64,000 nt of DNA from Halomonas sp. LBP4 (GTDB taxonomy: Bacteria > Pseudomonadota > Gammaproteobacteria > Pseudomonadales > Halomonadaceae), in the NCBI RefSeq assembly GCF_003202205.1, contig NZ_PDOG01000001.1:864459-928458 (forward strand), given 5' to 3'. Positions 1-64,000 of the stretch are shown here, one piece after another; position 1 is the stretch's first letter, and the number at the start of each line of letters is the position of its first letter. The notes beneath the pieces were generated by a model, which was given only the letters and a program-made list of their open reading frames with translations, made no database searches and was not told the DNA's origin. A program made the translations under genes and the position numbers.

Positions 1-751
1 GACCCTGGATGGCCTGCCCCACCACGGCGGCGGCGCCGAGGAGCTGGCCCGGCTGCTGGCCCGGGCCCTGCTCGCCGGCCGCTGGCAGCCCGGCGACGCC
101 TTCCCTCGCGAGCTGGATCTCTGCGCCCATTTCGCGGTGAGCCGCAACCAGGTGCGCAATGCGCTGGCCAGCCTCACCGCCACCGGCCTGATCGAGCGCA
201 CCGCCGGCCGCGGCACGGTGGTCCGGGCCGTCGTCGACTGGCATCTGCTCGATCCACTGATGAGCGAATGGATGGTGGGACTCGCCGACCCCGACCCCCA
301 GCTGGTACGCGAGATCTTCGCCTTCCGCTACTCGGCGGAGCCGGTGGTGGCCAGGCTCGCCACCGAGGCCGCCGAGGCCGCGGACCTCGAGCGCCTGGAG
401 GCCGCCTTCCAGGGCATGACCCGTACCGCTGGCGAGCCCGAGGCGCGCGGCCTGCACGCCGAGTACGACGTGGCCTTCCACGACGCCATCTACCTGGCCA
501 GCCACAACCTGGTATGGCGCCAGATGGGCCACCTGCTGCGCCCCTCGATCATCGCCCTGATCCAGAGCTCCCAGGCGCACGTCCACCAGGAGCACGAGAG
601 CCTGGACGACAGCCTGGCGCGCCACGGCCGGGTGCTGGAGGCGATCCGCCGTCGCGACCCGGCCGCCGCCGAGCACGCCGCCCGCGAGGTGCTGCGGCGC
701 ACCGCCATCGACCTGGGCATCGTCGACGCGCCGGCCGAATCCACACACTGA
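1..751 (+). CDS. dgoR: GntR/FadR-type regulator of the galactonate operon (5' partial)
   Basis: The reading frame is open from base 2 and runs to the stop at 749-751, so the start lies before the window. The visible N-terminus is a winged helix-turn-helix of GntR type (FPRELDLCAHFAVSRNQVRNAL), followed by an all-helical FCD ligand-binding domain with metal/ligand-type His residues (EYDVAFHDAIY, HGRVLEAI). It ends 15 bases before dgoD on the same strand. In the family, DgoR represses dgo genes and is relieved by galactonate; that role is inferred here from position. Specific effector not provable from sequence. Confidence 0.85.
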   Translation, partial: TLDGLPHHGGGAEELARLLARALLAGRWQPGDAFPRELDLCAHFAVSRNQVRNALASLTATGLIERTAGRGTVVRAVVDWHLLDPLMSEWMVGLADPDPQLVREIFAFRYSAEPVVARLATEAAEAADLERLEAAFQGMTRTAGEPEARGLHAEYDVAFHDAIYLASHNLVWRQMGHLLRPSIIALIQSSQAHVHQEHESLDDSLARHGRVLEAIRRRDPAAAEHAAREVLRRTAIDLGIVDAPAESTH

Positions 752-766
752 CCCCGAGGAATCCCC

Positions 767-1915
767 ATGAAGATCACCCGACTCAAGACCTGGCAGGTGC
801 CGCCGCGCTGGCTGTTCCTCAAGATCGAGACCGATGAGGGCTGCTACGGCTGGGGCGAGCCGGTCATCGAGGGCCGCGCCGCCACCGTGGAGGCCGCCGT
901 CCATGAACTGGCCGACTACCTGGTCGGCCAGGACCCGCACCGCATCGAGCACCTGTGGAACACGATGTACCGCGCCGGCTTCTACCGCGGCGGCCCCATC
1001 CTGATGAGCGCCATCGCCGGCATCGACCAGGCGCTGTGGGACCTCAAGGGCCGCGACCTGGGGGTGCCGGTGCACCAGCTGCTGGGCGGTACGGTGCGCG
1101 ACAGGATGCGCATGTACGCCTGGACCGGCGGCGACCGCCCCAGCGAGGTGGGCGCCGGCGCCAGGGCCCTGGTCGAGCAGGGCTTCACCGCCTTCAAGAT
1201 GAACGGCACCGCCGAGCTTGCGATCGTCGACTCGCACCGCAAGATCGACGAGGCGGTGGCCCGGGTGGCCGAGGCCCGCGACGCCGTGGGCCCCGACGTG
1301 GGCATCGGCATCGACTTCCACGGCCGGGTGCACCGCCCCATGGCCAAGGCGCTGCTGCGCGAGCTGGAGCCCTTCCACCCGATGTTCGTCGAGGAGCCGG
1401 TGGCCCCCGAGCATTTGCCCTGCCTCAAGCAGATCGCCGGCGGGCTCGGCTATCCGCTGGCCACCGGCGAGCGGCTGCACACCCGCTTCGAATTCCGCGA
1501 CCTGCTGGCCGACGGCATGATCGACATCGTCCAGCCCGACCTCTCCCACTGCGGCGGCATCAGCGAGGGGCTGAAGATCGCCGCCCTGGCCTCGGCCCAT
1601 GACGTGGCGCTGGCCCCCCACTGCCCGCTCGGCCCGCTGACGCTGGCCACCTCATTGCACCTGGATGCGGTCTCCCACAACGCCTTCATCCAGGAGCAGA
1701 GCATGGGCATCCACTACAACCGCGACAACGACGTGCTCGACTACCTGGTGGACAAGTCGGCGCTGACCATCGAGGACGGCTTCTGCGCCATCCCCCAGGG
1801 GCCGGGACTGGGCGTGGAGATCGACGAGGCCTTCGTCGAGGAGCGGGCCAAGGTGGGCCATCGCTGGCGAAATCCGGTATGGACGCATGAAGACGGTTCC
1901 ATCGCCGAATGGTAA
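767..1915 (+). CDS. dgoD: D-galactonate dehydratase
   Basis: Dehydrates D-galactonate to 2-keto-3-deoxygalactonate in the cytoplasm. The 382-aa product has the length of E. coli DgoD and matches it along its whole length as I recall that sequence: N-terminal WGEPVIEG, the [18 protein letters not shown] stretch, the enolase-superfamily metal-binding region ([23 protein letters not shown]), the GER turn, and C-terminal APHCPLGP and SMGIHYN motifs, ending in EW. The start follows a GAGGA ribosome site 6 bases upstream. First enzyme gene of a five-gene run with very short gaps. Confidence 0.96.
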
Positions 1916-1926
1916 GGGAGGCAGAC

Positions 1927-2895
1927 ATGAACGCAACCATCGCCGCGCGCCTGGCCTGGGTCGGCGTGGACTGGGGCTCCAGCAACCTGCGCGCCTGGGC
2001 CATGGCGGACGATGGGCAGGTGCTGGCCCACGCCGGCAGCGAGCGCGGCATGCTCTCCCTGGCCCCTGCCGAGTACGAGGCCGAGCTACTGCGGGTGATC
2101 GGCAATTGGCTGCCCGCCACGGGGCGCGTGCCGGTGCGGGTGTGCGGCATGGCCGGCGCCCGCCAGGGCTGGCGGGAGGCCGCCTACCTGCCGGTGCCGA
2201 CCCGGCTGGACGGCCTGGCCCGTGGTGCGGTCACGCCTCCCGTCAGTGATCCTCGCCTGGAGATCTCGCTGCTGCCGGGGCTCTGCCAGCACCCCGACGA
2301 CTCCGGACGGACCTTCGATGTGATGCGCGGCGAGGAAACCCAGCTGGCCGGCCTGGCGGCCCGCGAGCCCGGCTTCTCCGGGACGGTCTGTCTGCCCGGC
2401 ACCCACGCCAAGTGGGCGCGTCTGGAAGGCGGCGAACTGTGCCGCTTCGAGACCTTTCTCACCGGCGAGCTCTATCGACTGCTGGCCAGTCACTCGGTAC
2501 TGGCGCACTCGCTTGGCGATGACGACCCGACCCATCCCGCAAGCCGCGAGGCCTTCGTCGACGCCGTGCGCGACGCCGTGGCCGCCCCCCAGGCCTTCAG
2601 CGCCCGGCTGTTCGGTATCCGCGCCCAGGACCTGCTCGATGCTCGGTTGCCAGCGGGGGAAGCGCGGCGCGCTCGGCTGGCCGCGCGCCTCTCGGGGCTG
2701 GTGATCGGCCTGGAACTGTCCGAAGCCTGTCGCGAATTGCCGCGCGACAGCGTCGTGACCCTGATCGGCAACGCGGCGCTGTGCGCCCGCTACGCTCTGG
2801 CCCTGGAGGCCCTGGGATACGCAAGCCGGCACCTGGACGGCGAGACCGCGGTACTGGCCGGCCTGGGGCTGGCCCATGCCGCCCTGTCCGGCTGA
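1927..2895 (+). CDS. dgoK: 2-dehydro-3-deoxygalactonokinase
   Basis: Phosphorylates 2-keto-3-deoxygalactonate to the 6-phosphate. The 322-aa protein opens with the ASKHA-type phosphate loop region VGVDWGSSNLRAW, has the DgoK-typical MRGEETQLAG and LPGTHAKWARL motifs and the TFLTGELYRLL segment, and a C-terminal adenosine loop (TLIGNAALCARYALAL). I choose the ATG at 1927 because GGGAGG sits 5 bases before it; an upstream in-frame start at 1909 would overlap dgoD and lacks a ribosome site. Lies between dgoD and dgoA, as expected for sequential steps. Confidence 0.94.
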   Translation: MNATIAARLAWVGVDWGSSNLRAWAMADDGQVLAHAGSERGMLSLAPAEYEAELLRVIGNWLPATGRVPVRVCGMAGARQGWREAAYLPVPTRLDGLARGAVTPPVSDPRLEISLLPGLCQHPDDSGRTFDVMRGEETQLAGLAAREPGFSGTVCLPGTHAKWARLEGGELCRFETFLTGELYRLLASHSVLAHSLGDDDPTHPASREAFVDAVRDAVAAPQAFSARLFGIRAQDLLDARLPAGEARRARLAARLSGLVIGLELSEACRELPRDSVVTLIGNAALCARYALALEALGYASRHLDGETAVLAGLGLAHAALSG

Positions 2896-2917
2896 TGCTT
2901 ACCAAGGAGATTCCTGC

Positions 2918-3529
2918 ATGACCCTGCCCCTGATCGGTATCCTGCGCGGCGTCACCCCCGAGGAGGCGGTGGCGGTTGGCGAAGCGGTACTCGCCGCCGG
3001 CATCACCACCCTCGAGGTGCCACTCAACTCCCCTGCCCCCCTGGAGAGCATTCGCCGCCTGACCAAGGCCCTGGGCGACCGCGCCCTGGTGGGGGCCGGC
3101 ACCGTGCTGACCCCGGCCCAGGTGCGCGACGTCCAGGCCGCCGGCGGTCAACTGATCGTCTCGCCCAACTGCCGGCCGGCGGTGATCGAGGAGACCCGCC
3201 GCCTGGCGATGGCCAGCTGGCCCGGGGTGGTCACGCCGTCGGAGGCCTTCGACGCCCTGGACGCCGGCGCCACCGGCCTCAAGCTGTTTCCCGCGGTGCA
3301 GGTGGGGCTCGAGGGAATGAAGGCGGTGCGCGCCGTGCTGCCTGCCGGCACCCTGCTCTATGCCGTGGGCGGCATCGGCGTGGACAACTTCGCCGCCTGG
3401 CGCGCCGCCGGTGTCGACGGTGCCGGCCTGGGCGGCGCCCTCTACCAGCCCGGCCAGTCCCCCGAGCGGGTGGGCGAACAGGCCCGGGAACTCGTTGCGG
3501 CCTGGCGGGCCGCGGGAGGCGAGGCATGA
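2918..3529 (+). CDS. dgoA: 2-dehydro-3-deoxy-6-phosphogalactonate aldolase
   Basis: Class I aldolase that splits 2-keto-3-deoxy-6-phosphogalactonate to pyruvate and glyceraldehyde-3-phosphate. 203 aa, KDPG-aldolase fold: N-terminal PLIGILRGVTPEEA, the GAGTVLTPAQV strand, TPSEAFDALDAGATGLKLFPA containing the Schiff-base lysine, and the C-terminal phosphate-binding YAVGGIG. Start set by AAGGAGA upstream. It differs from the second KDPG-type aldolase at 6480-7142, so the window carries two stereochemically distinct aldolases of one family. Overlaps the next gene by four bases (ATGA). Confidence 0.94.
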   Translation: MTLPLIGILRGVTPEEAVAVGEAVLAAGITTLEVPLNSPAPLESIRRLTKALGDRALVGAGTVLTPAQVRDVQAAGGQLIVSPNCRPAVIEETRRLAMASWPGVVTPSEAFDALDAGATGLKLFPAVQVGLEGMKAVRAVLPAGTLLYAVGGIGVDNFAAWRAAGVDGAGLGGALYQPGQSPERVGEQARELVAAWRAAGGEA

Positions 3530-4410
3530 GCCTGCCGACCTGGACGGCCAGCCTGGCCGTGGACAGCCGCTGCGAACTGGGCGAAGGGCCCCAGTGGCAC
3601 GCCGCCATGGGCCGCCTCTACTGGTGCGATATCCTCAATGCCCGGCTGCACTGGCTGGAGGTGGCCTCCGGCGCCACCGGGCACCATGAGCTCGACCATA
3701 GGGTCTCGCTGGCCGCCCCGCTCGAGGACGGCGGCCTGCTGCTGGTGGGCGAGGACCGATTGAGTCGTCTCGACCCGACGACCGAGCATATCGAGCGCTG
3801 CTGCAACTTCGAGGCCGATAACGCCGTCACCCGCAGCAACGACGCCCGCGTCGACCGCCACGGCAGCCTGTGGCTCTCCAGCATGGGCAAGGCCGCCGAG
3901 CCCGGCGCCGGCAGCCTCTACCGCCTGCATCGCGGTGAGCTGGTCAAGCTGCGCTCGGGCCTGACCATCCCCAACGCCCTCTGCTTCTCCCCCGGCGGTG
4001 AGTTCGCCTGGTTCACCGACACCCCGACCGGGGTAGTGATGCGCTGGGCCCTCGATTACCAGGGCTGGCCGGTGGGCGACCCGGCGCCCTGGGCCGACTT
4101 CTCGGCCCACGCCGGCAATCCCGACGGCGCCGTGGTGGATAGCGAGGGCCACCTGTGGCTCGCCCTGTGGGGCGCCGGCAGGATCGTCCGCCTGGACCAC
4201 GACGGCCGCGTGGTCGGCGAGGTGTGCCTACCGGTCTCCCAGCCCTCGTGCCCCGCCTTCGCCGGCCCCCAACTCGACCGGCTCTATATCAGCACCGCTC
4301 GGGAGCACCTCACCGCCATCGAGCTGGCCGGGCAGCCCCTGGCCGGCGGACTGTTCGTGGCCGAGGTGGGCGTCCGCGGCCTCGCCGAGCCGCCTCTGCG
4401 ACTCGCGTAA
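3526..4410 (+). CDS. SMP-30/gluconolactonase-family lactonase (probable galactonolactonase)
   Basis: 294-aa six-bladed beta-propeller of the SMP-30/regucalcin family. Visible family motifs are the metal-binding Glu near the N-terminus (LGEGPQWH), a catalytic-site Asn loop (LTIPNALCFSPGGEFAWFTDT) and NPDGAVVDSEGHLWLALW. Translation is coupled to dgoA by an ATGA overlap. In context it probably hydrolyses galactonolactone to galactonate, feeding dgoD; arabinono- or gluconolactone remain possible substrates. No signal peptide, so cytoplasmic. Last gene of the dgo run. Confidence 0.88.
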   Translation: MSLPTWTASLAVDSRCELGEGPQWHAAMGRLYWCDILNARLHWLEVASGATGHHELDHRVSLAAPLEDGGLLLVGEDRLSRLDPTTEHIERCCNFEADNAVTRSNDARVDRHGSLWLSSMGKAAEPGAGSLYRLHRGELVKLRSGLTIPNALCFSPGGEFAWFTDTPTGVVMRWALDYQGWPVGDPAPWADFSAHAGNPDGAVVDSEGHLWLALWGAGRIVRLDHDGRVVGEVCLPVSQPSCPAFAGPQLDRLYISTAREHLTAIELAGQPLAGGLFVAEVGVRGLAEPPLRLA

Positions 4411-4698
4411 CCTTCTCTCTAGGCACCGAAAACGCTCACTCCGAGGCAGGCGGGCGTTCCTTCATAGGGCCAGTGCCTCTGCGAGCCGCCCGGTTCTCCC
4501 GAGCTCTTCACTCATTACACTAGACATTAGTCGTAGACAAAGACCCCGTTTGAGATGAGCAGAAATATCAGATACAAAGATGGAGGTGCAGGTCAGTGCC
4601 CGCCGTTAGGCTATTCAAGGCGTCTCGCTTCAGCCCATGCACGGTCGAGAGGCGAGCTCGGCCCTGGGATCGATGCCACTGAGGGGTTAGGCATATTC

Positions 4699-4710
4699 CG
4701 TAAATTTACG
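4699..4710. promoter_or_regulatory. 12-bp perfect palindrome
   Basis: CGTAAATTTACG is a perfect dyad in the gap between the dgo operon and the porin gene. It could be an operator for the GntR regulator or for a sugar regulator; no factor can be assigned from sequence alone. Confidence 0.3.
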
Positions 4711-4886
4711 TCGGAGGATTTGCAAGACCCGTCGTAAACGATTACTTTTGGCGACGGCATCGAACTGAAAAACCAGAACAACTTTTTTACAAAGTTAGCG
4801 TAAAATCATGAACCTGCTAAGCATCACCGAGCTTCCACTTCACTTCCTTCGCAGCCTGCCCTGGCAGCCTGCCATGCATGATTGTT

Positions 4887-4898
4887 TGTAAAGTTTAC
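4887..4898. promoter_or_regulatory. Possible operator upstream of porin, resembling a site near zwf
   Basis: TGTAAAGTTTAC contains a perfect 11-bp dyad (GTAAAGTTTAC). A close relative, TGTAAACTTACA, lies at 9481-9492 in the zwf/hexR promoter region. The shared form suggests one sugar-catabolic regulator, plausibly HexR, at both sites. This is inference from similarity of two short sites. Confidence 0.3.
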
Positions 4899-5071
4899 TA
4901 GATAGCAGACTCACAACTTTCCGGAGTCGCCGCTTCGTCTTGCCCCGGCAGTGCGAAGCACAGGGAACGGCGTCTCCCCAAGAACGGGGCAGGCAACAGT
5001 GAGGTTCCTCCTCGTGGCAACGGGGTCTTGGCCCCAACAAAAACCACCTGGATCAAGAGAGAAGAACGAAG

Positions 5072-6073
5072 ATGACTTTTACTTTCAAGAGCAACGCAAC
5101 CCGACACACCCTCACGCTGGTTCCCGTGGCGGCCGCCCTCGCCCTGGCCGGTCCGGCGCTGGCCCAAACCAATGACACCTCCCTGTCCTTCGACGCCAAT
5201 GTCGAGATCGATACCGATGTGCTGGGCGGCAAGCAGCGCACAACCAATTACGACATGGGCGGCCGCCTGGAGTTTAACCTCTTCGGCGAGCATCGCGTGG
5301 GCGACCACTTCGTGCGGGGCCGTGGCACCGCCCTGCTGCTGAAGGATGGTGATACCGCCACCGACGACATGTGGGGCATGGTGGGCAGTGAGCGGTGGGA
5401 TGTGCAGATCGGCCGCTTCGAGGGCTTCGACCTCTTCCCCAAGGGCAAGGACACCATCCTCGAGCATGCGGGAGATGTCGAGGTCTTCGAGGCCAACGGC
5501 GCCCGCGGCCGCGCCGATGATGGCGGCCAGTTCGCCGCGCATTTCCACCCCACTGACGCACTCTCCTTCGAGCTGGGCACCATCTACGCGGAAGGCGACA
5601 AAACCAAGGCCTTCACCGGTGTGCGTCCGGCCGTGTTCTATGCCGGCTCCGGCTTCTCCGTCACCGCCGGCCTCGAGCACGTCAAGTTCGACGAAGAAAC
5701 GAACGGGGTTACTACGGAAGCTGTCGACCATAACGGCGCTGGCCTGAACCTCGCCCTCGACGTGGTCGATGCCCGGGTCAACCTCAACGCTGCCTACAAG
5801 GACGACAACCTGGACAACGATGTCGACGATGTCCTCACCCTGGGCGCCAACGTCATCTATGGCCCCTTCGGCGTCGGTTATATCCACTCCCGCGAGGACG
5901 ACTCCAGCGACTCCGACCCGCATGTCAACAGCCTCTATGCTGCCTATACGGTGCCGTTCTTCGCCCTGGAGAATGCCAACGTGACGTTCGCGGCCACCTC
6001 CTCATACACCAATAGCGCCGGCGGTAATGACGAGCTGCACGGCGGCCGCGTTCGCTTCTTCTACGCCTTCTGA
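5072..6073 (+). CDS. Outer-membrane porin, probably carbohydrate-related
   Basis: 333-aa protein with a Sec signal peptide (hydrophobic core around residues 13-30, cleavage after ALAQ or GPALA) followed by alternating amphipathic strands and a C-terminal aromatic residue (RVRFFYAF), the hallmark of beta-barrels inserted by the Bam complex. It is rich in Asp, as usual for halophile porins. Position between galactonate genes and the Entner-Doudoroff operon suggests sugar or sugar-acid uptake across the outer membrane, but specificity cannot be read from sequence. Start supported by AAGAGAGAAGAACGA purine-rich stretch upstream. Confidence 0.8.
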   Translation: MTFTFKSNATRHTLTLVPVAAALALAGPALAQTNDTSLSFDANVEIDTDVLGGKQRTTNYDMGGRLEFNLFGEHRVGDHFVRGRGTALLLKDGDTATDDMWGMVGSERWDVQIGRFEGFDLFPKGKDTILEHAGDVEVFEANGARGRADDGGQFAAHFHPTDALSFELGTIYAEGDKTKAFTGVRPAVFYAGSGFSVTAGLEHVKFDEETNGVTTEAVDHNGAGLNLALDVVDARVNLNAAYKDDNLDNDVDDVLTLGANVIYGPFGVGYIHSREDDSSDSDPHVNSLYAAYTVPFFALENANVTFAATSSYTNSAGGNDELHGGRVRFFYAF

Positions 6074-6122
6074 GCGCCATGACATCGCCCAGGGAAGGGC
6101 GGTGGCTTACTGATTCGATCCT

Positions 6123-6152
6123 CCCCCGCTCCCCCTGGGTCGCGGGGGTTTT
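6123..6152 (+). terminator. Factor-independent terminator after porin
   Basis: A 7-bp GC stem (CCCCCGC paired with GCGGGGG) with a 12-base loop is followed by TTTT, 49 bases after the porin stop codon. Confidence 0.8.
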
Positions 6153-6176
6153 GCTTGCCCGCCGTGAGCTCGGGAG

Positions 6177-6311
6177 TCAATCGTTGACGATCATGACCCC
6201 CGGCGAAGCGGTCAGGCCGTGCTGGTAAAGATTCTCGGTGTATACCCGGTTGAACTCGCCGATCAGCTCTGCCGGGCGCTCGCCGTCGATCTCGCGCTGG
6301 TAATCGCTCGT
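6177..6311 (-). pseudogene. C-terminal remnant of a transporter-like protein
   Basis: On the minus strand an open frame ending at 6177 has protein-like composition for about 43 residues (DGERPAELIGEFNRVYTENL, then YQHGLTASPG, ending VMIVND). The phrase resembles the C-termini of family 5 (peptide-type) ABC solute-binding proteins, where a similar Ile-x-Arg-Ile-x-Ala-Glu-Asn stretch precedes the end. Upstream of about 6311 similarity stops, there is no ribosome site, and the eda terminator intervenes, so this is a leftover 3' end. Family assignment is weak. Confidence 0.35.
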
Positions 6312-6391
6312 CGACTTTTCAGACAAGCCGAATCCCCATGGTGCAGCCCTTGCAACACTGGAAGCGGACCCTGTCGGCCCTGTCCGCAGGC

Positions 6392-6417
6392 AAAAAAAAC
6401 CCGGCCAGAGGACCGGG
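6392..6417 (-). terminator. Terminator of the zwf-pgl-eda operon
   Basis: Reading the minus strand, a stem CCCGG(T)CC/GGCCGGG with a 3-base loop is followed by eight T residues, 63 bases after the eda stop. Confidence 0.85.
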
Positions 6418-6479
6418 GGGGAAAGGACAGCGACCGGCTGTCGAGAGAGCACATGAAACCTCGGGATGGACCAGGCGCC

Positions 6480-7142
6480 TCAGTGGTGGAAGCGGGTGGC
6501 CGCCTCGCGGGCGAGTTGGCGGATACCGCTCCAGTCTTCGGCCTCGACCAGCGACTTCGGGGTCAACCAGGACCCCCCCACGCACATCACGCTCTTGAGC
6601 GCCAGGTAGTCCTCGGCGTTGTCCAGGTTGATGCCACCGGTGGGACAGAAGCGCGCATCGGGCAGCGGGCCGGCGAAGGCCTTGAGCGCCTTGACGCCGC
6701 CGCTGGCCTCGGCGGGGAAGAACTTGAAACGGCGGTAGCCGTACTGCCAGCCGGTCATCAACTCTGAGACGGTGGCCACGCCGGGCAGCATCGGCACCGG
6801 GCTGGTGACCCCGTAGCGGTAGAGCGCCTCGGTGGTGCCGGGGGTGACGATGAAGTCGGCGCCCACCTCCTCGGCCTGGCGGTACTGGGCCGGGGTGAGC
6901 ACGGTGCCCACGCCGATGCTGGCCTGGGGCAGCGCCTCGTTGATGCGCTTGATCGCCTCCAGGGCACAGTCGGTGCGCAGGGTGATCTCCAGCACGGTCA
7001 GGCCGCCGTCGTAGAGGGCACGGGCCAGGGGCACGGCGTCCTCGACGCGCTGGATGGCGATGACCGGGATCACCTCGGCCTTGAGGCAGATGCTGTCCAG
7101 TTCGGTGGTGCGGGTCGAGGGCAGCTGCTTGTCGATGCTCAT
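6480..7142 (-). CDS. eda: KDPG (keto-hydroxyglutarate) aldolase
   Basis: Cleaves 2-keto-3-deoxy-6-phosphogluconate to pyruvate and glyceraldehyde-3-phosphate, the final Entner-Doudoroff step. 220 aa with PVIAIQRVEDAVPLARALYD, GVGTVLTPAQ, DFIVTPGTTE, the Schiff-base lysine in RFKFFPAEASGG and the phosphate loop FCPTGGINLDNA. The ATG at 7142 has GGAG upstream at good spacing; a longer in-frame extension would run into pgl and looks non-coding. Third gene of the zwf-pgl-eda operon, with 16 bases between pgl and eda. edd is not in the window. Confidence 0.96.
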   Translation of the reverse strand: MSIDKQLPSTRTTELDSICLKAEVIPVIAIQRVEDAVPLARALYDGGLTVLEITLRTDCALEAIKRINEALPQASIGVGTVLTPAQYRQAEEVGADFIVTPGTTEALYRYGVTSPVPMLPGVATVSELMTGWQYGYRRFKFFPAEASGGVKALKAFAGPLPDARFCPTGGINLDNAEDYLALKSVMCVGGSWLTPKSLVEAEDWSGIRQLAREAATRFHH

Positions 7143-7158
7143 GATGTCACTCCGGAAT

Positions 7159-7827
7159 TCAGGGGGCCCAGTAGGTCGCCAGCGGGCAGGAAAGAAAGGC
7201 GCGAATCGGCAGCTCGCGGCTGTCGTCGCCGGCCAGGGCCCGGGCCAGCACGGCGCGCTTGTCGCCGCCGCTGATGTGCAGCACGTGGCGCCGCGCCTGG
7301 TGCAGGCGGTCGGCACTCAGGGTGATGCGCGGCTGTGGCTGGCTGGGCGTGCGCACCGCCACCGCCGCGGCGTCGGTGGCCAGCGCCAGGGCGAGCTCCT
7401 GGCTGTCGGGAAACAGCGAGGCGGTATGGCCATCGCCGCCCATGCCCAGGATCACCACGCTGGCCGGCCAGGCCAAGCCTTCGACCCGCTCGGCCACCGT
7501 GGCGGCGCCCTGCTCGGGGGTGGGGTCGGCGGTGGTCAGCGGCACGAAGGTGGCCGCCGCCGCCGGGCCCTTCAGCAGGTGCTCGCGCACCAGGCGGGCG
7601 TTGCTGTCAGCCGCGTCCTCGGCCACCCAGCGCTCGTCGGCGAGTGTCACCTGGACGCGCTCCCAGGGCAGTTCGCGGGCCGCCAGGGCCTCGAAGAAGG
7701 GTACCGGCGTGGAACCGCCGGAGACCACCAGCAGGGCTCGCTCCTGTGTCGCCAGGTCCTGCCGCAGGGCCTCGGCCACCGCCTCGGCGAGTTGGGCGGC
7801 GAGTCGTTCGCGGGAAGCGTCACTCAT
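7159..7827 (-). CDS. pgl: 6-phosphogluconolactonase
   Basis: Hydrolyses 6-phosphogluconolactone made by Zwf. 222 aa with family motifs LLVVSGGSTPVPFFEAL, VTLADERWV and ILGMGGDGHTASLFP, and the LSADRLHQARRHVLHISG segment. I start it at the ATG at 7827 (MSDASRERL), preceded by GAGGA eight bases away. That ribosome site lies inside a duplicated copy of the zwf 3' end (see repeat at 7829-7890), which suggests zwf and pgl were once immediately adjacent. Confidence 0.95.
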   Translation of the reverse strand: MSDASRERLAAQLAEAVAEALRQDLATQERALLVVSGGSTPVPFFEALAARELPWERVQVTLADERWVAEDAADSNARLVREHLLKGPAAAATFVPLTTADPTPEQGAATVAERVEGLAWPASVVILGMGGDGHTASLFPDSQELALALATDAAAVAVRTPSQPQPRITLSADRLHQARRHVLHISGGDKRAVLARALAGDDSRELPIRAFLSCPLATYWAP

Positions 7828-7828
7828 C

Positions 7829-7890
7829 TCAGTAATCCTCGTACCAGCTGCAGCCATCCTGGGTGATCATGGCGGTCTTGAGAGAGTCGC
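7829..7890 (-). repeat. Partial duplicate of the zwf 3' end
   Basis: The minus strand here encodes M-ITQDGCSWYEDY-stop, nearly the same as the true zwf C-terminus [12 protein letters not shown]-stop at 7920-7960. DNA similarity extends about 60 bases, with a few substitutions and small length differences upstream. The stop of this copy abuts the pgl start and its GAGGA supplies the pgl ribosome site. Confidence 0.85.
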
Positions 7891-7919
7891 CACCGGTCCC
7901 CGGGGCCGGTCGCTGTTCC

Positions 7920-9413
<1,494 letters not shown>

Positions 9414-9480
9414 GTCAGCCCCCATCTGGTTAACTTAACAAAAAAATAGCGCATCACAGGGCAAAAAGGCAACTTTTTTC

Positions 9481-9492
9481 TGTAAACTTACA
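9481..9492. promoter_or_regulatory. Candidate operator in zwf promoter region
   Basis: TGTAAACTTACA is a near-perfect dyad in the AT-rich zwf side of the zwf/hexR intergenic region and resembles the site at 4887-4898 before the porin. Candidate HexR site. Confidence 0.35.
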
Positions 9493-9510
9493 AAACAAAT
9501 CGCTTCGACG

Positions 9511-9537
9511 TGCGCCCCGTTGGCCCAACGGGGCGCA
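9511..9537. repeat. 27-bp perfect palindrome between zwf and hexR
   Basis: Two 13-base arms starting TGCGCCCC are perfectly complementary around one central base. No T-run follows on either strand, so it is not an ordinary terminator; it separates the two divergent promoter sides and could form a stable hairpin in either 5' leader. Confidence 0.6.
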
Positions 9538-9560
9538 CCACGCTAGGATAGTCAGCATAA

Positions 9561-9578
9561 TGTAGTTAAATGACTACA
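9561..9578. promoter_or_regulatory. Candidate HexR operator near hexR
   Basis: TGTAGTTAAATGACTACA has half-sites TGTAGT and ACTACA in perfect inverted orientation. The published HexR consensus uses TGTART/AYTACA half-sites but with a shorter centre, so the spacing differs by three bases. Position 67 bases before hexR fits autoregulation. Confidence 0.45.
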
Positions 9579-9644
9579 TCACCCACTCCGGCTTCAATCC
9601 TGTCGCGCCAGCGGCGCCCCGCGTCATGGAGACCCTCCCCCATC

Positions 9645-10508
9645 ATGGCCAGTCACGACCTGCTTGATCGCATTCGCCTACGGCTCGAGGAACTCAACCG
9701 CTCCGAGCGCAAGGTCGCCGACGTCATCCTCGCCGACCCCGGCTCCGCCACCAGCATGAGTATCGCCACCCTGGCACAGGCCGCCTCGGTAAGCGAGCCC
9801 ACGGTCAACCGTTTCTGTCGCAGCTTCGATGCCAAGGGCTACCCGGACTTCAAGATCAAGTTAGCCCAGAGCCTGGCCGGCGGCACGCCCTACGTGAGCC
9901 GGGCGGTGGAACCCGGCGACGGTGCCGCCGACTACACCCAGAAGATCTTCGGGGCGACCATCGCCGCGCTGGACGAGGCCCGCCGCCAGGCCGACCCGGT
10001 CCGCATCGAACGGGTGGTCGACTACCTGATCCAGGCCAAGCAGATCCACTTCTTCGGGCTCGGTGCTTCGGGGGCGGTGGCCCAGGACGCCCAGCACAAG
10101 TTCTTCCGCTTCAACCTGCCGGTCACCTCCTACGTGGATGTCCTGATGCAGCGCATGGTGGCCGCCGCCTGCCATACCGGCGACGTGGTGGTGGTGATCT
10201 CCTGGACGGGCCGCACCCGGGAGCTGGTCGACATCGCTCGCCTGGCCCGCGAGAGTGGCGCCGTGGTGCTCGGCATCACCGCGCCGGGCTCGCCGCTGGC
10301 GCGGGAGTGCACCGAGACCCTGGAGGTCACCACCCCCGAGGATACCGACTATTATATGCCGATGACCTCACGCATGATCCAGCTGGCACTGGTCGACGTC
10401 CTGGCCACCGGCGTCACCCTGCGCCGCGGCGAGGACTTCCTCTCCCACCTGAAGAAGATCAAGGACAGCCTGCAGGAGACGCGCTACCCGGCCCACGACC
10501 GGCACTGA
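9645..10508 (+). CDS. hexR: HexR-type regulator of central sugar catabolism
   Basis: RpiR-family repressor: N-terminal helix-turn-helix (residues about 1-77: [40 protein letters not shown]) and a C-terminal SIS sugar-isomerase domain (about 115-255: [37 protein letters not shown]) that binds phosphosugars, in the family KDPG. 287 aa from the ATG at 9645, chosen because family members begin right before the LLDRIRxRL helix; a frame extension to 9570 would cover the putative operator. Divergent from zwf-pgl-eda, which it probably represses. Confidence 0.9.
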
Positions 10509-10514
10509 CCCCGG

Positions 10515-10540
10515 CCGCCCCCCTGCACGGGAGGGGGCGG
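10515..10540. terminator. GC hairpin between hexR and the symporter
   Basis: CCGCCCCC pairs with GGGGGCGG around a 10-base loop, between two convergent genes. There is no T-tract on either side, so termination is only suggested by position. Confidence 0.45.
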
Positions 10541-10557
10541 CAGTGGCGGCGAAGGCG

Positions 10558-12153
10558 TCAGCCGGCGAAGGCAGCGTAGATAATGGCCACCAGCACCACC
10601 AGGACGACACCGGCGGGCAGCGCCCCCTTCCAGGGCGCCAGGTCGACCTCTCCACTGTCCTCGTGAACCCAGGGCGTGGCGAGCGGACGCAGCCGGCCGA
10701 TGAGCAGCATCAGCGCCACCAGCAGCACGAAGACCGCCGCCACGAAGTGAAATTCATGCATGACCAGCGGCAGCTTGTCGAACGGCGGTACGAAATATCC
10801 GGCGGCGATCAGCAGGCAGCCGCCCACCAGCGCGACCTTGGCCGCCATGGGCGGCACGCGGCGGGTCAGCAGGCCGACGATCACCACCGCCAGGATGGGG
10901 ATGAAGTAGATGGCGTTCATCTTCTGCAGGTAGCCGAAGAGACTCTCCTGGCCGGCCAGCAGCGGCGCGATGGTCATGGTGACGACGGCCATGATCCAGC
11001 CGAACACCTTGCCCGACTTCACCACCTGCTCGTCGGTGGCGTCCTTCTTCAACACCCCCTTATAGATGCCGAGGCTGAAGATGGTGGTGGTGCTGTTGAG
11101 CGCCGAGTTGAACGACGACAGGATGGCACCGACCATCACCGCGGCGAAGAAGCCGGTGAGATAGGGCGGCAGCACATCGAACACCAGGTGGCCATAGGCC
11201 TCATCGGCCCGCACGCCCTGGTCGGCGTAGAGGTGGTAGGCGATGATCCCCGGCAACACCAGGTAGAGCGGCCCCAGCAGCTTGAAGAAGCCGGTCAGCA
11301 GCACGCCCTTCTGCCCCTCGGCCAGGGTCCTGGCAGCGAAGGTGCGCTGGATGATCTGTTGGTTCGTGGTCCAGTAGAAGAGGTTGATCAGGAAGACGCC
11401 GGTGAAGAGGGTGAAGAAGGGCACCTGCTGGTCGGCCCCGCCGATGGAGTTGAGCTTGTCCGGGTCGCTCGCCTTGAGGATGTTCCACCCCTCCAACACG
11501 CCGCCGTCGCTACTCACCGCCTGCAGGCCGAAGTAGACGATCACGAAGCCGCCAATCAGCAGGCCGACGCCGTTCAGGGTATCGGAGACCGCAACGGTGC
11601 GCAGACCGCCGAAGAGCGCGTAGATGGCGCCGATGATGCCGACGAGCCACACCGTCAGCCACAGCAACACGGTGGGCGATTGGATGCCGGTGAGCCCCTG
11701 GAGGTCGAGCATGCCCTGCAGCCCCATGGCGCCGGAATAGAGGATGATCGGCAGCAGGATCACCGCATAGGCGATCAGGAAGATCACGTTGGTGATCAAC
11801 TGGGTACCGGCATCGAAACGGATCGCCAGCAGCTGCGGGAGGGTCGCGATGCCGCTCTTCAGGAAGCGGGGCAGGAAGAAGAGTGCCAGGGCCACCAGAG
11901 CGATGACCGCCACCACCTCCCAGGCCATCACGCTCAGGCCGTCGCTGAAGGCGGCCCCGTTGAGCCCCACCATCTGCTCGGTGGAGAGGTTGGTCATCAG
12001 CAGCGAGCCGGCGATCAGCGGGAAGGTCAGGGTCCGGCCGGCGAGGAAATAGCCGCGGGTACTCTCGTGGTCGTCGCGGCGGGTCAGGCGCCAGGTGATG
12101 AAGGCGACCAGTCCCGTGAAGAACAGGAAGGACAGCAGGGTGAGAGCATGCAT
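10558..12153 (-). CDS. Sodium:solute symporter (SSS family), likely sugar
   Basis: 531-aa integral membrane protein with about 14 hydrophobic segments. SSS-family features include the N-terminal [20 protein letters not shown], the [20 protein letters not shown] signature and the Na+-site region [20 protein letters not shown]. These resemble bacterial SGLT-type galactose/glucose carriers such as Vibrio vSGLT, and the sugar-catabolic neighbours agree, but substrate is inferred. Starts at ATG 12153 after a GGAGATCTC stretch. Transcribed alone, convergent with hexR. Confidence 0.86.
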
Positions 12154-12657
12154 GGAGATCTCGCTCCGGTGATCGGCGTGGATGTCACGGCCCGAGCCAC
12201 GGGCCGCAGGAAATGTCAGATATTAAGAGCGTGCGTCATTTTAGATAGATGACTCGATTCCTGAATGCGACTTTAGTCGAACATTTGGCAGTATATTTCG
12301 GAATATTGCATACATACCCTCGCCGACGGGCAGGCCATGATGTCACTCTGCCACCCCTGGATCTGCCGGAGGCTACCAGGCGACTGGCCACAGGGGGGGG
12401 CTGAACCAATAAGGTGTCTTTGCCAGCCGACCCTGCCGGTGGTTCGACACCGCGACGATTGGCGCCGCCAGACACCCGAGTCGATACCTGATAGCTCAGG
12501 TGCTGCACTTGATCATTGACGGGTCATGGAATGGAAGGAGCCCGGTGGTACCAGCAGTTCGATGCCTTGACATTAGCGCCTCAGACATCCGAAATGCATT
12601 GCCATGGATTGGGTAGCACCACCATCGCACTACTCTGCTATGAACAAACAATGGCAC
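12154..12657. other. Intergenic region upstream of the symporter
   Basis: About 500 bases with no convincing gene. The AT-rich part (12225-12320) likely holds the symporter promoter. Bases 12571-12606 (starting CCTTGACATTAGCGCC) resemble 14533-14572 and 13430-13470, the upstream ends of the tandem units that follow, so this end is relic repeat DNA. Confidence 0.5.
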
Positions 12658-12680
12658 AAAAAAAACCAGGCTATGCCTGG
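12658..12680 (-). terminator. Terminator of tandem unit 1
   Basis: On the minus strand CCAGGC-ATA-GCCTGG is followed by eight T residues, 74 bases after the stop of the unit-1 gene. Confidence 0.85.
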
Positions 12681-12753
12681 CTAGATCACTCAATGTCTAC
12701 CACGATATCCTTGCCTCATCTCCCTATATCCTGGCGACACTCCATGCGTGCCG

Positions 12754-13215
12754 TCAGATAGCATCCATGCGCGTCGTCAAATAGTAGCGCTGGGACCCTC
12801 TTTGCGTTCCACTGAGAAATTTCCCACTCACCTCCAGCATATAGAAGCCGGGATTCAGCGCTTGATCGAGCGTGAAACGCCCGCCTAGACGGCTGCCCCT
12901 GGCGATGATGTTGTCGTTTTCATCGTACAGGGTTCCACGCAGAATGACTTTATTGGGACTCGTTGCCGACCAGAGATGCGTGCGCACCTGCATCCGCGTC
13001 GGCTCCTCGATATCGAAGACATAGCGATCGATACCCATGATACGCTGATGCTGCGATGGGCCCTCTGGGAGTGGAAGCACCCCGTCGCGCTCGGCCACGA
13101 CGCTGATGGGATCGAGGGTGACAGCCCCATTAGCATTCTCATTGGCCACAACGTTTCCCATTCCGCCCAGCAGCAGTGCTGTGACCAGCGCGACACCTTT
13201 TCCTGAAATAGTCAT
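12754..13215 (-). CDS. Small secreted protein with PPC-like domain, tandem copy 1
   Basis: I do not recognise an established name. 153 aa: signal peptide (residues 1-24, GVALVTALLLGGMG then VVA cleavage), a short mature N-terminus containing TLDPISVVAE (33-42) that looks like the TonB-box region of outer-membrane receptors, then a beta-rich domain (about 60-147). That domain reads like the PPC (pre-peptidase C-terminal) fold: YVFDIEEPTRMQVRTHL, RGTLYDENDNIIA, GGRFTLDQALNPGFYMLEVSG, YYLTT. Start chosen at ATG 13215 after AAGGAGAG, conserved in the other copies. Probably periplasmic or cell-surface; function unknown. Confidence 0.75.
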   Translation of the reverse strand: MTISGKGVALVTALLLGGMGNVVANENANGAVTLDPISVVAERDGVLPLPEGPSQHQRIMGIDRYVFDIEEPTRMQVRTHLWSATSPNKVILRGTLYDENDNIIARGSRLGGRFTLDQALNPGFYMLEVSGKFLSGTQRGSQRYYLTTRMDAI

Positions 13216-13479
13216 CGTCGCTCTCCTTCCATTAGCCTGATCGTCATACCGTTGACCCGGCAATCAGGCTGAGTGATATATCGTTGTTTCTTGCATTTTT
13301 GTAGAAGAGATGCCCGATTACTTACACGGCACATCAAGGCCTATAGACCGATTCACTATATCCATATCCATACTTTTTCCGCCCCCATGCGAAGGGCCAC
13401 GGCTGCGTCAGCGGTTCGCCTTCAGACCATGGCGTCGCAGGTGCCCGGAAGCGTTGTCATGGCTCGTCCACGGCGCCCT

Positions 13480-13640
13480 GCCGAGCAGTTGCTGGATCGA
13501 TCGGCCGGGGCGCCGAGCACCAGGCAGGCTGCGTGCCACCCTCGGCGCCTGCATGGTGTTTGCCAACGAGGGGCTCCGTCAGTGCTGGGCACGATCAGCC
13601 CATCTCGTCGCCTTTCGACGCCGGCAGCCCCGTGGCAGAC
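13480..13640 (+). pseudogene. Decayed fragment of an MFS transporter gene (spacer 1)
   Basis: The plus strand here aligns with part of the intact MFS gene at 17990-18130. In both, a GCCGAGCA block is followed by CGTGCCACCCT, two changed bases, then GCGCCTGCATGGT. Translation gives RATLGACMVFANEG against RATLSACMVFSTGV in the intact gene, then frame is lost. A shorter piece of the same stretch (GCTGGTCGATCGGCCGGGGG region, about 14728-14770) survives in spacer 2. Confidence 0.55.
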
Positions 13641-13771
13641 CACCAGGCCTCCCCGGGTAAGACGCGCAACCTTCCCGTATGCCTGTTGGATTTACGTCAT
13701 GGTGTGCCATTCCGAGGCACCACCCTCGGGAACAGCGCCAGTCCGGCGCTGCGCGCCCTGCCTGGCGCACC

Positions 13772-13797
13772 AAGAAAAAGCCAGGCTATGCCTGGCT
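13772..13797 (-). terminator. Terminator of tandem unit 2
   Basis: Minus strand AGCCAGGC-ATA-GCCTGGCT followed by a T-rich run, same hairpin core as unit 1. Confidence 0.8.
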
Positions 13798-13868
13798 AAA
13801 TCACTCAATGTCTACCAAGGCTTCCTCGCCTCATCTCCCTATATCCTGGCGTCACTCCATGCGAACTG

Positions 13869-14330
13869 TCAGATAGCATCCATGCGGGTCGTCAGATAGT
13901 AGCGCTGGGATCCTCCTTGTGTTCCACTGAGAAACTGCCCTTTCACGTCCAACGCATAATAGCCGGGCTCCAGCGTTCTATCGAACGCAAAACGTCCGCC
14001 CATAGAACGCCCTTCGGCGACGACATTATCATTTTCATCGTACAGGGTTCCGCGCAGAACCACGTTATTGGGACTCGTTGCCGCCCAGAGATGCGTGCGC
14101 ACCTCCATCCGCGTCGGCTCCTCGATATCGAAGACATAGCGATCGATATCCATGATACGCTGATGCTCCGATGGGCCCTCTGGGAGTGGGAGCACCCCCT
14201 CGCGCTCGGCCACGACGCTGATGGGATCGAGGGTGACAGCCCCATTGGCATTCTCATTGGCCACTACGTCTCCCATTCCACCCAGCAGCAGTACTGTGAC
14301 CAGGGCGGCACCTCTTCCTGAAATAGTCAT
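13869..14330 (-). CDS. Small secreted protein with PPC-like domain, tandem copy 2
   Basis: 153 aa, the closest relative of copy 1 and identical in length. Signal peptide, TLDPISVVAE segment and PPC-like domain are all kept; differences cluster in the exposed parts (for example RSMGGRFAFDRTLEPGYYAL for the equivalent region of copy 1). Ribosome site GGAGAACG precedes the ATG. Lacks Cys, so no disulfides. Retention of intact frames in all three copies argues that the proteins are used; what they bind is unknown. Confidence 0.75.
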   Translation of the reverse strand: MTISGRGAALVTVLLLGGMGDVVANENANGAVTLDPISVVAEREGVLPLPEGPSEHQRIMDIDRYVFDIEEPTRMEVRTHLWAATSPNNVVLRGTLYDENDNVVAEGRSMGGRFAFDRTLEPGYYALDVKGQFLSGTQGGSQRYYLTTRMDAI

Positions 14331-14835
14331 CGTCGTTCTCCTTCCATTAACCCGATCGTCATGCCTTTGACCCGGCGATCAGGATGAGTGATGTATCGTT
14401 GCTTCTTGCATCTTTGTAGAAGAGACGCCCGATTACTTACACGGCATATCAAGGCCTGTAGTCCGATTCTCCATATCCACACTTTGCCGCCCCCATGTGA
14501 AGGGCCACGGTTGTGTCAGCGGTTCGCCGCCTTGACCATGGCGCCGCAGGCGCCCGGAAGTGTAGCCATGGCTCGTCCAATGGCGTAGTGTCGTGAGGGG
14601 CAACTCGCCGCTTCTGCTGGAATAGCAGGCTGTCAGCCGGTTGCACTCTCTCGCCCTGATGGGAGCAGTGGCATTCGGCGTGGAGGCGGGCCTGCCAGTG
14701 ATCTGGCAGGGTCGGGACGGGGCCCCGCCGAGCGGGTGCTGGTCGATCGGCCGGGGGAGCCGAGCACCTTACGCTTGTCTGAAGAATCGGCGAGCGATGG
14801 CCAGACAAAGCTTAACAGCGCCAGTCAGACGTACC

Positions 14836-14860
14836 AAAAAAATGCCAGGCTATGCCTGGC
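14836..14860 (-). terminator. Terminator of tandem unit 3
   Basis: Minus strand GCCAGGC-ATA-GCCTGGC, then a short A and seven T residues; same hairpin as units 1 and 2. Confidence 0.8.
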
Positions 14861-14909
14861 TAAATCACTCATTGTCTAGCGAGATTTCCCATACCGCCAT
14901 ATCCTGGCG

Positions 14910-15392
14910 TCAATTCACAGGAGTCGTCGGAGTCGTCAGATAGTAGCGCTGGCCTCCTCCTTGCGATCCATCGAGAAATTCCCCTTCCACCTCCAGCGCA
15001 TAGTGGCCGGGCTGCAGCCTTTCATCGAACGTAAAGCGTCCGCCGACAGGTTCCCCTACGGTGACGAGCTCATTGTTTTCATCGTACAGAGTTCCACGCA
15101 GCTTTACTTTATTGGGACTCGTTGCCGTCCAGAGATGCGTACGCACCTGCATCCGCGTCGGCTCCTCGATCTCGAAGACATAGCGAACGACACCCAAGAC
15201 ACGCTCGTGATCCGACCGACCTTCTTCGATCCGGAGTGGGATTATTCTCATGTCTTCGGCCTCGGCGATAACGCTGATAGGCTCGAGGGTGACAGCCTCA
15301 TCATCTTGCGCGACAGCAGTGGCCACAAGGCCGCCCATTCCACCCAGCAGCAGCGCTGTGACGAGTACGGCACCTTTTCCTGCAATAGTCAT
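14910..15392 (-). CDS. Small secreted protein with PPC-like domain, tandem copy 3
   Basis: 160 aa, the most diverged copy. Signal peptide ends near TAVAQ; the mature N-terminus carries TLEPISVIAEA, again TonB-box-like. A short insertion (DMRIIPLRIEEG) lengthens the linker before the PPC-like domain (VVRYVFEIEEPTRMQVRTHL, RGTLYDENNELV, GGRFTFDERLQPGHYALEVE, RYYLTT). The start at 15392 follows AAGGAGAACG. It is the promoter-distal end of the array relative to RidA and is separately terminated. Confidence 0.75.
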   Translation of the reverse strand: MTIAGKGAVLVTALLLGGMGGLVATAVAQDDEAVTLEPISVIAEAEDMRIIPLRIEEGRSDHERVLGVVRYVFEIEEPTRMQVRTHLWTATSPNKVKLRGTLYDENNELVTVGEPVGGRFTFDERLQPGHYALEVEGEFLDGSQGGGQRYYLTTPTTPVN

Positions 15393-16098
15393 CGTCGTTC
15401 TCCTTGCCATTAACCTGATCGCCATGCCTTTGGCCCGACGTTCAGGATGAGTGATTCAATAAATCCCTTACATAGGTTAGCATCACTCAGCACGGCATGC
15501 AGACTTGCTGTGTAGTGCGGACCAGAAGGATTCCAGCCCCCACTGCCAACCGAATCGGCGAGCCGCCCTGAAGAACTGGCAGTATGTCGTCCTCCTCTCA
15601 CCTGGCGTAAATGCGTATTGCCTGGCTCAAGCGGAAGCGAGTCACCTGTCGATACGGCTGAAGCCTGCACTCAAGTCACACATATCGTTATCCTTGCATC
15701 TTTGTAGTAGAGATGCCTGAGTCCTTACACTCAAGGCGTGCAGACCGATTTGCTATATGCTTATACAAACTAATCCATTGAAGAAATCAATAACTTGAAA
15801 ATTATAGGCGGTTACGGAACATCGCCCGCGGCAACACGAAAACGGCAAGCTCCATGCTCTTTGCCGAGATCGGTAGCCGATCCAGGCCACTGCGCCCGAC
15901 ATGGGGCAGCGCCATCCAGGCCTCCCCGTCGCGGCAATGCAGCCCTGTCTCGACAGGCTGAGCTCATGTCGGCGGTAACGCAGGTGCTGACTGGGCCACC
16001 AGCGACGACGAGAAGTGCTCCAGCACGCCCAATTGCAACCGCAGCCCGCTCCCTCGGGCATTCCCGGATCGGGACTCGAGGATGCCTCCAGGCTTGGA
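15393..16098 (-). pseudogene. Gap with decayed coding remnant next to ridA
   Basis: The part to about 15760 is the upstream flank of tandem unit 3. Between about 15812 and 16060 the minus strand has protein-like stretches split over two frames (LQLGVLEHFSSSLVAQSAPA, then after a stop and a frame change GEAWMALPHVGRSGLDRL and SAKSMELAVFVLPRAMF). This looks like the broken 3' end of a gene; I cannot name the family with confidence. Confidence 0.35.
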
Positions 16099-16470
16099 TC
16101 AGTAGCTGTATTCGCCGAAGACCAGGGCCGTGACGGTGATCTCGACCTTCAGCTCGTCGGCGGGCATGGGGGCACAGACACAGGTACGTGCCGGGGCGTG
16201 GCCGGTGGGCACCCAGTCGTCCCACACCGCGTTCATGGCGGCGAAGTCGTGGCCATCCTTGAGGTAGATCGTCGCCGTCAGCAGATGCTCGCGGTCGGAT
16301 CCGATCTCGGCCAGCAGCGCATCGACACGCGCCAGCATGCTCTCGGTCTGCTCGGTGATGTCGCCATGGCGCGCCTCGGGGCCGGCCACCTGGCCGCACA
16401 GGTAGGCGATACCGTTGTGGATCACGGCGCGGCTCATGCGCGCCTTGGTGTCATGCCGAACGATCGTCAT
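16099..16470 (-). CDS. RidA/YjgF-family imine deaminase
   Basis: 123-aa member of the YjgF/YER057c/UK114 family, which hydrolyses reactive enamine/imine intermediates from PLP enzymes. It keeps the conserved Arg in [22 protein letters not shown] that binds the substrate carboxylate, the N-terminal [16 protein letters not shown] strand pair, and [11 protein letters not shown]. Cytoplasmic, trimeric by family. Start at ATG 16470 preceded by CCAGGAGAAA. It sits alone; the decayed DNA downstream may be its former operon partner. Confidence 0.88.
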
Positions 16471-16547
16471 GTTTTTCTCCTGGAAGACGAAACATACGCA
16501 GCGAATCCACCTGCTTCGATGCGTAACAAGCAGTCTATTCTACCCCA

Positions 16548-16889
16548 TCACTCGGCACAGTCGATGCATTTGAGTACCAGCGGGTCCCACTCGAGCCGTT
16601 TCGTGGCGATCCATTCGCCGCACCCAATGCATTCGCCGTACTCGCCCCGGTCGATGCGGGCCAGGGACGTCGTGATGCGCCTCAGCGCCAGTTGCCGCCG
16701 CTCCTCCTCGGCCTTGGCCATGGCCTGCCCCTGCAGGGCATCCATGCGTGACAACCGCCCCACCGAGGTCTGGTCGAGTGTCACGGTATCGCGCGCCTCA
16801 CGGCTCGACTCACTCTCCTCGAGCAACTCGGCACGCATGGCCAGGAGTCGTTCGCGAACGGCCTCCATGGCCAGTTCAGGATGATTCAA
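16548..16889 (-). CDS. DksA/TraR-family C4 zinc-finger protein
   Basis: 113 aa with a long helical coiled-coil-like N-terminus (residues 5-80) and a C-terminal zinc finger: YGECIGCGEWIATKRLEWDP followed by LKCIDCA, four Cys in C-x2-C and C-x2-C pairs. Such proteins sit in the RNA polymerase secondary channel, as DksA does, or act as plasmid/phage TraR homologues. I set a TTG start at 16889 because an almost ideal AGGAGGTGA precedes it; no ATG gives the full coiled coil. The acidic loop typical of DksA tips is not obvious, so true DksA function is uncertain. Confidence 0.82.
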   Translation of the reverse strand: MNHPELAMEAVRERLLAMRAELLEESESSREARDTVTLDQTSVGRLSRMDALQGQAMAKAEEERRQLALRRITTSLARIDRGEYGECIGCGEWIATKRLEWDPLVLKCIDCAE

Positions 16890-17031
16890 GGTCACCTCCT
16901 CGCCACCAGGCGCTCCGACGCGTCCCGGCAAGCTGCTATCATGCGTGACTTTCCATCATACGACGGGCCGTGATCCGGCCGGCCTGACGACATCTTGCCA
17001 CTCCCACCCGGTCACTGCCTACGGAGGTATC

Positions 17032-18231
17032 ATGGGCTACCGCACCCTGTTGCGGGAACATCGCGGCCTGCTCGGCATCGCCTTCCTGGCGATGTTCACT
17101 TCGAGCCTGGGCCAGAGCTTCTTCATCGGCCTGTTCCAGGCACCGATCAGTGCCCGGCTGGGCTTCAGTGCCGGCCAGTTCGGCAGCGCCTACGCCCTGG
17201 TGACCCTGGTCGCCGGTTTCGCCATGCTGCGCCTGGGGCCCAGCATCGACTGGGTACCGCCGCGGCGCTTCGCCCTGATAGTGCTCGGCTCGTTGCTGAC
17301 CGGGGTGCTGCTGCTGACACTGTCGCCCTGGTGGGGGCTGGGGCTGCTCGGCCTGGGCCTGGTGCGCCTGTGCGGCCAGGGGATGATGACGCATCTGGGC
17401 AACACCCTGGCGGGGCGCGAATTCGTGGCCATGCGCGGCCGCGCCCTGGGCCTGGTAAGCATGGGCATCATGCTCGGCGAGACAGTACTGCCGCCGCTGA
17501 TGGCAGCGCTGCTGGTATGGCTCGGTTGGCGGGAACTCTGGTGGCTCTTCGTGCTGGTGCTGGCCGGGCTGTGGGTACCGCTGCTCGCACGCGGCCCCTG
17601 GCCCAGGGCACCGCGCCAACGCCCGAAACGCGGCCAACGCCGTGATGGCCCGCGCCCCTTCCGGGAACGGCGTTTCTGGTGCCTGCTACCGCTGCTGATG
17701 ATCCTGCCGGTGACCATGACCGGGCTCTTCATCTACCAGGCACGCATGACCGAGGACCTCGGCAGCACCCTGGGCGTCTACGCCCTGGCACTGACCGGCA
17801 TGGGGCTGGCCAAGCTGCCCGGCGCCCTGATCGGGGGGCGCTGGGTCGACAAGCTGGGGCCGGTGCGCCTGGCCCGTCTCTACCTGCTGCCCTTCGCCCT
17901 GGCGCTGGTGGTGGCCATCGTCATCGGCGGCCATCTCGGGGTCTGGGCGCTGATGGTGGGTGGCGGGCTGGCCATGGGCGCCCAGGAATCCATCGCCACC
18001 AGCCTGCTGGTGCGGCTCTGGGGTGCCGAGCATCTCGGCACGGTACGTGCCACCCTGAGCGCCTGCATGGTCTTCTCCACCGGCGTCGCCCCGGCGGTAC
18101 TGGGCGTGGCGCTGGACCTGGGCGCCGACTTCTCTCTGGTGCTGGGCGGCATGCTGGCGTTTCTGGCCATCGGCTGGACGCTGGCCCAAGGGGTGCTGGC
18201 CAGCCCGGCAGCGCAGGCCACCGACGCCTGA
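17032..18231 (+). CDS. Major facilitator superfamily transporter
   Basis: 399-aa membrane protein with 12 hydrophobic segments and a basic central loop (about residues 185-205, rich in Arg/Pro). MFS loop motifs are degenerate but present (DWVPPRRFAL after helix 2, GGRWVDKLGPVRLARLY after helix 8). Start at 17032 is fixed by GGAGGT six bases upstream. Substrate not predictable. Fragments of a close relative lie in the tandem-array spacers at 13.5 and 14.7 kb, showing past duplication of this gene. Confidence 0.85.
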   Translation: MGYRTLLREHRGLLGIAFLAMFTSSLGQSFFIGLFQAPISARLGFSAGQFGSAYALVTLVAGFAMLRLGPSIDWVPPRRFALIVLGSLLTGVLLLTLSPWWGLGLLGLGLVRLCGQGMMTHLGNTLAGREFVAMRGRALGLVSMGIMLGETVLPPLMAALLVWLGWRELWWLFVLVLAGLWVPLLARGPWPRAPRQRPKRGQRRDGPRPFRERRFWCLLPLLMILPVTMTGLFIYQARMTEDLGSTLGVYALALTGMGLAKLPGALIGGRWVDKLGPVRLARLYLLPFALALVVAIVIGGHLGVWALMVGGGLAMGAQESIATSLLVRLWGAEHLGTVRATLSACMVFSTGVAPAVLGVALDLGADFSLVLGGMLAFLAIGWTLAQGVLASPAAQATDA

Positions 18232-18233
18232 CG

Positions 18234-18265
18234 CGATACCGCCGGCCCCGGGGCCGGCGGTATCG
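18234..18265. terminator. 32-bp perfect palindrome between convergent genes
   Basis: Two 16-base arms, CGATACCGCCGGCCCC and its exact complement, lie between the MFS stop and the Usp stop. It can form a very stable stem but has no loop-forming bases beyond the centre and no T-run; probable bidirectional transcription end. Confidence 0.55.
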
Positions 18266-18288
18266 TGCACTTCAGTCGCTGCCGGGAA

Positions 18289-19143
18289 TCACCGGAGCAG
18301 CAGCACCGGTACGCCCGCCTTGCGCAGCATGGCCGTGGTGGTACTGCCCACCAGCAGGTGGCGGATGCGCGAGTGGCCATAGGCGCCCATCACCAGCAGG
18401 TCGATATCGTGCTCGGCCTGGTAGGTGCGCAGGGCCTCCTCCACCTCACCGGCGCGGATCGCACCCTCGGCCTCATGGCCGGCATCGCGCAGCGTCTTCA
18501 GCGCCCAGTCGAGCTGGGAGCGGTTGTCGCCGGTCTCGGCGCCGACGATCACCACATGGCAGGGAATGCCGTTGAACAGCGGGCTCTTCGCCAGCATCTC
18601 CACGCCCTTGCGGGTGGTCTTGCTGCCGTCGAAGGCGATCATCACCTGCTCGGGCGTCTTGAAGGTCTCGGGCACCATCAGGATCGGCCGGTGCAGGGTG
18701 CGTACCACCCGCTCGAGGTTGGAGCCCAGGTGCTCGCTGGCCTGGTGGGCGGTCTCGCCGCGCTTGCCCATGACCAGCAGGCGAATCTCGCTTTCCAGCT
18801 CCTCGAGCGTCTCCACGAGAGTGCCGTTGCGCTGGCGGGTGGCGGGCTCCGCCACACCATCCTCGATGGCCCGCTCCCGGGCCGCCTTGAGCATCAGCCG
18901 GCCCTGCTCCTGGGCCACCTTGGCGCGCTGCTCGTCCAGGGTGGCCAGTTCCTCGAGCAGATGCTCGCGAGAGCCCAGCCCGATGTTGCCGGAGAGGTCC
19001 GCCTCGGCGGTCTGGGGATGGTTGTCCACCACGTGCAGGAAGGTCAGCGGCGCCTCCAGCGCCAGACTGGCCCAGGCGGCGTAGTCGCACACCCCTTCGG
19101 AGAATTGCGAGCCGTCGATGGCGGCCATCACCTGATCTGTCAT
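18289..19143 (-). CDS. Tandem-domain universal stress protein
   Basis: 284 aa containing two Usp folds. Domain 1 (about 1-150) has MAAIDGSQFSEGV and VMGKRGETAHQASEHLGSN; domain 2 (about 155-284) has MIAFDGSKTTRKGVEML and VMGAYGHSRIRHLLVGSTT. Both G-x2-G-x9-G-S/T patterns fit ATP-binding Usp proteins. Start ATG at 19143. Next to a SulP transporter on the same strand (133-base gap), a pairing common in marine and halophilic bacteria, suggesting a link to anion or bicarbonate stress responses. Cytoplasmic. Confidence 0.9.
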   Translation of the reverse strand: MTDQVMAAIDGSQFSEGVCDYAAWASLALEAPLTFLHVVDNHPQTAEADLSGNIGLGSREHLLEELATLDEQRAKVAQEQGRLMLKAARERAIEDGVAEPATRQRNGTLVETLEELESEIRLLVMGKRGETAHQASEHLGSNLERVVRTLHRPILMVPETFKTPEQVMIAFDGSKTTRKGVEMLAKSPLFNGIPCHVVIVGAETGDNRSQLDWALKTLRDAGHEAEGAIRAGEVEEALRTYQAEHDIDLLVMGAYGHSRIRHLLVGSTTTAMLRKAGVPVLLLR

Positions 19144-19276
19144 CTTGTCGTTTCCCAAGCTGGCGTGGGTTGGCGCGGGTCCGCTCGAGGCAACCCGCCA
19201 TTATACAAGTTCTACACCATCGGGCCGGTGCATCACAGGGGCGCGCCCAACCGATGGCCCCGAGGCTTGCCGCGGG

Positions 19277-20767
19277 TCAATGACCGCCCATCAGCTTCTC
19301 GACGGCCTCCGGGTCGTCGTGCACCGCATAGCGATCGACGATGGTGGCGCTGGCCTCGTTGAGGCCGATCAGCTCCACCTCGGTGCCCTCGCGGCGGAAC
19401 TTGATCACCACGCGATCCAGGGCCTGGACGGCGGTGATGTCCCAGAAGTGGGCCCGCGACAGGTCGATGGTGACCTTCTCCACGGTCTCCTTGAAGTCGA
19501 AGGCATTGCCGAAGCGCTCCGAGGAGGCGAAGAACACCTGGCCCACCACCTTGTAGATGCGATGGCGGCCTTCGTCGGTCTCCTCGCTGCCGATATAGAA
19601 GATGTTGCCCACCTTGTTGGCGAAGTTCATGGCGGCGATCAGCACCCCGACGAAGACGCCAATGGCCAGGTTATGGGTCCCCACGGTGACCGCCACGGTG
19701 ACCACCATCACCATGTTGGTGCTCATGGGATGCTTCTTGAGGTCGCGGATGGAGCTCCAGCTGAAGGTACCGATGGCCACCATGATCATTACTGCTACCA
19801 GGGCCGCCATGGGGATCTGCGACACCCAGTCGGCGAGGAAGACCACCATCAGCAGCAGGGCGACACCGGCGATCAGCGTCGACATGCGGCGGCGACCGCC
19901 CGACTTGATGTTGATCACCGACTGGCCGATCATCGCGCAGCCGGCCATGCCGCCGATCAGGCCGGCACCGATGTTGGCGATGCCCTGGCCCTTGCACTCG
20001 CGGTTCTTGTCGCTCCGGGTGTCGGTCAGGTCGTCGATGATGGTGGCGGTCATCATCGATTCGAGCAGGCCGACCACGGTGAGCATCAGCGAGTAGGGCA
20101 GGATGATCATCAGCGTCTCGAGGTTCAGCGGCACCTCGGGCCACAGGAAGACCGGCAGGCTGTCCGGCAGCTCGCCCATGTCACCCACGCTGCGGATCTC
20201 CATGCCGGTGATCATGTAGACGGCGGTCAACACCACGATGCAAACCAGCGGTGAGGGAATCGACTTGCCGACCACCGGCACGTAGGGGAAGCCGTAGATG
20301 ATCGCCAGGCCGGCGATGGTCATGGCATAGACGTGCCAGGTCACCCCCGTCAGCTCCGGCAGCTGGGCCATGAAGATCAGGATCGCCAGGGCATTGACGA
20401 AGCCGGTGACCACCGAGCGCGAGACGAAGCGCATCAGGTCGGCGAGCTTCAGGTAACCGGCGATGATCTGCAGCACCCCGGTGAGCAGGGTGGCGGCCAG
20501 CAGGTACTCGAGGCCATGCTCCTTGACCAGGGTGATCATCAGCAGCGCCATGGCGCCGGTGGCCGCCGAAATCATGCCGGAACGGCCGCCCGTGAAGGCG
20601 ATGATCACGCAGATGGCGAAGGAGGCGTAGAGGCCGACCTTGGGGTCGACGCCGGCGATGATCGAGAAGGCGATGGCCTCGGGGATCAGCGCCAGTGCCA
20701 CCACGATACCGGCGAGCGTGTCGCCCTTGAGGTTGGAGAACCAACTCAGTTTCATTTTTTCGTACAT
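19277..20767 (-). CDS. SulP-family anion transporter with STAS domain
   Basis: 496 aa: a membrane domain of 10-14 segments ([38 protein letters not shown], and the family [20 protein letters not shown]) and a C-terminal STAS domain (about 400-490: [20 protein letters not shown]). Members carry sulfate, bicarbonate or dicarboxylates; the substrate cannot be told here. Sodium-dependent bicarbonate uptake is plausible for a halophile but is inference. Upstream of the Usp gene on the same strand. Confidence 0.9.
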
Positions 20768-21147
20768 GCTGCGGTCCAGTCAGGGGTGATTGGAATGCCG
20801 TGAGGCGCCAGGGTCTGTCGTCGCATGCCACGCCTTCGGCCTCGCCGGGTCAGGCGCGGCCGTGGCGGGCATGTCGCGAGGGATCATTCACAGGGAGGGC
20901 GCAGGGGCCCCGGGACATCAGCGTGATGTCGGGCGATGACGAGCCGATGAAGGCATCATCGCCGGAAAGGAAGGAGGTTGCGCTAGGGCGGCGTGGCCAG
21001 CCCTGTCAGGGGGGTCATCACGTGTTGTCGGTCCCTTGCACTTTATCGACGAGGCGTCGTTAGACGAAAGTCTAACGTTCGCTCCCGACAAGAGCGCAAG
21101 AGTCTACCAGAGATCATGCTGCAGTGCACCCGGGGGCTCTGGCCGGG
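20768..21147. other. Intergenic gap
   Basis: About 380 bases upstream of sulP and downstream of the slipin gene. An AT-richer stretch around 21040-21090 contains an inverted repeat (TTAGAC near 21060 with GTCTAA near 21069). No gene seen. Confidence 0.4.
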
Positions 21148-21951
21148 TCAGGCGTCGTCGCCGCTGTCCGGTGTCGTCTTGCCGGTGCGCGCCTGGGCCG
21201 CGGGGGAGGCCTTCATCTGCCGGAAGGCCTCCATGATGTCCATGGGCAGCGGCACCACGATGGTCGAGGCATTCTTGTTGCTCATGTCACTCATGGTCTG
21301 CAGGTAGCGCAGCTGCAGGGCGGCCGAGTTCTCTGACATCACGTTGGCCGCCTCGACCAGTTTCTTCGAGGCCTGCAACTCGCCCTCGGCATGGATCACC
21401 TTGGCGCGCCGTTCGCGTTCGGCCTCGGCCTGGCGGGCAATGGCACGGATCATGCTCTCGTCGAGGTCGACGTGCTTGATCTCGACGTTGGCCACCTTGA
21501 TGCCCCAGCCCTCGGCGGAGCTGTCGATGATCTCCTGGATGTCGTCGTTGAGCTTGTCACGTTCCGAGAGCATCTCGTCCAGGTCGTGCTTGCCGAGCAC
21601 CGAACGCAGGGTGGTCTGGGCCAGCTGGCTGGTGGCATTGACGAAATGCTCGACCTGGATGATGGCCTTCTCCGGGTCCACCACCCGGAAGTAGAGCACG
21701 GCATTGACCTTGACGGTGACGTTGTCCTGGGAGATCACGTCCTGTTCCGGCACGTCCATGGTGATCACGCGCAGGTCGACCACATCCATCTTCTGGATGC
21801 CGGGGATGACGATGATCAGGCCCGGCCCCTTCACCGCCTGGAAACGGCCGAGGAAGAACACCACGCCGCGCTTGTACTCCGGCAGGATACGGATCGAGGC
21901 CGCAATCAGCATGAGCAGCAGGACGACCGGAACGAGATAGGAAATCAGCAT
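21148..21951 (-). CDS. Slipin (stomatin/SPFH band-7 protein)
   Basis: 267 aa: one N-terminal membrane segment ([15 protein letters not shown]), the SPFH domain ([13 protein letters not shown] to about residue 180, with [20 protein letters not shown]) and a C-terminal coiled coil ([19 protein letters not shown]). Slipins scaffold membrane microdomains and partner NfeD proteases; the NfeD gene lies directly upstream (58-base gap), giving the classic NfeD-slipin operon. Start ATG 21951 after GGGAGAA. Confidence 0.93.
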
Positions 21952-22009
21952 GACGGGTTCTCCCTGTACGGCTTGAACAGTACGCCTTGAACGATACGAC
22001 GCGAACGCT

Positions 22010-23539
22010 TCAGTCGTTCCCGCCTCGGTCACTCTCCTCGAGCGGCGACACATCGACGGTCAGCCCGTCGATGGCCTGCACCCGCACGACCTGCCCCTTG
22101 CGCAACGGCCGGGAGCTGCGGGCATTCCAGCGCTCCCCGCGCAGCCGGACATGCCCCTGCCCCTCGAAATCCTCCAGCACCGTGGCCTCGCTGTCGACGA
22201 GCTCCTCCTCGCCGGTTCTCACCGGCCGACGCCGGAGCCCCACGAAGCGCGTCATGACCCACAGCATCAGCACGGCGGCCAGCAGGGCGATGCCGCCGAT
22301 CATCGGCAGCGAGACACTCAGGTTTTCCGCATCCATCAGCATCACCGATCCGATCACGAAGGCGACGATGCCGCCCATTCCCAATATGCCGAAACTGGGC
22401 ATCAAGGCTTCGCCCACGATCAGCCCCAGGCCCACCAGGATCAGCGCCAGCCCCGCGTAGTTGATCGGCAGCACCTGGAAGGCGAACAGCGCCAACAGCA
22501 GCGAAATGATGCCGATGGTGCCCGGCACCAGGCTCCCCGGGTTGGAGAGCTCGAAGATCAGCCCGTAGAAGCCGATGATCATCAGGAAATAGGCGACATT
22601 GGGATTGGTGATCACCGAGAGCAGTTCGGTACGCCAGTCCGGATCGAAGCGCACGATGACCAGGTCGGCCGTCTCCAGCGTCCGTTCGCCATGCTCCATC
22701 ACCACCGTTCGGCCATCGATCTGTGCCAGCAGGTCGTCGATGTCGCCGGCCACCACGTCGATGACATTCCTTTCCAGCGCTTCGCGAGAGGTGAGGTTGA
22801 CCGCCTCGCGCACCGCCTCCTCGGCCCAGTCGGCGTTGCGACCATGGCGGTCGGCGAGGCTGCGGATGTAGGAGACGGCATCCTCGAGCACCTTGCGCTC
22901 CATGGCCGACTCGCCGCGGCGCGGGCCCTCCGCGGCCTCCTCGCTGGCCTCGTCATCATCGGACACGGCTTCCTCGTCATCGCTGGCAGCGGCATCGTCA
23001 CCGTTGGCGGCCGCACCGTCATCGCCGGTGGCGCGCTCTCCCTCTGCGCGGATATCGCCGCCATTGCCGTCATCCTCCTCCTCGTCGTCGCCCAGCCCCG
23101 GCAGGCCTCCGCCGCCGATCTGCACCGGCGTCGCCGAGCCCAGGTGGGTGGCCGGGGCCATCGCCGCCACATGGCTGCCGTAGAGCAGATAGGTGCCGGC
23201 ACTGGCCGCACGGGCACCACTCGGCGAGACATAGATGGCGACGGGGACGGGTGAGTTGAGCATGCTGCGGATCATGCTGCGCATGGAGGCATCGAGCCCG
23301 CCGGGGGTGTCCATCTGCACCACCACCAGCTCGGCATTGTCCTCCTCCGCCTTGCGCAGCCCGCGCTGGAAGTAGTCGCTGATGGCCGGCCCGATGGCCC
23401 CCTCGACGGTCATCACCAGGGCGATCCGCTCCTCCTGCTGGGCCGCGGCCTGCCAGGTCAACAGACCACCGAGCATCAGGCACAGTAGGCTGAGCAGCAG
23501 CGTGCTCCTGGCCATGGCCCCGCGGAGTCCACTCGTCAT
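22010..23539 (-). CDS. NfeD-family membrane serine protease (long form)
   Basis: 509 aa. Signal/anchor (1-33), ClpP-like protease domain with [18 protein letters not shown] and catalytic Ser113 in [15 protein letters not shown]; the partner Lys is probably Lys216 in [20 protein letters not shown]. Then four to five membrane segments (about 345-455) and a C-terminal OB-fold NfeD domain. Family members cleave slipin tails. Odd feature: an Asp/Glu/Gly/Ala-rich insert of about 70 residues (142-210) between the two catalytic residues. Confidence 0.92.
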
Positions 23540-23757
23540 AATGTGCCCTGCCCTGCGTCTTCTGCCCTTGAGAGTCGCGATGGCGTACCCTGGTTCAGCC
23601 GTTGCCGATATCAGCGTAGGCAGAAGAGAGTCACCACCGCAACAGAAGGACGACATGACGCCAGGACAACGCGACGGCTTGCCCCCTCAACTCACGCCGG
23701 CCTGCTCCGACCGGCCCCTTTCGTCATCGATCGTATGACGCTATTCAGAGGTCACGC

Positions 23758-24405
23758 TCAGAGGTCATGCGGCTCGCCCGCGAAGCGCTTCTGCACCTCC
23801 ACCATATAGGCCGCCAGGGACGTCAGCTTCTCGCCACCCCACTCCAGCGGCTCGGCCGCCATGGGCGCCACCATGCAGACCTGCACCATCTCGTCGGCGT
23901 GAACCTCGGGCATACCGAACTGGCTGCTGGCCATCGCCACCTGATGGGGGAAGGGCTGCTCGAAGGTGGCCTTGTAGCCCACGTCATCGCCATCGCTACC
24001 GTGACAGGAAGCGCAGGACAGGCCATTGGTGCTCAATGAGGTGTCGTAATAGAGTTCCTCGCCGCGCGCCAGCAGCTCCTGCGGGTTCTCGTCCGTCTCG
24101 CTGTAGTCGGGTGTGTAGCCGTCGGGACGCCGTACCTCGGCACTCGAGCCGGCTTCGGCCTCCCCTTCCGCTTCTCCCTCGGCCTCCCCCTCGGCTTCCG
24201 CTTCTCCCTCGGCTACGGCATTACTGCTGGCGAGCAGAAGTGCCGCTTCGGAAACGGGGGCAAAGCCTGCCTCGGTCGAGGTATTGCCCGCCGTGGCCTG
24301 CAATGCCGCTCCGCCGGCCACCAGCGCCAGTACCGGGGCCGTGTAGGCGAACTGTCGGCTCAGGCGGCCTAGCAGTCTGCGGCGTTTGTCGTCATGCTGT
24401 GACAT
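23758..24405 (-). CDS. c-type cytochrome with TTL-locus leader and Glu-rich repeat
   Basis: 215 aa. Residues 1-38 match the leaders of the Glu-rich peptides at 39846-40157 and 56055-56243 (DDKRRRLLGRLS, then YTAPVLALVAGGAALQA). Residues 65-86 are AEGEAE-type repeats. From about 95 a small cytochrome c domain follows with one heme site C131-A-S-C134-H135 and several Met for the distal ligand. Heme attachment is periplasmic, so the shared leader should act as a signal or anchor. ATG 24405 follows GGAGG. Monocistronic. Confidence 0.82.
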   Translation of the reverse strand: MSQHDDKRRRLLGRLSRQFAYTAPVLALVAGGAALQATAGNTSTEAGFAPVSEAALLLASSNAVAEGEAEAEGEAEGEAEGEAEAGSSAEVRRPDGYTPDYSETDENPQELLARGEELYYDTSLSTNGLSCASCHGSDGDDVGYKATFEQPFPHQVAMASSQFGMPEVHADEMVQVCMVAPMAAEPLEWGGEKLTSLAAYMVEVQKRFAGEPHDL

Positions 24406-24673
24406 GATTTCCACCTCCGTGATGAAATTTCAGGTCAATCTATTGTTTATCAGGGCTATTCGCTTGGAGACCCCCAGGGTCATGTCGCACCGCGGCTTGC
24501 CAGCGGTCTGGTTTGGTAGGCAATGGACACCATTACTTACAACGCACGGATTCACCTCACCGCAGGCTGCTGGTCCCGTCGTGCCATCACCGGTGTATTG
24601 CCGCCAGGGATGTAAGGAAACCAGCACTCGCTCGACCATCCACTGACCGACCATCCCGACCTCGAGGAAGGCC

Positions 24674-25762
24674 ATGCCGGATTACGTTTCCTCTCCCATC
24701 TCCCCGGAAACCCGACACGACCTGTGTGATCGCCTGGCCGTGGCGCTGACACGGGCCGGTCGCCACGCGGAGATCCATTCGATGCAGCTGATGGCCGACA
24801 CCGGTCTGGCCCACCACCATGTCTGGCTGGTGCGCGATGCCATCGACTGGGTCGCACGCCTGCCCAAGCAGAGTCAACTGGGGCTGGAGGCACGGGCCAA
24901 CCTCGATTACCAGGCGGCCTGCTTCGCCCGGGCGAGCGAGAGCGGGCACACCCCGGCGCTGCACGGTGTGCTCGCCCCTTGCGCCGAACTGCCCCGCGGC
25001 GGCCTGCTGGTCAGTGCCATTCGCGGCCGTCCGGCACGCCTGCCGGACGATCTGCCGGCCATCGCCGAGGCATTGGCCGGCCTGCACACCCTCGAGGTGC
25101 CGCCGCCCGGGCAGCACCCGCCGCTGCAGGCACCCCGGGATCCCTGGGCCGCCATGTGCGATGAGGTCGAAAAGCAGGCCGATTTCCTGGACCGGGCGAA
25201 CCTGGCGCCGGAGGTGCGACGTCGCATCGAGGCCGAGCTCACCGCCCTGCCGCAGCGACTGCCCGATGCCGAGCCCCGGCTGATCAGCTTCGATGCCCAC
25301 CCGGGCAACTTCCTGGTCACCGACTCCGGCCGCGCCGTGCTGGTGGACCTGGAGAAGTGCCGCTACGGCCTGCCCGGCTTTGACCTGGCCCATGCCAGCC
25401 TCTATACCTCGACCACCTGGGACCTCGTCAGCCGTGCCGAGCTGTCACCGGCGCAGGTGGCCGATTTCTACCGTCACTGGATCACGGCGACGGGCTTCGA
25501 CGGCGACCCCTCGGTCCTGCTGGCTTGTCGCCGCGCCATGTGGCTCTGGTCGCTGACCTGGTGCGCCAAGTGGAGAGCCAGCCATCGACATTCCCAGGAT
25601 GCCCATGCCCGCGGCGAGGACTGGTCCGCCGAGCTCAGCGACGAGGCGCTGATCGCCCATGTGCGCGACCGGGTCGACCACTATCTTTCCCTGCCAGCCA
25701 TCACGCATGTGCAGGATGAATTCCGCACCCTCGAGGGCGCGCTGAATACCGCCATGAATTGA
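24674..25762 (+). CDS. APH/choline-kinase-like phosphotransferase
   Basis: 362 aa of the aminoglycoside/choline/thiamine-kinase fold. The catalytic loop reads LISFDAHPGNFLV (Asp and Asn of the kinase active site) and the metal-binding strand VLVDLEKCRYGLPGFDLAHA. N-terminal nucleotide-binding lobe is less clear. Start has GAGGAAGG upstream. It is followed after 15 bases by the ABC transporter genes, so it likely phosphorylates the imported compound (an alcohol such as thiamine, choline or an amino sugar), trapping it. Antibiotic resistance is unlikely from context. Confidence 0.78.
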   Translation: MPDYVSSPISPETRHDLCDRLAVALTRAGRHAEIHSMQLMADTGLAHHHVWLVRDAIDWVARLPKQSQLGLEARANLDYQAACFARASESGHTPALHGVLAPCAELPRGGLLVSAIRGRPARLPDDLPAIAEALAGLHTLEVPPPGQHPPLQAPRDPWAAMCDEVEKQADFLDRANLAPEVRRRIEAELTALPQRLPDAEPRLISFDAHPGNFLVTDSGRAVLVDLEKCRYGLPGFDLAHASLYTSTTWDLVSRAELSPAQVADFYRHWITATGFDGDPSVLLACRRAMWLWSLTWCAKWRASHRHSQDAHARGEDWSAELSDEALIAHVRDRVDHYLSLPAITHVQDEFRTLEGALNTAMN

Positions 25763-25777
25763 AGAAGGATTCCTTCG

Positions 25778-26986
25778 ATGCCGAGTCGTACCCTCGCCAC
25801 CGCCCCGCTCGCCCTGCTGCTGTCGATGCCGCTGCACGCCGCCCCGGATCCCGCCGACTGGGACGCCGTGCTCGACGAGGCCCGCGGCCAGACCGTCTAC
25901 TGGAATGCCTGGGCAGGCGACACCCGCACCAATCGCTATATCGAATGGGTCAACCAGCGCATGCAGGACGAGCACGATGTGACGGTGGTGCATGTGAAGC
26001 TCGACGACACCAGCGCCGCCGTGTCGCGGGTCCTGGCCGAGAAGTCCGCCGGGAACCGCGAGGACGGCAGCATCGACCTGATCTGGATCAACGGCGAGAA
26101 CTTCGCCGCCATGAAGGCGGCCGACCTGCTGTTCGGCCCCTTCGCCGAGCGGTTACCGAATTTCGCGCTCACCTACCCCGAGCACAACCCCGAGGTGGTC
26201 ACCGACTTCACGCTGCCCACCGAAGGCTTCGAGGCGCCCTGGGGCAAGGCCCAGATCACCTTCTACCATGACAGTGCAGAGATCGAATCCCCGCCCCGTG
26301 ACATCGAGGCACTGCTCGCCTGGGCCGAAGCCAACCCCGGCCGCTTCACCTACCCCCGCATTCCCGACTTCACCGGCAGCACCTTCCTCAAGCAGGCACT
26401 GATCGCCCTGAGCGACGCCGACGAGGCCCTCTACGCCCCGGTGGAGGAGAGCGACTTCGCCGCCGTCACCGCCCCGCTGTGGGACTACCTGGACAGCCTG
26501 CATCCCCACCTGTGGCGCGGTGGCCGGCAGTTCCCCGCCAGCGGCCCGGAGATGCGCAACCTGATGAGTGACGGCGAACTGGCGCTGGCCTTCACCTTCA
26601 ACCCCTCGGAACCGGCGGCCGCGGTGGCCGACTTCGAGCTCCCGGCCACCACCCGCAGCTATGTGCTGGATGGCGGGACCCTGGGCAACGTGCACTTCGT
26701 CGCCATTCCCTTCAACTCGCCTCACAAGGCCGGTGCCATGGTGGTCGCCGACTTCCTGCTCTCCCCGGAGGCCCAGGCCCGCAAGCAGGACCTGGCGATG
26801 TGGGGCGACCGCACCGTGCTGGACGTGGCGCGCCTCGATGAGCAGGCCCAGGCGCTCTTCGCCCTGGACGAGGAGAATCCGGCCATGCTGCCTGCCGACG
26901 CCCTGGCGCAGACGCTTCCCGAGCCGCACCCGAGCTGGATGACTGCCCTGCAGGAGGCCTGGCGCGAGCGCTATGTGCGTAACTGA
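25778..26986 (+). CDS. ynjB: ABC transporter substrate-binding protein, YnjB type
   Basis: 402 aa with a signal peptide (TAPLALLLSMPLHA, cleavage after AA/HA about residue 21), then a bilobed family-1-like binding protein: QTVYWNAWAGDTRTNRYIEW, IDLIWINGENFAAMKAADLLFG, APWGKAQITFYHD, and TLGNVHFVAIPFNSPHKAGA. These match the E. coli YnjB pattern. Periplasmic receptor for the YnjCD transporter encoded next. The ligand of this family is not established. Confidence 0.86.
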   Translation: MPSRTLATAPLALLLSMPLHAAPDPADWDAVLDEARGQTVYWNAWAGDTRTNRYIEWVNQRMQDEHDVTVVHVKLDDTSAAVSRVLAEKSAGNREDGSIDLIWINGENFAAMKAADLLFGPFAERLPNFALTYPEHNPEVVTDFTLPTEGFEAPWGKAQITFYHDSAEIESPPRDIEALLAWAEANPGRFTYPRIPDFTGSTFLKQALIALSDADEALYAPVEESDFAAVTAPLWDYLDSLHPHLWRGGRQFPASGPEMRNLMSDGELALAFTFNPSEPAAAVADFELPATTRSYVLDGGTLGNVHFVAIPFNSPHKAGAMVVADFLLSPEAQARKQDLAMWGDRTVLDVARLDEQAQALFALDEENPAMLPADALAQTLPEPHPSWMTALQEAWRERYVRN

Positions 26987-27032
26987 TGACGGTGGTCCCC
27001 TGCGCCACGGCCGGTGACGAGGCGCGACCGGG

Positions 27033-28730
27033 ATGATCCTGCGCCTCGCTCCCGCCTTGATCGTCACCCTGCTGGTCGGCCCCATCCTCGCCGGCCTGGC
27101 CATGGCCATTCTGCCGGCCTTCGGCTACCTGCCGGCACTCGGCGGCAACGCCTTCAGCCTGGCGCCCTGGCGGCAACTGTTCGCCCAGCCCGGCCTGTGG
27201 CGTTCGGTGGCCATCAGCCTGGCCAGCGGCCTGGTCACCACCGCCGTGTCACTCGTCGTGGTCCTGCTGTTCCAGGCCGCCGCCACGGGAAGTCGTCTGG
27301 ATCACTGGATTCGCCGGCTGGTCTCGCCGCTGCTATCCATTCCCCATGCCGCCGCCGCCTTCGGCCTGGCGTTCCTGATCGCCCCCTCGGGCCTGATGGC
27401 TCGGCTGGTCTCGCCGGGGCTGACCGGCTGGGAGCGACCGCCGGATCTGCTGATCGTCCAGGATCCCTGGGGCCTGTCGCTGATGGCGGGGCTGATCATC
27501 AAGGAGATCCCCTTCCTGCTGCTGATGAGCCTGGCGGCCCTCCCCCAGCTCGATCCCCAACGGCGAGTGGCCATCGCCCGCTCGCTGGGCTACCGGCCGA
27601 CCATCGCCTGGCTGAAGGTTGTCGCCCCGGTGCTCTACCCGCTGATTCGCCTACCGGTCTACGCCGTGATCGCCTACGCCACCTCGGTGGTGGACGTCGC
27701 GCTGATCCTCGGCCCCACCCTGCCACCGACGCTCAGCGTGTCGATCCTCACCTGGTTCAACGACCCCGACCTGAGCCGGCGCTTCATGGCCTCGGCCGGT
27801 GCGGTGCTGCAACTCGGCGTCACGGCCTCGGCACTCGCGACCTGGTGGTGCCTGGAGCGGCTTGTCGCCCGACTGGGGCGTGGCTGGATCAACCGTGGTG
27901 GTCGCCAGTCCGGCGAGCAGCCGCTGCGACTGGTCGGCAAGGGGCTGATCCTGTTCGCTGCGCTCACGGCTTTCGTGGGCATCGGCAGCCTGGCGCTCAA
28001 CTCCGTCGCCGGCTTCTGGCGTTTTCCCGACGCCCTGCCCCAGGGTTTCACGGCGGCTCACTGGCTCCGCGCGGTGCCTGCGCTATCCAGGCCTGTGACG
28101 TCGACGGCGATCATCGCCGCCGCCTCGACGCTGATCGCCGTGGTCCTGACCCTGGCGGCACTCGAGAACGAGCAGCGCACCGGGCACCCCCCTGCCCAGG
28201 GGCGGCTCCTTTCCGCGCTGGGACTGCTCTACCTGCCACTGATCGTGCCGCAGATCGCCTTCCTGTTCGGCCTGGTGGTGGTCATGGAGTCGCTCGGTAC
28301 CCGACCGCAGCATGGTCTGGTGATCTTCGGCCACCTGCTGTTCGTGCTGCCCTATGTGTTCCTGTCACTCTCCGAGGCCTATCGGCGCTTCGACCCGCGT
28401 TGGTCGCGGCTGGCACTCACGCTCGGCGCCTCCCGCAACGCCACCTTCTGGCGGGTGCGCCTGCCGATGCTGACGGCCCCGCTGCTCACCGCCATGGCGG
28501 TGGGGCTGGCGGTGAGCATCGGCCAGTATCTGCCCACCCAGTTGCTCGGCGCCGGTCGCGTGTCCACCGTGACCACCGAGGCGGTGGCCCTGGCCGCCGG
28601 CGGCAACCGGCGGGTGATCGGGGTCTGGGCGCTGGTCCAGGCCTGCCTGCCGCTGGTGGGCTTCACCATCGCCATCGGCCTGCCACGGTTGATCTGGTCG
28701 CAACGACGGGGAATGCGGGGAGTGCCATGA
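27033..28730 (+). CDS. ynjC: ABC transporter permease (fused, YnjC type)
   Basis: 565 aa with about 12 membrane segments and two permease halves, each with an EAA-type loop (SLGYRPTIAWLKVVAPVLYP near residue 185; LGASRNATFWRVRLPMLTAP near 470). This duplicated layout is that of YnjC, ThiP and FbpB permeases. The start ATG at 27033 is 46 bases after ynjB. Its stop overlaps the ynjD start (ATGA), so the two are translationally coupled. Confidence 0.88.
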   Translation: MILRLAPALIVTLLVGPILAGLAMAILPAFGYLPALGGNAFSLAPWRQLFAQPGLWRSVAISLASGLVTTAVSLVVVLLFQAAATGSRLDHWIRRLVSPLLSIPHAAAAFGLAFLIAPSGLMARLVSPGLTGWERPPDLLIVQDPWGLSLMAGLIIKEIPFLLLMSLAALPQLDPQRRVAIARSLGYRPTIAWLKVVAPVLYPLIRLPVYAVIAYATSVVDVALILGPTLPPTLSVSILTWFNDPDLSRRFMASAGAVLQLGVTASALATWWCLERLVARLGRGWINRGGRQSGEQPLRLVGKGLILFAALTAFVGIGSLALNSVAGFWRFPDALPQGFTAAHWLRAVPALSRPVTSTAIIAAASTLIAVVLTLAALENEQRTGHPPAQGRLLSALGLLYLPLIVPQIAFLFGLVVVMESLGTRPQHGLVIFGHLLFVLPYVFLSLSEAYRRFDPRWSRLALTLGASRNATFWRVRLPMLTAPLLTAMAVGLAVSIGQYLPTQLLGAGRVSTVTTEAVALAAGGNRRVIGVWALVQACLPLVGFTIAIGLPRLIWSQRRGMRGVP

Positions 28731-29362
28731 ACGACAGCCATCGACTCGAACTCGAGAATATCCGGATCACGCTGAACGACGCGCCCCTGGTGGAGCTCGA
28801 CACCCGGATCGGCCCCGGCGAGGTGCTCACCGTGATGGGCCCGTCAGGCTCGGGCAAGTCGACCCTGCTGGCCTTCGTGGCGGGCTTCATGGCCCCGGCG
28901 TTCCAGGCCACGGGGCAGGTGCGGCTCGACGGCCACGACATCACCCGGCTGCCGGCCGAGCGGCGCGGCATCGGCCTGCTGTTCCAGGATCCGCTGCTGT
29001 TCCCGCATCTCTCGGTGGCCGGCAACCTGCGTTTCGGTATGCCACGAGCCACCCGCAACAGGGCTGGCAGAGTCGAGGCCGCCCTGGGGGAGATCGGCCT
29101 TGCCGGGTTCGGCGACCGCGACCCCGCGACACTCTCCGGCGGCCAGAAGGCCAGGGTGGCACTGATGCGCCTGCTGCTGTCCGAGCCCTGCGCCGTGCTG
29201 CTCGACGAGCCCTTCGCCGGTCTCGATACCCACCTGCGCCACGAGATGCGCCAGCTGGTGTTCACCCGCCTGCGCGAGGCGGGCCTGCCGAGTCTGCTGG
29301 TCACCCATGACCGGGAGGACGCCGAGGATGCCGGCGGCACGCTCATCGAGCTATCGGCCTGA
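28727..29362 (+). CDS. ynjD: ABC transporter ATP-binding protein, YnjD type
   Basis: 211 aa: Walker A MGPSGSGKSTLLAF (about residues 36-49), Q-loop LLFQDPLLFPHLSV, signature LSGGQKARVAL, Walker B CAVLLDEPFAGLD and switch His in LLVTHDREDAED. Short, single-domain ATPase typical of ThiQ/YnjD. Partner of the YnjC permease. It ends ten bases before the convergent gene at 29372. Confidence 0.92.
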   Translation: MNDSHRLELENIRITLNDAPLVELDTRIGPGEVLTVMGPSGSGKSTLLAFVAGFMAPAFQATGQVRLDGHDITRLPAERRGIGLLFQDPLLFPHLSVAGNLRFGMPRATRNRAGRVEAALGEIGLAGFGDRDPATLSGGQKARVALMRLLLSEPCAVLLDEPFAGLDTHLRHEMRQLVFTRLREAGLPSLLVTHDREDAEDAGGTLIELSA

Positions 29363-29371
29363 AGGCGTCCG

Positions 29372-30148
29372 TCACACCTCTGGCAACGCATCCTCGGTCT
29401 CGCGCCAGGCCAGGCGCCGAGGGTCGAAGCCACCGGCGAGCGCCGGCTTGACGATCTCGAAGTAAGGCGAGAGGTCGAAGTCACGGGGCGTGAACAGGCT
29501 GTAGTGTCGACGCTGCAACACCCGGCGCTGGCACCCGACACAGCGCCGTGGGTCGTCCTGCCACTCCTCGAAGGGCAGGATCGGATACCTCACCGACTGG
29601 AAGGCCTGGGCGATCAGGGTCGAGCAGATCGCCCGGGTGGGATCACCGCTGCCCAGGGACAGCATGCGTCGGCGCCAGGGGACCGGCACAGGGGGCAACG
29701 GCAGCAGGTAGCGGGCCAGGTCGAAGATGTTGTGCAGATCATAACGATGCCCCACTCGTCTGCAGGCGTAGGTGACCAGCCGCTCGATATCCTCCTCACT
29801 CAACCCCAACGGACGGCAGATGCGCAATGGGTAGCCGTCGAACTGTTCGAGACCAGCCAGCCGCACGCCCTCGGCGAGATCCGCCTCGACGAGGCACTCT
29901 CCTCGCGTCGCACCGAACAGATCCCGACACGCCGCTTCTCCCACATAGAGTGCCGCATGGGACCAGGTGGACTGGGTAAGGTACTTGATCACCGTACTCA
30001 ACCGTGATGATCCCTCGATCAGCAGGACGTCACCGGGTTCGAGGCAGTCCGGGATGCCCTCCTCGATGGGGATCGAGGCACGGTGCCAGGGCCGCGGGCA
30101 GGAGAGCCAGCAGCTCAGCATGTAGCCGACGCGATTCAAGAGTGTCAT
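29372..30148 (-). CDS. YiiX/YebB-like NlpC/P60-superfamily cysteine hydrolase
   Basis: 258 aa, circularly permuted papain-like fold: catalytic His in TQSTWSHAALYVG (H64) and Cys in TRAICSTLIAQAFQS (C175), with EPGDVLLIEG before them. N-terminus has one hydrophobic stretch (LNRVGYMLSCWLSCP) that may anchor it. Family members are proposed peptidases, amidases or lipid-linked hydrolases. ATG 30148 follows GGAGGATC. Extra Cys (VGCQRRV) after the core. Convergent with ynjD; no operon partners. Confidence 0.75.
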   Translation of the reverse strand: MTLLNRVGYMLSCWLSCPRPWHRASIPIEEGIPDCLEPGDVLLIEGSSRLSTVIKYLTQSTWSHAALYVGEAACRDLFGATRGECLVEADLAEGVRLAGLEQFDGYPLRICRPLGLSEEDIERLVTYACRRVGHRYDLHNIFDLARYLLPLPPVPVPWRRRMLSLGSGDPTRAICSTLIAQAFQSVRYPILPFEEWQDDPRRCVGCQRRVLQRRHYSLFTPRDFDLSPYFEIVKPALAGGFDPRRLAWRETEDALPEV

Positions 30149-30477
30149 GGCTGATCCTCCCTCCCTTCTCCCCATCACCTGAGCGTCATGTCCCCGGGTC
30201 CACCGGACAGGCATACCCTCCGCCTCACTCGGGCGCGGAGACACTCCAGTCACTGAGGAATGAGGTAATACCATTCAAACTTGTCATGACATTTCTCCCT
30301 TGAGCGAGATCGTCGGGATCACGTGATGCCAATCCATATCATTTAGTGGCAGAAAGCATCCCCCTCCTTACTCACCCGTACCGCGACCAACACCCTGATG
30401 GTGCGGTAAGGTTCGAGGCGCCGGCACGACACAACACCGACAAGTCGACCGCCACGACTCCGGACAGACCGCCCGCC

Positions 30478-31170
30478 ATGCCAGCAACGCCGCGACTGAG
30501 CATCATCATCCCCGTCCTCGACGAGGCAACCACCATCGAGAGCCTGTTGACGCAGTTGCTGGGATTATGGGTGTGTGGCGCGGAGCTGCTGGTCGTCGAT
30601 GGCGGCAGTCGCGATGATACCGTTGCCCTGGCCACACCGCTGGCAACGCGTGTGCTGCACAGCCCCCCCGGACGCGCCGCTCAGATGAACGTGGGCGCCC
30701 GCGTGGCCCGAGGACAGCAGTTGCTGTTCCTGCACGCCGATACGCACCTGCCACGCCGCGCCGATCGCCTTGTCGACGAGGCCCTGGCGGGAAACCGATG
30801 CTGGGGACGCTTCGACATACGGCTCACCGGCCGGCACCCCATGCTGCCGGTGATCGCCGTAGCCATGAACCTGCGTTCACGCCTCAGCGGGATCGCCACC
30901 GGCGACCAGGCCCTGTTCATGACCCGCGAGGCCTTCGATGCCGTGGGTGGCTTTCCCGACCAGCCACTGATGGAGGACATCGAGATGTCACGCCGGCTCA
31001 AGCGCCTCTCTGCCCCGGCCTGCCTTCACCACAAGGTCGTGAGCAGTGGCCGGCGCTGGGAGACCCATGGCGTCTGGGCGACGATCCGGCTGATGTGGCG
31101 GCTGCGCTTTCGCTACTGGCGTGGCGTGTCGGCCGACAGCCTGGCCCGGGAGTATCGCCATGTCCGCTGA
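30478..31170 (+). CDS. Family 2 glycosyltransferase (TIGR04283 type)
   Basis: 230 aa GT-A fold enzyme: N-terminal LSIIIPVLDEATTIESLLTQ, VVDGGSRDDTVALA, the DxD-like FLHADTHLP and the acceptor region ALFMTREAFDAVGGFPDQPLMEDIEMSRRL. Pattern fits the TIGR04283 transferase that is paired with a TIGR04282 partner, here overlapping by 11 bases. Databases link such pairs with arsenosugar or rSAM/selenodomain systems; no such partner is visible here. Start at 30478 chosen where family homology begins; upstream ribosome site is poor. Confidence 0.82.
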   Translation: MPATPRLSIIIPVLDEATTIESLLTQLLGLWVCGAELLVVDGGSRDDTVALATPLATRVLHSPPGRAAQMNVGARVARGQQLLFLHADTHLPRRADRLVDEALAGNRCWGRFDIRLTGRHPMLPVIAVAMNLRSRLSGIATGDQALFMTREAFDAVGGFPDQPLMEDIEMSRRLKRLSAPACLHHKVVSSGRRWETHGVWATIRLMWRLRFRYWRGVSADSLAREYRHVR

Positions 31171-31792
31171 CTTCCCCCTGGCGATTCTCGCCAAGGCACC
31201 GATCCCCGGCGAGACGAAGACCCGGCTGATCCCGGTGCTCGGCGCCGAAGGCGCCGCCCGGCTGCATGCCGCCCTGCTGTGTCACACCCTGGAGGTCGCC
31301 ATCAACGCCACCGCTGCCCACCAGATCACCCTGTGGACGGCGCTGGATCACAGCCACCCGCTGTTCCTCGAGCTGGCCGACCGCTACGACATCGAGCTGC
31401 GCGCCCAGCCGGAAGGCGATCTCGGCGACCGGATGCACCGGGCACTGTCGACGATGAAGGGCTCGGGACTGCTGATCGGCAGCGACTGCCCGGCGCTCAC
31501 GCCGACGCTGCTCGCGGAGTGTCATGACGCCCTGGAGGAGGCCGAGGTCGTTCTTCTCCCCGCCGAGGATGGCGGCTACGGCCTGGTGGGCGTCAGACAC
31601 CCTGACGCCCGGCTCTTCCAGGACATCGCCTGGGGCACCGCAGAGGTAATGGCCACCACGCGTCAGCGTATCGAGGCCCTCGGCTGGCGACTGTCCTGTC
31701 CGGCCAGGGTCTGGGATGTGGACCGGCCGCAGGACCTGCAGCGCCTCGCCCTCGGCTTTCCCCGCCTTGGGCGCTGCCTGAAAGTCGAATAG
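31160..31792 (+). CDS. DUF2064/TIGR04282-type glycosyltransferase-like protein
   Basis: 210 aa nucleotidyltransferase/glycosyltransferase A-like fold: LAILAKAPIPGETKTRLIP at the N-terminus (related to CofC/MobA loops), GDLGDRMHRAL, LLIGSDCPALTP and PAEDGGYGLVGV. Overlaps the preceding transferase gene by 11 bases, so co-translated. The pair probably builds or moves one glycosyl group; substrate unknown. Confidence 0.82.
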   Translation: MSADFPLAILAKAPIPGETKTRLIPVLGAEGAARLHAALLCHTLEVAINATAAHQITLWTALDHSHPLFLELADRYDIELRAQPEGDLGDRMHRALSTMKGSGLLIGSDCPALTPTLLAECHDALEEAEVVLLPAEDGGYGLVGVRHPDARLFQDIAWGTAEVMATTRQRIEALGWRLSCPARVWDVDRPQDLQRLALGFPRLGRCLKVE

Positions 31793-31894
31793 ATGATTTG
31801 GGCAGCACCGCTGCTCGAAGGGCGAGCGGCAAGGATGTCGCGGGTGCAAAGACGGGATTTACGGGGTGTAAATGAATACTTTGAGCTGGCTTTT

Positions 31895-31919
31895 AACGCC
31901 AGGCATGCCGCCTGGCGTT
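31895..31919 (+). terminator. Hairpin after the glycosyltransferase pair
   Basis: AACGCCAGGC pairs with GCCTGGCGTT around a 5-base loop, about 100 bases after the stop. TTTT precedes rather than follows the stem on this strand, so it may serve the opposite strand; weak terminator call. Confidence 0.45.
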
Positions 31920-32034
31920 CCCTGAGCGCCAGGTCGCTGCGTGCATCGAGGATGAAACGACAAAGACAAGCTGTCTTGCCATAATGGACGGACTAGCATG
32001 ACCCCTGACAGCATAACTCGGGAGCGAACACCAC

Positions 32035-32649
32035 ATGACGGACGAGACGATCCGCCAGGGGGACGACGGCATGACCGAATCGGCTAGACGCATGGCACGC
32101 CTGACGGCCGTGCGGCCTCGACTGCTCTCCTTCGCCCGCCTGCACCTGCGTGACAACGCCCTGGCAGAGGATGCCGTGCAGGAGGCGCTGATGGCAGCCA
32201 TCGAGAAGGATGCGAGTTTCGCCGGACGTTCCGGCTACGAGACCTGGGTCTTCGGCATTCTCAAGTACAAGATACTCGACACGCTGCGCGTCCAGAAACG
32301 ACAGGGGCGCTGGCAGCCCCTGGATGATGAAAGTGACGACGACGCCATTGATCGCCAGTTCCAGCAGAATGGCCGCTGGCAGGACGATGCCCGCCCCGGC
32401 AACTGGGGAGAGCCTGACGTCACCTTCGAGAACGAGCATTTCTGGCAGGTGTTCGACGCCTGCATGACTGCCCTGCCGGACAATATCGCCCGGGTCTTCT
32501 CGCTTCGCGAGCTGATGGGGCTCTCTACAGAAGAGATCTGCCAGGAGATCGGCATCAAGGAGAACAACTGCTGGGTGATCCTGCACCGCGCCCGGCTACG
32601 CTTGCGTGCCTGCCTGGAAAAGCGCTGGCTGAAGGAGGAGACCATATGA
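32035..32649 (+). CDS. ECF-type RNA polymerase sigma factor
   Basis: 204 aa: region 2 (about 30-95: LLSFARLHLRDNALAEDAVQ, GYETWVFGILKYKILDTLR), a linker rich in Asp/Gln, and region 4 (about 145-195: LPDNIARVFSLRELMGLSTE, then EICQEIGIKENNCWVILHRA). Start has GGGAG upstream. Its stop overlaps the next gene (ATGA), giving a sigma/zinc-finger pair. A dyad AAGACA-N3-TGTCTT at 31963-31977 lies in the promoter region. Probably directs an envelope or redox stress regulon; target genes unknown. Confidence 0.9.
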   Translation: MTDETIRQGDDGMTESARRMARLTAVRPRLLSFARLHLRDNALAEDAVQEALMAAIEKDASFAGRSGYETWVFGILKYKILDTLRVQKRQGRWQPLDDESDDDAIDRQFQQNGRWQDDARPGNWGEPDVTFENEHFWQVFDACMTALPDNIARVFSLRELMGLSTEEICQEIGIKENNCWVILHRARLRLRACLEKRWLKEETI

Positions 32650-32852
32650 TGATGTGCAAGGAGGCGACCCGCCTGATGTCACTCAAGCTGGATCGCCGCT
32701 TGACGTTCCAGGAACGACTCTCGCTACGCCTGCACCTGATGATGTGCGACGCCTGCCGTCGCTGCGACGAGCAGTTCACGCTACTGCATGGGATCGGGCA
32801 GCGCTTCGAGGCCGCTCTGGATGACAGGACGCCGCCCGAGCGGCGGGACTAG
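32646..32852 (+). CDS. Short zinc-finger (zf-HC2-like) anti-sigma partner
   Basis: 68 aa with C4, then H30-x3-C34-x2-C37, the H-x3-C-x2-C signature of ZAS-type anti-sigma factors, but without the usual membrane segment. C40 is an extra Cys. Coupled to the sigma gene by ATGA overlap. Likely binds zinc and holds the sigma factor in the cytoplasm, releasing it on oxidation or metal stress; inferred from family and position. A paralogue lies at 35371-35595. Confidence 0.8.
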   Translation: MMMCKEATRLMSLKLDRRLTFQERLSLRLHLMMCDACRRCDEQFTLLHGIGQRFEAALDDRTPPERRD

Positions 32853-32960
32853 GAGCCTGTCGGAATCAGTCGCCCGCGGCCCGGGCGGCAATGCCCGACA
32901 GGACCTCGGCCACCCGCTCCAGAGGCAGGTCACAATCTTCGAGATCGTGGCGCCGGCACG

Positions 32961-33518
32961 TCAGCGGGGGCTTCCCTCCCCGACCAGCCGTCGCAGGCTG
33001 AGCCACAGCCCGGCCACCAGCAGCAACAGCGCAATGGGAATCAGGAACGGCGTCAGACTGGCCAGGACCCCGGCAATCGGCAGCCCCAGCCAGATGAGCA
33101 CTATGGGAGCGCAGCAGGCCCCACCGGCCAGCAGCGCCGGAATCGCCGCCAGCAGTCCGGTACTCGACCCGCTCAGACCGCACTGCCGCGGGGTTCGCCA
33201 GAGCCACCAGCCGGCCACGATATTCAATCCGACCAGCAACCCCATGGAAACAGCGAGCAGGGTATTCAGCGGGCTGAAGGTCCACACCAGCGCTCCCAGG
33301 GTGAGCAGCCCCACCGGCTCGAACTGAAACAGGCCCCGCGCCTGGAAGACCCGTTCCCAGGCGGGAAAGGTGGCCTGCCAACCACCCGCGCCGCCACCGG
33401 CGATGTCGCCGGTCAGCCACAGGTAGAGCAGCGCATAGGCCGCCATGACGGCGCCTGCCGCGCCGGCCGAGGTGGGGCGCGAAAGCATCCTCAGGATGAC
33501 TCGGGCAAGCGGTTTCAT
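32961..33518 (-). CDS. Multi-pass membrane protein with Cys pair
   Basis: 185 aa with five hydrophobic segments. Between segments 3 and 4 it carries GGACCAPIVLIWLGLPIAG, where a Cys-Cys pair abuts a membrane helix, as seen in MerT-like and other thiol/metal membrane proteins. I do not recognise a named family. Its start overlaps the stop of the DUF3179 gene by four bases, so the two are made together. C-terminus is basic and cytoplasmic-looking. Confidence 0.65.
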   Translation of the reverse strand: MKPLARVILRMLSRPTSAGAAGAVMAAYALLYLWLTGDIAGGGAGGWQATFPAWERVFQARGLFQFEPVGLLTLGALVWTFSPLNTLLAVSMGLLVGLNIVAGWWLWRTPRQCGLSGSSTGLLAAIPALLAGGACCAPIVLIWLGLPIAGVLASLTPFLIPIALLLLVAGLWLSLRRLVGEGSPR

Positions 33519-34555
33519 GGTGCCTCCTGCCCCTCATACAGATAGGTATCGGGGTAGAAGGCGGCCCAGGCGAACCACATGGCCTCGAAGCCATTCACCG
33601 CCTCGAGCGAGTCGATGCCCGGCCCGGTGACGCCTTCGGCTGTGAAGTCGAGCTCGGTCGGTCGAATCTCCAGACCCTCGGGATTGTGGAAGGCCCAGCC
33701 AGTGTCCAGCCCCGGGTCATGAATGACGGTGTAGCGACGCTCGCCCAGTGTGACATCGACCACTCCCTCCTCGCGTAGCGCCTCACGGGTGATGGCCAGT
33801 GCGCCCTCGGGACCACGCACACCGAACACTTCGGTCTTGGGCGGAAAACGATCATCGCGTTGCATCACCGGGAACAACCGGCGGCTGTCGGGCGCATAAT
33901 AGCCGCTGGTGGGGTTGTAGCTTCCGTAGGGGTCGCGTCGATAGTTGCGCACGAAACCGGTCTGATCGGTCAGCACCTCGGTCTCGGGATGGCGTGCCTT
34001 CCAGGCCCCCCAGGTGGTCCAGAATACTCGGAGCTCCTCGAGCCCCTGGCCGGCCAGGGGCCCGTCGATGGCCACTCCCAGGATCTGGGGCCACTCGCTG
34101 TCCGTGGCGCGGTCATACATGATCAAGTTGCTGTTGACCAGCTTGCCGGAGACGCCGAGCTCGGTCTCGCCACGCTTGAAGCCCAGCGCGGTGCCCGTCA
34201 GGGGGCAGTAGGTGATGCTCAGCGCCTCACCGCCCAGTTCGTCATTGACGATCTCGTGCCAGACCAGGATGCGCTGGGGATAAGCCCGGGCCTGGCCGCG
34301 ATGGTAGACACCGATGACCTTGTCCCCATCCTTCAGCGTCGCCTCTCCCGCTGACTGAAAGCGCGGGCGATCGATGGACGGGATACCGTCCTTGCCGGGC
34401 CCTCCGGCACGGACGGCCTCCCGAAAAGACGCCAAGGAGTGCACCACAGGCACCGTGGGTGTCTCCTGGATGGGGGGGGCCGCTGCCATGGATGACAACG
34501 GCACAAGGCTCAGGGCGATGCCCAGCGCTGAATAGCGCAGCATACGCGGTATCAT
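33515..34555 (-). CDS. DUF3179-domain secreted protein
   Basis: 346 aa: signal peptide (SALGIALSLVPLSSMAAA), then the DUF3179 domain (about 50-330) with IPSIDRPRF, AYPQRILVWHEIVND, ITYCPLTGTALGF (a single conserved Cys), GVSGKLVNSNLIMYDR and PTSGYYAPDS. Function of the domain is unknown; proteins are periplasmic. ATG 34555 follows GAGGAGG. Paired with the Cys-containing membrane protein downstream. Confidence 0.85.
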   Translation of the reverse strand: MIPRMLRYSALGIALSLVPLSSMAAAPPIQETPTVPVVHSLASFREAVRAGGPGKDGIPSIDRPRFQSAGEATLKDGDKVIGVYHRGQARAYPQRILVWHEIVNDELGGEALSITYCPLTGTALGFKRGETELGVSGKLVNSNLIMYDRATDSEWPQILGVAIDGPLAGQGLEELRVFWTTWGAWKARHPETEVLTDQTGFVRNYRRDPYGSYNPTSGYYAPDSRRLFPVMQRDDRFPPKTEVFGVRGPEGALAITREALREEGVVDVTLGERRYTVIHDPGLDTGWAFHNPEGLEIRPTELDFTAEGVTGPGIDSLEAVNGFEAMWFAWAAFYPDTYLYEGQEAP

Positions 34556-34616
34556 GGCATCCTCCTCTGCCGGTCCCATGCCGGCCACGCGCCTGCTCCG
34601 GAACCGGTGACACGTC

Positions 34617-34931
34617 TCAACTCAAGGGATGGTTCACCAACACGTGACCGACTTGAATCAGTGGTTCCACATCGGTGAAGCGGGGAATGTCCTCGAAGAT
34701 GGTGCTGCCCACGGCATCGATCGCGGTCTGGAAGCCTTCAAGAGAATCGAAACCAAGATGCGTCACGATATAGTAGGGAGACCCGGTATCGCTTCCCTTG
34801 GCTACACGCATGAATCTCATCCCGTGCCCATCCAGTAAACGCGCCACCAGCGCGGCATGCTCGCCAAGGTAATAGCCATCGTCGAAGCGCATGCCATCCC
34901 GGTTCGGGTACATCACCAGTACATCGATCAT
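34617..34931 (-). CDS. EthD-family protein
   Basis: 104-aa dimeric alpha-beta barrel (ferredoxin-like) protein: VLVMYPNRDGMRFDDGYYLG, with the family Asp/His region EHAALVARLLDGHGMRFMRV, and PYYIVTHLGFDSLEGFQTAI. EthD-like proteins assist monooxygenases or act as small-molecule binders. Start 34931 chosen after GAGGGGG; a long upstream open frame is not coding. No obvious operon partner. Confidence 0.82.
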   Translation of the reverse strand: MIDVLVMYPNRDGMRFDDGYYLGEHAALVARLLDGHGMRFMRVAKGSDTGSPYYIVTHLGFDSLEGFQTAIDAVGSTIFEDIPRFTDVEPLIQVGHVLVNHPLS

Positions 34932-35215
34932 CTCTGTGCCCCCTCTATATCGCCTCATCATCCCTGCAGCACCAGGCAACGGCGCCGGTCCCCCGACCGT
35001 CACTGCCCCGCGGCCCTCTCTACTTGGTGGAAAGATCGCCTCCTTCATTACACGCGGCGCTTCCCGCATGGCCGTAGCCCTGCCCCGCACTTCACAAGCC
35101 GCCGACGAAGGAGCGGTGTAAGGAGGAGCAAGGACTGACGACTGAACCCTCATGGTTCCATGCCCCCATCACGCTGGTTCGCTCTCCTGACGCCAGCCCG
35201 GGCAGGAAAGACAAC

Positions 35216-35374
35216 ATGAATCCGATCACGGCAGAGGGCATTCGGGTCCATATGCAGCGGCTGGCGACCGATGACCTCTGCCACCAGGCAGGGCTCAAGG
35301 AAAGCAACTTCGATTCTTCACCAAATGAGATCAAGCCTAGGCATCGAGGAAGACTGGCTCACGGAGAAATATGA
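35216..35374 (+). pseudogene. Relic of a second ECF sigma factor (region 4)
   Basis: The translated piece reads RLATDDLCHQAGLKESN, aligning with GLSTEEICQEIGIKENN of the intact sigma factor at 32035-32649. Just after, the match continues in another frame (LHQMRSSLGIEEDWLTEK against LHRARLRLRACLEKRWLKEE), so there is a frameshift near 35308. Regions 2 and 3 are gone. Even the ATGA overlap with the following zinc-finger gene is preserved. Confidence 0.75.
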
Positions 35375-35595
35375 TGTTCAAGATGATGATGTGCAAAGAG
35401 GCGACTCGCCTGATGTCCAGACAACTTGATGCCCCTCTGACATTCCAGGAAAAACTTTCACTCAAGCTGCATCTTGCCATGTGCGATGCCTGCACACGCT
35501 GCAATCAGCAGTTCCGGCTATTGCACCAGGCCGGAAAGCATTTCGAAGTATTCGATTGCTCAGTGGACAGGCACACCACTCCAGGAAACAAATGA
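35371..35595 (+). CDS. Orphan zinc-finger protein, paralogue of the anti-sigma partner
   Basis: 74 aa, clearly homologous to the 32646-32852 product (CKEATRLMSRQLDAPLTFQE, then H34-x3-C38-x2-C41 and C44). Its own sigma factor upstream is a relic, yet this frame is intact, so it may have been kept to bind the surviving sigma factor or may be an early pseudogene. No membrane segment. Confidence 0.7.
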   Translation: MMFKMMMCKEATRLMSRQLDAPLTFQEKLSLKLHLAMCDACTRCNQQFRLLHQAGKHFEVFDCSVDRHTTPGNK

Positions 35596-35672
35596 CAGGA
35601 CTGGACCCGCTCCTTGGCACTATGATTGCTAAGGTGCTCCATAGGACATTGGCGATGAAGCGAATCTCGGCA

Positions 35673-36722
35673 TTAGCCATCTGCTTTAGCATGGCCTCGG
35701 ACGGAGACGCGATTTCCACCCGACGACTTGCTATGGTACATGGCACTATCGGCATACTCGAGCAGACGTTCAAACCGATCGCCATGTTCAGGATAGGACG
35801 CCACGCCGATGCTGATACGTGGTTCGTCACCCTTGTCGGTAGCGACCAGACGCTGCATCATGATTCTTGCCCCATCCGCATCGGTGTCAGGAAGCAGCAT
35901 CACGAACTCATCCCCACCATAGCGCGCCAAGAGGTCACTGCTTCGCTTGCAGTCCTGAAGTTGTCGAGCCAAGGCCAGAATAGCCTGATCGCCTGCTCCA
36001 TGGCCGAGGCTATCATTGATGACTTTCAGTTCGTCAATATCGATGACTACCACGCTGTAGGGGCGGCGAGAACGCTGGGCCAGCGCATGAATAGGCTTGA
36101 CCAGGTCATCAAAGGCTCGGCGATTAAAGAGACCCGTCAAGGAATCCAGACTGGCCATATCCAATAGCATCCGATTGGATACATGAATGGCATTGACCAA
36201 CGCCGACGTAAGGTAACCGACTATCAAGAACGCGATGATGTTGGTGCCGAACAGTGTCAGATTAGCAGGCGTCATGACACTCCCTCCGGCAAGATGAAAA
36301 AGCAGCAGGGTGCAAGCGGCAATCGCAACCACCTCAAGCAATGTCGCCAAGACCCCCAACGTCAAGGCACTAGTCACCACTGCCAGCAGATACAGGCTCA
36401 TCATCGGCCCGGTCACGCCTTCGGTGCGATAGAGAAACCAGGTGATGAAACCGATCATGACCCAGGTATGCATCGCCAGTAGCCAACGCTGTCTTTCACC
36501 GAAGAAGCTCAAGCGACTGGCCACCAGGCTGAAACCGAAATAGGCAGAGGTTGCCACCACGAGCCCCCAGCCGCCCTCATCCGGAGTGCCAATGATCACC
36601 AAGTACAGGGCAACCAGCGAAACCAGCAACCACTCGACCTGATGCAAGCCTGTCGTGAACCCCTGAATCTGCACACGCCTAGAATCCCATACCAGTGGTG
36701 GAAAAGGGCCTTGATGGGGCAT
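35673..36722 (-). CDS. Membrane diguanylate cyclase
   Basis: 349 aa: six hydrophobic segments (about 28-180) as sensor/anchor, then a GGDEF domain (about 190-345) with intact catalytic YGGDEF (GGDEF at 269-273), the DSLTGLFNRRAF start and an RxxD inhibitory site (R260-S-S-D263) five residues before. It should make cyclic di-GMP and be product-inhibited. ATG 36722 follows AAGGTG. Single gene; the periplasmic signal sensed is unknown. Confidence 0.92.
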   Translation of the reverse strand: MPHQGPFPPLVWDSRRVQIQGFTTGLHQVEWLLVSLVALYLVIIGTPDEGGWGLVVATSAYFGFSLVASRLSFFGERQRWLLAMHTWVMIGFITWFLYRTEGVTGPMMSLYLLAVVTSALTLGVLATLLEVVAIAACTLLLFHLAGGSVMTPANLTLFGTNIIAFLIVGYLTSALVNAIHVSNRMLLDMASLDSLTGLFNRRAFDDLVKPIHALAQRSRRPYSVVVIDIDELKVINDSLGHGAGDQAILALARQLQDCKRSSDLLARYGGDEFVMLLPDTDADGARIMMQRLVATDKGDEPRISIGVASYPEHGDRFERLLEYADSAMYHSKSSGGNRVSVRGHAKADG

Positions 36723-37373
36723 TAGGACACCTTCTTATTAGTGAGGCTTTCAAGCTCACGACGACTTATCGTGAGCCGGCGGACATCGGAATCGCCTTAT
36801 GATTTTACCATGCCACAAGGCAGGATTCACCATAAACCCTTCCCCCTACCACCCACCTTGTACAATAAAGAGGAGACAAGGCGGGTCCACACGCAAGGAA
36901 CCCATCCCATATCCAATGCATCGACTCGCCATTTAATCGGACTTTGTATTGAAAATAACATGGAGAAAACCGTTCAAGCAGACACTCATGTCCACCTTGC
37001 CACATGGCTGACATGCTGGCCAGGCTGCGCCACAAATCATGGAAGACGATTAACAAATAGCCACAGAATTCGCCAGCGAGATGGGTCGTAGCGGGGGCGT
37101 AAAAGGTTCGGCTGGTTGACGCACCGGCCTGAGCCCGCCGGTCGTGCCGAGCGACCCCAGCAGTCACAGAATATTGCAGGCCAACTGGATAAGATGCGGG
37201 ATCAGGTCGTTGGCGGCCAAACTTTCCCTATGGCTGGCGCTCCGGGTCGAGATCAGCCTTGATTTCACCGCCGAACGGCTGAAATGATCTCTTATTATCC
37301 GGTAAGGAAGTCGTCGATTATGCGACCAAGACGGATTGCCTGCATCCTCATGACACAGCGAGACGTAGCCTCG
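36723..37373. other. Intergenic region
   Basis: About 650 bases, noticeably more AT-rich than most of the window (especially 36800-36980). Holds the cyclase promoter and that of the DUF3047 gene. Several short open frames lack coding features; no RNA gene recognised. Confidence 0.45.
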
Positions 37374-38030
37374 ATGATCAAGCCCCTGATCCCGGTTGGC
37401 GTGCTGCTACTGGCAAGCTGCCTCTCCCTGGCGGCCGACGAGCTCTCCTTTTCCGCCGAGGCGATGATGGCCTGGCCGACACGCTCCTTCGAAGGCGAGA
37501 CGGAGTACCGGCTCGTCGAGCGAGATGGCACTCGAGTGCTCCAGGCCAGAGCCAGACAACAGGCCTCGGCGAAGTATCTGGAAAAGGAGGTGGATCTGGA
37601 CCGCACGCCCTACCTCCACTGGTGCTGGCAGGTATCGGGGATCCATCAGGGGCTCGATGAAACCACCAAGGCCGGGGACGACTATCCGGCGCGGATCTAT
37701 GTGGTGCGGAAGACGGGGATCCTGCCCTGGCAGGTCCAGTCGGTGAACTATGTCTGGGCTTCGAGTCAGCCAGCGGGCTCGGACTGGCCCAATGCCTTCA
37801 CGTCACGCGCCCGGTTACTGGCCCTTCAGGGCGGGAAATCGCGCGTGGGTCAATGGGTAGCGGAAGTCAGGGACGTGCGAGAGGACTTCGAGACACTCTT
37901 CGGGGAGCGCGCCAGCCGTGTCGATGGGGTGGCAGTGATGAGCGATGGTGACAATGCCGGTGTCGATGCCACCGCCTGGTACACGCATTTGGGATTCTCG
38001 GCCAGTGACGATCCGCCCGAGTGTCCATGA
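37374..38030 (+). CDS. DUF3047-family exported (lipo)protein
   Basis: 218 aa from ATG 37374: N-terminal IPVGVLLLASCLSLAADELS is a signal peptide with a possible lipobox (LAS-C). Then a DUF3047 domain: SKYLEKEVDLDRTP-like strand, LHWCWQV, GDDYPARIYVV, SVNYVWASSQPAG and DGVAVMSDGDNAG. Function unknown; probably periplasmic carbohydrate- or ligand-binding jelly-roll type. In-frame ATGs further upstream (37284, 37350) would put the signal peptide too far inside. Confidence 0.8.
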   Translation: MIKPLIPVGVLLLASCLSLAADELSFSAEAMMAWPTRSFEGETEYRLVERDGTRVLQARARQQASAKYLEKEVDLDRTPYLHWCWQVSGIHQGLDETTKAGDDYPARIYVVRKTGILPWQVQSVNYVWASSQPAGSDWPNAFTSRARLLALQGGKSRVGQWVAEVRDVREDFETLFGERASRVDGVAVMSDGDNAGVDATAWYTHLGFSASDDPPECP

Positions 38031-38040
38031 GACATGAAGC

Positions 38041-38073
38041 CCGGCACCTGGCCGACAGTCGGCCAGGTGCCGG
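38041..38073. terminator. Bidirectional hairpin between DUF3047 gene and the TTL operon
   Basis: A perfect 15-bp stem (CCGGCACCTGGCCGA and its complement) with a CAG loop lies between two convergent genes. T-run absent; likely transcription end for the locus A operon. Confidence 0.6.
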
Positions 38074-38076
38074 CGT

Positions 38077-38529
38077 TCAAGAGCCGCAGTTACGGCGCGC
38101 CACCCAGGAGGCAGGCCGAGTCCGATGCCTGGCATCCAAGGCAAACCGATCCTCTTCCCGGAATGCCATCACCACGAGACTGCCGGCGAAGATGATCAGG
38201 GAGGGATAGAACAAGACGTTGGTGCCTTCAAGGAACCATCCCCAGGGATCGATCACCGAGGCACTGACCGCCAGCAGCGACGCCCCGTTGAGCAGAAGTT
38301 GCAGCGGATAGACCCAGCGCCTGGCCAGTCCGATGATCACCAGCAGGCCGATCAGTATCTGGCCGGCGCCGGCCAGCGGCAGCAGGGTCCCGCTTGCCAG
38401 GACCCCGGAGTAGAAGTTCTCGGCAATGGCCCGGCTGTGATCGACATTGAGGATCTTGTTCACGCCCCAGACCAGCAGTAGCCCCCCCAGCGATACCCTC
38501 AGCAACAATAGACTCGCGATCTTCGTCAT
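38077..38529 (-). CDS. DoxX-family membrane protein (locus A)
   Basis: 150 aa with four hydrophobic helices, the DoxX layout: LLLLRVSLGGLLLVWGVNKIL, QILIGLLVIIGLARRW, LQLLLNGASLLAVSASV, FYPSLIIFAGSLVVMAF. DoxX-like proteins are linked to quinone- or thiol-based redox at the membrane. Last gene of the operon starting at 42716; start follows AGGAGG. Locus B carries a related gene (55535-55966) that is interrupted. Confidence 0.82.
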   Translation of the reverse strand: MTKIASLLLLRVSLGGLLLVWGVNKILNVDHSRAIAENFYSGVLASGTLLPLAGAGQILIGLLVIIGLARRWVYPLQLLLNGASLLAVSASVIDPWGWFLEGTNVLFYPSLIIFAGSLVVMAFREEDRFALDARHRTRPASWVARRNCGS

Positions 38530-38682
38530 TTCGCCTCCTCGATATTCCGGAGCATTTCTACGGCCTGTTACGCCACATCGGGCGGCAGGCAGGCGCGGAC
38601 TTGGTCGGTCTGGTCGCGGGTTCCTTACAGGCGGGCGGAGGCGATTACCGGCAAGTCGGCCACCATCCGCAGCGGCAGCGAG

Positions 38683-39168
38683 CTACTCTGTCCCCTCCTC
38701 TGCTCGACTCGCGATGGCCGCGAATACGGCATCGAGCTCGCGGCCGATCTCCTCCAGCGCCTCGCCGCCCTCCTCGACATAGGGGGCAAGGACATGACTC
38801 GGGGTCTTCCAGGACAGGGTGGCGCTTCCGTCGTCGTTCTCGGTAACGTAGAAGCGGATGGGCGCCTCGATCATGGCAGGGACACTGAGACGCAGGGTGC
38901 GCACGGCGAAATCGTTACGAAAGACGCCGACCACCCGATTACCGGGAATAGACTCGCCACGCCTGGCCGCGGCCTCGGTGGGCCCGGCTTCCGTCACGAT
39001 GAACATCCCTTCGGCCTCGACGGCGTCGCGCAGGGCCTCCAGCAGCTCGGCATAGGCGAGTGAGGTGGGGACCACCTCCCACCCCTGCTCGGGCCAGCGA
39101 GTATCCGCCGTCACGGGCGCGGCCAGCAGGAGCGCCAGGAGCCATGTCGCCAGTAGCGCCCGAGCCAT
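38683..39168 (-). CDS. DUF302-domain secreted protein (locus A)
   Basis: 161 aa: signal peptide (LLATWLLALLLAAPVTADT), then a DUF302 domain (about 35-140: YAELLEALRDAVEAEGMFIV, VVGVFRNDFAVRTL, APIRFYVTENDDGS). The domain is a small alpha-beta fold of unknown role, often near redox or metal genes. Its ATG shares one base with the DinB-like gene stop (TGATG), so it is translationally coupled. No counterpart was seen in locus B. Confidence 0.82.
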   Translation of the reverse strand: MARALLATWLLALLLAAPVTADTRWPEQGWEVVPTSLAYAELLEALRDAVEAEGMFIVTEAGPTEAAARRGESIPGNRVVGVFRNDFAVRTLRLSVPAMIEAPIRFYVTENDDGSATLSWKTPSHVLAPYVEEGGEALEEIGRELDAVFAAIASRAEEGTE

Positions 39169-39737
39169 CAGGCACTCCTCGCCGACACCGGGACAGAGGC
39201 TTCACGCTGCCAATGCCGCAGCGTGGAAGGGTGGACCCCGAACGCCTCGGGCAGTGCGATGCCGATCTGCTCGGCCAGCAGTCCGAGGATCGCCATGTGA
39301 TGAATGGTGTGGCTGGTCAGGAAGGCGAGTTCGCGCGCCAGGCTGGTCTCCAGCACCAGCGCGCCGTCGCCGACGGGATAGGTCTGGCCCAACCGAACCG
39401 ATGGACGCCGGTCGACCAAGGCCGCCAGCACGGCCTCGATCTCGGCCAGGCGGCGAGCCGCCTGGTGCGGCCACTGCTCGAGGAGCTCGTCGCGACGGCG
39501 CCGCTCGTAGTCGATGACATCGCCATCGGCCTCCAGACCGCTCAGCAAGGCATCGTAATGGTCGATGATATGGCGAACGTGCTTGCCGAGCGTATGGCGA
39601 CCGTGGTGACCGAAGGCCTGGCGGTAGTGCTCCGGCTCCAGATCGCCGACGAAATGCCTCAACTGTGACAACGCCAGGAGGTTCTCCTCGATGAGCCCCT
39701 CCTGCGGCGGGAAAGACCTGTGTGCTGTGGGCGACAT
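39168..39737 (-). CDS. DinB-like four-helix metal protein (locus A)
   Basis: 189 aa, DinB/YfiT-type bundle. Candidate metal ligands: H60 in RHIIDHYDALL and the SHTIHHMAI pair (H143, H146/H147). Bacterial DinB relatives include thiol-dependent transferases and hydrolases. The C-terminus FGVHPSTLRHWQRE is conserved with the paralogue at 56416-56952, which otherwise matches over nearly the whole length. Third gene of the locus A operon after the TTL gene and Glu-rich peptide gene. Confidence 0.82.
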   Translation of the reverse strand: MSPTAHRSFPPQEGLIEENLLALSQLRHFVGDLEPEHYRQAFGHHGRHTLGKHVRHIIDHYDALLSGLEADGDVIDYERRRRDELLEQWPHQAARRLAEIEAVLAALVDRRPSVRLGQTYPVGDGALVLETSLARELAFLTSHTIHHMAILGLLAEQIGIALPEAFGVHPSTLRHWQREASVPVSARSA

Positions 39738-39845
39738 GGCGGTTCACCTGTTGATCACAAGTAAGGAAGCCGTGGCCGGCGCCTGTGGCGTCCGGCCCGG
39801 CCACCCGTTCAGGGGCCTGAAGAACAGTTACCCCTCGGCTTCGGC

Positions 39846-40157
39846 TCAACCCTCGGCTTCACCTTCTCCTTCTCCTTCGCCTTCTCCTTCACCTTCGGCT
39901 TCACCTTCTCCTTCACCTTCGGCTTCGGCTTCGGCTTCGGCTTCACCCTCGGCCTCTGCGTCTCCTTCGGCCTGGGCTTCCGCCAGCATCAGGGGCGCTT
40001 CCTGGCCACTGGTGAAGGCCGGATCGGCCGACGTCTCGCTGGCCACGGCCTGGAAGGCCGCGCCACTGGCCACCAGCACCAGTGCCGGGGCCGAGTAGCC
40101 CAACTGGCGGCTGAGCCGACTCAACAGGCTACGACGCTTCTCGTCTTGCAGTGTCAT
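39846..40157 (-). CDS. Small leader protein with C-terminal Ala-Glu-Gly repeat tail (locus A)
   Basis: 103 aa. Residues 2-40 form a leader shared with two other proteins in the window: charged DEKRRSLLSRLSRQ followed by hydrophobic YSAPALVLVASGAAFQA. After a short linker, the last 35-40 residues are only Ala, Glu and Gly with one Asp (AEGDAEAEGEAEAE, then GEGEGE blocks), ending in EAEG at the stop. ATG 40157 follows GGAGGT. It lies 147 bases after the TTL-like enzyme gene. I infer it is the substrate or carrier of that enzyme. Confidence 0.78.
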   Translation of the reverse strand: MTLQDEKRRSLLSRLSRQLGYSAPALVLVASGAAFQAVASETSADPAFTSGQEAPLMLAEAQAEGDAEAEGEAEAEAEAEGEGEGEAEGEGEGEGEGEGEAEG

Positions 40158-40304
40158 GATAATGACCTCCATGATGACAAAAGGGCGACATGCGACAGCA
40201 TGTCATCGTGCAATGAAGGCAGCCCTCGTGGCTGGCTTCTCCTCGGCGTCACCGCTTCACGCGGCGCCGCGCTATGCTCGTGCACCTGCCGGTGCCAACA
40301 GTTC

Positions 40305-42716
40305 TCAGCCATTGGCCGTGGCCGTGTCGGACCGGCTGGCACTGGTTCCCGGCTCGCCAAGCGTGGCCAGCCAGGCGGCAACCGCCGTCGGGGATGGCTC
40401 CTCCTCGCCAGGCGACAGCGAGCGACGGTCAAGCCCGGAGAGCCACTCGCCGAGCGCCGTTACCGTGTGCGCGTCCAGTGGCGCGCCGGTGACGGAGACG
40501 CAGCACGGCAGCAGCGCACCCAGGACGTCCAGCGAGGAGGCCGGATCCAGTGCAGCGCCCGGACTCCCGTCGGGGTGCATACACAGCACACTGCGGATCT
40601 CGACGCTCTCGGGCACCCCTGCCGGGCTGCCGACGGCCACTTCCGGCATGGGCAGCCCCAGCGGCTCGACCCTTGGCGCCCCCGCCATGGTCAGCCGCAG
40701 CCCCCGTGCCAGGACGCCACCCGACGCCGACACCAGCTGCCGCAAGGCATCGCCGCTCTGCTCCCCGGCGGGGAACAGGCAGAGCACCCCCGAGCCCTGT
40801 GGTGTGACCAACAGCCCGGCATCGATCACCAGGCGATCCGCCGTGGCGGCCTGGCGCACCAGGTGGGCCAGCAGCGCCGAGCCGAGTTGCGCCAGCGTCA
40901 GTCGCGACGCCAGCACCTCGCCGTCGGTCGCCAGGGTGTAGCCTGCCGGATCGCGCAGGACCTCCAGCCGCGGCAATCGACTCGCCGCCTCGTCGCTCAG
41001 CGGCACGAGCCGCCCCTCGAGCAGGTCCGATAGCCGGGCGCTGGCGGGGGCGCTGTCGACATGCAGGGCCCAACGCCTGCCATCGAAAGCCAGTTGCATG
41101 GCCCGGCCCGACGAGGCCACCGTCGTCGGCGTCGGGCGCGACTCCCCTGCGCCGGTCGTCGGCGACGCCGGCACGGCCATGCTCCCCTGCTGGCACAGCA
41201 GGCCGGCACGGCACCAGCGGGCCAACGTGGCCCACACGTCACGGCGCAGCGCCTGATGGTCCGGAGGGGGATCGCCTTCGGTAACCGCTGCACGGGCCAG
41301 CTCGAGGGCAATGGCGTCGGGATCCAGCCCCTCCGTCGCCAGCAGCCAGATCAGCGCCGCCGAGTCGTTGGGCCGGTAGTAGCGACCGGTATGGGTGGCA
41401 TAGAGGGCGAGCTGGTCGTCATCCAGCAACTCCGCCACATGGCGGCGCTGCAGCACCGGGCGGGCGACGGCGCGGCCCGCCAGGCCATCGGCCAACTGGA
41501 TGTCGGCCAGCGCCGGCAGTGAGAAGTACGGCAGATAGCGCGACGGTTCCGCCGCCGGGAACAGGCGCTGGAAGTCTCCGGCACGCGCCAGCTCCGCCTC
41601 GGCCTCGGCGACCAGGCGGGCGCTGACGTCGGCACCGGACGACTCGTCTGCCGGCGGCGCGGCGCCATCGATGTCCAGCAGCGAGATCATGTCCCGGACC
41701 AGGCCACCCTTGACGGCCTCCTCGATGCGCCCGCCACTCTCCGGCCCGGCACAGATGCCCAGCGACGGACTGAGGTTGCACTCGAGAATCCAGGGCTTGA
41801 GCGTGTCGTCCACCAGGCAGTCGAGCCCCAGCAGCTCATAGCATCCCCGAGGGTCGGCGCCAGCCCGGGCGGTGCGCTGTCGGATGGCATCCACCGCGGA
41901 AATCACGGTCAGGGCAACCAGATCGTGGATCCGGGCAAAGAGCTGGTCGTCGTCATGGCCCTGATCGCGGAGCCACTGGCGATAGCGGTCGAGGTCGATG
42001 AACTCCACCGGCACCTCCGCCCGAGCGTTGAGGGCGTTGATGTCCGGGTTGGTCAGCTGGCTGTAGGGGTTGTCGGCATCCTCGGGGTCCCAGGGTTCCG
42101 AGGCCAGCTTGGCGAACCCCTGGCGATAGAGATAGACGCGCAGCGGCTCGATAGCCGAAATCAGTACATAGAGCCGCAGGACATACTTGTGGCCCCGGAT
42201 CGTATGGGGATTGGCGAGGTACTCCTGGACCATCCAGTCTGGTGCCAGGGGGGCCTCGGCCACATCGCGCAGCACCCTGATACCCTTGCCCTTGGAGGCA
42301 TTGGTGGGCTTGAGGATCCAGCGCTGCCCCGGGTTCGCCAGGGCCGCCTCCTGAAGGGCATGATAGTCATGGGGCATTACGTAGGCCCGGGGGAAAAACG
42401 CCAGCCGCGCTGCCAGTTCACTGTCGGCACCGTGGCTCTCGCGAATGCGCTCACGCAGCACCGCCAGGCTGTCGTGGAGCCGGCTCTTGACGGTGAGCGC
42501 CGCATTGCCCGGAAAGTGGTTGAGCCTGCGCTGCGGCGAGACCCGGTGGAACTGCTCGGCATCGGGCATGCCCGTGACCCAGCCGGCGTCCCAGTGGGTC
42601 TCGTCTCCTGCCTCCCAGCCCAGTTGCTCCAGGGCCTCACAAAAAAACCGATCCTGCTCGGCGGCCCGCTTGCCACCCAGCCAGAAACGCCGTGTCGGCG
42701 AGTGCTGCTCCGTCAT
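40305..42716 (-). CDS. TTL-type ATP-grasp ligase with PqqD-like and HprK-like domains (locus A)
   Basis: 803 aa, cytoplasmic. TTL-like ligase about 60-345: WILKPTNASKGKGIRVL (133-149), VQEYLANPHTIRGHKYVLRL (163-182), LLGLDCLVDDTLKPWILECN (295-314) with the E-x-N metal site then SPSLG. PqqD/RRE-like domain about 430-510 (RYYRPNDSAALIWLLATEGL, DVWATLARWCRAGLL). HprK-related region about 540-695 whose P-loop position (FPAGEQSGDAL) lacks the GK-S/T. ATG 42716 after AGGAGAG; a homologue at 54722 starts at the same point. Likely ligates an amino acid or peptide to a Glu-rich tail; substrate inferred. Confidence 0.82.
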   Translation of the reverse strand: MTEQHSPTRRFWLGGKRAAEQDRFFCEALEQLGWEAGDETHWDAGWVTGMPDAEQFHRVSPQRRLNHFPGNAALTVKSRLHDSLAVLRERIRESHGADSELAARLAFFPRAYVMPHDYHALQEAALANPGQRWILKPTNASKGKGIRVLRDVAEAPLAPDWMVQEYLANPHTIRGHKYVLRLYVLISAIEPLRVYLYRQGFAKLASEPWDPEDADNPYSQLTNPDINALNARAEVPVEFIDLDRYRQWLRDQGHDDDQLFARIHDLVALTVISAVDAIRQRTARAGADPRGCYELLGLDCLVDDTLKPWILECNLSPSLGICAGPESGGRIEEAVKGGLVRDMISLLDIDGAAPPADESSGADVSARLVAEAEAELARAGDFQRLFPAAEPSRYLPYFSLPALADIQLADGLAGRAVARPVLQRRHVAELLDDDQLALYATHTGRYYRPNDSAALIWLLATEGLDPDAIALELARAAVTEGDPPPDHQALRRDVWATLARWCRAGLLCQQGSMAVPASPTTGAGESRPTPTTVASSGRAMQLAFDGRRWALHVDSAPASARLSDLLEGRLVPLSDEAASRLPRLEVLRDPAGYTLATDGEVLASRLTLAQLGSALLAHLVRQAATADRLVIDAGLLVTPQGSGVLCLFPAGEQSGDALRQLVSASGGVLARGLRLTMAGAPRVEPLGLPMPEVAVGSPAGVPESVEIRSVLCMHPDGSPGAALDPASSLDVLGALLPCCVSVTGAPLDAHTVTALGEWLSGLDRRSLSPGEEEPSPTAVAAWLATLGEPGTSASRSDTATANG

Positions 42717-42868
42717 TCCCACGCTCTCCTGCTCGGCCGTCGCTGTTGTCGTGTGGTGCACCGTAATGGTTACGTCGTCGCTCGCCCCCCGTCCTTACAG
42801 CGATAACAACCGAAACGCGATCTGTCGCGGGGTTGATTTATGGACTGATCGGTACTAAATTCCAGGGC

Positions 42869-43456
42869 ATGACACGAGGACGCCCCATCGCATTCAGCCC
42901 CGACGCGGCCACGAACGCCGCCATGCAGGTCTTCTGGGCCCGTGGTTACGAGAGTGCCTCGACCCGCGACCTGCTGGAGGCCATGAACATCTCGCGCAGT
43001 AGCCTCTACCAGGCCTTCGGCAACAAGGAGCAACTGTTCCTCGAGACACTGCGCCGCTACCGCGGCAACCTGATCGGCCAGCTGAACCGCCGGCTCGAGG
43101 CCTCACCCTCGGCCATGGCCTTCCTGGAGGGCCTGTTCGGGGAGACGGCCCGGGAGGCCGGCAGCGAGCGTGCCGGCCTGGGCTGTCTGATCTTCAATTC
43201 GGCCAGTGAGCTCGGCCAGCGGGGCGACCTCGCGGCCAGCGAGGCCAGGCGCAGCGTGGAGGCCATCACCGGGCTATTCCAGGAGGCCGTCATGCGGGCC
43301 CAGGCCGAAGGCGATATCGCCGCGGACCGCGATTCCCTGGCACTCGCGACCTACTTGACGCTGGGCATGGCCGGCCTGCGCACCCTGCTCAAGTCCGGTG
43401 CCGATCGCGCACAGGTCGAGGCTGCCGCACAGTTGCTCCTCGACACGCTTCGCTGA
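42869..43456 (+). CDS. TetR-family transcriptional regulator
   Basis: 195 aa: N-terminal helix-turn-helix (residues 5-55: AAMQVFWARGYESASTRDLL, ISRSSLYQAFGNKEQLF) and an all-helical ligand domain with LGCLIFNSASELGQRG and TYLTLGMAGLRTLLKSGAD. Sequence resembles the NemR/AcrR-like group acting on reactive small molecules. ATG 42869. Divergent from the TTL operon (152-base shared gap) and 106 bases upstream of the CMD gene. It probably binds the inverted repeat at 43491-43516. Confidence 0.88.
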   Translation: MTRGRPIAFSPDAATNAAMQVFWARGYESASTRDLLEAMNISRSSLYQAFGNKEQLFLETLRRYRGNLIGQLNRRLEASPSAMAFLEGLFGETAREAGSERAGLGCLIFNSASELGQRGDLAASEARRSVEAITGLFQEAVMRAQAEGDIAADRDSLALATYLTLGMAGLRTLLKSGADRAQVEAAAQLLLDTLR

Positions 43457-43490
43457 CGGCGCCTGATTGAAGCCGTAAGGTTTTACGCAA

Positions 43491-43516
43491 CATATGGACC
43501 AAGTGATCCATATATG
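43491..43516. promoter_or_regulatory. Operator-like inverted repeat before the CMD gene
   Basis: ATATGGA and TCCATAT are perfect inverted half-sites separated by eight bases, inside a stretch TGGACCAAGTGATCCA that is itself a near dyad. It lies between the TetR gene and its likely target. A related TGGAC half-site occurs in front of tetR near 42840. Confidence 0.55.
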
Positions 43517-43562
43517 ACCCGACACCCATCGCGGTGTCCCACCATGCGACAGGAGGTACCCC

Positions 43563-44132
43563 ATGGCAGCCGACTATCAGATGCGACTCGCGCCCCAGAC
43601 CCTCGACAACGCCGACGCCAAGGCCCGGCCGCTGCTCGAGCAGGCCAACGCCAAGCTGGGTTTCGTGCCCAAGATGTACGAGGGCATGGCCAAGGCACCC
43701 GGGGTCCTGGACACCTACCTGCATGGCTATACGCTGTTCCGCGAGGAATCCGGCTTTGCACCGCCCGAGCAGGAAGTGGTGCTCCTGACCATCAGTCGGC
43801 TCAACGGCTGCGACTACTGCATGGCGGCCCACAGCATGCTGGCGGAAAAGATGTCGCAGGTACCCGCCGATGTGCTGGAGGCCATCCGTAATGACCAACC
43901 CATCCCCGATGAGCGCTTGGCGGCCCTGAGCACGTTCACCAAGGTGATGTTCGAGACCCGCGGCATGCCCACCCGGGACGACGTCAAGGCCTTCCTGGAC
44001 GCCGGCTTCGAGGAGGCGCAGGTGCTGCAGATTGTGCTGGCGCTGGCCGTGAAGACGCTCTCCAACTACTCCAACCACGTCAATCATCCGGAACTCGACG
44101 AGGCCTTCGCCGGCCACGCCTGGAAGGGCTGA
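43563..44132 (+). CDS. Carboxymuconolactone decarboxylase-family (AhpD-like) protein
   Basis: 189 aa with the AhpD/CMD active-site pattern C83-D-Y-C86-x3-H90 in RLNGCDYCMAAHS, preceded by ESGFAPPEQEVVLLTIS. Such proteins are thiol peroxidase partners or decarboxylases; the CxxC-H site argues for alkylhydroperoxidase-type activity. Ribosome site AGGAGG precedes the ATG. Likely induced through the TetR regulator encoded just upstream. Confidence 0.88.
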   Translation: MAADYQMRLAPQTLDNADAKARPLLEQANAKLGFVPKMYEGMAKAPGVLDTYLHGYTLFREESGFAPPEQEVVLLTISRLNGCDYCMAAHSMLAEKMSQVPADVLEAIRNDQPIPDERLAALSTFTKVMFETRGMPTRDDVKAFLDAGFEEAQVLQIVLALAVKTLSNYSNHVNHPELDEAFAGHAWKG

Positions 44133-44237
44133 CCGCCCCTGCCCCCGGCATTCACGGCCGGAGCGTTGTGCCGGGAGGTATCGCGGCCGGTGGAGCTGGT
44201 GAAACAGGACCTGGATCGGCTGGTGAACTGATCCCTC

Positions 44238-44267
44238 GGGAGCATGGCGATGCATCACCATGCTCCC
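44238..44267 (+). terminator. Hairpin between CMD and dehalogenase genes
   Basis: GGGAGCATGG pairs with CCATGCTCCC around a 10-base loop, between convergent genes, about 105 bases after the CMD stop; no strong T-run. Confidence 0.55.
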
Positions 44268-44299
44268 GCTCGATCATCCTGACCGCGAGACATGGCGGT

Positions 44300-44983
44300 T
44301 CAACCGAGCCTTTCGGCCAGGCCGTCGAGATCCGCCACCGTCATGTCGGGCTCGATGCCCCAGGGGTCGAAGGGGGCATCCAGGCTGCGGCGCACCCAGG
44401 CGGCATGCAGGCCGGCATGCCGGGCGCCGATGACATCGAAGGGGTTGCTGGAGATCAGCCAGGTATCGCCGGGGGTGACCTCGAGCCGGTTGCGCAGGTG
44501 CGCATAGACCGCCGGGTCGGGCTTGAAGCGCTTCACCTCGTCGACGCTGATCACCGTCTCGAAGTGCTCGAGCAACCCGGCCTGCTCGAGTAGCCCGGCG
44601 ACCGCCTCACCGGTGCCGTTGGAGAAGGCCACGCAACGCACCCCGGCCGCGGAGAACCGTGCCAGTGCCGTGGCCGCCTCGGGAAAGGCCGGTAGCCGGG
44701 CGTAGGTGGCCATCAGGTGGTCCTTGTCGACGTCCGCCAGGTGGGTCTGCAGGGCGCGGTCAGTGAACTCCAGCGCCTCCCGGGTACATTGCGAGAAGGC
44801 CACATAGGCCCCCATCAAGCCCCGTCGGAAGCTGTATTCGAGCTGCTTGTCGCGCCAGCGCCGCGAGAACTCGGCGGCCAGCGCCGCCTTGTCGGAGGCG
44901 GCGAGCCGCTCCTCCAGCTCGGTGACCACGCCATGGGTGTCGATCAGGGTCCCGTAGACATCGAAGGCCAGTACCGTTGCCAT
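44300..44983 (-). CDS. Haloacid dehalogenase, type II (L-2-haloacid)
   Basis: 227 aa HAD hydrolase. Seen: motif I FDVYGTLIDTHG with nucleophile Asp, RWRDKQLEYSFRRGLMG (substrate-pocket Arg and Tyr typical of L-2-HAD), motif II AFSNGTGEAV, Lys in EVKRFKPDPAVY and motif IV SSNPFDVIGARHAG. Converts 2-haloalkanoates to 2-hydroxyalkanoates in characterised members. Start follows GGAGC. Stands alone. Confidence 0.9.
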   Translation of the reverse strand: MATVLAFDVYGTLIDTHGVVTELEERLAASDKAALAAEFSRRWRDKQLEYSFRRGLMGAYVAFSQCTREALEFTDRALQTHLADVDKDHLMATYARLPAFPEAATALARFSAAGVRCVAFSNGTGEAVAGLLEQAGLLEHFETVISVDEVKRFKPDPAVYAHLRNRLEVTPGDTWLISSNPFDVIGARHAGLHAAWVRRSLDAPFDPWGIEPDMTVADLDGLAERLG

Positions 44984-45218
44984 CCGCTCAGCTCCTTGGA
45001 TTGACGTGTTGCAATGCCAGCAGCATGGCGCCTGACGGGCGCGGACTCAAGAGGGCGGCGAGAAGGCCACCGCTTTGATCGGCGCCGGCGCCAGCCCTGC
45101 CATTCCCTGGGGGCCGGGGCTGGGCGCGTCGCCTGGCTGGACCTTGACCCAGGATGTACTGCAGCTGTCGTGCTGAGCGGCATGAGCGACATCATGGCCG
45201 GTAACGGGTGTGCGCCCC

Positions 45219-45250
45219 TTGCCCCCGTACCATGGTACGGCCATTAATCT
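45219..45250 (+). promoter_or_regulatory. MerR-type promoter/operator of the merR-like gene
   Basis: A -35 box TTGCCC (45219-45224) and -10 box TAATCT (45245-45250) are separated by 20 bp, the long spacer used by MerR activators. The spacer begins with the perfect 16-bp palindrome CCGTACCATGGTACGG. Half-sites CCGTA/TACGG are the same as in the promoter at 46123-46154, implying autoregulation by the same protein. Confidence 0.8.
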
Positions 45251-45278
45251 ATCCTCATAGACGTGTACGGGTGCCGCC

Positions 45279-45947
45279 ATGAGTGACATGACCATTGGCA
45301 AAGTGGCTAAAGCGGTGGGTGTCGGGGTCGAGACGATTCGCTTCTACGAACGACGCGGACTCATCGAACAGCCCACTCGGCCGGAGGGGGGAGGATATCG
45401 CGTCTATCCGGGCGAGACGGTGCGGCGGGTGCATTTCATTCGACGTGCCCAGGAACTCGGTTTCTCCCTGCGCGAGATCGCCGAGCTGCTCATGCTGCGT
45501 ACCACCCACAGCGCCGATGCCAGCGACGTGCGGCGGCGTGCCACCGCCAAGCTTCAGGATGTGGACCAGAAGATCGAGCGGCTCCAGCGTATCCGCCAAG
45601 GGCTGACGACGCTTCTCGACAGTTGTCCGGGAGAAGGGCCGCTTCAATGCTGTTCCATCCTCGACGCCCTGGAACACGACGAGGTACTGACCGGCGAGCC
45701 GACCAGGAGAAAGGAGAAAGGCATGCAGACAGTGAGACTCACCATCGGCGGCATGCACTGCAACGGCTGTGCGGAGATCGTCCGCCAGATTCTCGAACAG
45801 CAGCCGGGGGTCAAGGGGTGCTCGGTCTCCCATGAGAATGGTGAGGCCAGGGTGGCGGTCGACGCCTCACGGGTCTCCGGCGAGCAGCTCGTGGAGGCGG
45901 TGCGCGGTGCGGGGTACTCGGCAAGCATCGCGACAGAGGCAGACTAG
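45279..45947 (+). CDS. MerR-family metal regulator fused to an HMA domain
   Basis: 222 aa. Residues 1-135 are a MerR protein: TIGKVAKAVGVGVETIRFYE, RPEGGGYRVYPGE, dimer helix to about 115, then Cys at 116, 124 and 125 (SCPGEGPLQCCSIL). The first mercury-ligand Cys of MerR is replaced (TTHSAD for the expected His-Cys). Residues 150-220 are a heavy-metal-associated domain with GGMHC161-N-G-C164. An internal ATG (45723, Met149) has AGGAGAAAGG before it, so a separate HMA chaperone could also be made. Controls the ATPase promoter downstream. Confidence 0.88.
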   Translation: MSDMTIGKVAKAVGVGVETIRFYERRGLIEQPTRPEGGGYRVYPGETVRRVHFIRRAQELGFSLREIAELLMLRTTHSADASDVRRRATAKLQDVDQKIERLQRIRQGLTTLLDSCPGEGPLQCCSILDALEHDEVLTGEPTRRKEKGMQTVRLTIGGMHCNGCAEIVRQILEQQPGVKGCSVSHENGEARVAVDASRVSGEQLVEAVRGAGYSASIATEAD

Positions 45948-46122
45948 CGCCTTGGAGTTTGCGACTGCCTTGCCGCTGGCCTCGCCGGACGCATGCCACG
46001 CTGGACGGGTGCCGTACTGGTGACGCTGGGTGGCTGGACCCTCTGGCTGGCGTTCTCCTGGACTTGATGGGCCGACCGGCGCCTCCTCTCCAGTGTCTTC
46101 CCGCATCGATGCCCACCGGCGC

Positions 46123-46154
46123 TTGACTCCGTAGTCAAGTACGGGCCCTACCCT
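46123..46154 (+). promoter_or_regulatory. MerR-type promoter of the P-type ATPase gene
   Basis: -35 TTGACT (46123-46128), 20-bp spacer, -10 TACCCT (46149-46154). The spacer starts with CCGTAGTCAAGTACGG, nearly the classical mercury-resistance operator (CCGTAC...GTACGG after TTGACT). Same half-sites as the regulator's own promoter. Confidence 0.88.
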
Positions 46155-46187
46155 TGGAGCATGACCTCATCAGATGAGGGGACAACC

Positions 46188-48626
46188 ATGCATACGGCAA
46201 CCTCAGCGACACCGGAAGACTGCCTCCAGCCATGGCACCTGGAGCCGACCGATGAGCCGGATATCCGACGGGTACGGGCGCACATCGGCGGGCTGCATTG
46301 CTCGCTGTGCACCGGCACCATCGAGCGCGCCCTGGGGCAGAAGCCGGGGGTACGCCGAGTGGCGGTCAGCCTCACCCACGAACAGGCCCTGGTGGAATAC
46401 AACGCCCGCGAGACCAGTGCCGAGGCGCTCATGGGCACCCTGCAGGGCATTGGCTATCGTCTCAGCGATCCCCGCAAGGTCGAGCCCTACGAGCGCCAGG
46501 AGCGCGACTTGGCTCGCGAGCGCAACCGCTTCCTGGTGGCGCTGGCCGCCAGCCTGGCGGCGGTGGGCCTGATCGTCGATCCCACATCGCCCTGGACCCT
46601 GGGGCTCTCCACCCTGGTCTACGTCAGCCTGGTGATCTTCGGCTATGCCGTCCTTCGCGGCCAGGGCACCGGAGCCGCCCTGGGCGGTAGCGCCCTGTTG
46701 GCCCTGGGTGGCCTGGCCCTGTTCGGGCTGCGCGCCGGGAGCATGCTGGCGGGCCAGGAGGCGATCCTGGTGGCGGTCCTGGCTGTGTCAATGGTGTTCG
46801 GTATCGCCCGGCAGATGCTGGTCATGGCCTATCAGGCCCTGCGGCGGGGCATTCTCAACCAGCATGTGCTGGTGGAGATCGGGGCCTTTGCAGGACTGGT
46901 CGGCGGCGGCATCGGCCTGGCAGTGCGGCCCGACGGCTACCCCACCGCCGCCTTCTTCGCCGTCTCGGTCATGGTGCTGACCTATCATCTCTTCTCCGAG
47001 TGGCTCTCGCTGATCGTCAAGACCCGCAGCTCCCAGTCGGTGCGCCGCCTGCTGGACCTGCAGCCGGAGACCGCCCATGTCATTGAAGAAGGCGGCGAAC
47101 GGGATCTGCCCGTGGAACGGGTGGAAACCGGCTTGCGGGTGCGTATCCGCCCCGGTGAGCGTATCCCGGTGGACGGCGAGGTCATCGCTGGTGTCTCGGC
47201 CGTGGATCAGTCCCTGGTCACCGGCGAACCCCTGCCGATCGAGAAAGGAGTGGGCGACTCGGTGGTCGGCGGCGCCATCAATGGCACCGGCACGCTGGTG
47301 GTGCGGGTGACGGCTACCGACGAGGCGAGCTTCCTGCAGCAGGTGGTACGCAGCCTGGAAGATGCACGGGCGCTCAAGCCTGGCCTGCTGCACCTGGTGG
47401 ACCGGGTGCTGCGGGTCTATACCCCCACGGTGCTGATCGTCTCTGCACTGGCCTTCGTGTTCTGGATGAGTGCGCCGCTGCTCTGGGGAGCCGCGTCCGA
47501 CCTGGAACGGGCCGTGTTCGCCGCCCTGACCGTGCTGGTAATGGGCTATCCCTGCGCCGTGGGCATCTCCGCCCCGCTCTCCATCGTGCGGGGCGCCGGC
47601 GAAGCGGCCGACCAGGGGGTGCTGATGCGCACCGGCGAGTCCTTTCAGGCCCTGCGGCGCGTCACCACCGTGGTGTTCGACAAGACCGGCACCCTCACCG
47701 AGGGACGCCCCGCGGTACGCGATGTCACCAGTGTCGATGGCGACGAAGGCACGCTGCTGTCGCTGGCTGCCGCGGTCGAGTCCGCCTCGGAACATCCCCT
47801 GGGGCGTGCCGTGGTCGAAGCGGCCCTGTCACGGGACCTGGCGATACCCGACGTAGCCGAGTTCCAGGCGCACTCCGGCCGCGGCGTCACCGCCCGGGTG
47901 GACGACGAACCGGTATGGGTCGGCAGCCCGACCTTTCTCGTCGAACAGGGCATTGACCTGGCACCGGTGAACGATGGCATCGAGATTGCCGAGCGCCAGG
48001 GCCAGACGGTCATCGTCGTCGCTCGTGGCGAACGACTGCTGGGGGCCATCGCCCTGGGCGACGGCCTGCGGGCCGACGCCGCGGAGACCGTGCAACGGCT
48101 CCATTCACTGGGCATTGACACCGCGCTGGTGACCGGCGACAACGCGCGCACCGCCCGCCATATTGCCGAACTGGTGGGCATCGAAACCGTCCACGCCGGC
48201 GTACTGCCGGAGCAGAAGGCCGACCTGCTGCGGGAACTCCAGCGGCGGGCACGGGTCGCCATGGTCGGCGACGGCATCAATGACGCCCCGGCGCTGATGC
48301 AGGCGGACGTGGGCATCGCCATGGGCAGCGGCACCGACATCGCCATCGACGCCGCCGACATCATCATCCTCAACGCCCGGGTGGGCAGCGTGGTGACCGC
48401 CTGGCGGATCAGTCGCTGGGGGTATCGCAAGATGCGGCAGAACGTCTCGCTGGCCTTCCTGTTCAACGGCATCGGCATCCCGCTGGCGTCCACCGGCCTG
48501 ATCTACCCGGTGTGGGCCATGGTGGCCATGGCCGCCAGCGTGACCACCATCTTCATCAATTCGCTATGGCAGCGGCCATCGCTGCTGTTCGACGCCGTGG
48601 CCAGCGTGCGCTCGAAGGCGTCGTGA
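46188..48626 (+). CDS. P1B-type heavy-metal-transporting ATPase with YPC motif
   Basis: 812 aa. N-terminal HMA domain with GLHC38-S-L-C41; six to eight membrane helices; actuator [11 protein letters not shown]; phosphorylation D498-K-T-G-T; nucleotide domain [12 protein letters not shown]; hinge [11 protein letters not shown]. The ion-binding helix reads GYPCAVGIS: Tyr454-Pro-Cys456 replaces the usual Cys/Ser/Thr-Pro-Cys, so metal choice is uncertain. Start 46188 follows GAGGGG and fits the transcription start predicted from the promoter at 46123; ATG 46161 is too near. Exports a soft metal ion from the cytoplasm. Confidence 0.92.
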
Positions 48627-48707
48627 AGCCATGGCCCCAGACATCCGCCCAGGAACCCCTCGTGGGGGTTGGGCAGAACAACGCACCGCTCAACGAGGTA
48701 AGCCATC

Positions 48708-49031
48708 ATGACATCCAGGATTCACGCCTTATTGCTGGCACTGGTTGCCGCTGTCATCTCGACGGTGGTCCTTGCTGCCGGACCCAGTTACCAGATCGAG
48801 GTCGACGGACTCGCCTGTCCTTTCTGCGCCTATGGCATCGAGAAGCAGCTTGGCAAGATCGAAGGGGTACAGACGATCGAAACGGACATCCAGGCCGGCA
48901 GGATGATCGTCACCATGGACGACGGGCACACGCTCGACGAGTCGCGCGCCGAACAGGCCGTCGATCGGGCCGGGTTCACGCTGGGCAGCTTCGAAGCACT
49001 CGACGCCCCAGCAACGACCAATGATCAATGA
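48708..49031 (+). CDS. Periplasmic HMA-domain protein (MerP-like)
   Basis: 107 aa: signal peptide (ALLLALVAAVISTVVLAAG), then a heavy-metal-associated domain with VDGLAC37-P-F-C40 and GVQTIETDIQAGRMIVTMDD. Similar in plan to MerP, so it can pass a metal or receive it in the periplasm. Lies 81 bases after the ATPase gene with GAGGTAAG upstream. Third HMA domain of the locus after those in the regulator and ATPase. Confidence 0.85.
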   Translation: MTSRIHALLLALVAAVISTVVLAAGPSYQIEVDGLACPFCAYGIEKQLGKIEGVQTIETDIQAGRMIVTMDDGHTLDESRAEQAVDRAGFTLGSFEALDAPATTNDQ

Positions 49032-49047
49032 CGAGGGGGCATGATTC

Positions 49048-49965
49048 ATGACGCACTGTCGGCGCAAGACAGCCGCCGGTCCTCGACTATTGGCCGTGGT
49101 GGCGATAATGGCGCCCGGCCTGGCTCAGGCGGCTCCCCAGACCTTCAACACGGCGCTACCCGTCGCGGAAGGCAACCTCGTATTCCGCGAGCAGTTCTTG
49201 TACCGCAAGGCCGATGATGACCCCAGCCCTGCCCGCCGGGACCTGAGGGTCATCGGTGCCATCACGGTGCTCGGTTACGGCCTGACCCGTGATCTCGCCC
49301 TGTTCGGCGCCCTTCCCTATCTCGACAAGGAGCTCGATCTCGATGGCCCCGGCGGGCAGCGCCTCGAGCGAAGCAGCCGTGGGCTCGGCGATGCGCGCCT
49401 GTTTGCGCGCTACACGGCGTTTAAGGACGACGCGCCGGGCCGCACCTTCCGCGTGGCGCCGTTTCTCGGCGTGGAAACGCCGACCGGAGACGACGATGAG
49501 CGGGACCGGTTCGGCCGGCTGCCGCAGCCGCTGCAGTCCGGTTCCGGCTCCTGGGACCCGCTGGGTGGCGTGGCCCTGACCTACCAGACGTTGGCCTATC
49601 AGCTCGATGCCCAGTTCGCCTATCAGGCCAACACCGAGGCCAACGGTTTCGAGTTCGGTGATGAGGCGCGTCTCGACGGCTCCTTCCAGTACCGCCTCTG
49701 GCCGCGGAAATTGGGTAGCGGTGTGCCCGGTTTCTTGTACGGGGTGCTGGAAGCGAACCTGATCCACCATGAAAAGAATGAGATGAACGGGGTGCGGGAT
49801 GCGAACTCAGGGGGAACCCAGCTGTTCCTTTCACCGGGCCTGCAATATGTGACCCGCCGCTGGATCATCGAGGGCATTGTCCAGCTCCCCGCCGCCCAGG
49901 ACCTGAATGGCACGGCGCTGGAGGATGATTTCACCACCCGGATGGGTTTTCGTATTAACTTTTAG
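49048..49965 (+). CDS. Outer-membrane barrel protein (MetA/phenol-type transporter-like)
   Basis: 305 aa: signal peptide ending LAQAA, then beta strands in pairs ([83 protein letters not shown]) and a terminal aromatic (MGFRINF). It fits the MetA-pathway phenol-degradation outer-membrane family, frequently found next to metal-efflux genes. Possible outer-membrane exit or surface protein of the metal locus. Start has GAGGGGG upstream. Confidence 0.75.
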   Translation: MTHCRRKTAAGPRLLAVVAIMAPGLAQAAPQTFNTALPVAEGNLVFREQFLYRKADDDPSPARRDLRVIGAITVLGYGLTRDLALFGALPYLDKELDLDGPGGQRLERSSRGLGDARLFARYTAFKDDAPGRTFRVAPFLGVETPTGDDDERDRFGRLPQPLQSGSGSWDPLGGVALTYQTLAYQLDAQFAYQANTEANGFEFGDEARLDGSFQYRLWPRKLGSGVPGFLYGVLEANLIHHEKNEMNGVRDANSGGTQLFLSPGLQYVTRRWIIEGIVQLPAAQDLNGTALEDDFTTRMGFRINF

Positions 49966-49973
49966 GGGTTTTC

Positions 49974-50966
49974 ATGCAAGCAAAGCGATTGTTCAAGGTC
50001 GGGGCGATCGTCACAGGCCTGGTGGCGGTTGCTGCCATTGCCTCCTATGCTGCCTTCGTGCCCCGAGTGAAAGGACCGGGCCATGAGTTCGTCGGCGCCT
50101 GGGGGAGCCAGGGCAGCGAGCCGGGGCAATTCGACGATCCGACCGGCGTTGCCGTCACCGCGGATGAAGTGTTTGTCGCCGATGCGCGCAATGGGCGAAT
50201 CCAGGTCTTTGATCACGAAGGGCAATTCAAACGTGAATTCGGCACCCCCGGCGATGCCCCCGGCGAACTCGGGCGACCGATGAACCTGACGATCCATGAG
50301 GAAAAGCTCTATGTGCCCGAGTACATGAATGACCGCCTTCAGGTCTTCAACCTGGCTGGTGAGCCCCTGGATATCATTGGTGGCCCCGGGGAGGGACCCG
50401 GCGAATTCGATGCCCCGGGCGGTGTCGCCGTTGCCGCGAGCGGCGACCTGTTCGTGGCCGACTTCTACAATCAGCGCGTACAGCAGCTAGGCGCGAATGG
50501 TGAGTTCATTCGCCAATGGGGCACGACCGGCGAGACCGGGCGAGGAGCCGGCGAGTTCACCTACCCTACCGATGTCGCGCTCGCCACCGACGAAACGCTC
50601 TACGTGGCGGACGGCTACGGTAACCGCGTGCAGGTGTTCGACGCCGATGGTGAATTCCTGCGCAAGTGGGGTGGCCCCTTCGCCATCGGCCTCTATGGCC
50701 CGTTCAACGGCTGGCTCACCACCGTGACGGGCATCGCCATAGGGCCGGAGGGGCGGGTGTTATCCGCTGACTTCTACAATGACCGGGTCCAGGTCTTCAC
50801 CGCCGAGGGAAAGTTCCTCAACACCTTCGGCGAAACAGGCGACGGTCCGGGACAGTTCCATCACGCCATCGCCCTGGATGTCGCACCGGACGGCACGGTA
50901 TTCGTCGCCGACTTCCAGAACAATCGCATCGAGAAATGGCGACCGGTCGACGATAGGGTGAAATGA
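49974..50966 (+). CDS. Exported NHL-repeat beta-propeller protein
   Basis: 330 aa: N-terminal anchor/signal (VGAIVTGLVAVAAIASYAAF), then six NHL repeats each with a VFVADxxNxRIQVF-like strand (for example VADARNGRIQVFDHEG, VADFYNQRVQQLGANG, VADGYGNRVQVFDADG, SADFYNDRVQVFTAEG). Makes a six-bladed propeller in the periplasm, a binding scaffold. Eight bases after the barrel gene with AGGGG, so likely co-transcribed with the metal locus. Ligand unknown. Confidence 0.85.
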   Translation: MQAKRLFKVGAIVTGLVAVAAIASYAAFVPRVKGPGHEFVGAWGSQGSEPGQFDDPTGVAVTADEVFVADARNGRIQVFDHEGQFKREFGTPGDAPGELGRPMNLTIHEEKLYVPEYMNDRLQVFNLAGEPLDIIGGPGEGPGEFDAPGGVAVAASGDLFVADFYNQRVQQLGANGEFIRQWGTTGETGRGAGEFTYPTDVALATDETLYVADGYGNRVQVFDADGEFLRKWGGPFAIGLYGPFNGWLTTVTGIAIGPEGRVLSADFYNDRVQVFTAEGKFLNTFGETGDGPGQFHHAIALDVAPDGTVFVADFQNNRIEKWRPVDDRVK

Positions 50967-51079
50967 ACAGAAGGGGAAATAAACAGAGCATGCAGCCCCG
51001 CAAGCCGTCGATGAATCACGACTTTCGGGAGCGGCGGTGAAGTGCATCAGCTCTGGCGATTATCACGGGAACCACGCCA

Positions 51080-52432
51080 ATGGACCTTCGGCGAGAACGA
51101 CATCACCAACGCCTGCAGCGTGCCTGGCGAATCAGCCCTCCCTTCTTGCTGACCGCTGGGTTCATGGTGTTAATCTTGGTGGGAACGGCACTGCTCAAGC
51201 TACCGCTCGCCGTGCACGCCCCCCTTTCATGGGGCGAGGCCCTGTTCACCGCCACCTCGGCGGTGACCGTTACCGGCCTGGTCGTGACCGACACCGGCCC
51301 CAGCTTCAGTATCTGGGGCGAGGCCGTCATCCTCGTATTGATGCAAGCCGGTGGTCTGGGGCTCATGACATTCGCCGTGCTGGCATTGCTGTCACTCGGT
51401 GGGCGTGTCAGGGGCAGGCGTTACCTGGTCGCGAGCACCCCCTACAACGAGACCCACCCTCGGGACGTCATACGCACCGCCAAGGCGGTGGTCAAACTGG
51501 CGCTTGTGATAGAAGGCATCGCCCTGGTGCCCCTGGCGCTGGTCTGGGTGCCCGAGCATGGCTGGCTTCAGGGACTCTGGTGGTCCCTGTTCCACACGGT
51601 TTCTGCCTTCAACAATGCCGGCTTCACCCTTTCACCCGACAGCCTCATGGCCTACGCCGGGAACCCGGTCATCAATATGGTGATTCCCGCCCTCTACCTG
51701 ATCGGAGGACTGGGCTTCATCGTGGTCATCGGGATTCTCGACTATCCCCGCAGCCGACAACTGGACATCAACGTCAAGGTCGTGCTCTTCGGTACCCTGG
51801 TGCTGAGTGTCATGGGAGCCGCCATGATCTACATGCTGGAGTCGGACAATCCGGCCACCCTGGCCGCGCTACCCGGTCTCTCCGATCAGCTATGGGCCTC
51901 CTGGCTGCAGGCCACGACACCGCGAACCGCGGGTTTCAACAGCCTCGACATCAGCGCCCTCACCCAGCCCACCAGCCTCGTGCTGATGCTGCTGATGTTC
52001 GTGGGTGCAGGCGCCAACGGCACCGGCAGCGGCATCAAGGTGGCCACCCTGTTCGTCCTGCTCGCCGCCACCTGGGCCTACCTCCGGCGCCGAAGCCAAC
52101 CCACGCTGTTTTCACAAGCCATTGACACGACCACCCTGCTCAAGGCGCTGGCCGTAGCGGTCATGGCCGTACTCGGCATCTTCATGGGCACCCTGGCCCT
52201 GTCCATGACCGAAGACGCCGACCTGCTGACGGTTGCGTTTGAAGCCACCTCCGCCCTTGGCACCGTTGGCCTGACGCAGGGCTTGACGACGGAGCTTTCC
52301 GGTGGGGGCCAGGTCATCATCATGGTGATGATGTTCGTGGGGCGCGTGTGTCCGCTGACGGTGGCCTATCTGGTCGGCTCCGCCTTTGCTTCCTCCCGGG
52401 ACTCGATGCAGTCGGAGCTGCAGATTGGCTAA
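51080..52432 (+). CDS. TrkH/KtrB-family potassium transport protein
   Basis: 450 aa with eight or more membrane helices and four pore-loop filters, each with the key Gly: TSAVTVTGLVV, SAFNNAGFTL, TPRTAGFNSLDIS and TSALGTVGLTQG. The GANGTGSGIKVATL loop is the gating region of KtrB-type proteins. Normally works with a TrkA/KtrA RCK partner, which is not adjacent. Salt-tolerant bacteria often keep several such systems. Starts 113 bases after the NHL gene; relation to the metal locus is unclear. Confidence 0.92.
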   Translation: MDLRRERHHQRLQRAWRISPPFLLTAGFMVLILVGTALLKLPLAVHAPLSWGEALFTATSAVTVTGLVVTDTGPSFSIWGEAVILVLMQAGGLGLMTFAVLALLSLGGRVRGRRYLVASTPYNETHPRDVIRTAKAVVKLALVIEGIALVPLALVWVPEHGWLQGLWWSLFHTVSAFNNAGFTLSPDSLMAYAGNPVINMVIPALYLIGGLGFIVVIGILDYPRSRQLDINVKVVLFGTLVLSVMGAAMIYMLESDNPATLAALPGLSDQLWASWLQATTPRTAGFNSLDISALTQPTSLVLMLLMFVGAGANGTGSGIKVATLFVLLAATWAYLRRRSQPTLFSQAIDTTTLLKALAVAVMAVLGIFMGTLALSMTEDADLLTVAFEATSALGTVGLTQGLTTELSGGGQVIIMVMMFVGRVCPLTVAYLVGSAFASSRDSMQSELQIG

Positions 52433-52442
52433 TCTTTCTTAA

Positions 52443-52616
52443 GAAACCCTACTGGACCTCCACCACGGCCTGGAGTGCGACACCATTCCCAAGCGCCTGG
52501 CGGCGATCGGCGAGGCCATCGAGACCGCCTTCCGCGCCGAAGGGATCGAGGTACTCAAGTTCTGCGCCCAGACCTTCTCCAAGGACGTCAAGCAACTGTC
52601 CTGCTGCGCGGGATGA
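52443..52616 (+). pseudogene. C-terminal gene fragment, Cys-rich end
   Basis: Immediately after an in-frame stop, 57 codons of protein-like sequence (LLDLHHGLECDTIPKRLAAI, AIETAFRAEGIEVLKFCAQT, ending LSCCAG) run to a stop. No start or ribosome site. It looks like the surviving 3' end of a gene; family not recognised. Four Cys suggest a metal or thiol protein in keeping with the locus. Confidence 0.5.
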
Positions 52617-52721
52617 GCGATAAAGAACAAGCGTTGCAGCGGCACCGATTGACCTTCCCCATGGCGGGTAATGGCAGCGGATAAGGCCGAGGTCACTGCA
52701 TACGCTACTGGTACAGGAGAG

Positions 52722-52754
52722 AAAAGGCGCCACTCGTTCAAGTGGCGCCTTTTT
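52722..52754. terminator. Bidirectional terminator
   Basis: GGCGCCACT/AGTGGCGCC stem with a 6-base loop, flanked by AAAA on the left and TTTTT on the right, so it works on both strands, ending the metal/trkH side and the porin gene. Confidence 0.92.
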
Positions 52755-52780
52755 GACACTGGTTTTTCAGAAATGGGTCT

Positions 52781-54109
52781 TCAGAAATTGTATTGGGCAG
52801 CGAACTGCAGCCGGGTGTTACCTTCCTCATCCCGGCTCTTAATCTCCTTCCGGGCGTGTGACACTTCGAACATCAGCGTTACCGGGTCGGTCAACTGGTA
52901 GAAGTGGCTGAAGTGGATGCTTTCGAGCTTGCGGGTGGAATCGGGGAAGAGATCGCGCGGTCGATCCCCCCGCACCTGACCATAGGACAGGCCCGAGCTG
53001 AACTTCGGTGTCCACTGCTGAGCCACGGCGGCGTTGAAGCCATAGGCCTCGATGGTTTCCAGCTCGCCATCGCCATCGATAAAGGCCGCACCGATGGAGT
53101 CGCTGCCGTCATCGACTCCGTTGGCGGTGTAGAGGTAGCGGCCGATACCGTCGCCGTAGATGGCCCCGGCCATCAGCCTGGTGCTGTCGGTCACGTCGAT
53201 GTTGCCCGCCAGCAGCACGCCATAGCCGATGGTGGAATCATCGCCGGACGCAGCGGCATCATCGGTTTTCAGGCGTCGCACCACCGCGGCGGTTTCGACC
53301 GCGGCCCCCTCGCCGTCCCAGTGGTAACGCGCGGCCGCGTCCGGTGCCGTGTCACGCGAGCCTGCGAACCCGGTACCCTCGGGGTTTTCCAAAGCGACAG
53401 ACAGGTCGCCGGGGCCGGCCGGCAGGGTATAGCGCAGCTGGGCCTGGCGAATGAAGCTCACCCCCACCGGGCCATCGAAATCGACGGTGGTGGGATAGGC
53501 CGCGAAATGCATGAAATTCGTCCAGGTCTGGCCGGCCAGGAGGCCCGCCACCTCGCCATAGGCATGGCGCAGCCGGAAGCTGCGGGCATTGGTGAAGACC
53601 TCGTTGCCCCCAACCCCGAAGAAGTCACCCTCGATATGGGTGGTGGCGTCCCCCAGGAGCGTCGGCGTGGAGCTCTTGATATAGAGCCGCGACTGGCGGG
53701 CATGGGCCCGGAACGAGGTGTCGCTGTCGTCATCGGTGGCATCGATACCATCGGCAAACAGGCTATCGCCGAGATCCTGGTCCAGGTCGTAGATGGCATC
53801 GAACTTCGCGTATCCGCCGATCTGGAAAGAGGTATTGGTGCCAGGAATCATGAAACTTCCCGGTGTGTCGCCGCCGGTGACCACATTGTCGGGGACCCTT
53901 TCGCGTTCGCGCGCCTCGGCGGTCGCTCGTTGCTGCTCGCTTTCCAGGCGTTCGATCTGGCGCTGCATGGCCTCCATCTGTGTTCTCAAGGCCTCCAACG
54001 TAGCGTCCCGGTCTTGCGCCAGGGCGGGTGGCGCCAGCAACAGCGCTCCACTGAGGCCCAGCGCACCGCCCCACAGTGGAAAGATTTTTTTCCTATGGTG
54101 AGTTCCCAT
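52781..54109 (-). CDS. DcaP-like trimeric porin
   Basis: 442 aa from ATG 54109: signal peptide (GALGLSGALLLAPPALAQ), a periplasmic coiled coil (about 37-70: LEALRTQMEAMQRQIERLES), then a beta-barrel with QIGGYAKFDAIYDL, RLYIKSSTP, LAGQTWTNFMHFAAYPTTVD and a C-terminal Phe (FAAQYNF). These are marks of DcaP-type porins that take up dicarboxylates or other acids. A second possible start at 54136 exists because the ribosome site and start codon are duplicated. Single gene. Confidence 0.88.
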   Translation of the reverse strand: MGTHHRKKIFPLWGGALGLSGALLLAPPALAQDRDATLEALRTQMEAMQRQIERLESEQQRATAEARERERVPDNVVTGGDTPGSFMIPGTNTSFQIGGYAKFDAIYDLDQDLGDSLFADGIDATDDDSDTSFRAHARQSRLYIKSSTPTLLGDATTHIEGDFFGVGGNEVFTNARSFRLRHAYGEVAGLLAGQTWTNFMHFAAYPTTVDFDGPVGVSFIRQAQLRYTLPAGPGDLSVALENPEGTGFAGSRDTAPDAAARYHWDGEGAAVETAAVVRRLKTDDAAASGDDSTIGYGVLLAGNIDVTDSTRLMAGAIYGDGIGRYLYTANGVDDGSDSIGAAFIDGDGELETIEAYGFNAAVAQQWTPKFSSGLSYGQVRGDRPRDLFPDSTRKLESIHFSHFYQLTDPVTLMFEVSHARKEIKSRDEEGNTRLQFAAQYNF

Positions 54110-54148
54110 GACGATTTTCCCCTTGTGATTTCCCATGACGATTTTCCC
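54098..54148 (-). repeat. 27-bp-spaced duplication of the porin start region
   Basis: Two 24-base copies (54098-54121 and 54125-54148, one mismatch) each contain GGGAAAATCGTC-ATG-GGAA on the minus strand, so both ribosome site and start codon are doubled. The offset of 27 bases keeps frame, giving a nine-residue extension option. Confidence 0.85.
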
Positions 54149-54721
54149 TCTCCCTATCTTATGGTTGTTAAAGGCGCACGATCTCTCCTCGATGCATGCT
54201 CCCTTTCATCGAGGCATGCGCCTCGCCAGACACGTCAGTGAAACGTGCCTGGTGAGGCGAGTCGTCATAACACCCTCAGACTTACAGAAAAAACCGTGCT
54301 TTATTGTCTCTTTCATTATTCCCCTGGCGTGTGTAGTGATCGGTCCCGACGACAACAGCATCAACGACGAACTCCCACCAATCTTGAAAAGCCGCGAGCC
54401 TGGTCGACAGGCCGGCAAGCATGCCCCCATTGACAGTGATGCGTCGTTTTCTCCTTTGCAGCGTCCGAACAGTGTTCTCGGGACCTTATGCCCTAATGTA
54501 GTGAGGCGATGGATATTGTCAAATTTGGTGCACAACGGTCAGGCCGCGCCCCCTGTCTGACTGACCGGTTACCTGCATCCTTGACAGCGCCGATGCGGCC
54601 CACGACCAGATCTGGCAGAAGCCCCAGCAACAGCGGCTAATGGGCTGTAAGGACTCTCACCGCATCGCGACCAAGGCCTCCACAGGTAACACGATAGCCG
54701 CTTGGTCAGGAGGTTTCGGGA
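54149..54721. other. Intergenic region before TTL locus B
   Basis: About 570 bases without a gene I can support. Contains a likely porin promoter near its left end and, within 100 bases before 54722, the promoter of locus B. AT-rich around 54290-54340. Confidence 0.4.
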
Positions 54722-55483
54722 ATGTCAGACCAGAAGATCCTTTCGCGCCGCTACTGGTTGGGCGGTAAGCGCGCCGCCGAGCAGGATCGGTTCTTTCGGG
54801 AAGCGCTCGATCCGCTGGGCTGGGAGCAGGGTGACGCCGATCACTGGGATGCCGGGTGGTTCACCGGCATGCCCGACCCTGCCCAGTTCAAGCGAGTATC
54901 GCCACAGCGCAAGCTCAACCACTTTCCCGGGAATAGTGCCCTCACGGTGAAAAGCCGCCTGCACGACAGCTTGGCCGCCATGCGGGCTCGAGTCATCGAG
55001 ACGTTCGGGCCCACGCACGAGGCCGTAGCGCGCCTGGACTTCTTTCCTCGGGTCTATTCCATGCCGAAGGACTACCATGCCTTTCAGCAGGCAGCCCTGT
55101 CAGCCCCCGACAAGCGCTGGATTCTCAAGCCCAAGAATAAAGTGGTGGCCTCGCGATTGACGCTGGCCAAGCTTGGTCCGGCGGTGATCGCCTACCTGGC
55201 CCGAGAGGCCGCCTCGGCTCATCGCATGACTGCGCCTGACGCCGCTCATGGACACGTATCGACCCTGGACACCTTGGGTGCCCTGCTGCCGTCCTGTTTT
55301 ACCGCCGACGGCAAGCCGCTGGATACGGCCACCGTGACAGCGCTGGCCGACTGGCTTTCCCGTTGCGAGCGGCGCGCGGTCGAGGTGGATGACGAGGCCG
55401 ATTCGGCTCAGGTGCTGGCCGAGTCATTGAAAGAGTTCCTGGCGCCCCAGCATGCACCAGCCGGGATCGCCGCAACATCGTGA
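54722..55483 (+). pseudogene. Internally deleted TTL-ligase homologue (locus B)
   Basis: 253 aa, open from ATG (GGAGG upstream) to stop but missing most of the enzyme. Residues 1-136 match the N-terminus of the 803-aa protein (RYWLGGKRAAEQDRFFREAL; ending RWILKPKN). The frame then jumps to the part equivalent to residues about 600-627 (VVASRLTLAKLGPAVIAYLA) and again to about 727-770 (STLDTLGALLPSCF, DTATVTALADWLS). Both deletions, about 460 and 100 residues, are in frame. The ATP-grasp core, PqqD-like and HprK-like domains are lost, so no ligase activity is expected. Confidence 0.8.
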
Positions 55484-55534
55484 AACCGCTTATTCCGCTG
55501 CGTATTCAGCGATACATGCCAAGGAGATGACAAT

Positions 55535-55966
55535 ATGCAAAGTGATATCACCACGCCCCATAAGGACCCGTTGCCTGTCGAGCGGCATGCGCACTGGATA
55601 CTTCGTTTCGCCCTGGCCAGCGTCTTTCTTTACCTGGGGATTGACAAGTTCATGGGCAGCGGCATCGGGGCATTTTCCCGCCTGATGGAGCTGCCTGTGG
55701 TGCTGGGAACTGCCGTGGCGCTCGGAGAGATTACCGCCGGGCTCCTGATCCTGCTCGGTGGGATGATGGCTAATCCGTTGGGCGATCTGGCCACCCGGTA
55801 AGGGGCGCTGATCATGGTCCCGCCCCTGCTGGGCGCCATTTTCATGGTGTACTGGGGACAGTGGCATTTCATGGCCACAGCGATGCATCCGCTGGGCGGC
55901 ATGATGTTTCAAGCCACTCTCGTGCTAGTGGCGGCGTACCTGATGGCCAAGGGCAACAATGCCTGA
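55535..55966 (+). pseudogene. DoxX-family gene with in-frame stop (locus B)
   Basis: DoxX-type four-helix protein (WILRFALASVFLYLGIDKFM, ALGEITAGLLILLGGMM) with a TAA at 55799-55801 after GDLATR; the same frame then continues through LIMVPPLLGAIFMVYWGQWH and MFQATLVLVAAYLMAKGNNA to a stop at 55966. The second half is clearly the rest of the protein, so the gene has a nonsense mutation. Counterpart of 38077-38529 in locus A. Read-through or a split product is possible but not supported. Confidence 0.8.
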
Positions 55967-56054
55967 GCAAACCGCTTCCCTGCTGGGTCACTGCGGCCAG
56001 GCCAGGGACTCTTTCATCAAGTTACAACCCTGGCGCACTGGACCAGGAGCACAT

Positions 56055-56243
56055 ATGTCGGATGACAAGCGGCGAACCCTTCTCGAAAGCCTGTCAAAGG
56101 GCATCGCCTATACGGTACCGGTTATCGTGCTGGCCACGGGCGGCTCGGCTCTGCACGCGATCTATGCCGACACTGCCACCGAAAGCGGCTATCAGATGAT
56201 GGCCGAGGGTGAGGCAGAAGGTGAAGCCGAGGCTGAAGGCTGA
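56055..56243 (+). CDS. Short leader peptide with Glu-rich tail (locus B)
   Basis: 62 aa. Leader DDKRRTLLESLSKG plus hydrophobic IAYTVPVIVLATGGSALHAI matches those at 23758-24405 and 39846-40157. The tail is short, AEGEAEGEAEAEG, ending at the stop. ATG 56055 has AGGAG six bases before. The frame and ribosome site are intact although its neighbouring ligase and doxX genes are broken; any modification would have to come from the locus A enzyme. Confidence 0.75.
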   Translation: MSDDKRRTLLESLSKGIAYTVPVIVLATGGSALHAIYADTATESGYQMMAEGEAEGEAEAEG

Positions 56244-56415
56244 TCCCTCGTCCAACGTCTGAATGGGAAGCTGGAGCCTGGAGGCATGCGAAAGACTGGC
56301 TCTGGCTTCCCTCCCTCCCCCTTCCACCACTCTGACTGCACTGCATAGCGGACAGACTCAGAGAACCAACGGGAAAGGCACCATGTCATCCATTACCCAC
56401 ATGCCCTCATAGGAA

Positions 56416-56952
56416 ATGGAGGAACTCATCGAGGAGAACCTCCAGGCCCTGTCGCAGCTCAAGGACTTCGTGGCTGAGCTATCGCCGGTACACTACCGGC
56501 AAGCGTTCGGCGACCATGGACGGCACACCCTGGGCAAACACATTCGTCACCTCATCGATCATTACGATGCCTTGCTGGGTGACGGTACCTTGCCCGCCGA
56601 CGCCACGATCGACTACGAGCATCGCCAGCGCGATACGTCTCTCGAACAATCGCCGCTTCGTGCCGCCCAGCGTCTGGCCTGGATCGAGAGCAGGCTGCAA
56701 GGGCTAAAGCGAGAGTCTGTCCATGACGCCCTCCAGCTGGCATACCCTGCCGGCGGATCCACTCTGGATCTTGGTTCCAGCCTGGGACGTGAACTGGCCT
56801 TCCTGACCAGTCACACCATTCATCACATGGCGATCATCGGTCTGTTGGCGGAAAGCCTTGGCATCGGCCTACCCGAGGAGTTTGGCGTCCACCCCTCTAC
56901 GCTGCGGCACTGGCAGCGTGAATCGGCCGAACATTCCGCAAGGAGTGCCTGA
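56416..56952 (+). CDS. DinB-like four-helix metal protein (locus B)
   Basis: 178 aa, closely similar to the 39168-39737 product (LIEENLQALSQLKDFVAELS, GRHTLGKHIRHLIDHYDALL, RELAFLTSHTIHHMAIIGLL, FGVHPSTLRHWQRE). The same His candidates for metal binding are kept. Intact frame; start ATG 56416 is aligned with residue 12 of the paralogue, no better start upstream. Confidence 0.8.
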   Translation: MEELIEENLQALSQLKDFVAELSPVHYRQAFGDHGRHTLGKHIRHLIDHYDALLGDGTLPADATIDYEHRQRDTSLEQSPLRAAQRLAWIESRLQGLKRESVHDALQLAYPAGGSTLDLGSSLGRELAFLTSHTIHHMAIIGLLAESLGIGLPEEFGVHPSTLRHWQRESAEHSARSA

Positions 56953-57025
56953 AGAAGCCCCATGACCTGCCAGATTCCGAGCACCGCATGAGTCTGAGCC
57001 GTCGTTCAGGTTCCTGGCACCTTCC

Positions 57026-57973
57026 TTAGTCGCCCACCAGGCGCGACAGGGCAAAGCCGGCAATCGCCGTGTCCTGTACCCCGGTACCGGTCAGGTCGCA
57101 CACCGTGATGGTGGCGTCCGACAGGCGCAGCCGCTGGCCCTCGGCAATCACACGGCCCAGCTCGTGCACCTTGAAGGGGGCCTCCTTGCCCCCCAGTGCC
57201 TTGAGTTCGCCGTTGCTCTCGCTCTGGGCACGGGTGTCGCAGACGAAGGCATCGGCGCGGGTCAGCACCGACTCGTCGAGTTCGCGCTTCTCGGGACTGT
57301 CCGAGCCCATGGCGGTGACGTGCACACCCTCGGGGAGGTCCTGAGCCCACAGGAGCGGCTCCCGCGACGGCGTGGTGGTGACGATGATGTCGGCCCGCTC
57401 GCAGGCCGCATGAACGCTGTCGTGGATGTTCACCGCGAGCCCCCGGCCCCGCATCGTCTCGGCATAGGCCTCGGCGGCCTCACGACGGCGGGCCCAGACG
57501 TCGACGGTGTCGATGTCGCGCACCAGGCGCAGCGCCTCGACCTGGCGCTCGGCCTGCTCGCCGGCCCCCAGCACCGCCACCCGGCGACTGTTCGTCCGGG
57601 CAAGATGCCTGGCGGCGATGGCGCCGGCGAGCGCGGTGCGCACCAGGGTGAGATAGCCCGCGTCGAAGAGCACGGCGTCCACCAGGCCGGTCTTCGCCGA
57701 GAACACCATCATCAGGCCGTTGAGGCTCGGCAACCCCAGCTTCGGGTTGTCGAAGAAGCCCGGGCTGACCTTGATGGCGAAGCGCTCGGCGCCGCGGATA
57801 TGGGCGGTCTTGACGTCGACCTCGCCGTTGGACTCCTCGATGGCCATGGAGAGGATCGGCGGCTGGACGACCTCGCCGCGGCCCAGGGCGGCGAACCCCG
57901 CCTCCACGGCCGCCAGGGCGCCGTGGTCGATATGCACGGCCGCGGCAATGGCATCGTGGTGATAGAGTTGCAT
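57026..57973 (-). CDS. eutC: EutC, ornithine cyclodeaminase-like enzyme of (hydroxy)ectoine use
   Basis: 315 aa, mu-crystallin/ornithine cyclodeaminase family: substrate-side IKVSPGFFDNPKLGLPSLNG, NAD-binding RRVAVLGAGEQAERQVEAL, and IIVTTTPSREPLLWAQDLPEG then VTAMGSDSPEKREL. Directly after eutB, the standard eutBC pair that converts hydroxyectoine-derived intermediates toward ectoine-type ones. Start 57973 follows TGGAG; an upstream open frame continues through the 7-bp repeats and is not coding. Confidence 0.88.
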   Translation of the reverse strand: MQLYHHDAIAAAVHIDHGALAAVEAGFAALGRGEVVQPPILSMAIEESNGEVDVKTAHIRGAERFAIKVSPGFFDNPKLGLPSLNGLMMVFSAKTGLVDAVLFDAGYLTLVRTALAGAIAARHLARTNSRRVAVLGAGEQAERQVEALRLVRDIDTVDVWARRREAAEAYAETMRGRGLAVNIHDSVHAACERADIIVTTTPSREPLLWAQDLPEGVHVTAMGSDSPEKRELDESVLTRADAFVCDTRAQSESNGELKALGGKEAPFKVHELGRVIAEGQRLRLSDATITVCDLTGTGVQDTAIAGFALSRLVGD

Positions 57974-58005
57974 GAAAATCTCCAGACGGAAGAGGGAAGA
58001 ACAAA

Positions 58006-58054
58006 GCCCGTAGCCCGTAGCCCGTAGCCCGTAGCCCGTAGCCCGTAGCCCGTA
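58006..58054. repeat. Seven tandem copies of a 7-bp repeat between eutB and eutC
   Basis: GCCCGTA is repeated seven times without error, filling most of the 83-base gap between the eutB stop (58057) and the eutC start (57973), just upstream of the eutC ribosome site on the transcribed strand. Copy number could change by slippage. Confidence 0.95.
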
Positions 58055-58056
58055 GC

Positions 58057-59055
58057 TTATCGTCCCGCCAGCGCGCGGGCCCGGTCGAGGGTCTCGAGCG
58101 AGACGCCGTTGCCGGAGAGGATCAGCGCCACCTTCTGGCCGTGCACGTCCAGGCCATGCTCGGCCAGGGCGGCGAAGCCCACCGCCGCCGCACCCTCCAC
58201 CAGCAGCTTCTCGTGCTCGAGGATGTCGACCATGGCCTGGGCGATGGCGCCTTCCGAGACCTGCAGGTGGTCGTCCATCACCTCGCGCACCAGGGCGAAG
58301 GTACAACGATTGTCGAGCCCGATCCCGCCGCCCAGCGAATCACCGAGGCTTTCGACCTCCGCCACCTCGATGGGACGACCGGCCCGGAGGCTCTCCCACA
58401 TGGCCGCTCCCGCCGACAGGCTCACCCCGGTGATGCGTGTCGCCGGGCGGATCGTCTTCACCGCCGCACCGATGCCACCCAGCAGACCGCCGCCGGAGAG
58501 CCCGACGATGACCCGGTCCAGCTCGGGCCGATCCTCCATCAGCTCCAGGCCGATAGTGCCCTGGCCCGCGGCAATCAGCGGATCGTCGAAGGGCGGAATC
58601 AGCGTCATGCCCTGCTCGCGCACCAGTCGCTCGACCTCGCCGAAGGCCTCGTCCTGGCTCTGGCCGACACGCCGCACCTCGGCGCCCAGCGCCTCGATGG
58701 CCCGGACCTTGTTCTCCGGCACCAGCCGCGAGAGGCAGATCACCGCCGGCACGCCGAGGCGCGCGGCGGCATGGGCCACCGCCCGGCCGTGGTTGCCGGT
58801 GGAAGCGGTGGTCACCCCGGCCGAGAGCGACTCCCGACCATGCCGTTCGATCAACGCCGCGATCATATTGGTGGCGCCACGCAGCTTGAAGGCACCGGTC
58901 GGCTGGCAGGTCTCCAGCTTGAGCAACACCTCGGCGTCGAAGCGCGCCGACAGCGCCGCCGAGCGGACCAGCGGCGTGCGCACCACCTCGCCGGCGATGC
59001 GCCGGCGGGCCTGGTAGATCGCCGCCAGCGTCACGCCGTGTCTGGACTCAGCCAT
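58057..59055 (-). CDS. eutB: EutB, hydroxyectoine utilization dehydratase
   Basis: 332 aa PLP enzyme of the threonine dehydratase type: Schiff-base Lys in PTGAFKLRGATNMI, phosphate loop VIVGLSGGGLLGGIG, TTASTGNHGRAVAHAAARLG, and C-terminal LILSGNGVSLETL. No regulatory ACT domain. In the ectoine pathway EutB acts on hydroxylated intermediates with EutC. Start follows GGGAGACC. Located between doeD and eutC on one strand. Confidence 0.9.
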   Translation of the reverse strand: MAESRHGVTLAAIYQARRRIAGEVVRTPLVRSAALSARFDAEVLLKLETCQPTGAFKLRGATNMIAALIERHGRESLSAGVTTASTGNHGRAVAHAAARLGVPAVICLSRLVPENKVRAIEALGAEVRRVGQSQDEAFGEVERLVREQGMTLIPPFDDPLIAAGQGTIGLELMEDRPELDRVIVGLSGGGLLGGIGAAVKTIRPATRITGVSLSAGAAMWESLRAGRPIEVAEVESLGDSLGGGIGLDNRCTFALVREVMDDHLQVSEGAIAQAMVDILEHEKLLVEGAAAVGFAALAEHGLDVHGQKVALILSGNGVSLETLDRARALAGR

Positions 59056-59102
59056 TGAAAGGTCTCCCGATCCCCATCCGGATACTCTTCACCATACAAG
59101 AA

Positions 59103-59126
59103 CGCCGCGGGGGACACCCCGCGGCG
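59103..59126 (-). terminator. Hairpin between doeD and eutB
   Basis: CGCCGCGGGG pairs with CCCCGCGGCG around GACA/TGTC loop bases, in the short gap between doeD stop and eutB start. Followed on the minus strand by a weak T-rich TTCTTG; could attenuate read-through from doeD into eutBC. Confidence 0.55.
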
Positions 59127-59144
59127 ACAGGCCCCCACGCCGGT

Positions 59145-60557
59145 TCAGGCGGCCTTGATATCGCCCGAGCGGAGCAGCTCGTCGGCCACCCTGCCCACGG
59201 CGCGACTGGCGCGGGCGACGATCTCGTCGACCTCGGCGCGGCTGGTGGTGAGCGGCGGCGCGAAGCCGAGTATGTCACCCTGCGGCATGGCACGGGCGAT
59301 CAGGTTTTCCTCCAGCGCCGCGGCGGCGATGCGCGGGCCGACCTTGAGCGCCGGATCGAAGGCCTGACGCCTGGCGGGGTCGGCGGCGAACTCCAGGGCG
59401 GCCAGCATGCCCACGCCACGCACATGGCCGACGATGGGGCTATCGCCGAACGCCTTCGCCATGGCCTGCTGCAGGTAGGCGCCGGTCTCGGCGGCGTTGG
59501 CGGTCAGGCCCTCGCGCTCGATGATCGCCAGGTTGGCCAGGCCGGCGGCACAACCCAGGGCGTGACCGGAGTAGGTCCAGCCGTGGCCGATGGGGCCGAA
59601 CTCGCCGGTGCCCTGCTCGAGCACCTTCCACACGCGGTCGCCGACGATCACCCCGGAGAGCGGCTGGTAGGCGCTGGTCAGCCCCTTGGCCACGGTGATC
59701 AGGTCGGGCTTGATACCGTAGAAGTGACTGCCGAAGTCGGTGCCGATACGCCCGAAGCCGCACACCACCTCGTCGGCGATCAGCAGCACGTCGTACTTGG
59801 CGAGCACCGCCTGGATCTCCGCCCAGTAGCCCTCCGGCGGCGGCACGATGCCACCGGTGCCGAGCACCGGCTCGCCGATGAAGGCGGCCACGGTGTCGGG
59901 CCCCTCCGTGAGGATCATCTCCTCGAGCTTCGTCGCACAGTGCTTCGAGAACTCGCGCTCGGTCATGCCTTCGAGCTCCGCCGCCCGCTGGTAGTAGAAC
60001 GGCGCCTCGGTATGACGGATGGTCTCGATGGGCAGGTCGAAGTGGTCGTGGAACGCCTTGAGGCCGGTCAGCGAGCCGGAGGCGATGCCGGAGCCGTGGT
60101 AGCCGCGCATGCGCGAGATGACCTTCTTCTTCTGCGGACGACCGAGCACGTTGTTGTAGTAGCGCACGATCTTCAGTTGGGTCTCGTTGGCATCGCTGCC
60201 GGACATCCCGTAGTAGACCTTGGACATACCGGGGCCTGCCAGCTCGAGAATCTTCTCGGAGAGCGCGATCTGCGGCTCGTTGGAGTGCCCCACATAGGTG
60301 TGATAGTAGGAAAGCTCCAGGGCCTGCCGGTAGATGGCTTCGGCCACCTCGGTGCGGCCATAGCCGATGTTGACGCAGTAGAGGCCGGCGAAGCCGTCGA
60401 TGAACTCGCGGCCGTCCTTGTCGACGATGGTGATGCCCTGGCCGCCGGTGATCACGCGGCCCGGCGCATCGCCATGGGCGAAGTCGCGCAGGTGGGTGGA
60501 AGCGTGGAAGGTCACCTTGCGGTCGCGCTCGATCAATTCCTTGTGCTGCTGGCTCAT
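59145..60557 (-). CDS. doeD: Class III aminotransferase of ectoine degradation
   Basis: 470 aa PLP transaminase: FIDGFAGLYCVNIGYGR, GMSGSDANETQLKIVRYYNN, SRMRGYHGSGIASGSLTG, metal/PLP Asp in LLIADEVVCGFGRIGTDF and catalytic Lys in DLITVAKGLTSAYQPLSG. In ectoine catabolism DoeD transaminates diaminobutyrate to aspartate semialdehyde, fitting the neighbouring semialdehyde dehydrogenase. I use ATG 60557; a GTG lies one codon earlier. Separated from doeC by a 270-base structured gap. Confidence 0.88.
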   Translation of the reverse strand: MSQQHKELIERDRKVTFHASTHLRDFAHGDAPGRVITGGQGITIVDKDGREFIDGFAGLYCVNIGYGRTEVAEAIYRQALELSYYHTYVGHSNEPQIALSEKILELAGPGMSKVYYGMSGSDANETQLKIVRYYNNVLGRPQKKKVISRMRGYHGSGIASGSLTGLKAFHDHFDLPIETIRHTEAPFYYQRAAELEGMTEREFSKHCATKLEEMILTEGPDTVAAFIGEPVLGTGGIVPPPEGYWAEIQAVLAKYDVLLIADEVVCGFGRIGTDFGSHFYGIKPDLITVAKGLTSAYQPLSGVIVGDRVWKVLEQGTGEFGPIGHGWTYSGHALGCAAGLANLAIIEREGLTANAAETGAYLQQAMAKAFGDSPIVGHVRGVGMLAALEFAADPARRQAFDPALKVGPRIAAAALEENLIARAMPQGDILGFAPPLTTSRAEVDEIVARASRAVGRVADELLRSGDIKAA

Positions 60558-60578
60558 CACGTTCTCTCTTCTGTCAGG

Positions 60579-60599
60579 CTCCCCGGCTCCGCCGGGGAG
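60579..60599 (-). promoter_or_regulatory. Hairpin in the doeD leader
   Basis: CTCCCCGG/CCGGGGAG stem with a five-base loop lies 22 bases upstream of the doeD start. It may stabilise the mRNA or end transcripts from doeC; no T-run. Confidence 0.4.
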
Positions 60600-60663
60600 G
60601 TGTTCAATTCTTTAGTGCTGCTCTCTGCTGCAGATGCCGGGGCAGTCCATCGAGCGATATCTA

Positions 60664-60794
60664 CCCAAGGGCGCTGGCGCGAGCGTAGCGGCACGCGGCG
60701 ATCGACAGGGATGTCGATCGAGAGCCGGCAAGAGGGACCTTGTTCCGGCTCGACGCGTAAGCCGCCAGCGCAGCGTCAGGGTTTCGCCCTTGGG
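60664..60794. repeat. 131-bp nested palindromic intergenic element
   Basis: The ends (CCCAAGGGCG and CGCCCTTGGG) are exact inverted repeats, followed inside by GCTGGCGC/CGCCAGCGC. Within lie two further hairpins: CGATCGACA-GGGA-TGTCGATCG and GCCGG-CAAG...CTTG-TTCCGGC. No T-run or gene. Looks like a structured repetitive element (REP/MITE-like) inserted between doeC and doeD. Confidence 0.7.
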
Positions 60795-60829
60795 CATCGC
60801 GAGATAGGCTGCGCTGGCAGCCCATAACG

Positions 60830-62323
60830 CTAGCTGCCGGAAACAGAACCAAGCCCGCCCAGGCAGTAATACTTGGTTTCCAGATACTCGTCGATGCCGG
60901 TGATGCCGCCCTCGCGCCCCAGCCCCGACTGCTTGACGCCGCCGAAGGGCACGGGCGGGCCGGTCATCTTCACCGAGTTGACGCTGACCATGCCGAACTC
61001 CAGCGCCCGCAGCAGCTTCCAGATGCGGCGGATGTCGTGGGTATAGACATAGGCGGCCAGCCCATACTCGGTGTCGTTGGCCATCTCGATCACCTGATCG
61101 TCGTCCGAGTAGGCGGTCACCCCGGCCACCGGCGCGAAGTTCTCCTCGCGCCACACCATCATCTGCGGCGTCACACCGGTCAGCAGCACCGGCATGAAGA
61201 AGTTCTCGCCCGGGGCCTGGCCCTGGTCGCCGGCCACCAGGGTGGCGCCCTGGGAGAGAGCGTCGTCGACGATGGCCGCGGCCTTGTCCACCGCCTGGCG
61301 GTGGATCAGCGGGCCCAGGTCGACCTCGCTCTCCAGGCCGTTGCCCACGGTCAGGGCCGCCATGCGCTCGACGAAGTGCTCGACGAAGGCGTCGTGGATC
61401 GACTCGTGGACCAGGATCCGGTTGGCCGCCAGGCAGTCCTGACCGGCGGTCTGGAACTTGGCCGCCACCGCCGCAAAGGCGGCTTCCCGGGGATCCATGT
61501 CCGGCCCGACGATGAAGGGCGCATTGCCCCCCAGCTCCAGCGACACCCGCTTGACGGTGCCCGCACACTGCTCCAGCAGCAGCCGGCCGACCCGGGTGGA
61601 ACCGGTGAAGGAGAGTGCCTTGATGCGCTCCTCGGCACACAGGATCTTCGACACCTCGGCCGCCTCACCCAGCACCACGTTGAACACCCCGGCCGGGATA
61701 CCGGCGCGTTCGGCCAGCTCGGCCAGCGCCAGGGCCGAGAACGGCGTCTCGCCGGCCGGCTTGACGATCACCGGGCAGCCGGCCGCCATGGCGGCGGCGG
61801 CCTTGCGGGTGATCATCGCCAGCGGGAAGTTCCAGGGCGTGATCAGGGCGGCGATGCCCACCGGCTCCTTGAGGGTGCCGAGGGCGGCATTGGGGATATG
61901 GCTGGGGATGGTCTCGCCGAAGGTACGCTTGCCCTCCTCGGCGAACCAGCGCACGAAGCTGGCACCGTACTCCACCTCGCCGCGGGCATCCGGCAGCGGC
62001 TTGCCCTGCTCCAGGGTCATGATGGTGGCCAGGTCCTCGCGGTGGGCCTGCAGCAAATCGTACCAGGCCAGCAGGCGCTCACAGCGCTCGTCGGCACGCA
62101 GCGCCCGCCAGTGCACGAAGGCGGCATTGGCGGCGTCCACGGCCTCGCGGATCTGGTGAGCCTCCAGCCAGGGGATGTGCCCGATGGCCTCGCCGGTGGC
62201 CGGATCGAACACGGCCGCCTCGCGGCCACCGTCACCGTGGGTCCACTTGCCGTCGACATAGGCATACTGGCGGAACAGACGCGGATCGACCAGTGCGTTG
62301 GACAGGGTCTTGGACAGTTTCAT
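60830..62323 (-). CDS. doeC: NAD-dependent semialdehyde dehydrogenase of ectoine degradation
   Basis: 497 aa aldehyde dehydrogenase: LITPWNFPLAMITRKAAAAM, GSTRVGRLLLEQCAG, general-base Glu in VSLELGGNAPFIV, nucleophile Cys in FQTAGQDCLAANRI, and WREENFAPVAGV, closing with GREGGITGIDEYLETKY. Close to succinate-semialdehyde dehydrogenases; with doeD next door the likely substrate is aspartate semialdehyde, giving aspartate. Start 62323 after GGGGAGG. First of doeC-doeD-eutB-eutC. Confidence 0.87.
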   Translation of the reverse strand: MKLSKTLSNALVDPRLFRQYAYVDGKWTHGDGGREAAVFDPATGEAIGHIPWLEAHQIREAVDAANAAFVHWRALRADERCERLLAWYDLLQAHREDLATIMTLEQGKPLPDARGEVEYGASFVRWFAEEGKRTFGETIPSHIPNAALGTLKEPVGIAALITPWNFPLAMITRKAAAAMAAGCPVIVKPAGETPFSALALAELAERAGIPAGVFNVVLGEAAEVSKILCAEERIKALSFTGSTRVGRLLLEQCAGTVKRVSLELGGNAPFIVGPDMDPREAAFAAVAAKFQTAGQDCLAANRILVHESIHDAFVEHFVERMAALTVGNGLESEVDLGPLIHRQAVDKAAAIVDDALSQGATLVAGDQGQAPGENFFMPVLLTGVTPQMMVWREENFAPVAGVTAYSDDDQVIEMANDTEYGLAAYVYTHDIRRIWKLLRALEFGMVSVNSVKMTGPPVPFGGVKQSGLGREGGITGIDEYLETKYYCLGGLGSVSGS

Positions 62324-62431
62324 GCGGGACCTCCCCTTGCACACCGGCGACGAGATCGAACGCCGGTGATGACGAAAACGACCGGCGGCCCGCAGGCCGC
62401 GCGATGAAGTCATGGTAAGGGAGGTCGTCGC

Positions 62432-64000
62432 TCAGGACTTTCCGATAACCCCGCCGGCGTCGACAGGTTTTTTTGTCCTCGACCGGGAAGTGGCGGTTTT
62501 TTCTGCGGGGCCGCTGCCAAGGGCAGCGGAGCGGGGTCTATCCTCCGCGGGGGCGGCCAGGGCCGCCTCGGTGAACACCAGCAGGCCGAGCTCGGGGCGA
62601 TAGCCGTGGATCTCGGTCACATCGAGTGCCTGCAGGAAGGCGAGGATCGCCTCGCTGACCACCTGCCCCGGCACCAGCACCGGGAAGCCCGGCGGATAGG
62701 GGATGACGAAGCTCGCCGAGACGGCGTCACGCCCGCCCCGCATCTGCGCCTGCAGCTCGCCGTTGTCGAAGCGCAGGTACTCGGTGTTCTCCTCGTCATA
62801 GCTGAGGAAGTAGGCCCGACGGATGTCCCCTTCCGGGGTGTCCCCGGCGGAATCGGGGCGGAAGGCGTCGTGGAAGCGGCTGAAGTCGGGCAGCGGCGGC
62901 AGTTCCTGGGTCAGGGAACGCACCCGGTTCTCGATGATCCGGCGTTCGGGACGGCTGCTGTCCTCCCAGCGGCTGTCGAACTCCTTGGCCAGCTTCATCA
63001 GCACGTCGAGCAGGTAGGCGATGGCCCCCCGGGAGGTGCCGATGTTGGTCATGAACAACACGGTGTTGCGCGAGGTCTTGTTGATCTGGATGCCGTACTT
63101 GTTCATCAGGTACTCGTTCTTGAAGGTGTCGCCGTCGACCCCGGTCGCGCCGATGGCGATGGTCACCCGGGTCGGGTCGACCACGAACTCGTCCCGGGCC
63201 CAGGCCGCCTCCATCTGGTTCCAGCCGGTCACCGGGTCGTAGTAGGACTCCACCCCCGACTCGCGGTAGGCCTCGGGCACCATGTCGCTGTTCTTGAGCA
63301 CCCGGAAGTACTTCTGCAGCAGCGGCTGGGTATAGAGTTGCTCGCGCAGCGACAGCGCCGTCTCGACCTGGGCATGCACCAGCTCGAAGCCCTCCATCTC
63401 CGCCTGCATCCGCCCCACGTCCAGCGACGCCACGATCTGGTAGTTGGGTGAGGTCGACGTATGGGTCATGTAGGCCTCGTGGAACGGCGCCTCGACCTTC
63501 TGGCGGAAGTCCTGGTCCCAGACGTGGATCATCGAGCCCTGACGCAGCGAGGTCAGGGTCTTGTGGGTGGAGTGGGTGGCATAGGTGCGGATGCGCACCT
63601 CGTCGGGATCGGGCAGCAGGCGACGCTCGAGCCAGGTGGCGTCATCCTCCAGGTCGAGGGCGTCGAACTCGGCCTTCCAGGCCGTATACTCCTTGCGGTA
63701 GCTCTCGCTGCGGTAGCGGTCGCGCAGGCTGCGCGCCGTGTGCATGGCGGTGCGCGGCCGGTAGGTGGGGTTGAAGGTGGCGAAGGCGAACCAGGCCTCA
63801 TCCCACAGGAACACCAGGTCGGGCTTGATCGCCAGGCACTCCTCCATCACCCGGCGCACGTTGTAGACCACACCGTCGAAGGTGCAGTTGGTCAGCAGCA
63901 GCATCTTCACCTTGTGCAGCTGGCCGGAGCGCTTGTAGCGCAGCAGGGTCTTCTTGATCTCGTGCAGCGGCACGGCGCCGTACATCGAGAAGTCGTCGAG
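62432..64000 (-). CDS. Orn/Lys/Arg decarboxylase-type PLP enzyme (5' partial)
   Basis: The last 522 codons of a gene whose start lies beyond the right end of the window. Fold-type I decarboxylase: PDLVFLWDEAWFAFA with PLP Asp, Schiff-base Lys in THSTHKTLTSLRQGSMIHVW, and GATGVDGDTFKNEYLMNKYG. C-terminal domain typical of biosynthetic/inducible arginine or lysine decarboxylases, then a Pro/Ala/Lys-rich tail (KTATSRSRTKKPVDAGG) of about 30 residues. Substrate among Orn, Lys and Arg not decided. Upstream of doeC on the same strand with a 108-base gap. Confidence 0.9.
   Translation of the reverse strand, partial: LDDFSMYGAVPLHEIKKTLLRYKRSGQLHKVKMLLLTNCTFDGVVYNVRRVMEECLAIKPDLVFLWDEAWFAFATFNPTYRPRTAMHTARSLRDRYRSESYRKEYTAWKAEFDALDLEDDATWLERRLLPDPDEVRIRTYATHSTHKTLTSLRQGSMIHVWDQDFRQKVEAPFHEAYMTHTSTSPNYQIVASLDVGRMQAEMEGFELVHAQVETALSLREQLYTQPLLQKYFRVLKNSDMVPEAYRESGVESYYDPVTGWNQMEAAWARDEFVVDPTRVTIAIGATGVDGDTFKNEYLMNKYGIQINKTSRNTVLFMTNIGTSRGAIAYLLDVLMKLAKEFDSRWEDSSRPERRIIENRVRSLTQELPPLPDFSRFHDAFRPDSAGDTPEGDIRRAYFLSYDEENTEYLRFDNGELQAQMRGGRDAVSASFVIPYPPGFPVLVPGQVVSEAILAFLQALDVTEIHGYRPELGLLVFTEAALAAPAEDRPRSAALGSGPAEKTATSRSRTKKPVDAGGVIGKS

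Follow-up and report, generated by a model that had tools for sequence, protein, structure and literature searches.

A bacterial TTLL-RRE fusion enzyme that probably modifies leader-bearing, Glu-rich proteins in Halomonas

Members of the tubulin-tyrosine ligase (TTL) family ligate Tyr, Gly or Glu, and a bacterial origin of the family was reportedly proposed by Iyer et al. in 2009. In the available excerpts of a review, glycylases and tyrosinases of the family are mentioned (PMC7970040), and, in those of another paper, RPGR is a target of TTLL5, which glutamylates its Glu-Gly repeats and is brought in through a separate helix-binding domain (PMC13052805). Bacterial protein glutamylation is already known, as excerpts of the literature describe, from the glutamylase RimK, whose target is ribosomal protein S6, and from SidJ, a Legionella effector glutamylase with a calmodulin-dependent pseudokinase fold. 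Our literature search returned no paper linking tubulin-tyrosine ligase to PqqD, to RiPP plus ATP-grasp, or to Halomonas, and the terms 'tubulin' and 'TTL' are absent from the main texts of the RRE-mining papers searched. Here, we analyse a 64,000-nucleotide stretch of Halomonas sp. LBP4 (the window; contig NZ_PDOG01000001.1, positions 864,459 to 928,458), in which one operon combines a TTLL-type ligase with a leader-bearing, Glu-rich protein.

A fusion of TTLL, RRE and HprK/PEPCK-like domains

The operon lies on the minus strand, with its genes running from 42716 down to 38077, the coordinates given in a preliminary description. Two further genes on the plus strand adjoin it.

40305..42716, minus strand: TTLL-RRE-HprK-like fusion protein gene, 803 aa, ATG start, stop included
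41523..42695, minus strand: TTLL-type ATP-grasp fold, residues 8–398 (model against TTLL6 6vzq_D)
41184..41462, minus strand: PqqD-like RRE, about residues 419–511 (Pfam, fold, profile)
40323..41144, minus strand: degenerate HprK/PEPCK-like domain without Walker A, about residues 525–798 (homology and fold)
39846..40157, minus strand: class A precursor, leader plus Ala/Glu/Gly tail (tail 39849–39983)
39168..39737, minus strand: DinB-family protein, core partner (DinB_2, 3.6e-6)
38683..39168, minus strand: DUF302 protein with an N-terminal signal-like segment (by eye), accessory (2.3e-5)
38077..38529, minus strand: DoxX membrane protein, accessory (3.4e-8)
42833..43456, plus strand: TetR-type protein, divergent, candidate regulator (present in 38 of 71 loci)
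43563..44132, plus strand: CMD/AhpD-like protein, accessory (present in 38 of 71 loci)

The open reading frame of the fusion enzyme, as listed, opens at GTG 42761, and relatives start at the counterpart of ATG 42716. Consistent with the TTL-type ATP-grasp domain first described for this protein, Pfam places a TTL domain at residues 62–321 (PF03133, 8.2e-51, 173 bits against a cut-off of 20.1), and a sequence profile of the enzyme family matches TTLL6 at 1.3e-48. In the structure comparison, the model aligns with TTLL6 (6vzq_D; Z 41.6, rmsd 2.7, 370 aligned, 27% identity) and scores lower with TTL itself (Z 31.6). The TTL-family kinship thus stands but is refined, in that the closest solved relatives are eukaryotic polyglutamylases, not TTL. 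Residues K136, K177, R181, D299, E312 and N314, which we take to be the ATP and Mg ligands of the ATP-grasp fold, are conserved in 39 of 39 rows of the family alignment. For this alignment, a full-length TTL open reading frame was recovered by motif from 62 of 71 loci, and 38 of the 62 were retained under 80% identity; the other nine loci (L113, L131, L157, L167, L169, L171, L174, L178 and L180) were dropped at the full-length step, so that '39 of 39' excludes the Marinobacter enzyme.

The column of TTLL6 Q180 is occupied by Lys in 34 rows and Arg in 5, and that of H362 by Leu in all 39. According to the excerpted review, Arg at TTLL6 position 180 favours gamma-linked addition (PMC7970040). 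Since Q180 and H362 set elongation in TTLL6, their replacement by Lys/Arg and Leu suggests side-chain initiation, a selectivity read across 27% identity.

Behind the ligase lies the PqqD/RRE-like domain named in the preliminary description. Specifically, PF05402 matches residues 437–507 (4.8e-6, 27.3 bits against a cut-off of 23.4), a sequence profile matches at 0.0011, and the modelled winged helix is similar to the RRE of lasso B1–leader complexes (Z 12.8–13.3). No family model matches the HprK-like part of the 803-aa protein. Because whole-protein structure comparison scarcely tested the C-terminal half, this half was folded and searched separately; the resulting model aligns with PEPCK 1ytm (Z 9.7, rmsd 4.3, 246 aligned) and HprK 1knx (Foldseek E 3.6e-3). 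The greater part of residues 415–803 aligns with a PqqD-HprK_rel_A fusion in which the P-loop is retained, and a counterpart of GSGKST, the Walker A P-loop of the G524 protein, is absent from the aligned enzyme family profile. The domain therefore has the HprK/PEPCK fold but not the Walker A P-loop of HprK-related kinase A, and 10 of 39 family members match TIGR04353 at E <= 0.1. Fold and homology bear out the degenerate HprK-like domain proposed earlier, but its extent, about 525–798, is longer than the 540–695 originally assigned. With NCBIfam, no window protein is assigned to TTL, DinB or HprK.

Leader-bearing proteins and their linkage to the ligase

Three window proteins share one leader, and two of them lie outside the operon, where a second module is also found.

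23758..24405, minus strand: class B precursor, comprising leader, Glu-rich tract and SoxA/TsdA-like mono-haem cytochrome c domain (PF21342, 2.3e-6)
56055..56243, plus strand: class C precursor, leader plus short EG/EA tail
54722..55483, plus strand: second TTL gene, a remnant with residues 1–139 joined to about 718–783
55535..55966, plus strand: remnant DoxX of the second module, split in two frames (by eye)
56416..56952, plus strand: DinB of the second module

There are thus at least three classes of leader-carrying protein, one of them a cytochrome c whose Glu-rich tract is internal. The leader consensus is roughly [KR]R..LL..LS[RK]..Y..P and, by eye, runs into a hydrophobic segment ending in a signal-peptide-like AxA. 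A reading of the leader as a Tat signal was set aside by eye; RR is often absent (KRQ, DSRQ, DKRK). In the class A protein, which contains no Cys, the last 41 residues, past 'AEAQ', are Ala, Glu and Gly with a single Asp, so that the unusual tail first described is real. The window and 64 loci together supply 77 tails (ORF L148, which has no tail start by the rule, is excluded), whose 3056 residues include 1237 Glu, 759 Ala, 756 Gly and 26 Asp, with an Asp/Glu ratio of 0.02 against a background of 0.93. Glutamate is encoded by both GAA (800) and GAG (437), and every GGN and GCN codon is used, a mixture that speaks against triplet slippage; together with the exclusion of Asp, it rules out chance or slippage as the origin of the tail. 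The internal position of the class B tract argues against C-terminal extension. Tail matches to TrAA12, NESP55 and PARP were treated as low-complexity.

ATP-grasp ligases act on RiPP precursors, and a graspetide-like enzyme would form macrolactones or macrolactams within the tail. Such crosslinking is extremely improbable here, as the enzyme is TTLL-type and the core Ser/Thr/Lys acceptors of graspetides are few (43 Ser, 9 Thr and 23 Lys of 3056 residues), with none in the window tail.

Ligase and leader are tightly linked, as the preliminary description had anticipated for a neighbourhood survey. Among 250 genomes of the family, 66 have both, one has TTL alone (a fragment), one has the leader alone and 182 have neither (Fisher p about 2e-58, relatedness ignored), so that 182 of the 183 TTL-negative genomes lack a leader match. 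Of the 71 TTL loci, 68 give a leader match at E <= 0.1 and 67 still do so at 1e-4, among them most relatives at 43–44% identity. In 64 loci, a short protein with the leader is encoded no more than 2 kb from TTL, and in the other 7 none is; the 71 loci and 250 genomes share organisms and are not independent, and the co-occurrence is not phylogeny-corrected. The loci without a leader match are a 3-kb contig (L167), a TTL fragment (L178) and a TTL that lies 0.9 kb from the end of its contig (L160). In two genomes (G005 and G079), class A and DinB lie together on a contig other than that of TTL. Weak leader matches in G560 (4.8e-5) and G684 (3.8e-4) were not accepted, and no Glu-tail protein is present among the listed ORFs of at least 60 aa at the G560 locus. 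Separately, G513 has a standalone TTL (L192) and G607 gives a partial match. The precursors are thus ribosomal products with a conserved leader, linked to a putative modifying enzyme, as in RiPPs.

The DinB-like, DUF302 and DoxX proteins said to complete the set are all present, but they do not form a uniform set. DinB is a core component: its specific subfamily occurs in 65 of 250 genomes, all inside the 66 positive for TTL and leader (the exception being G085), and in 65 of 71 loci, including a weak match in L178 (5.7e-7); it is absent from L127, L160, L164, L167, L170 and L171. DUF302 (40 of 71) and DoxX (19 of 71, in a search of low sensitivity) are accessory, and rhodanese occurs in 48 of 71. 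A PDB sequence search gave no useful match to the DinB profile. No sigma-70 promoter-like site is found in 38000–43000, and five terminator-like sites are found there against 1.4 expected.

Cytochrome tracts and a proposed leader-guided modification

Among genomes having the cytochrome domain, the leader lies upstream of it in 41 of 43 that are TTL-positive versus 1 of 12 that are TTL-negative (Fisher p 7e-9, relatedness ignored). In 9 of these 12, a Cys-rich NPCA tract adjoining DUF6969 is found instead. One genome (G008) keeps a Glu-tract cytochrome though TTL, class A and DinB are lost, its DinB gene falling in a missing stretch, and another (G152) has TTL, yet its cytochrome bears a Cys tract. 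A tree of the cytochrome domain (n = 30) requires two changes between Glu and Cys tracts; well-supported branches force only one, so repeated swapping is not proven. We tentatively propose, as a reading we hold possible but somewhat doubtful, that bacteria carry out leader-guided polyglutamylation of exported proteins and that the tract position of the cytochrome is a slot swappable between two unrelated systems. One would be the TTLL-RRE ligase with DinB, working on Glu tracts, and the other DUF6969, working on Cys-rich NPCA-repeat tracts; either would come with companion short peptides carrying a like tract.

It is improbable that the leader proteins are not substrates at all, the leader being a lineage-specific signal peptide, the acidic tracts working unmodified as halophilic linkers or metal buffers, and the ligase acting elsewhere. 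The leader does have signal-peptide features by eye, and its hosts, presumably mostly halophiles, have acidic proteins, as halophiles do. However, the leader is missing from nearly all TTL-negative genomes of the family, orthologous cytochromes in TTL-less genomes mostly lack both leader and tract, the tails avoid Asp, unlike general acidity, and the enzyme carries an RRE.

A TTLL-like enzyme with a leader-gripping domain that usually adjoins, and almost always co-occurs with, leader/Glu-tract proteins probably decorates them. In the mechanism that we favour and consider fairly probable, the RRE would bind the conserved leader of several proteins that are still cytoplasmic, and the TTLL domain would activate carboxylates in the Glu-rich tract and attach an amino acid to them by isopeptide bonds at the side chain (gamma-carboxyl); glutamate is the most likely cargo, and branched polyanionic tracts would result. 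The products, short peptides and the SoxA/TsdA-like cytochrome c, would then be exported, probably through Sec given the hydrophobic segment and AxA end; leader conservation could partly serve this export. The idea of a leader-guided ligase acting on Glu-rich tails, advanced from the sequence alone, is in this respect supported by the TTL(L), RRE and HprK/PEPCK folds and by the linkage.

Plain glutamylation leaves the near-universal DinB without explanation, and the accompanying DUF302, DoxX, rhodanese and AhpD-like proteins suggest a redox or sulphur context in the periplasm. With the same system and substrates, TTLL could instead join a different cargo to the carboxylates of the tract, be it glycine, tyrosine, an amino acid with a thiol or some other amine, and a sulphur-bearing product could be acted on by DinB, rhodanese, DUF302 and DoxX. 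The wide range of the TTL family, the tight coupling of DinB, the frequency of rhodanese and DUF302, and the SoxA/TsdA-like cytochrome agree with such a cargo, which we nevertheless judge unlikely, as glutamylases are the closest solved structures, rhodanese, DUF302 and DoxX are each missing from some loci, and we identified no residue that would serve a thiol substrate.

If leader-guided glutamylation is correct, bacteria would have their own version of the TTLL-type polyglutamylation of tubulin and RPGR, directed by a defined leader tag. It would thereby provide a tractable and perhaps programmable means of placing branched glutamates on proteins of choice, and would resemble a RiPP pathway in which a folded redox protein is among the products. 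For studying target choice in the TTL family, the system offers concrete bacterial TTLL enzymes together with their likely substrates, as well as genomes that naturally have or lack it.

Comparison with known systems

The eukaryotic TTLL polyglutamylases (TTLL6, TTLL7, TTLL11, and TTLL5 on RPGR) share with the window enzyme the fold over about 390 residues, the ATP-grasp residues, acidic Glu/Gly-rich target tracts and an extra domain for target recognition. In contrast to them, the present enzyme is bacterial, carries an RRE and an HprK-like domain behind its core, and is paired with leader-bearing precursors; TTLL6 has Q180 and H362 where Lys/Arg and Leu stand here. RimK and SidJ likewise put glutamates on protein, but use of a leader or RRE is not reported for either in the available excerpts.

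The HPr-rel-A system (TIGR04352/TIGR04353, NCBIfam) is related through the C-terminal half of the enzyme, which is homologous to the PqqD-HprK_rel_A fusion, but here the P-loop is lost and the half is fused behind a TTLL ligase. Bufferins, which are MNIO RiPPs, have DoxX among their core genes and Sec signal peptides in place of classical leaders, but their precursors hold conserved Cys modified by an MNIO, as described in excerpts of PMC12452194, whereas the class A protein is free of Cys, the enzyme is an ATP-grasp ligase, and the scanned operon genes all belong to families other than MNIO. Lasso B1-type RRE-dependent RiPP pathways share the RRE fold of leader-bound B1, the combination of leader and variable core, and operon linkage. 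No lasso cyclase or protease is found among the operon genes scanned, and the present system differs from these pathways in that the leader is also signal-peptide-like and one putative substrate is a whole cytochrome c.

The operon and its putative ligase

The fusion enzyme belongs to an operon of five genes, all on the minus strand of the window; two further genes lie close by.

40305-42716 (-): fusion enzyme
39846-40157 (-): class A protein (leader plus Ala/Glu/Gly tail)
39168-39737 (-): DinB
38683-39168 (-): DUF302
38077-38529 (-): DoxX
33518-34588 (-): nearby DUF3179 gene, recurring in 14 of 71 enzyme loci
37284-38027 (+): nearby DUF3047 gene, recurring in 33 of 71 enzyme loci

The host genome comprises 4.76 Mb in 60 contigs, and genes for a TetR regulator and a CMD/AhpD-like protein are transcribed divergently from the operon. 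The DUF3179 and DUF3047 genes may be mere syntenic neighbours. Across the 71 enzyme loci, the neighbour families are rhodanese (48), DUF302 (40), CMD (38) and DoxX (19), hinting at a periplasmic sulphur or redox role. Elsewhere in the window, 54722-56952 (+) holds a second, decayed copy of the module, with a TTL bearing a large internal deletion, a DoxX split in two frames, DinB, and an intact-looking class C leader/EG peptide (56055-56243, +).

The enzyme contains a TTL domain (Pfam, 8.2e-51) and a PqqD domain (Pfam, 4.8e-6); its closest named relative among the matches listed is from Halomonas heilongjiangensis (88% identity), which points to a Halomonas-like host. The best matches of a 15-row enzyme-family profile are the tubulin polyglutamylases TTLL6 (1.3e-48), TTLL7 (9e-40) and TTLL11 (1.4e-23), while TTL scores lower (4e-13 and weaker). 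A structure model built from 39 rows (mean pLDDT 84.5) superimposes on TTLL6 (6vzq_D) with Z 41.6 and an rmsd of 2.7 over 370 residues at 27% identity, followed by TTLL11 (Z 36.0), TTLL7 (Z 33.7) and TTL (Z 31.6). Residues K136, K177, R181, D299, E312 and N314 are conserved in all 39 rows. According to a review (PMC7970040), TTLL6 Q180 and H362 decide between elongation and initiation, and arginine at position 180 favours gamma-linked addition; the TTLL11 paper (PMC12366701) describes Q180 as the primary determinant. In the profile alignment of the 39 bacterial rows, the Q180 column holds K (34) or R (5) and the H362 column holds L throughout. Because of these two columns, we infer initiase-like chemistry on side chains, a reading carried across 27% identity to TTLL6.

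Modelled separately (mean pLDDT 87.8), the C-terminal half contains an RRE that matches lasso B1-leader complexes with Z 12.8-13.3 (6jx3_B: rmsd 1.7, 84 residues) and PqqD with Z 9.0. The remainder matches PEPCK (Z 9.7, rmsd 4.3, 246 residues) and HPr kinase (Foldseek E 3.6e-3). Over positions 17-357 of its 378, the profile of this half aligns with a PqqD-HprK_rel_A protein of another gammaproteobacterium (TIGR04352 3.3e-28, under the model's cut-off), in which GSGKST is kept; a counterpart of this motif is absent from the aligned enzyme-family profile. The preliminary description had proposed a degenerate HprK-like domain here, and this assignment proves correct because of the PEPCK/HPr kinase fold matches and the PqqD-HprK_rel_A homology without a GSGKST counterpart.

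Leader proteins and their linkage to the enzyme

A search with the class A leader in 145 relatives recovered it in 50; the enzyme is present in 47. At least two leader matches occur in 41 of the 50, the second being mostly a longer ORF. In the window's second leader ORF (23758-24405), the leader is followed by a Glu/Ala/Gly tract and, after it, by a mono-haem cytochrome c domain resembling SoxA/TsdA cytochromes (PF21342, 2.3e-6; SoxA-type di-haem cytochrome 1h31, E 1.3e-5). When 15 diverse leaders are compared, M1, L11 and P24 never vary, and R8 and L15 hardly do. The tails of 77 short leader proteins (3056 residues) contain 1237 E, 759 A, 756 G and 26 D, giving a D/E ratio of 0.02; the remaining genes of these loci have 0.93.

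Scanning species genomes with the enzyme profile yielded the 71 loci, hosted by Halomonadaceae, Marinobacter persicus, Aquisalimonas, other Ectothiorhodospiraceae and one MAG labelled Alphaproteobacteria. A leader protein is present in 68 of them at E <= 0.1 and in 67 at 1e-4 (the L171 match is weak, 0.0045), and 64 of the loci have a short leader protein no more than 2 kb from the enzyme. The cytochrome type is the sole leader protein within loci L127, L157 and L170; in G079 and G005, the genomes that appear to correspond to L127 and L170 respectively, class A and DinB occur together on another contig. Leader and tract are found in 18 of 19 cytochrome-domain ORFs from the 71 loci, the remaining one being a 55-aa fragment.

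In a family sample of 250 genomes, the enzyme occurs in 67, belonging to 8 of 24 genera, and the leader likewise in 67, from 7 of the 24; 66 genomes have both and 182 have neither. The module DinB subfamily (E <= 1e-15) occurs in 65, every one enzyme- and leader-positive; G085 and G164 lack it. G164 (Aidingimonas halophila) is also the single enzyme-only genome, its enzyme being a fragment matching residues 1-204. At its locus L178 (9974-10792), a weak DinB-like ORF (5.7e-7) overlaps the end of the TTL fragment, and a search for a leader protein found none; the locus looks like a decayed module. The single leader-only genome, G008, is a natural knock-out strain: compared with a near relative (L064, G066), its loci L181 and L187 lack the stretch that carries the enzyme, class A and DinB genes, and the flanking sequence aligns at 84-95%. 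The Glu-tract cytochrome of G008 is still intact though these three genes are missing.

Among 369 genomes sampled class-wide, four carry an enzyme with the RRE part (one matching only to model position 475), and the same four give strong leader matches; two more leader matches are both weak. L192 (1408-3453, genome G513) encodes a standalone bacterial TTL of 367 aa, without a PqqD match, followed by a 248-aa protein with a conspicuous LPAHAQTS in its N-terminal region, possibly another TTL-substrate pair.

The cytochrome with and without the enzyme

The cytochrome domain is present in 55 of 221 family genomes. The leader stands upstream of it in 41 of 43 enzyme-positive versus one of 12 enzyme-negative genomes (G008). 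Because of this comparison, the leader and Glu tract follow the enzyme, not the cytochrome. Nine of the 11 enzyme-negative, leader-less cytochromes carry a signal peptide of ordinary appearance and a tract of NPCA repeats rich in Cys. In TTL-negative G006 (L212), the leader is cut to a stub of its first residues joined straight to the haem domain, with the rest of the leader and the tract gone; in enzyme-negative G251, the N-terminus is disrupted. The enzyme-positive exceptions are G152, with a Cys tract, and G291, whose N-terminal part is lost. On the cytochrome-domain tree, two Glu/Cys label changes are needed, of which supported branches force one.

L218 8305-10182, and loci L219-L227: NPCA-repeat Cys-tract cytochrome c and short proteins

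In all 10 loci examined (nine enzyme-negative plus G152), a DUF6969 gene (PF22308, 4e-76) adjoins the Cys-tract cytochrome; none was found in the window or in the 71 enzyme loci. G152 counts on both sides, since its enzyme locus, L142, ends before the gene. A short NPCA-repeat protein also occurs in five of the 10. DUF6969 and the NPCA-repeat Cys tracts are a candidate for a separate modification or metal-binding system; no paper on DUF6969 was found in the literature searched.

Proposed mechanism and known systems

We rate the system as the coupling of a TTLL-type ligase to RiPP-like recognition of a leader, with both recognition and ligation predicted. In the best-supported reading, the RRE would hold the leader in the cytoplasm and the TTLL domain would ligate an amino acid, probably Glu, onto glutamates of the tract; export of the modified product would follow via the signal-like leader. 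Every domain of the system is already known, and other bacterial protein glutamylases, RimK and SidJ, have been described; the TTLL-RRE assembly was not found in the literature searched, one search covering 15 of 2,997 matching papers. If glutamylation is demonstrated, the system would represent a bacterial protein modification of a new class. A eukaryotic parallel is TTLL5, which is reported to modify the Glu-Gly repeats of RPGR through a separate helix-binding domain (PMC13052805), likewise pairing a Glu-rich target with a separate recognition domain. For the signal-like leader, a parallel is provided by the MNIO-type bufferins, which indicate that RiPP precursors can carry Sec signal peptides and be accompanied by DoxX (PMC12452194).
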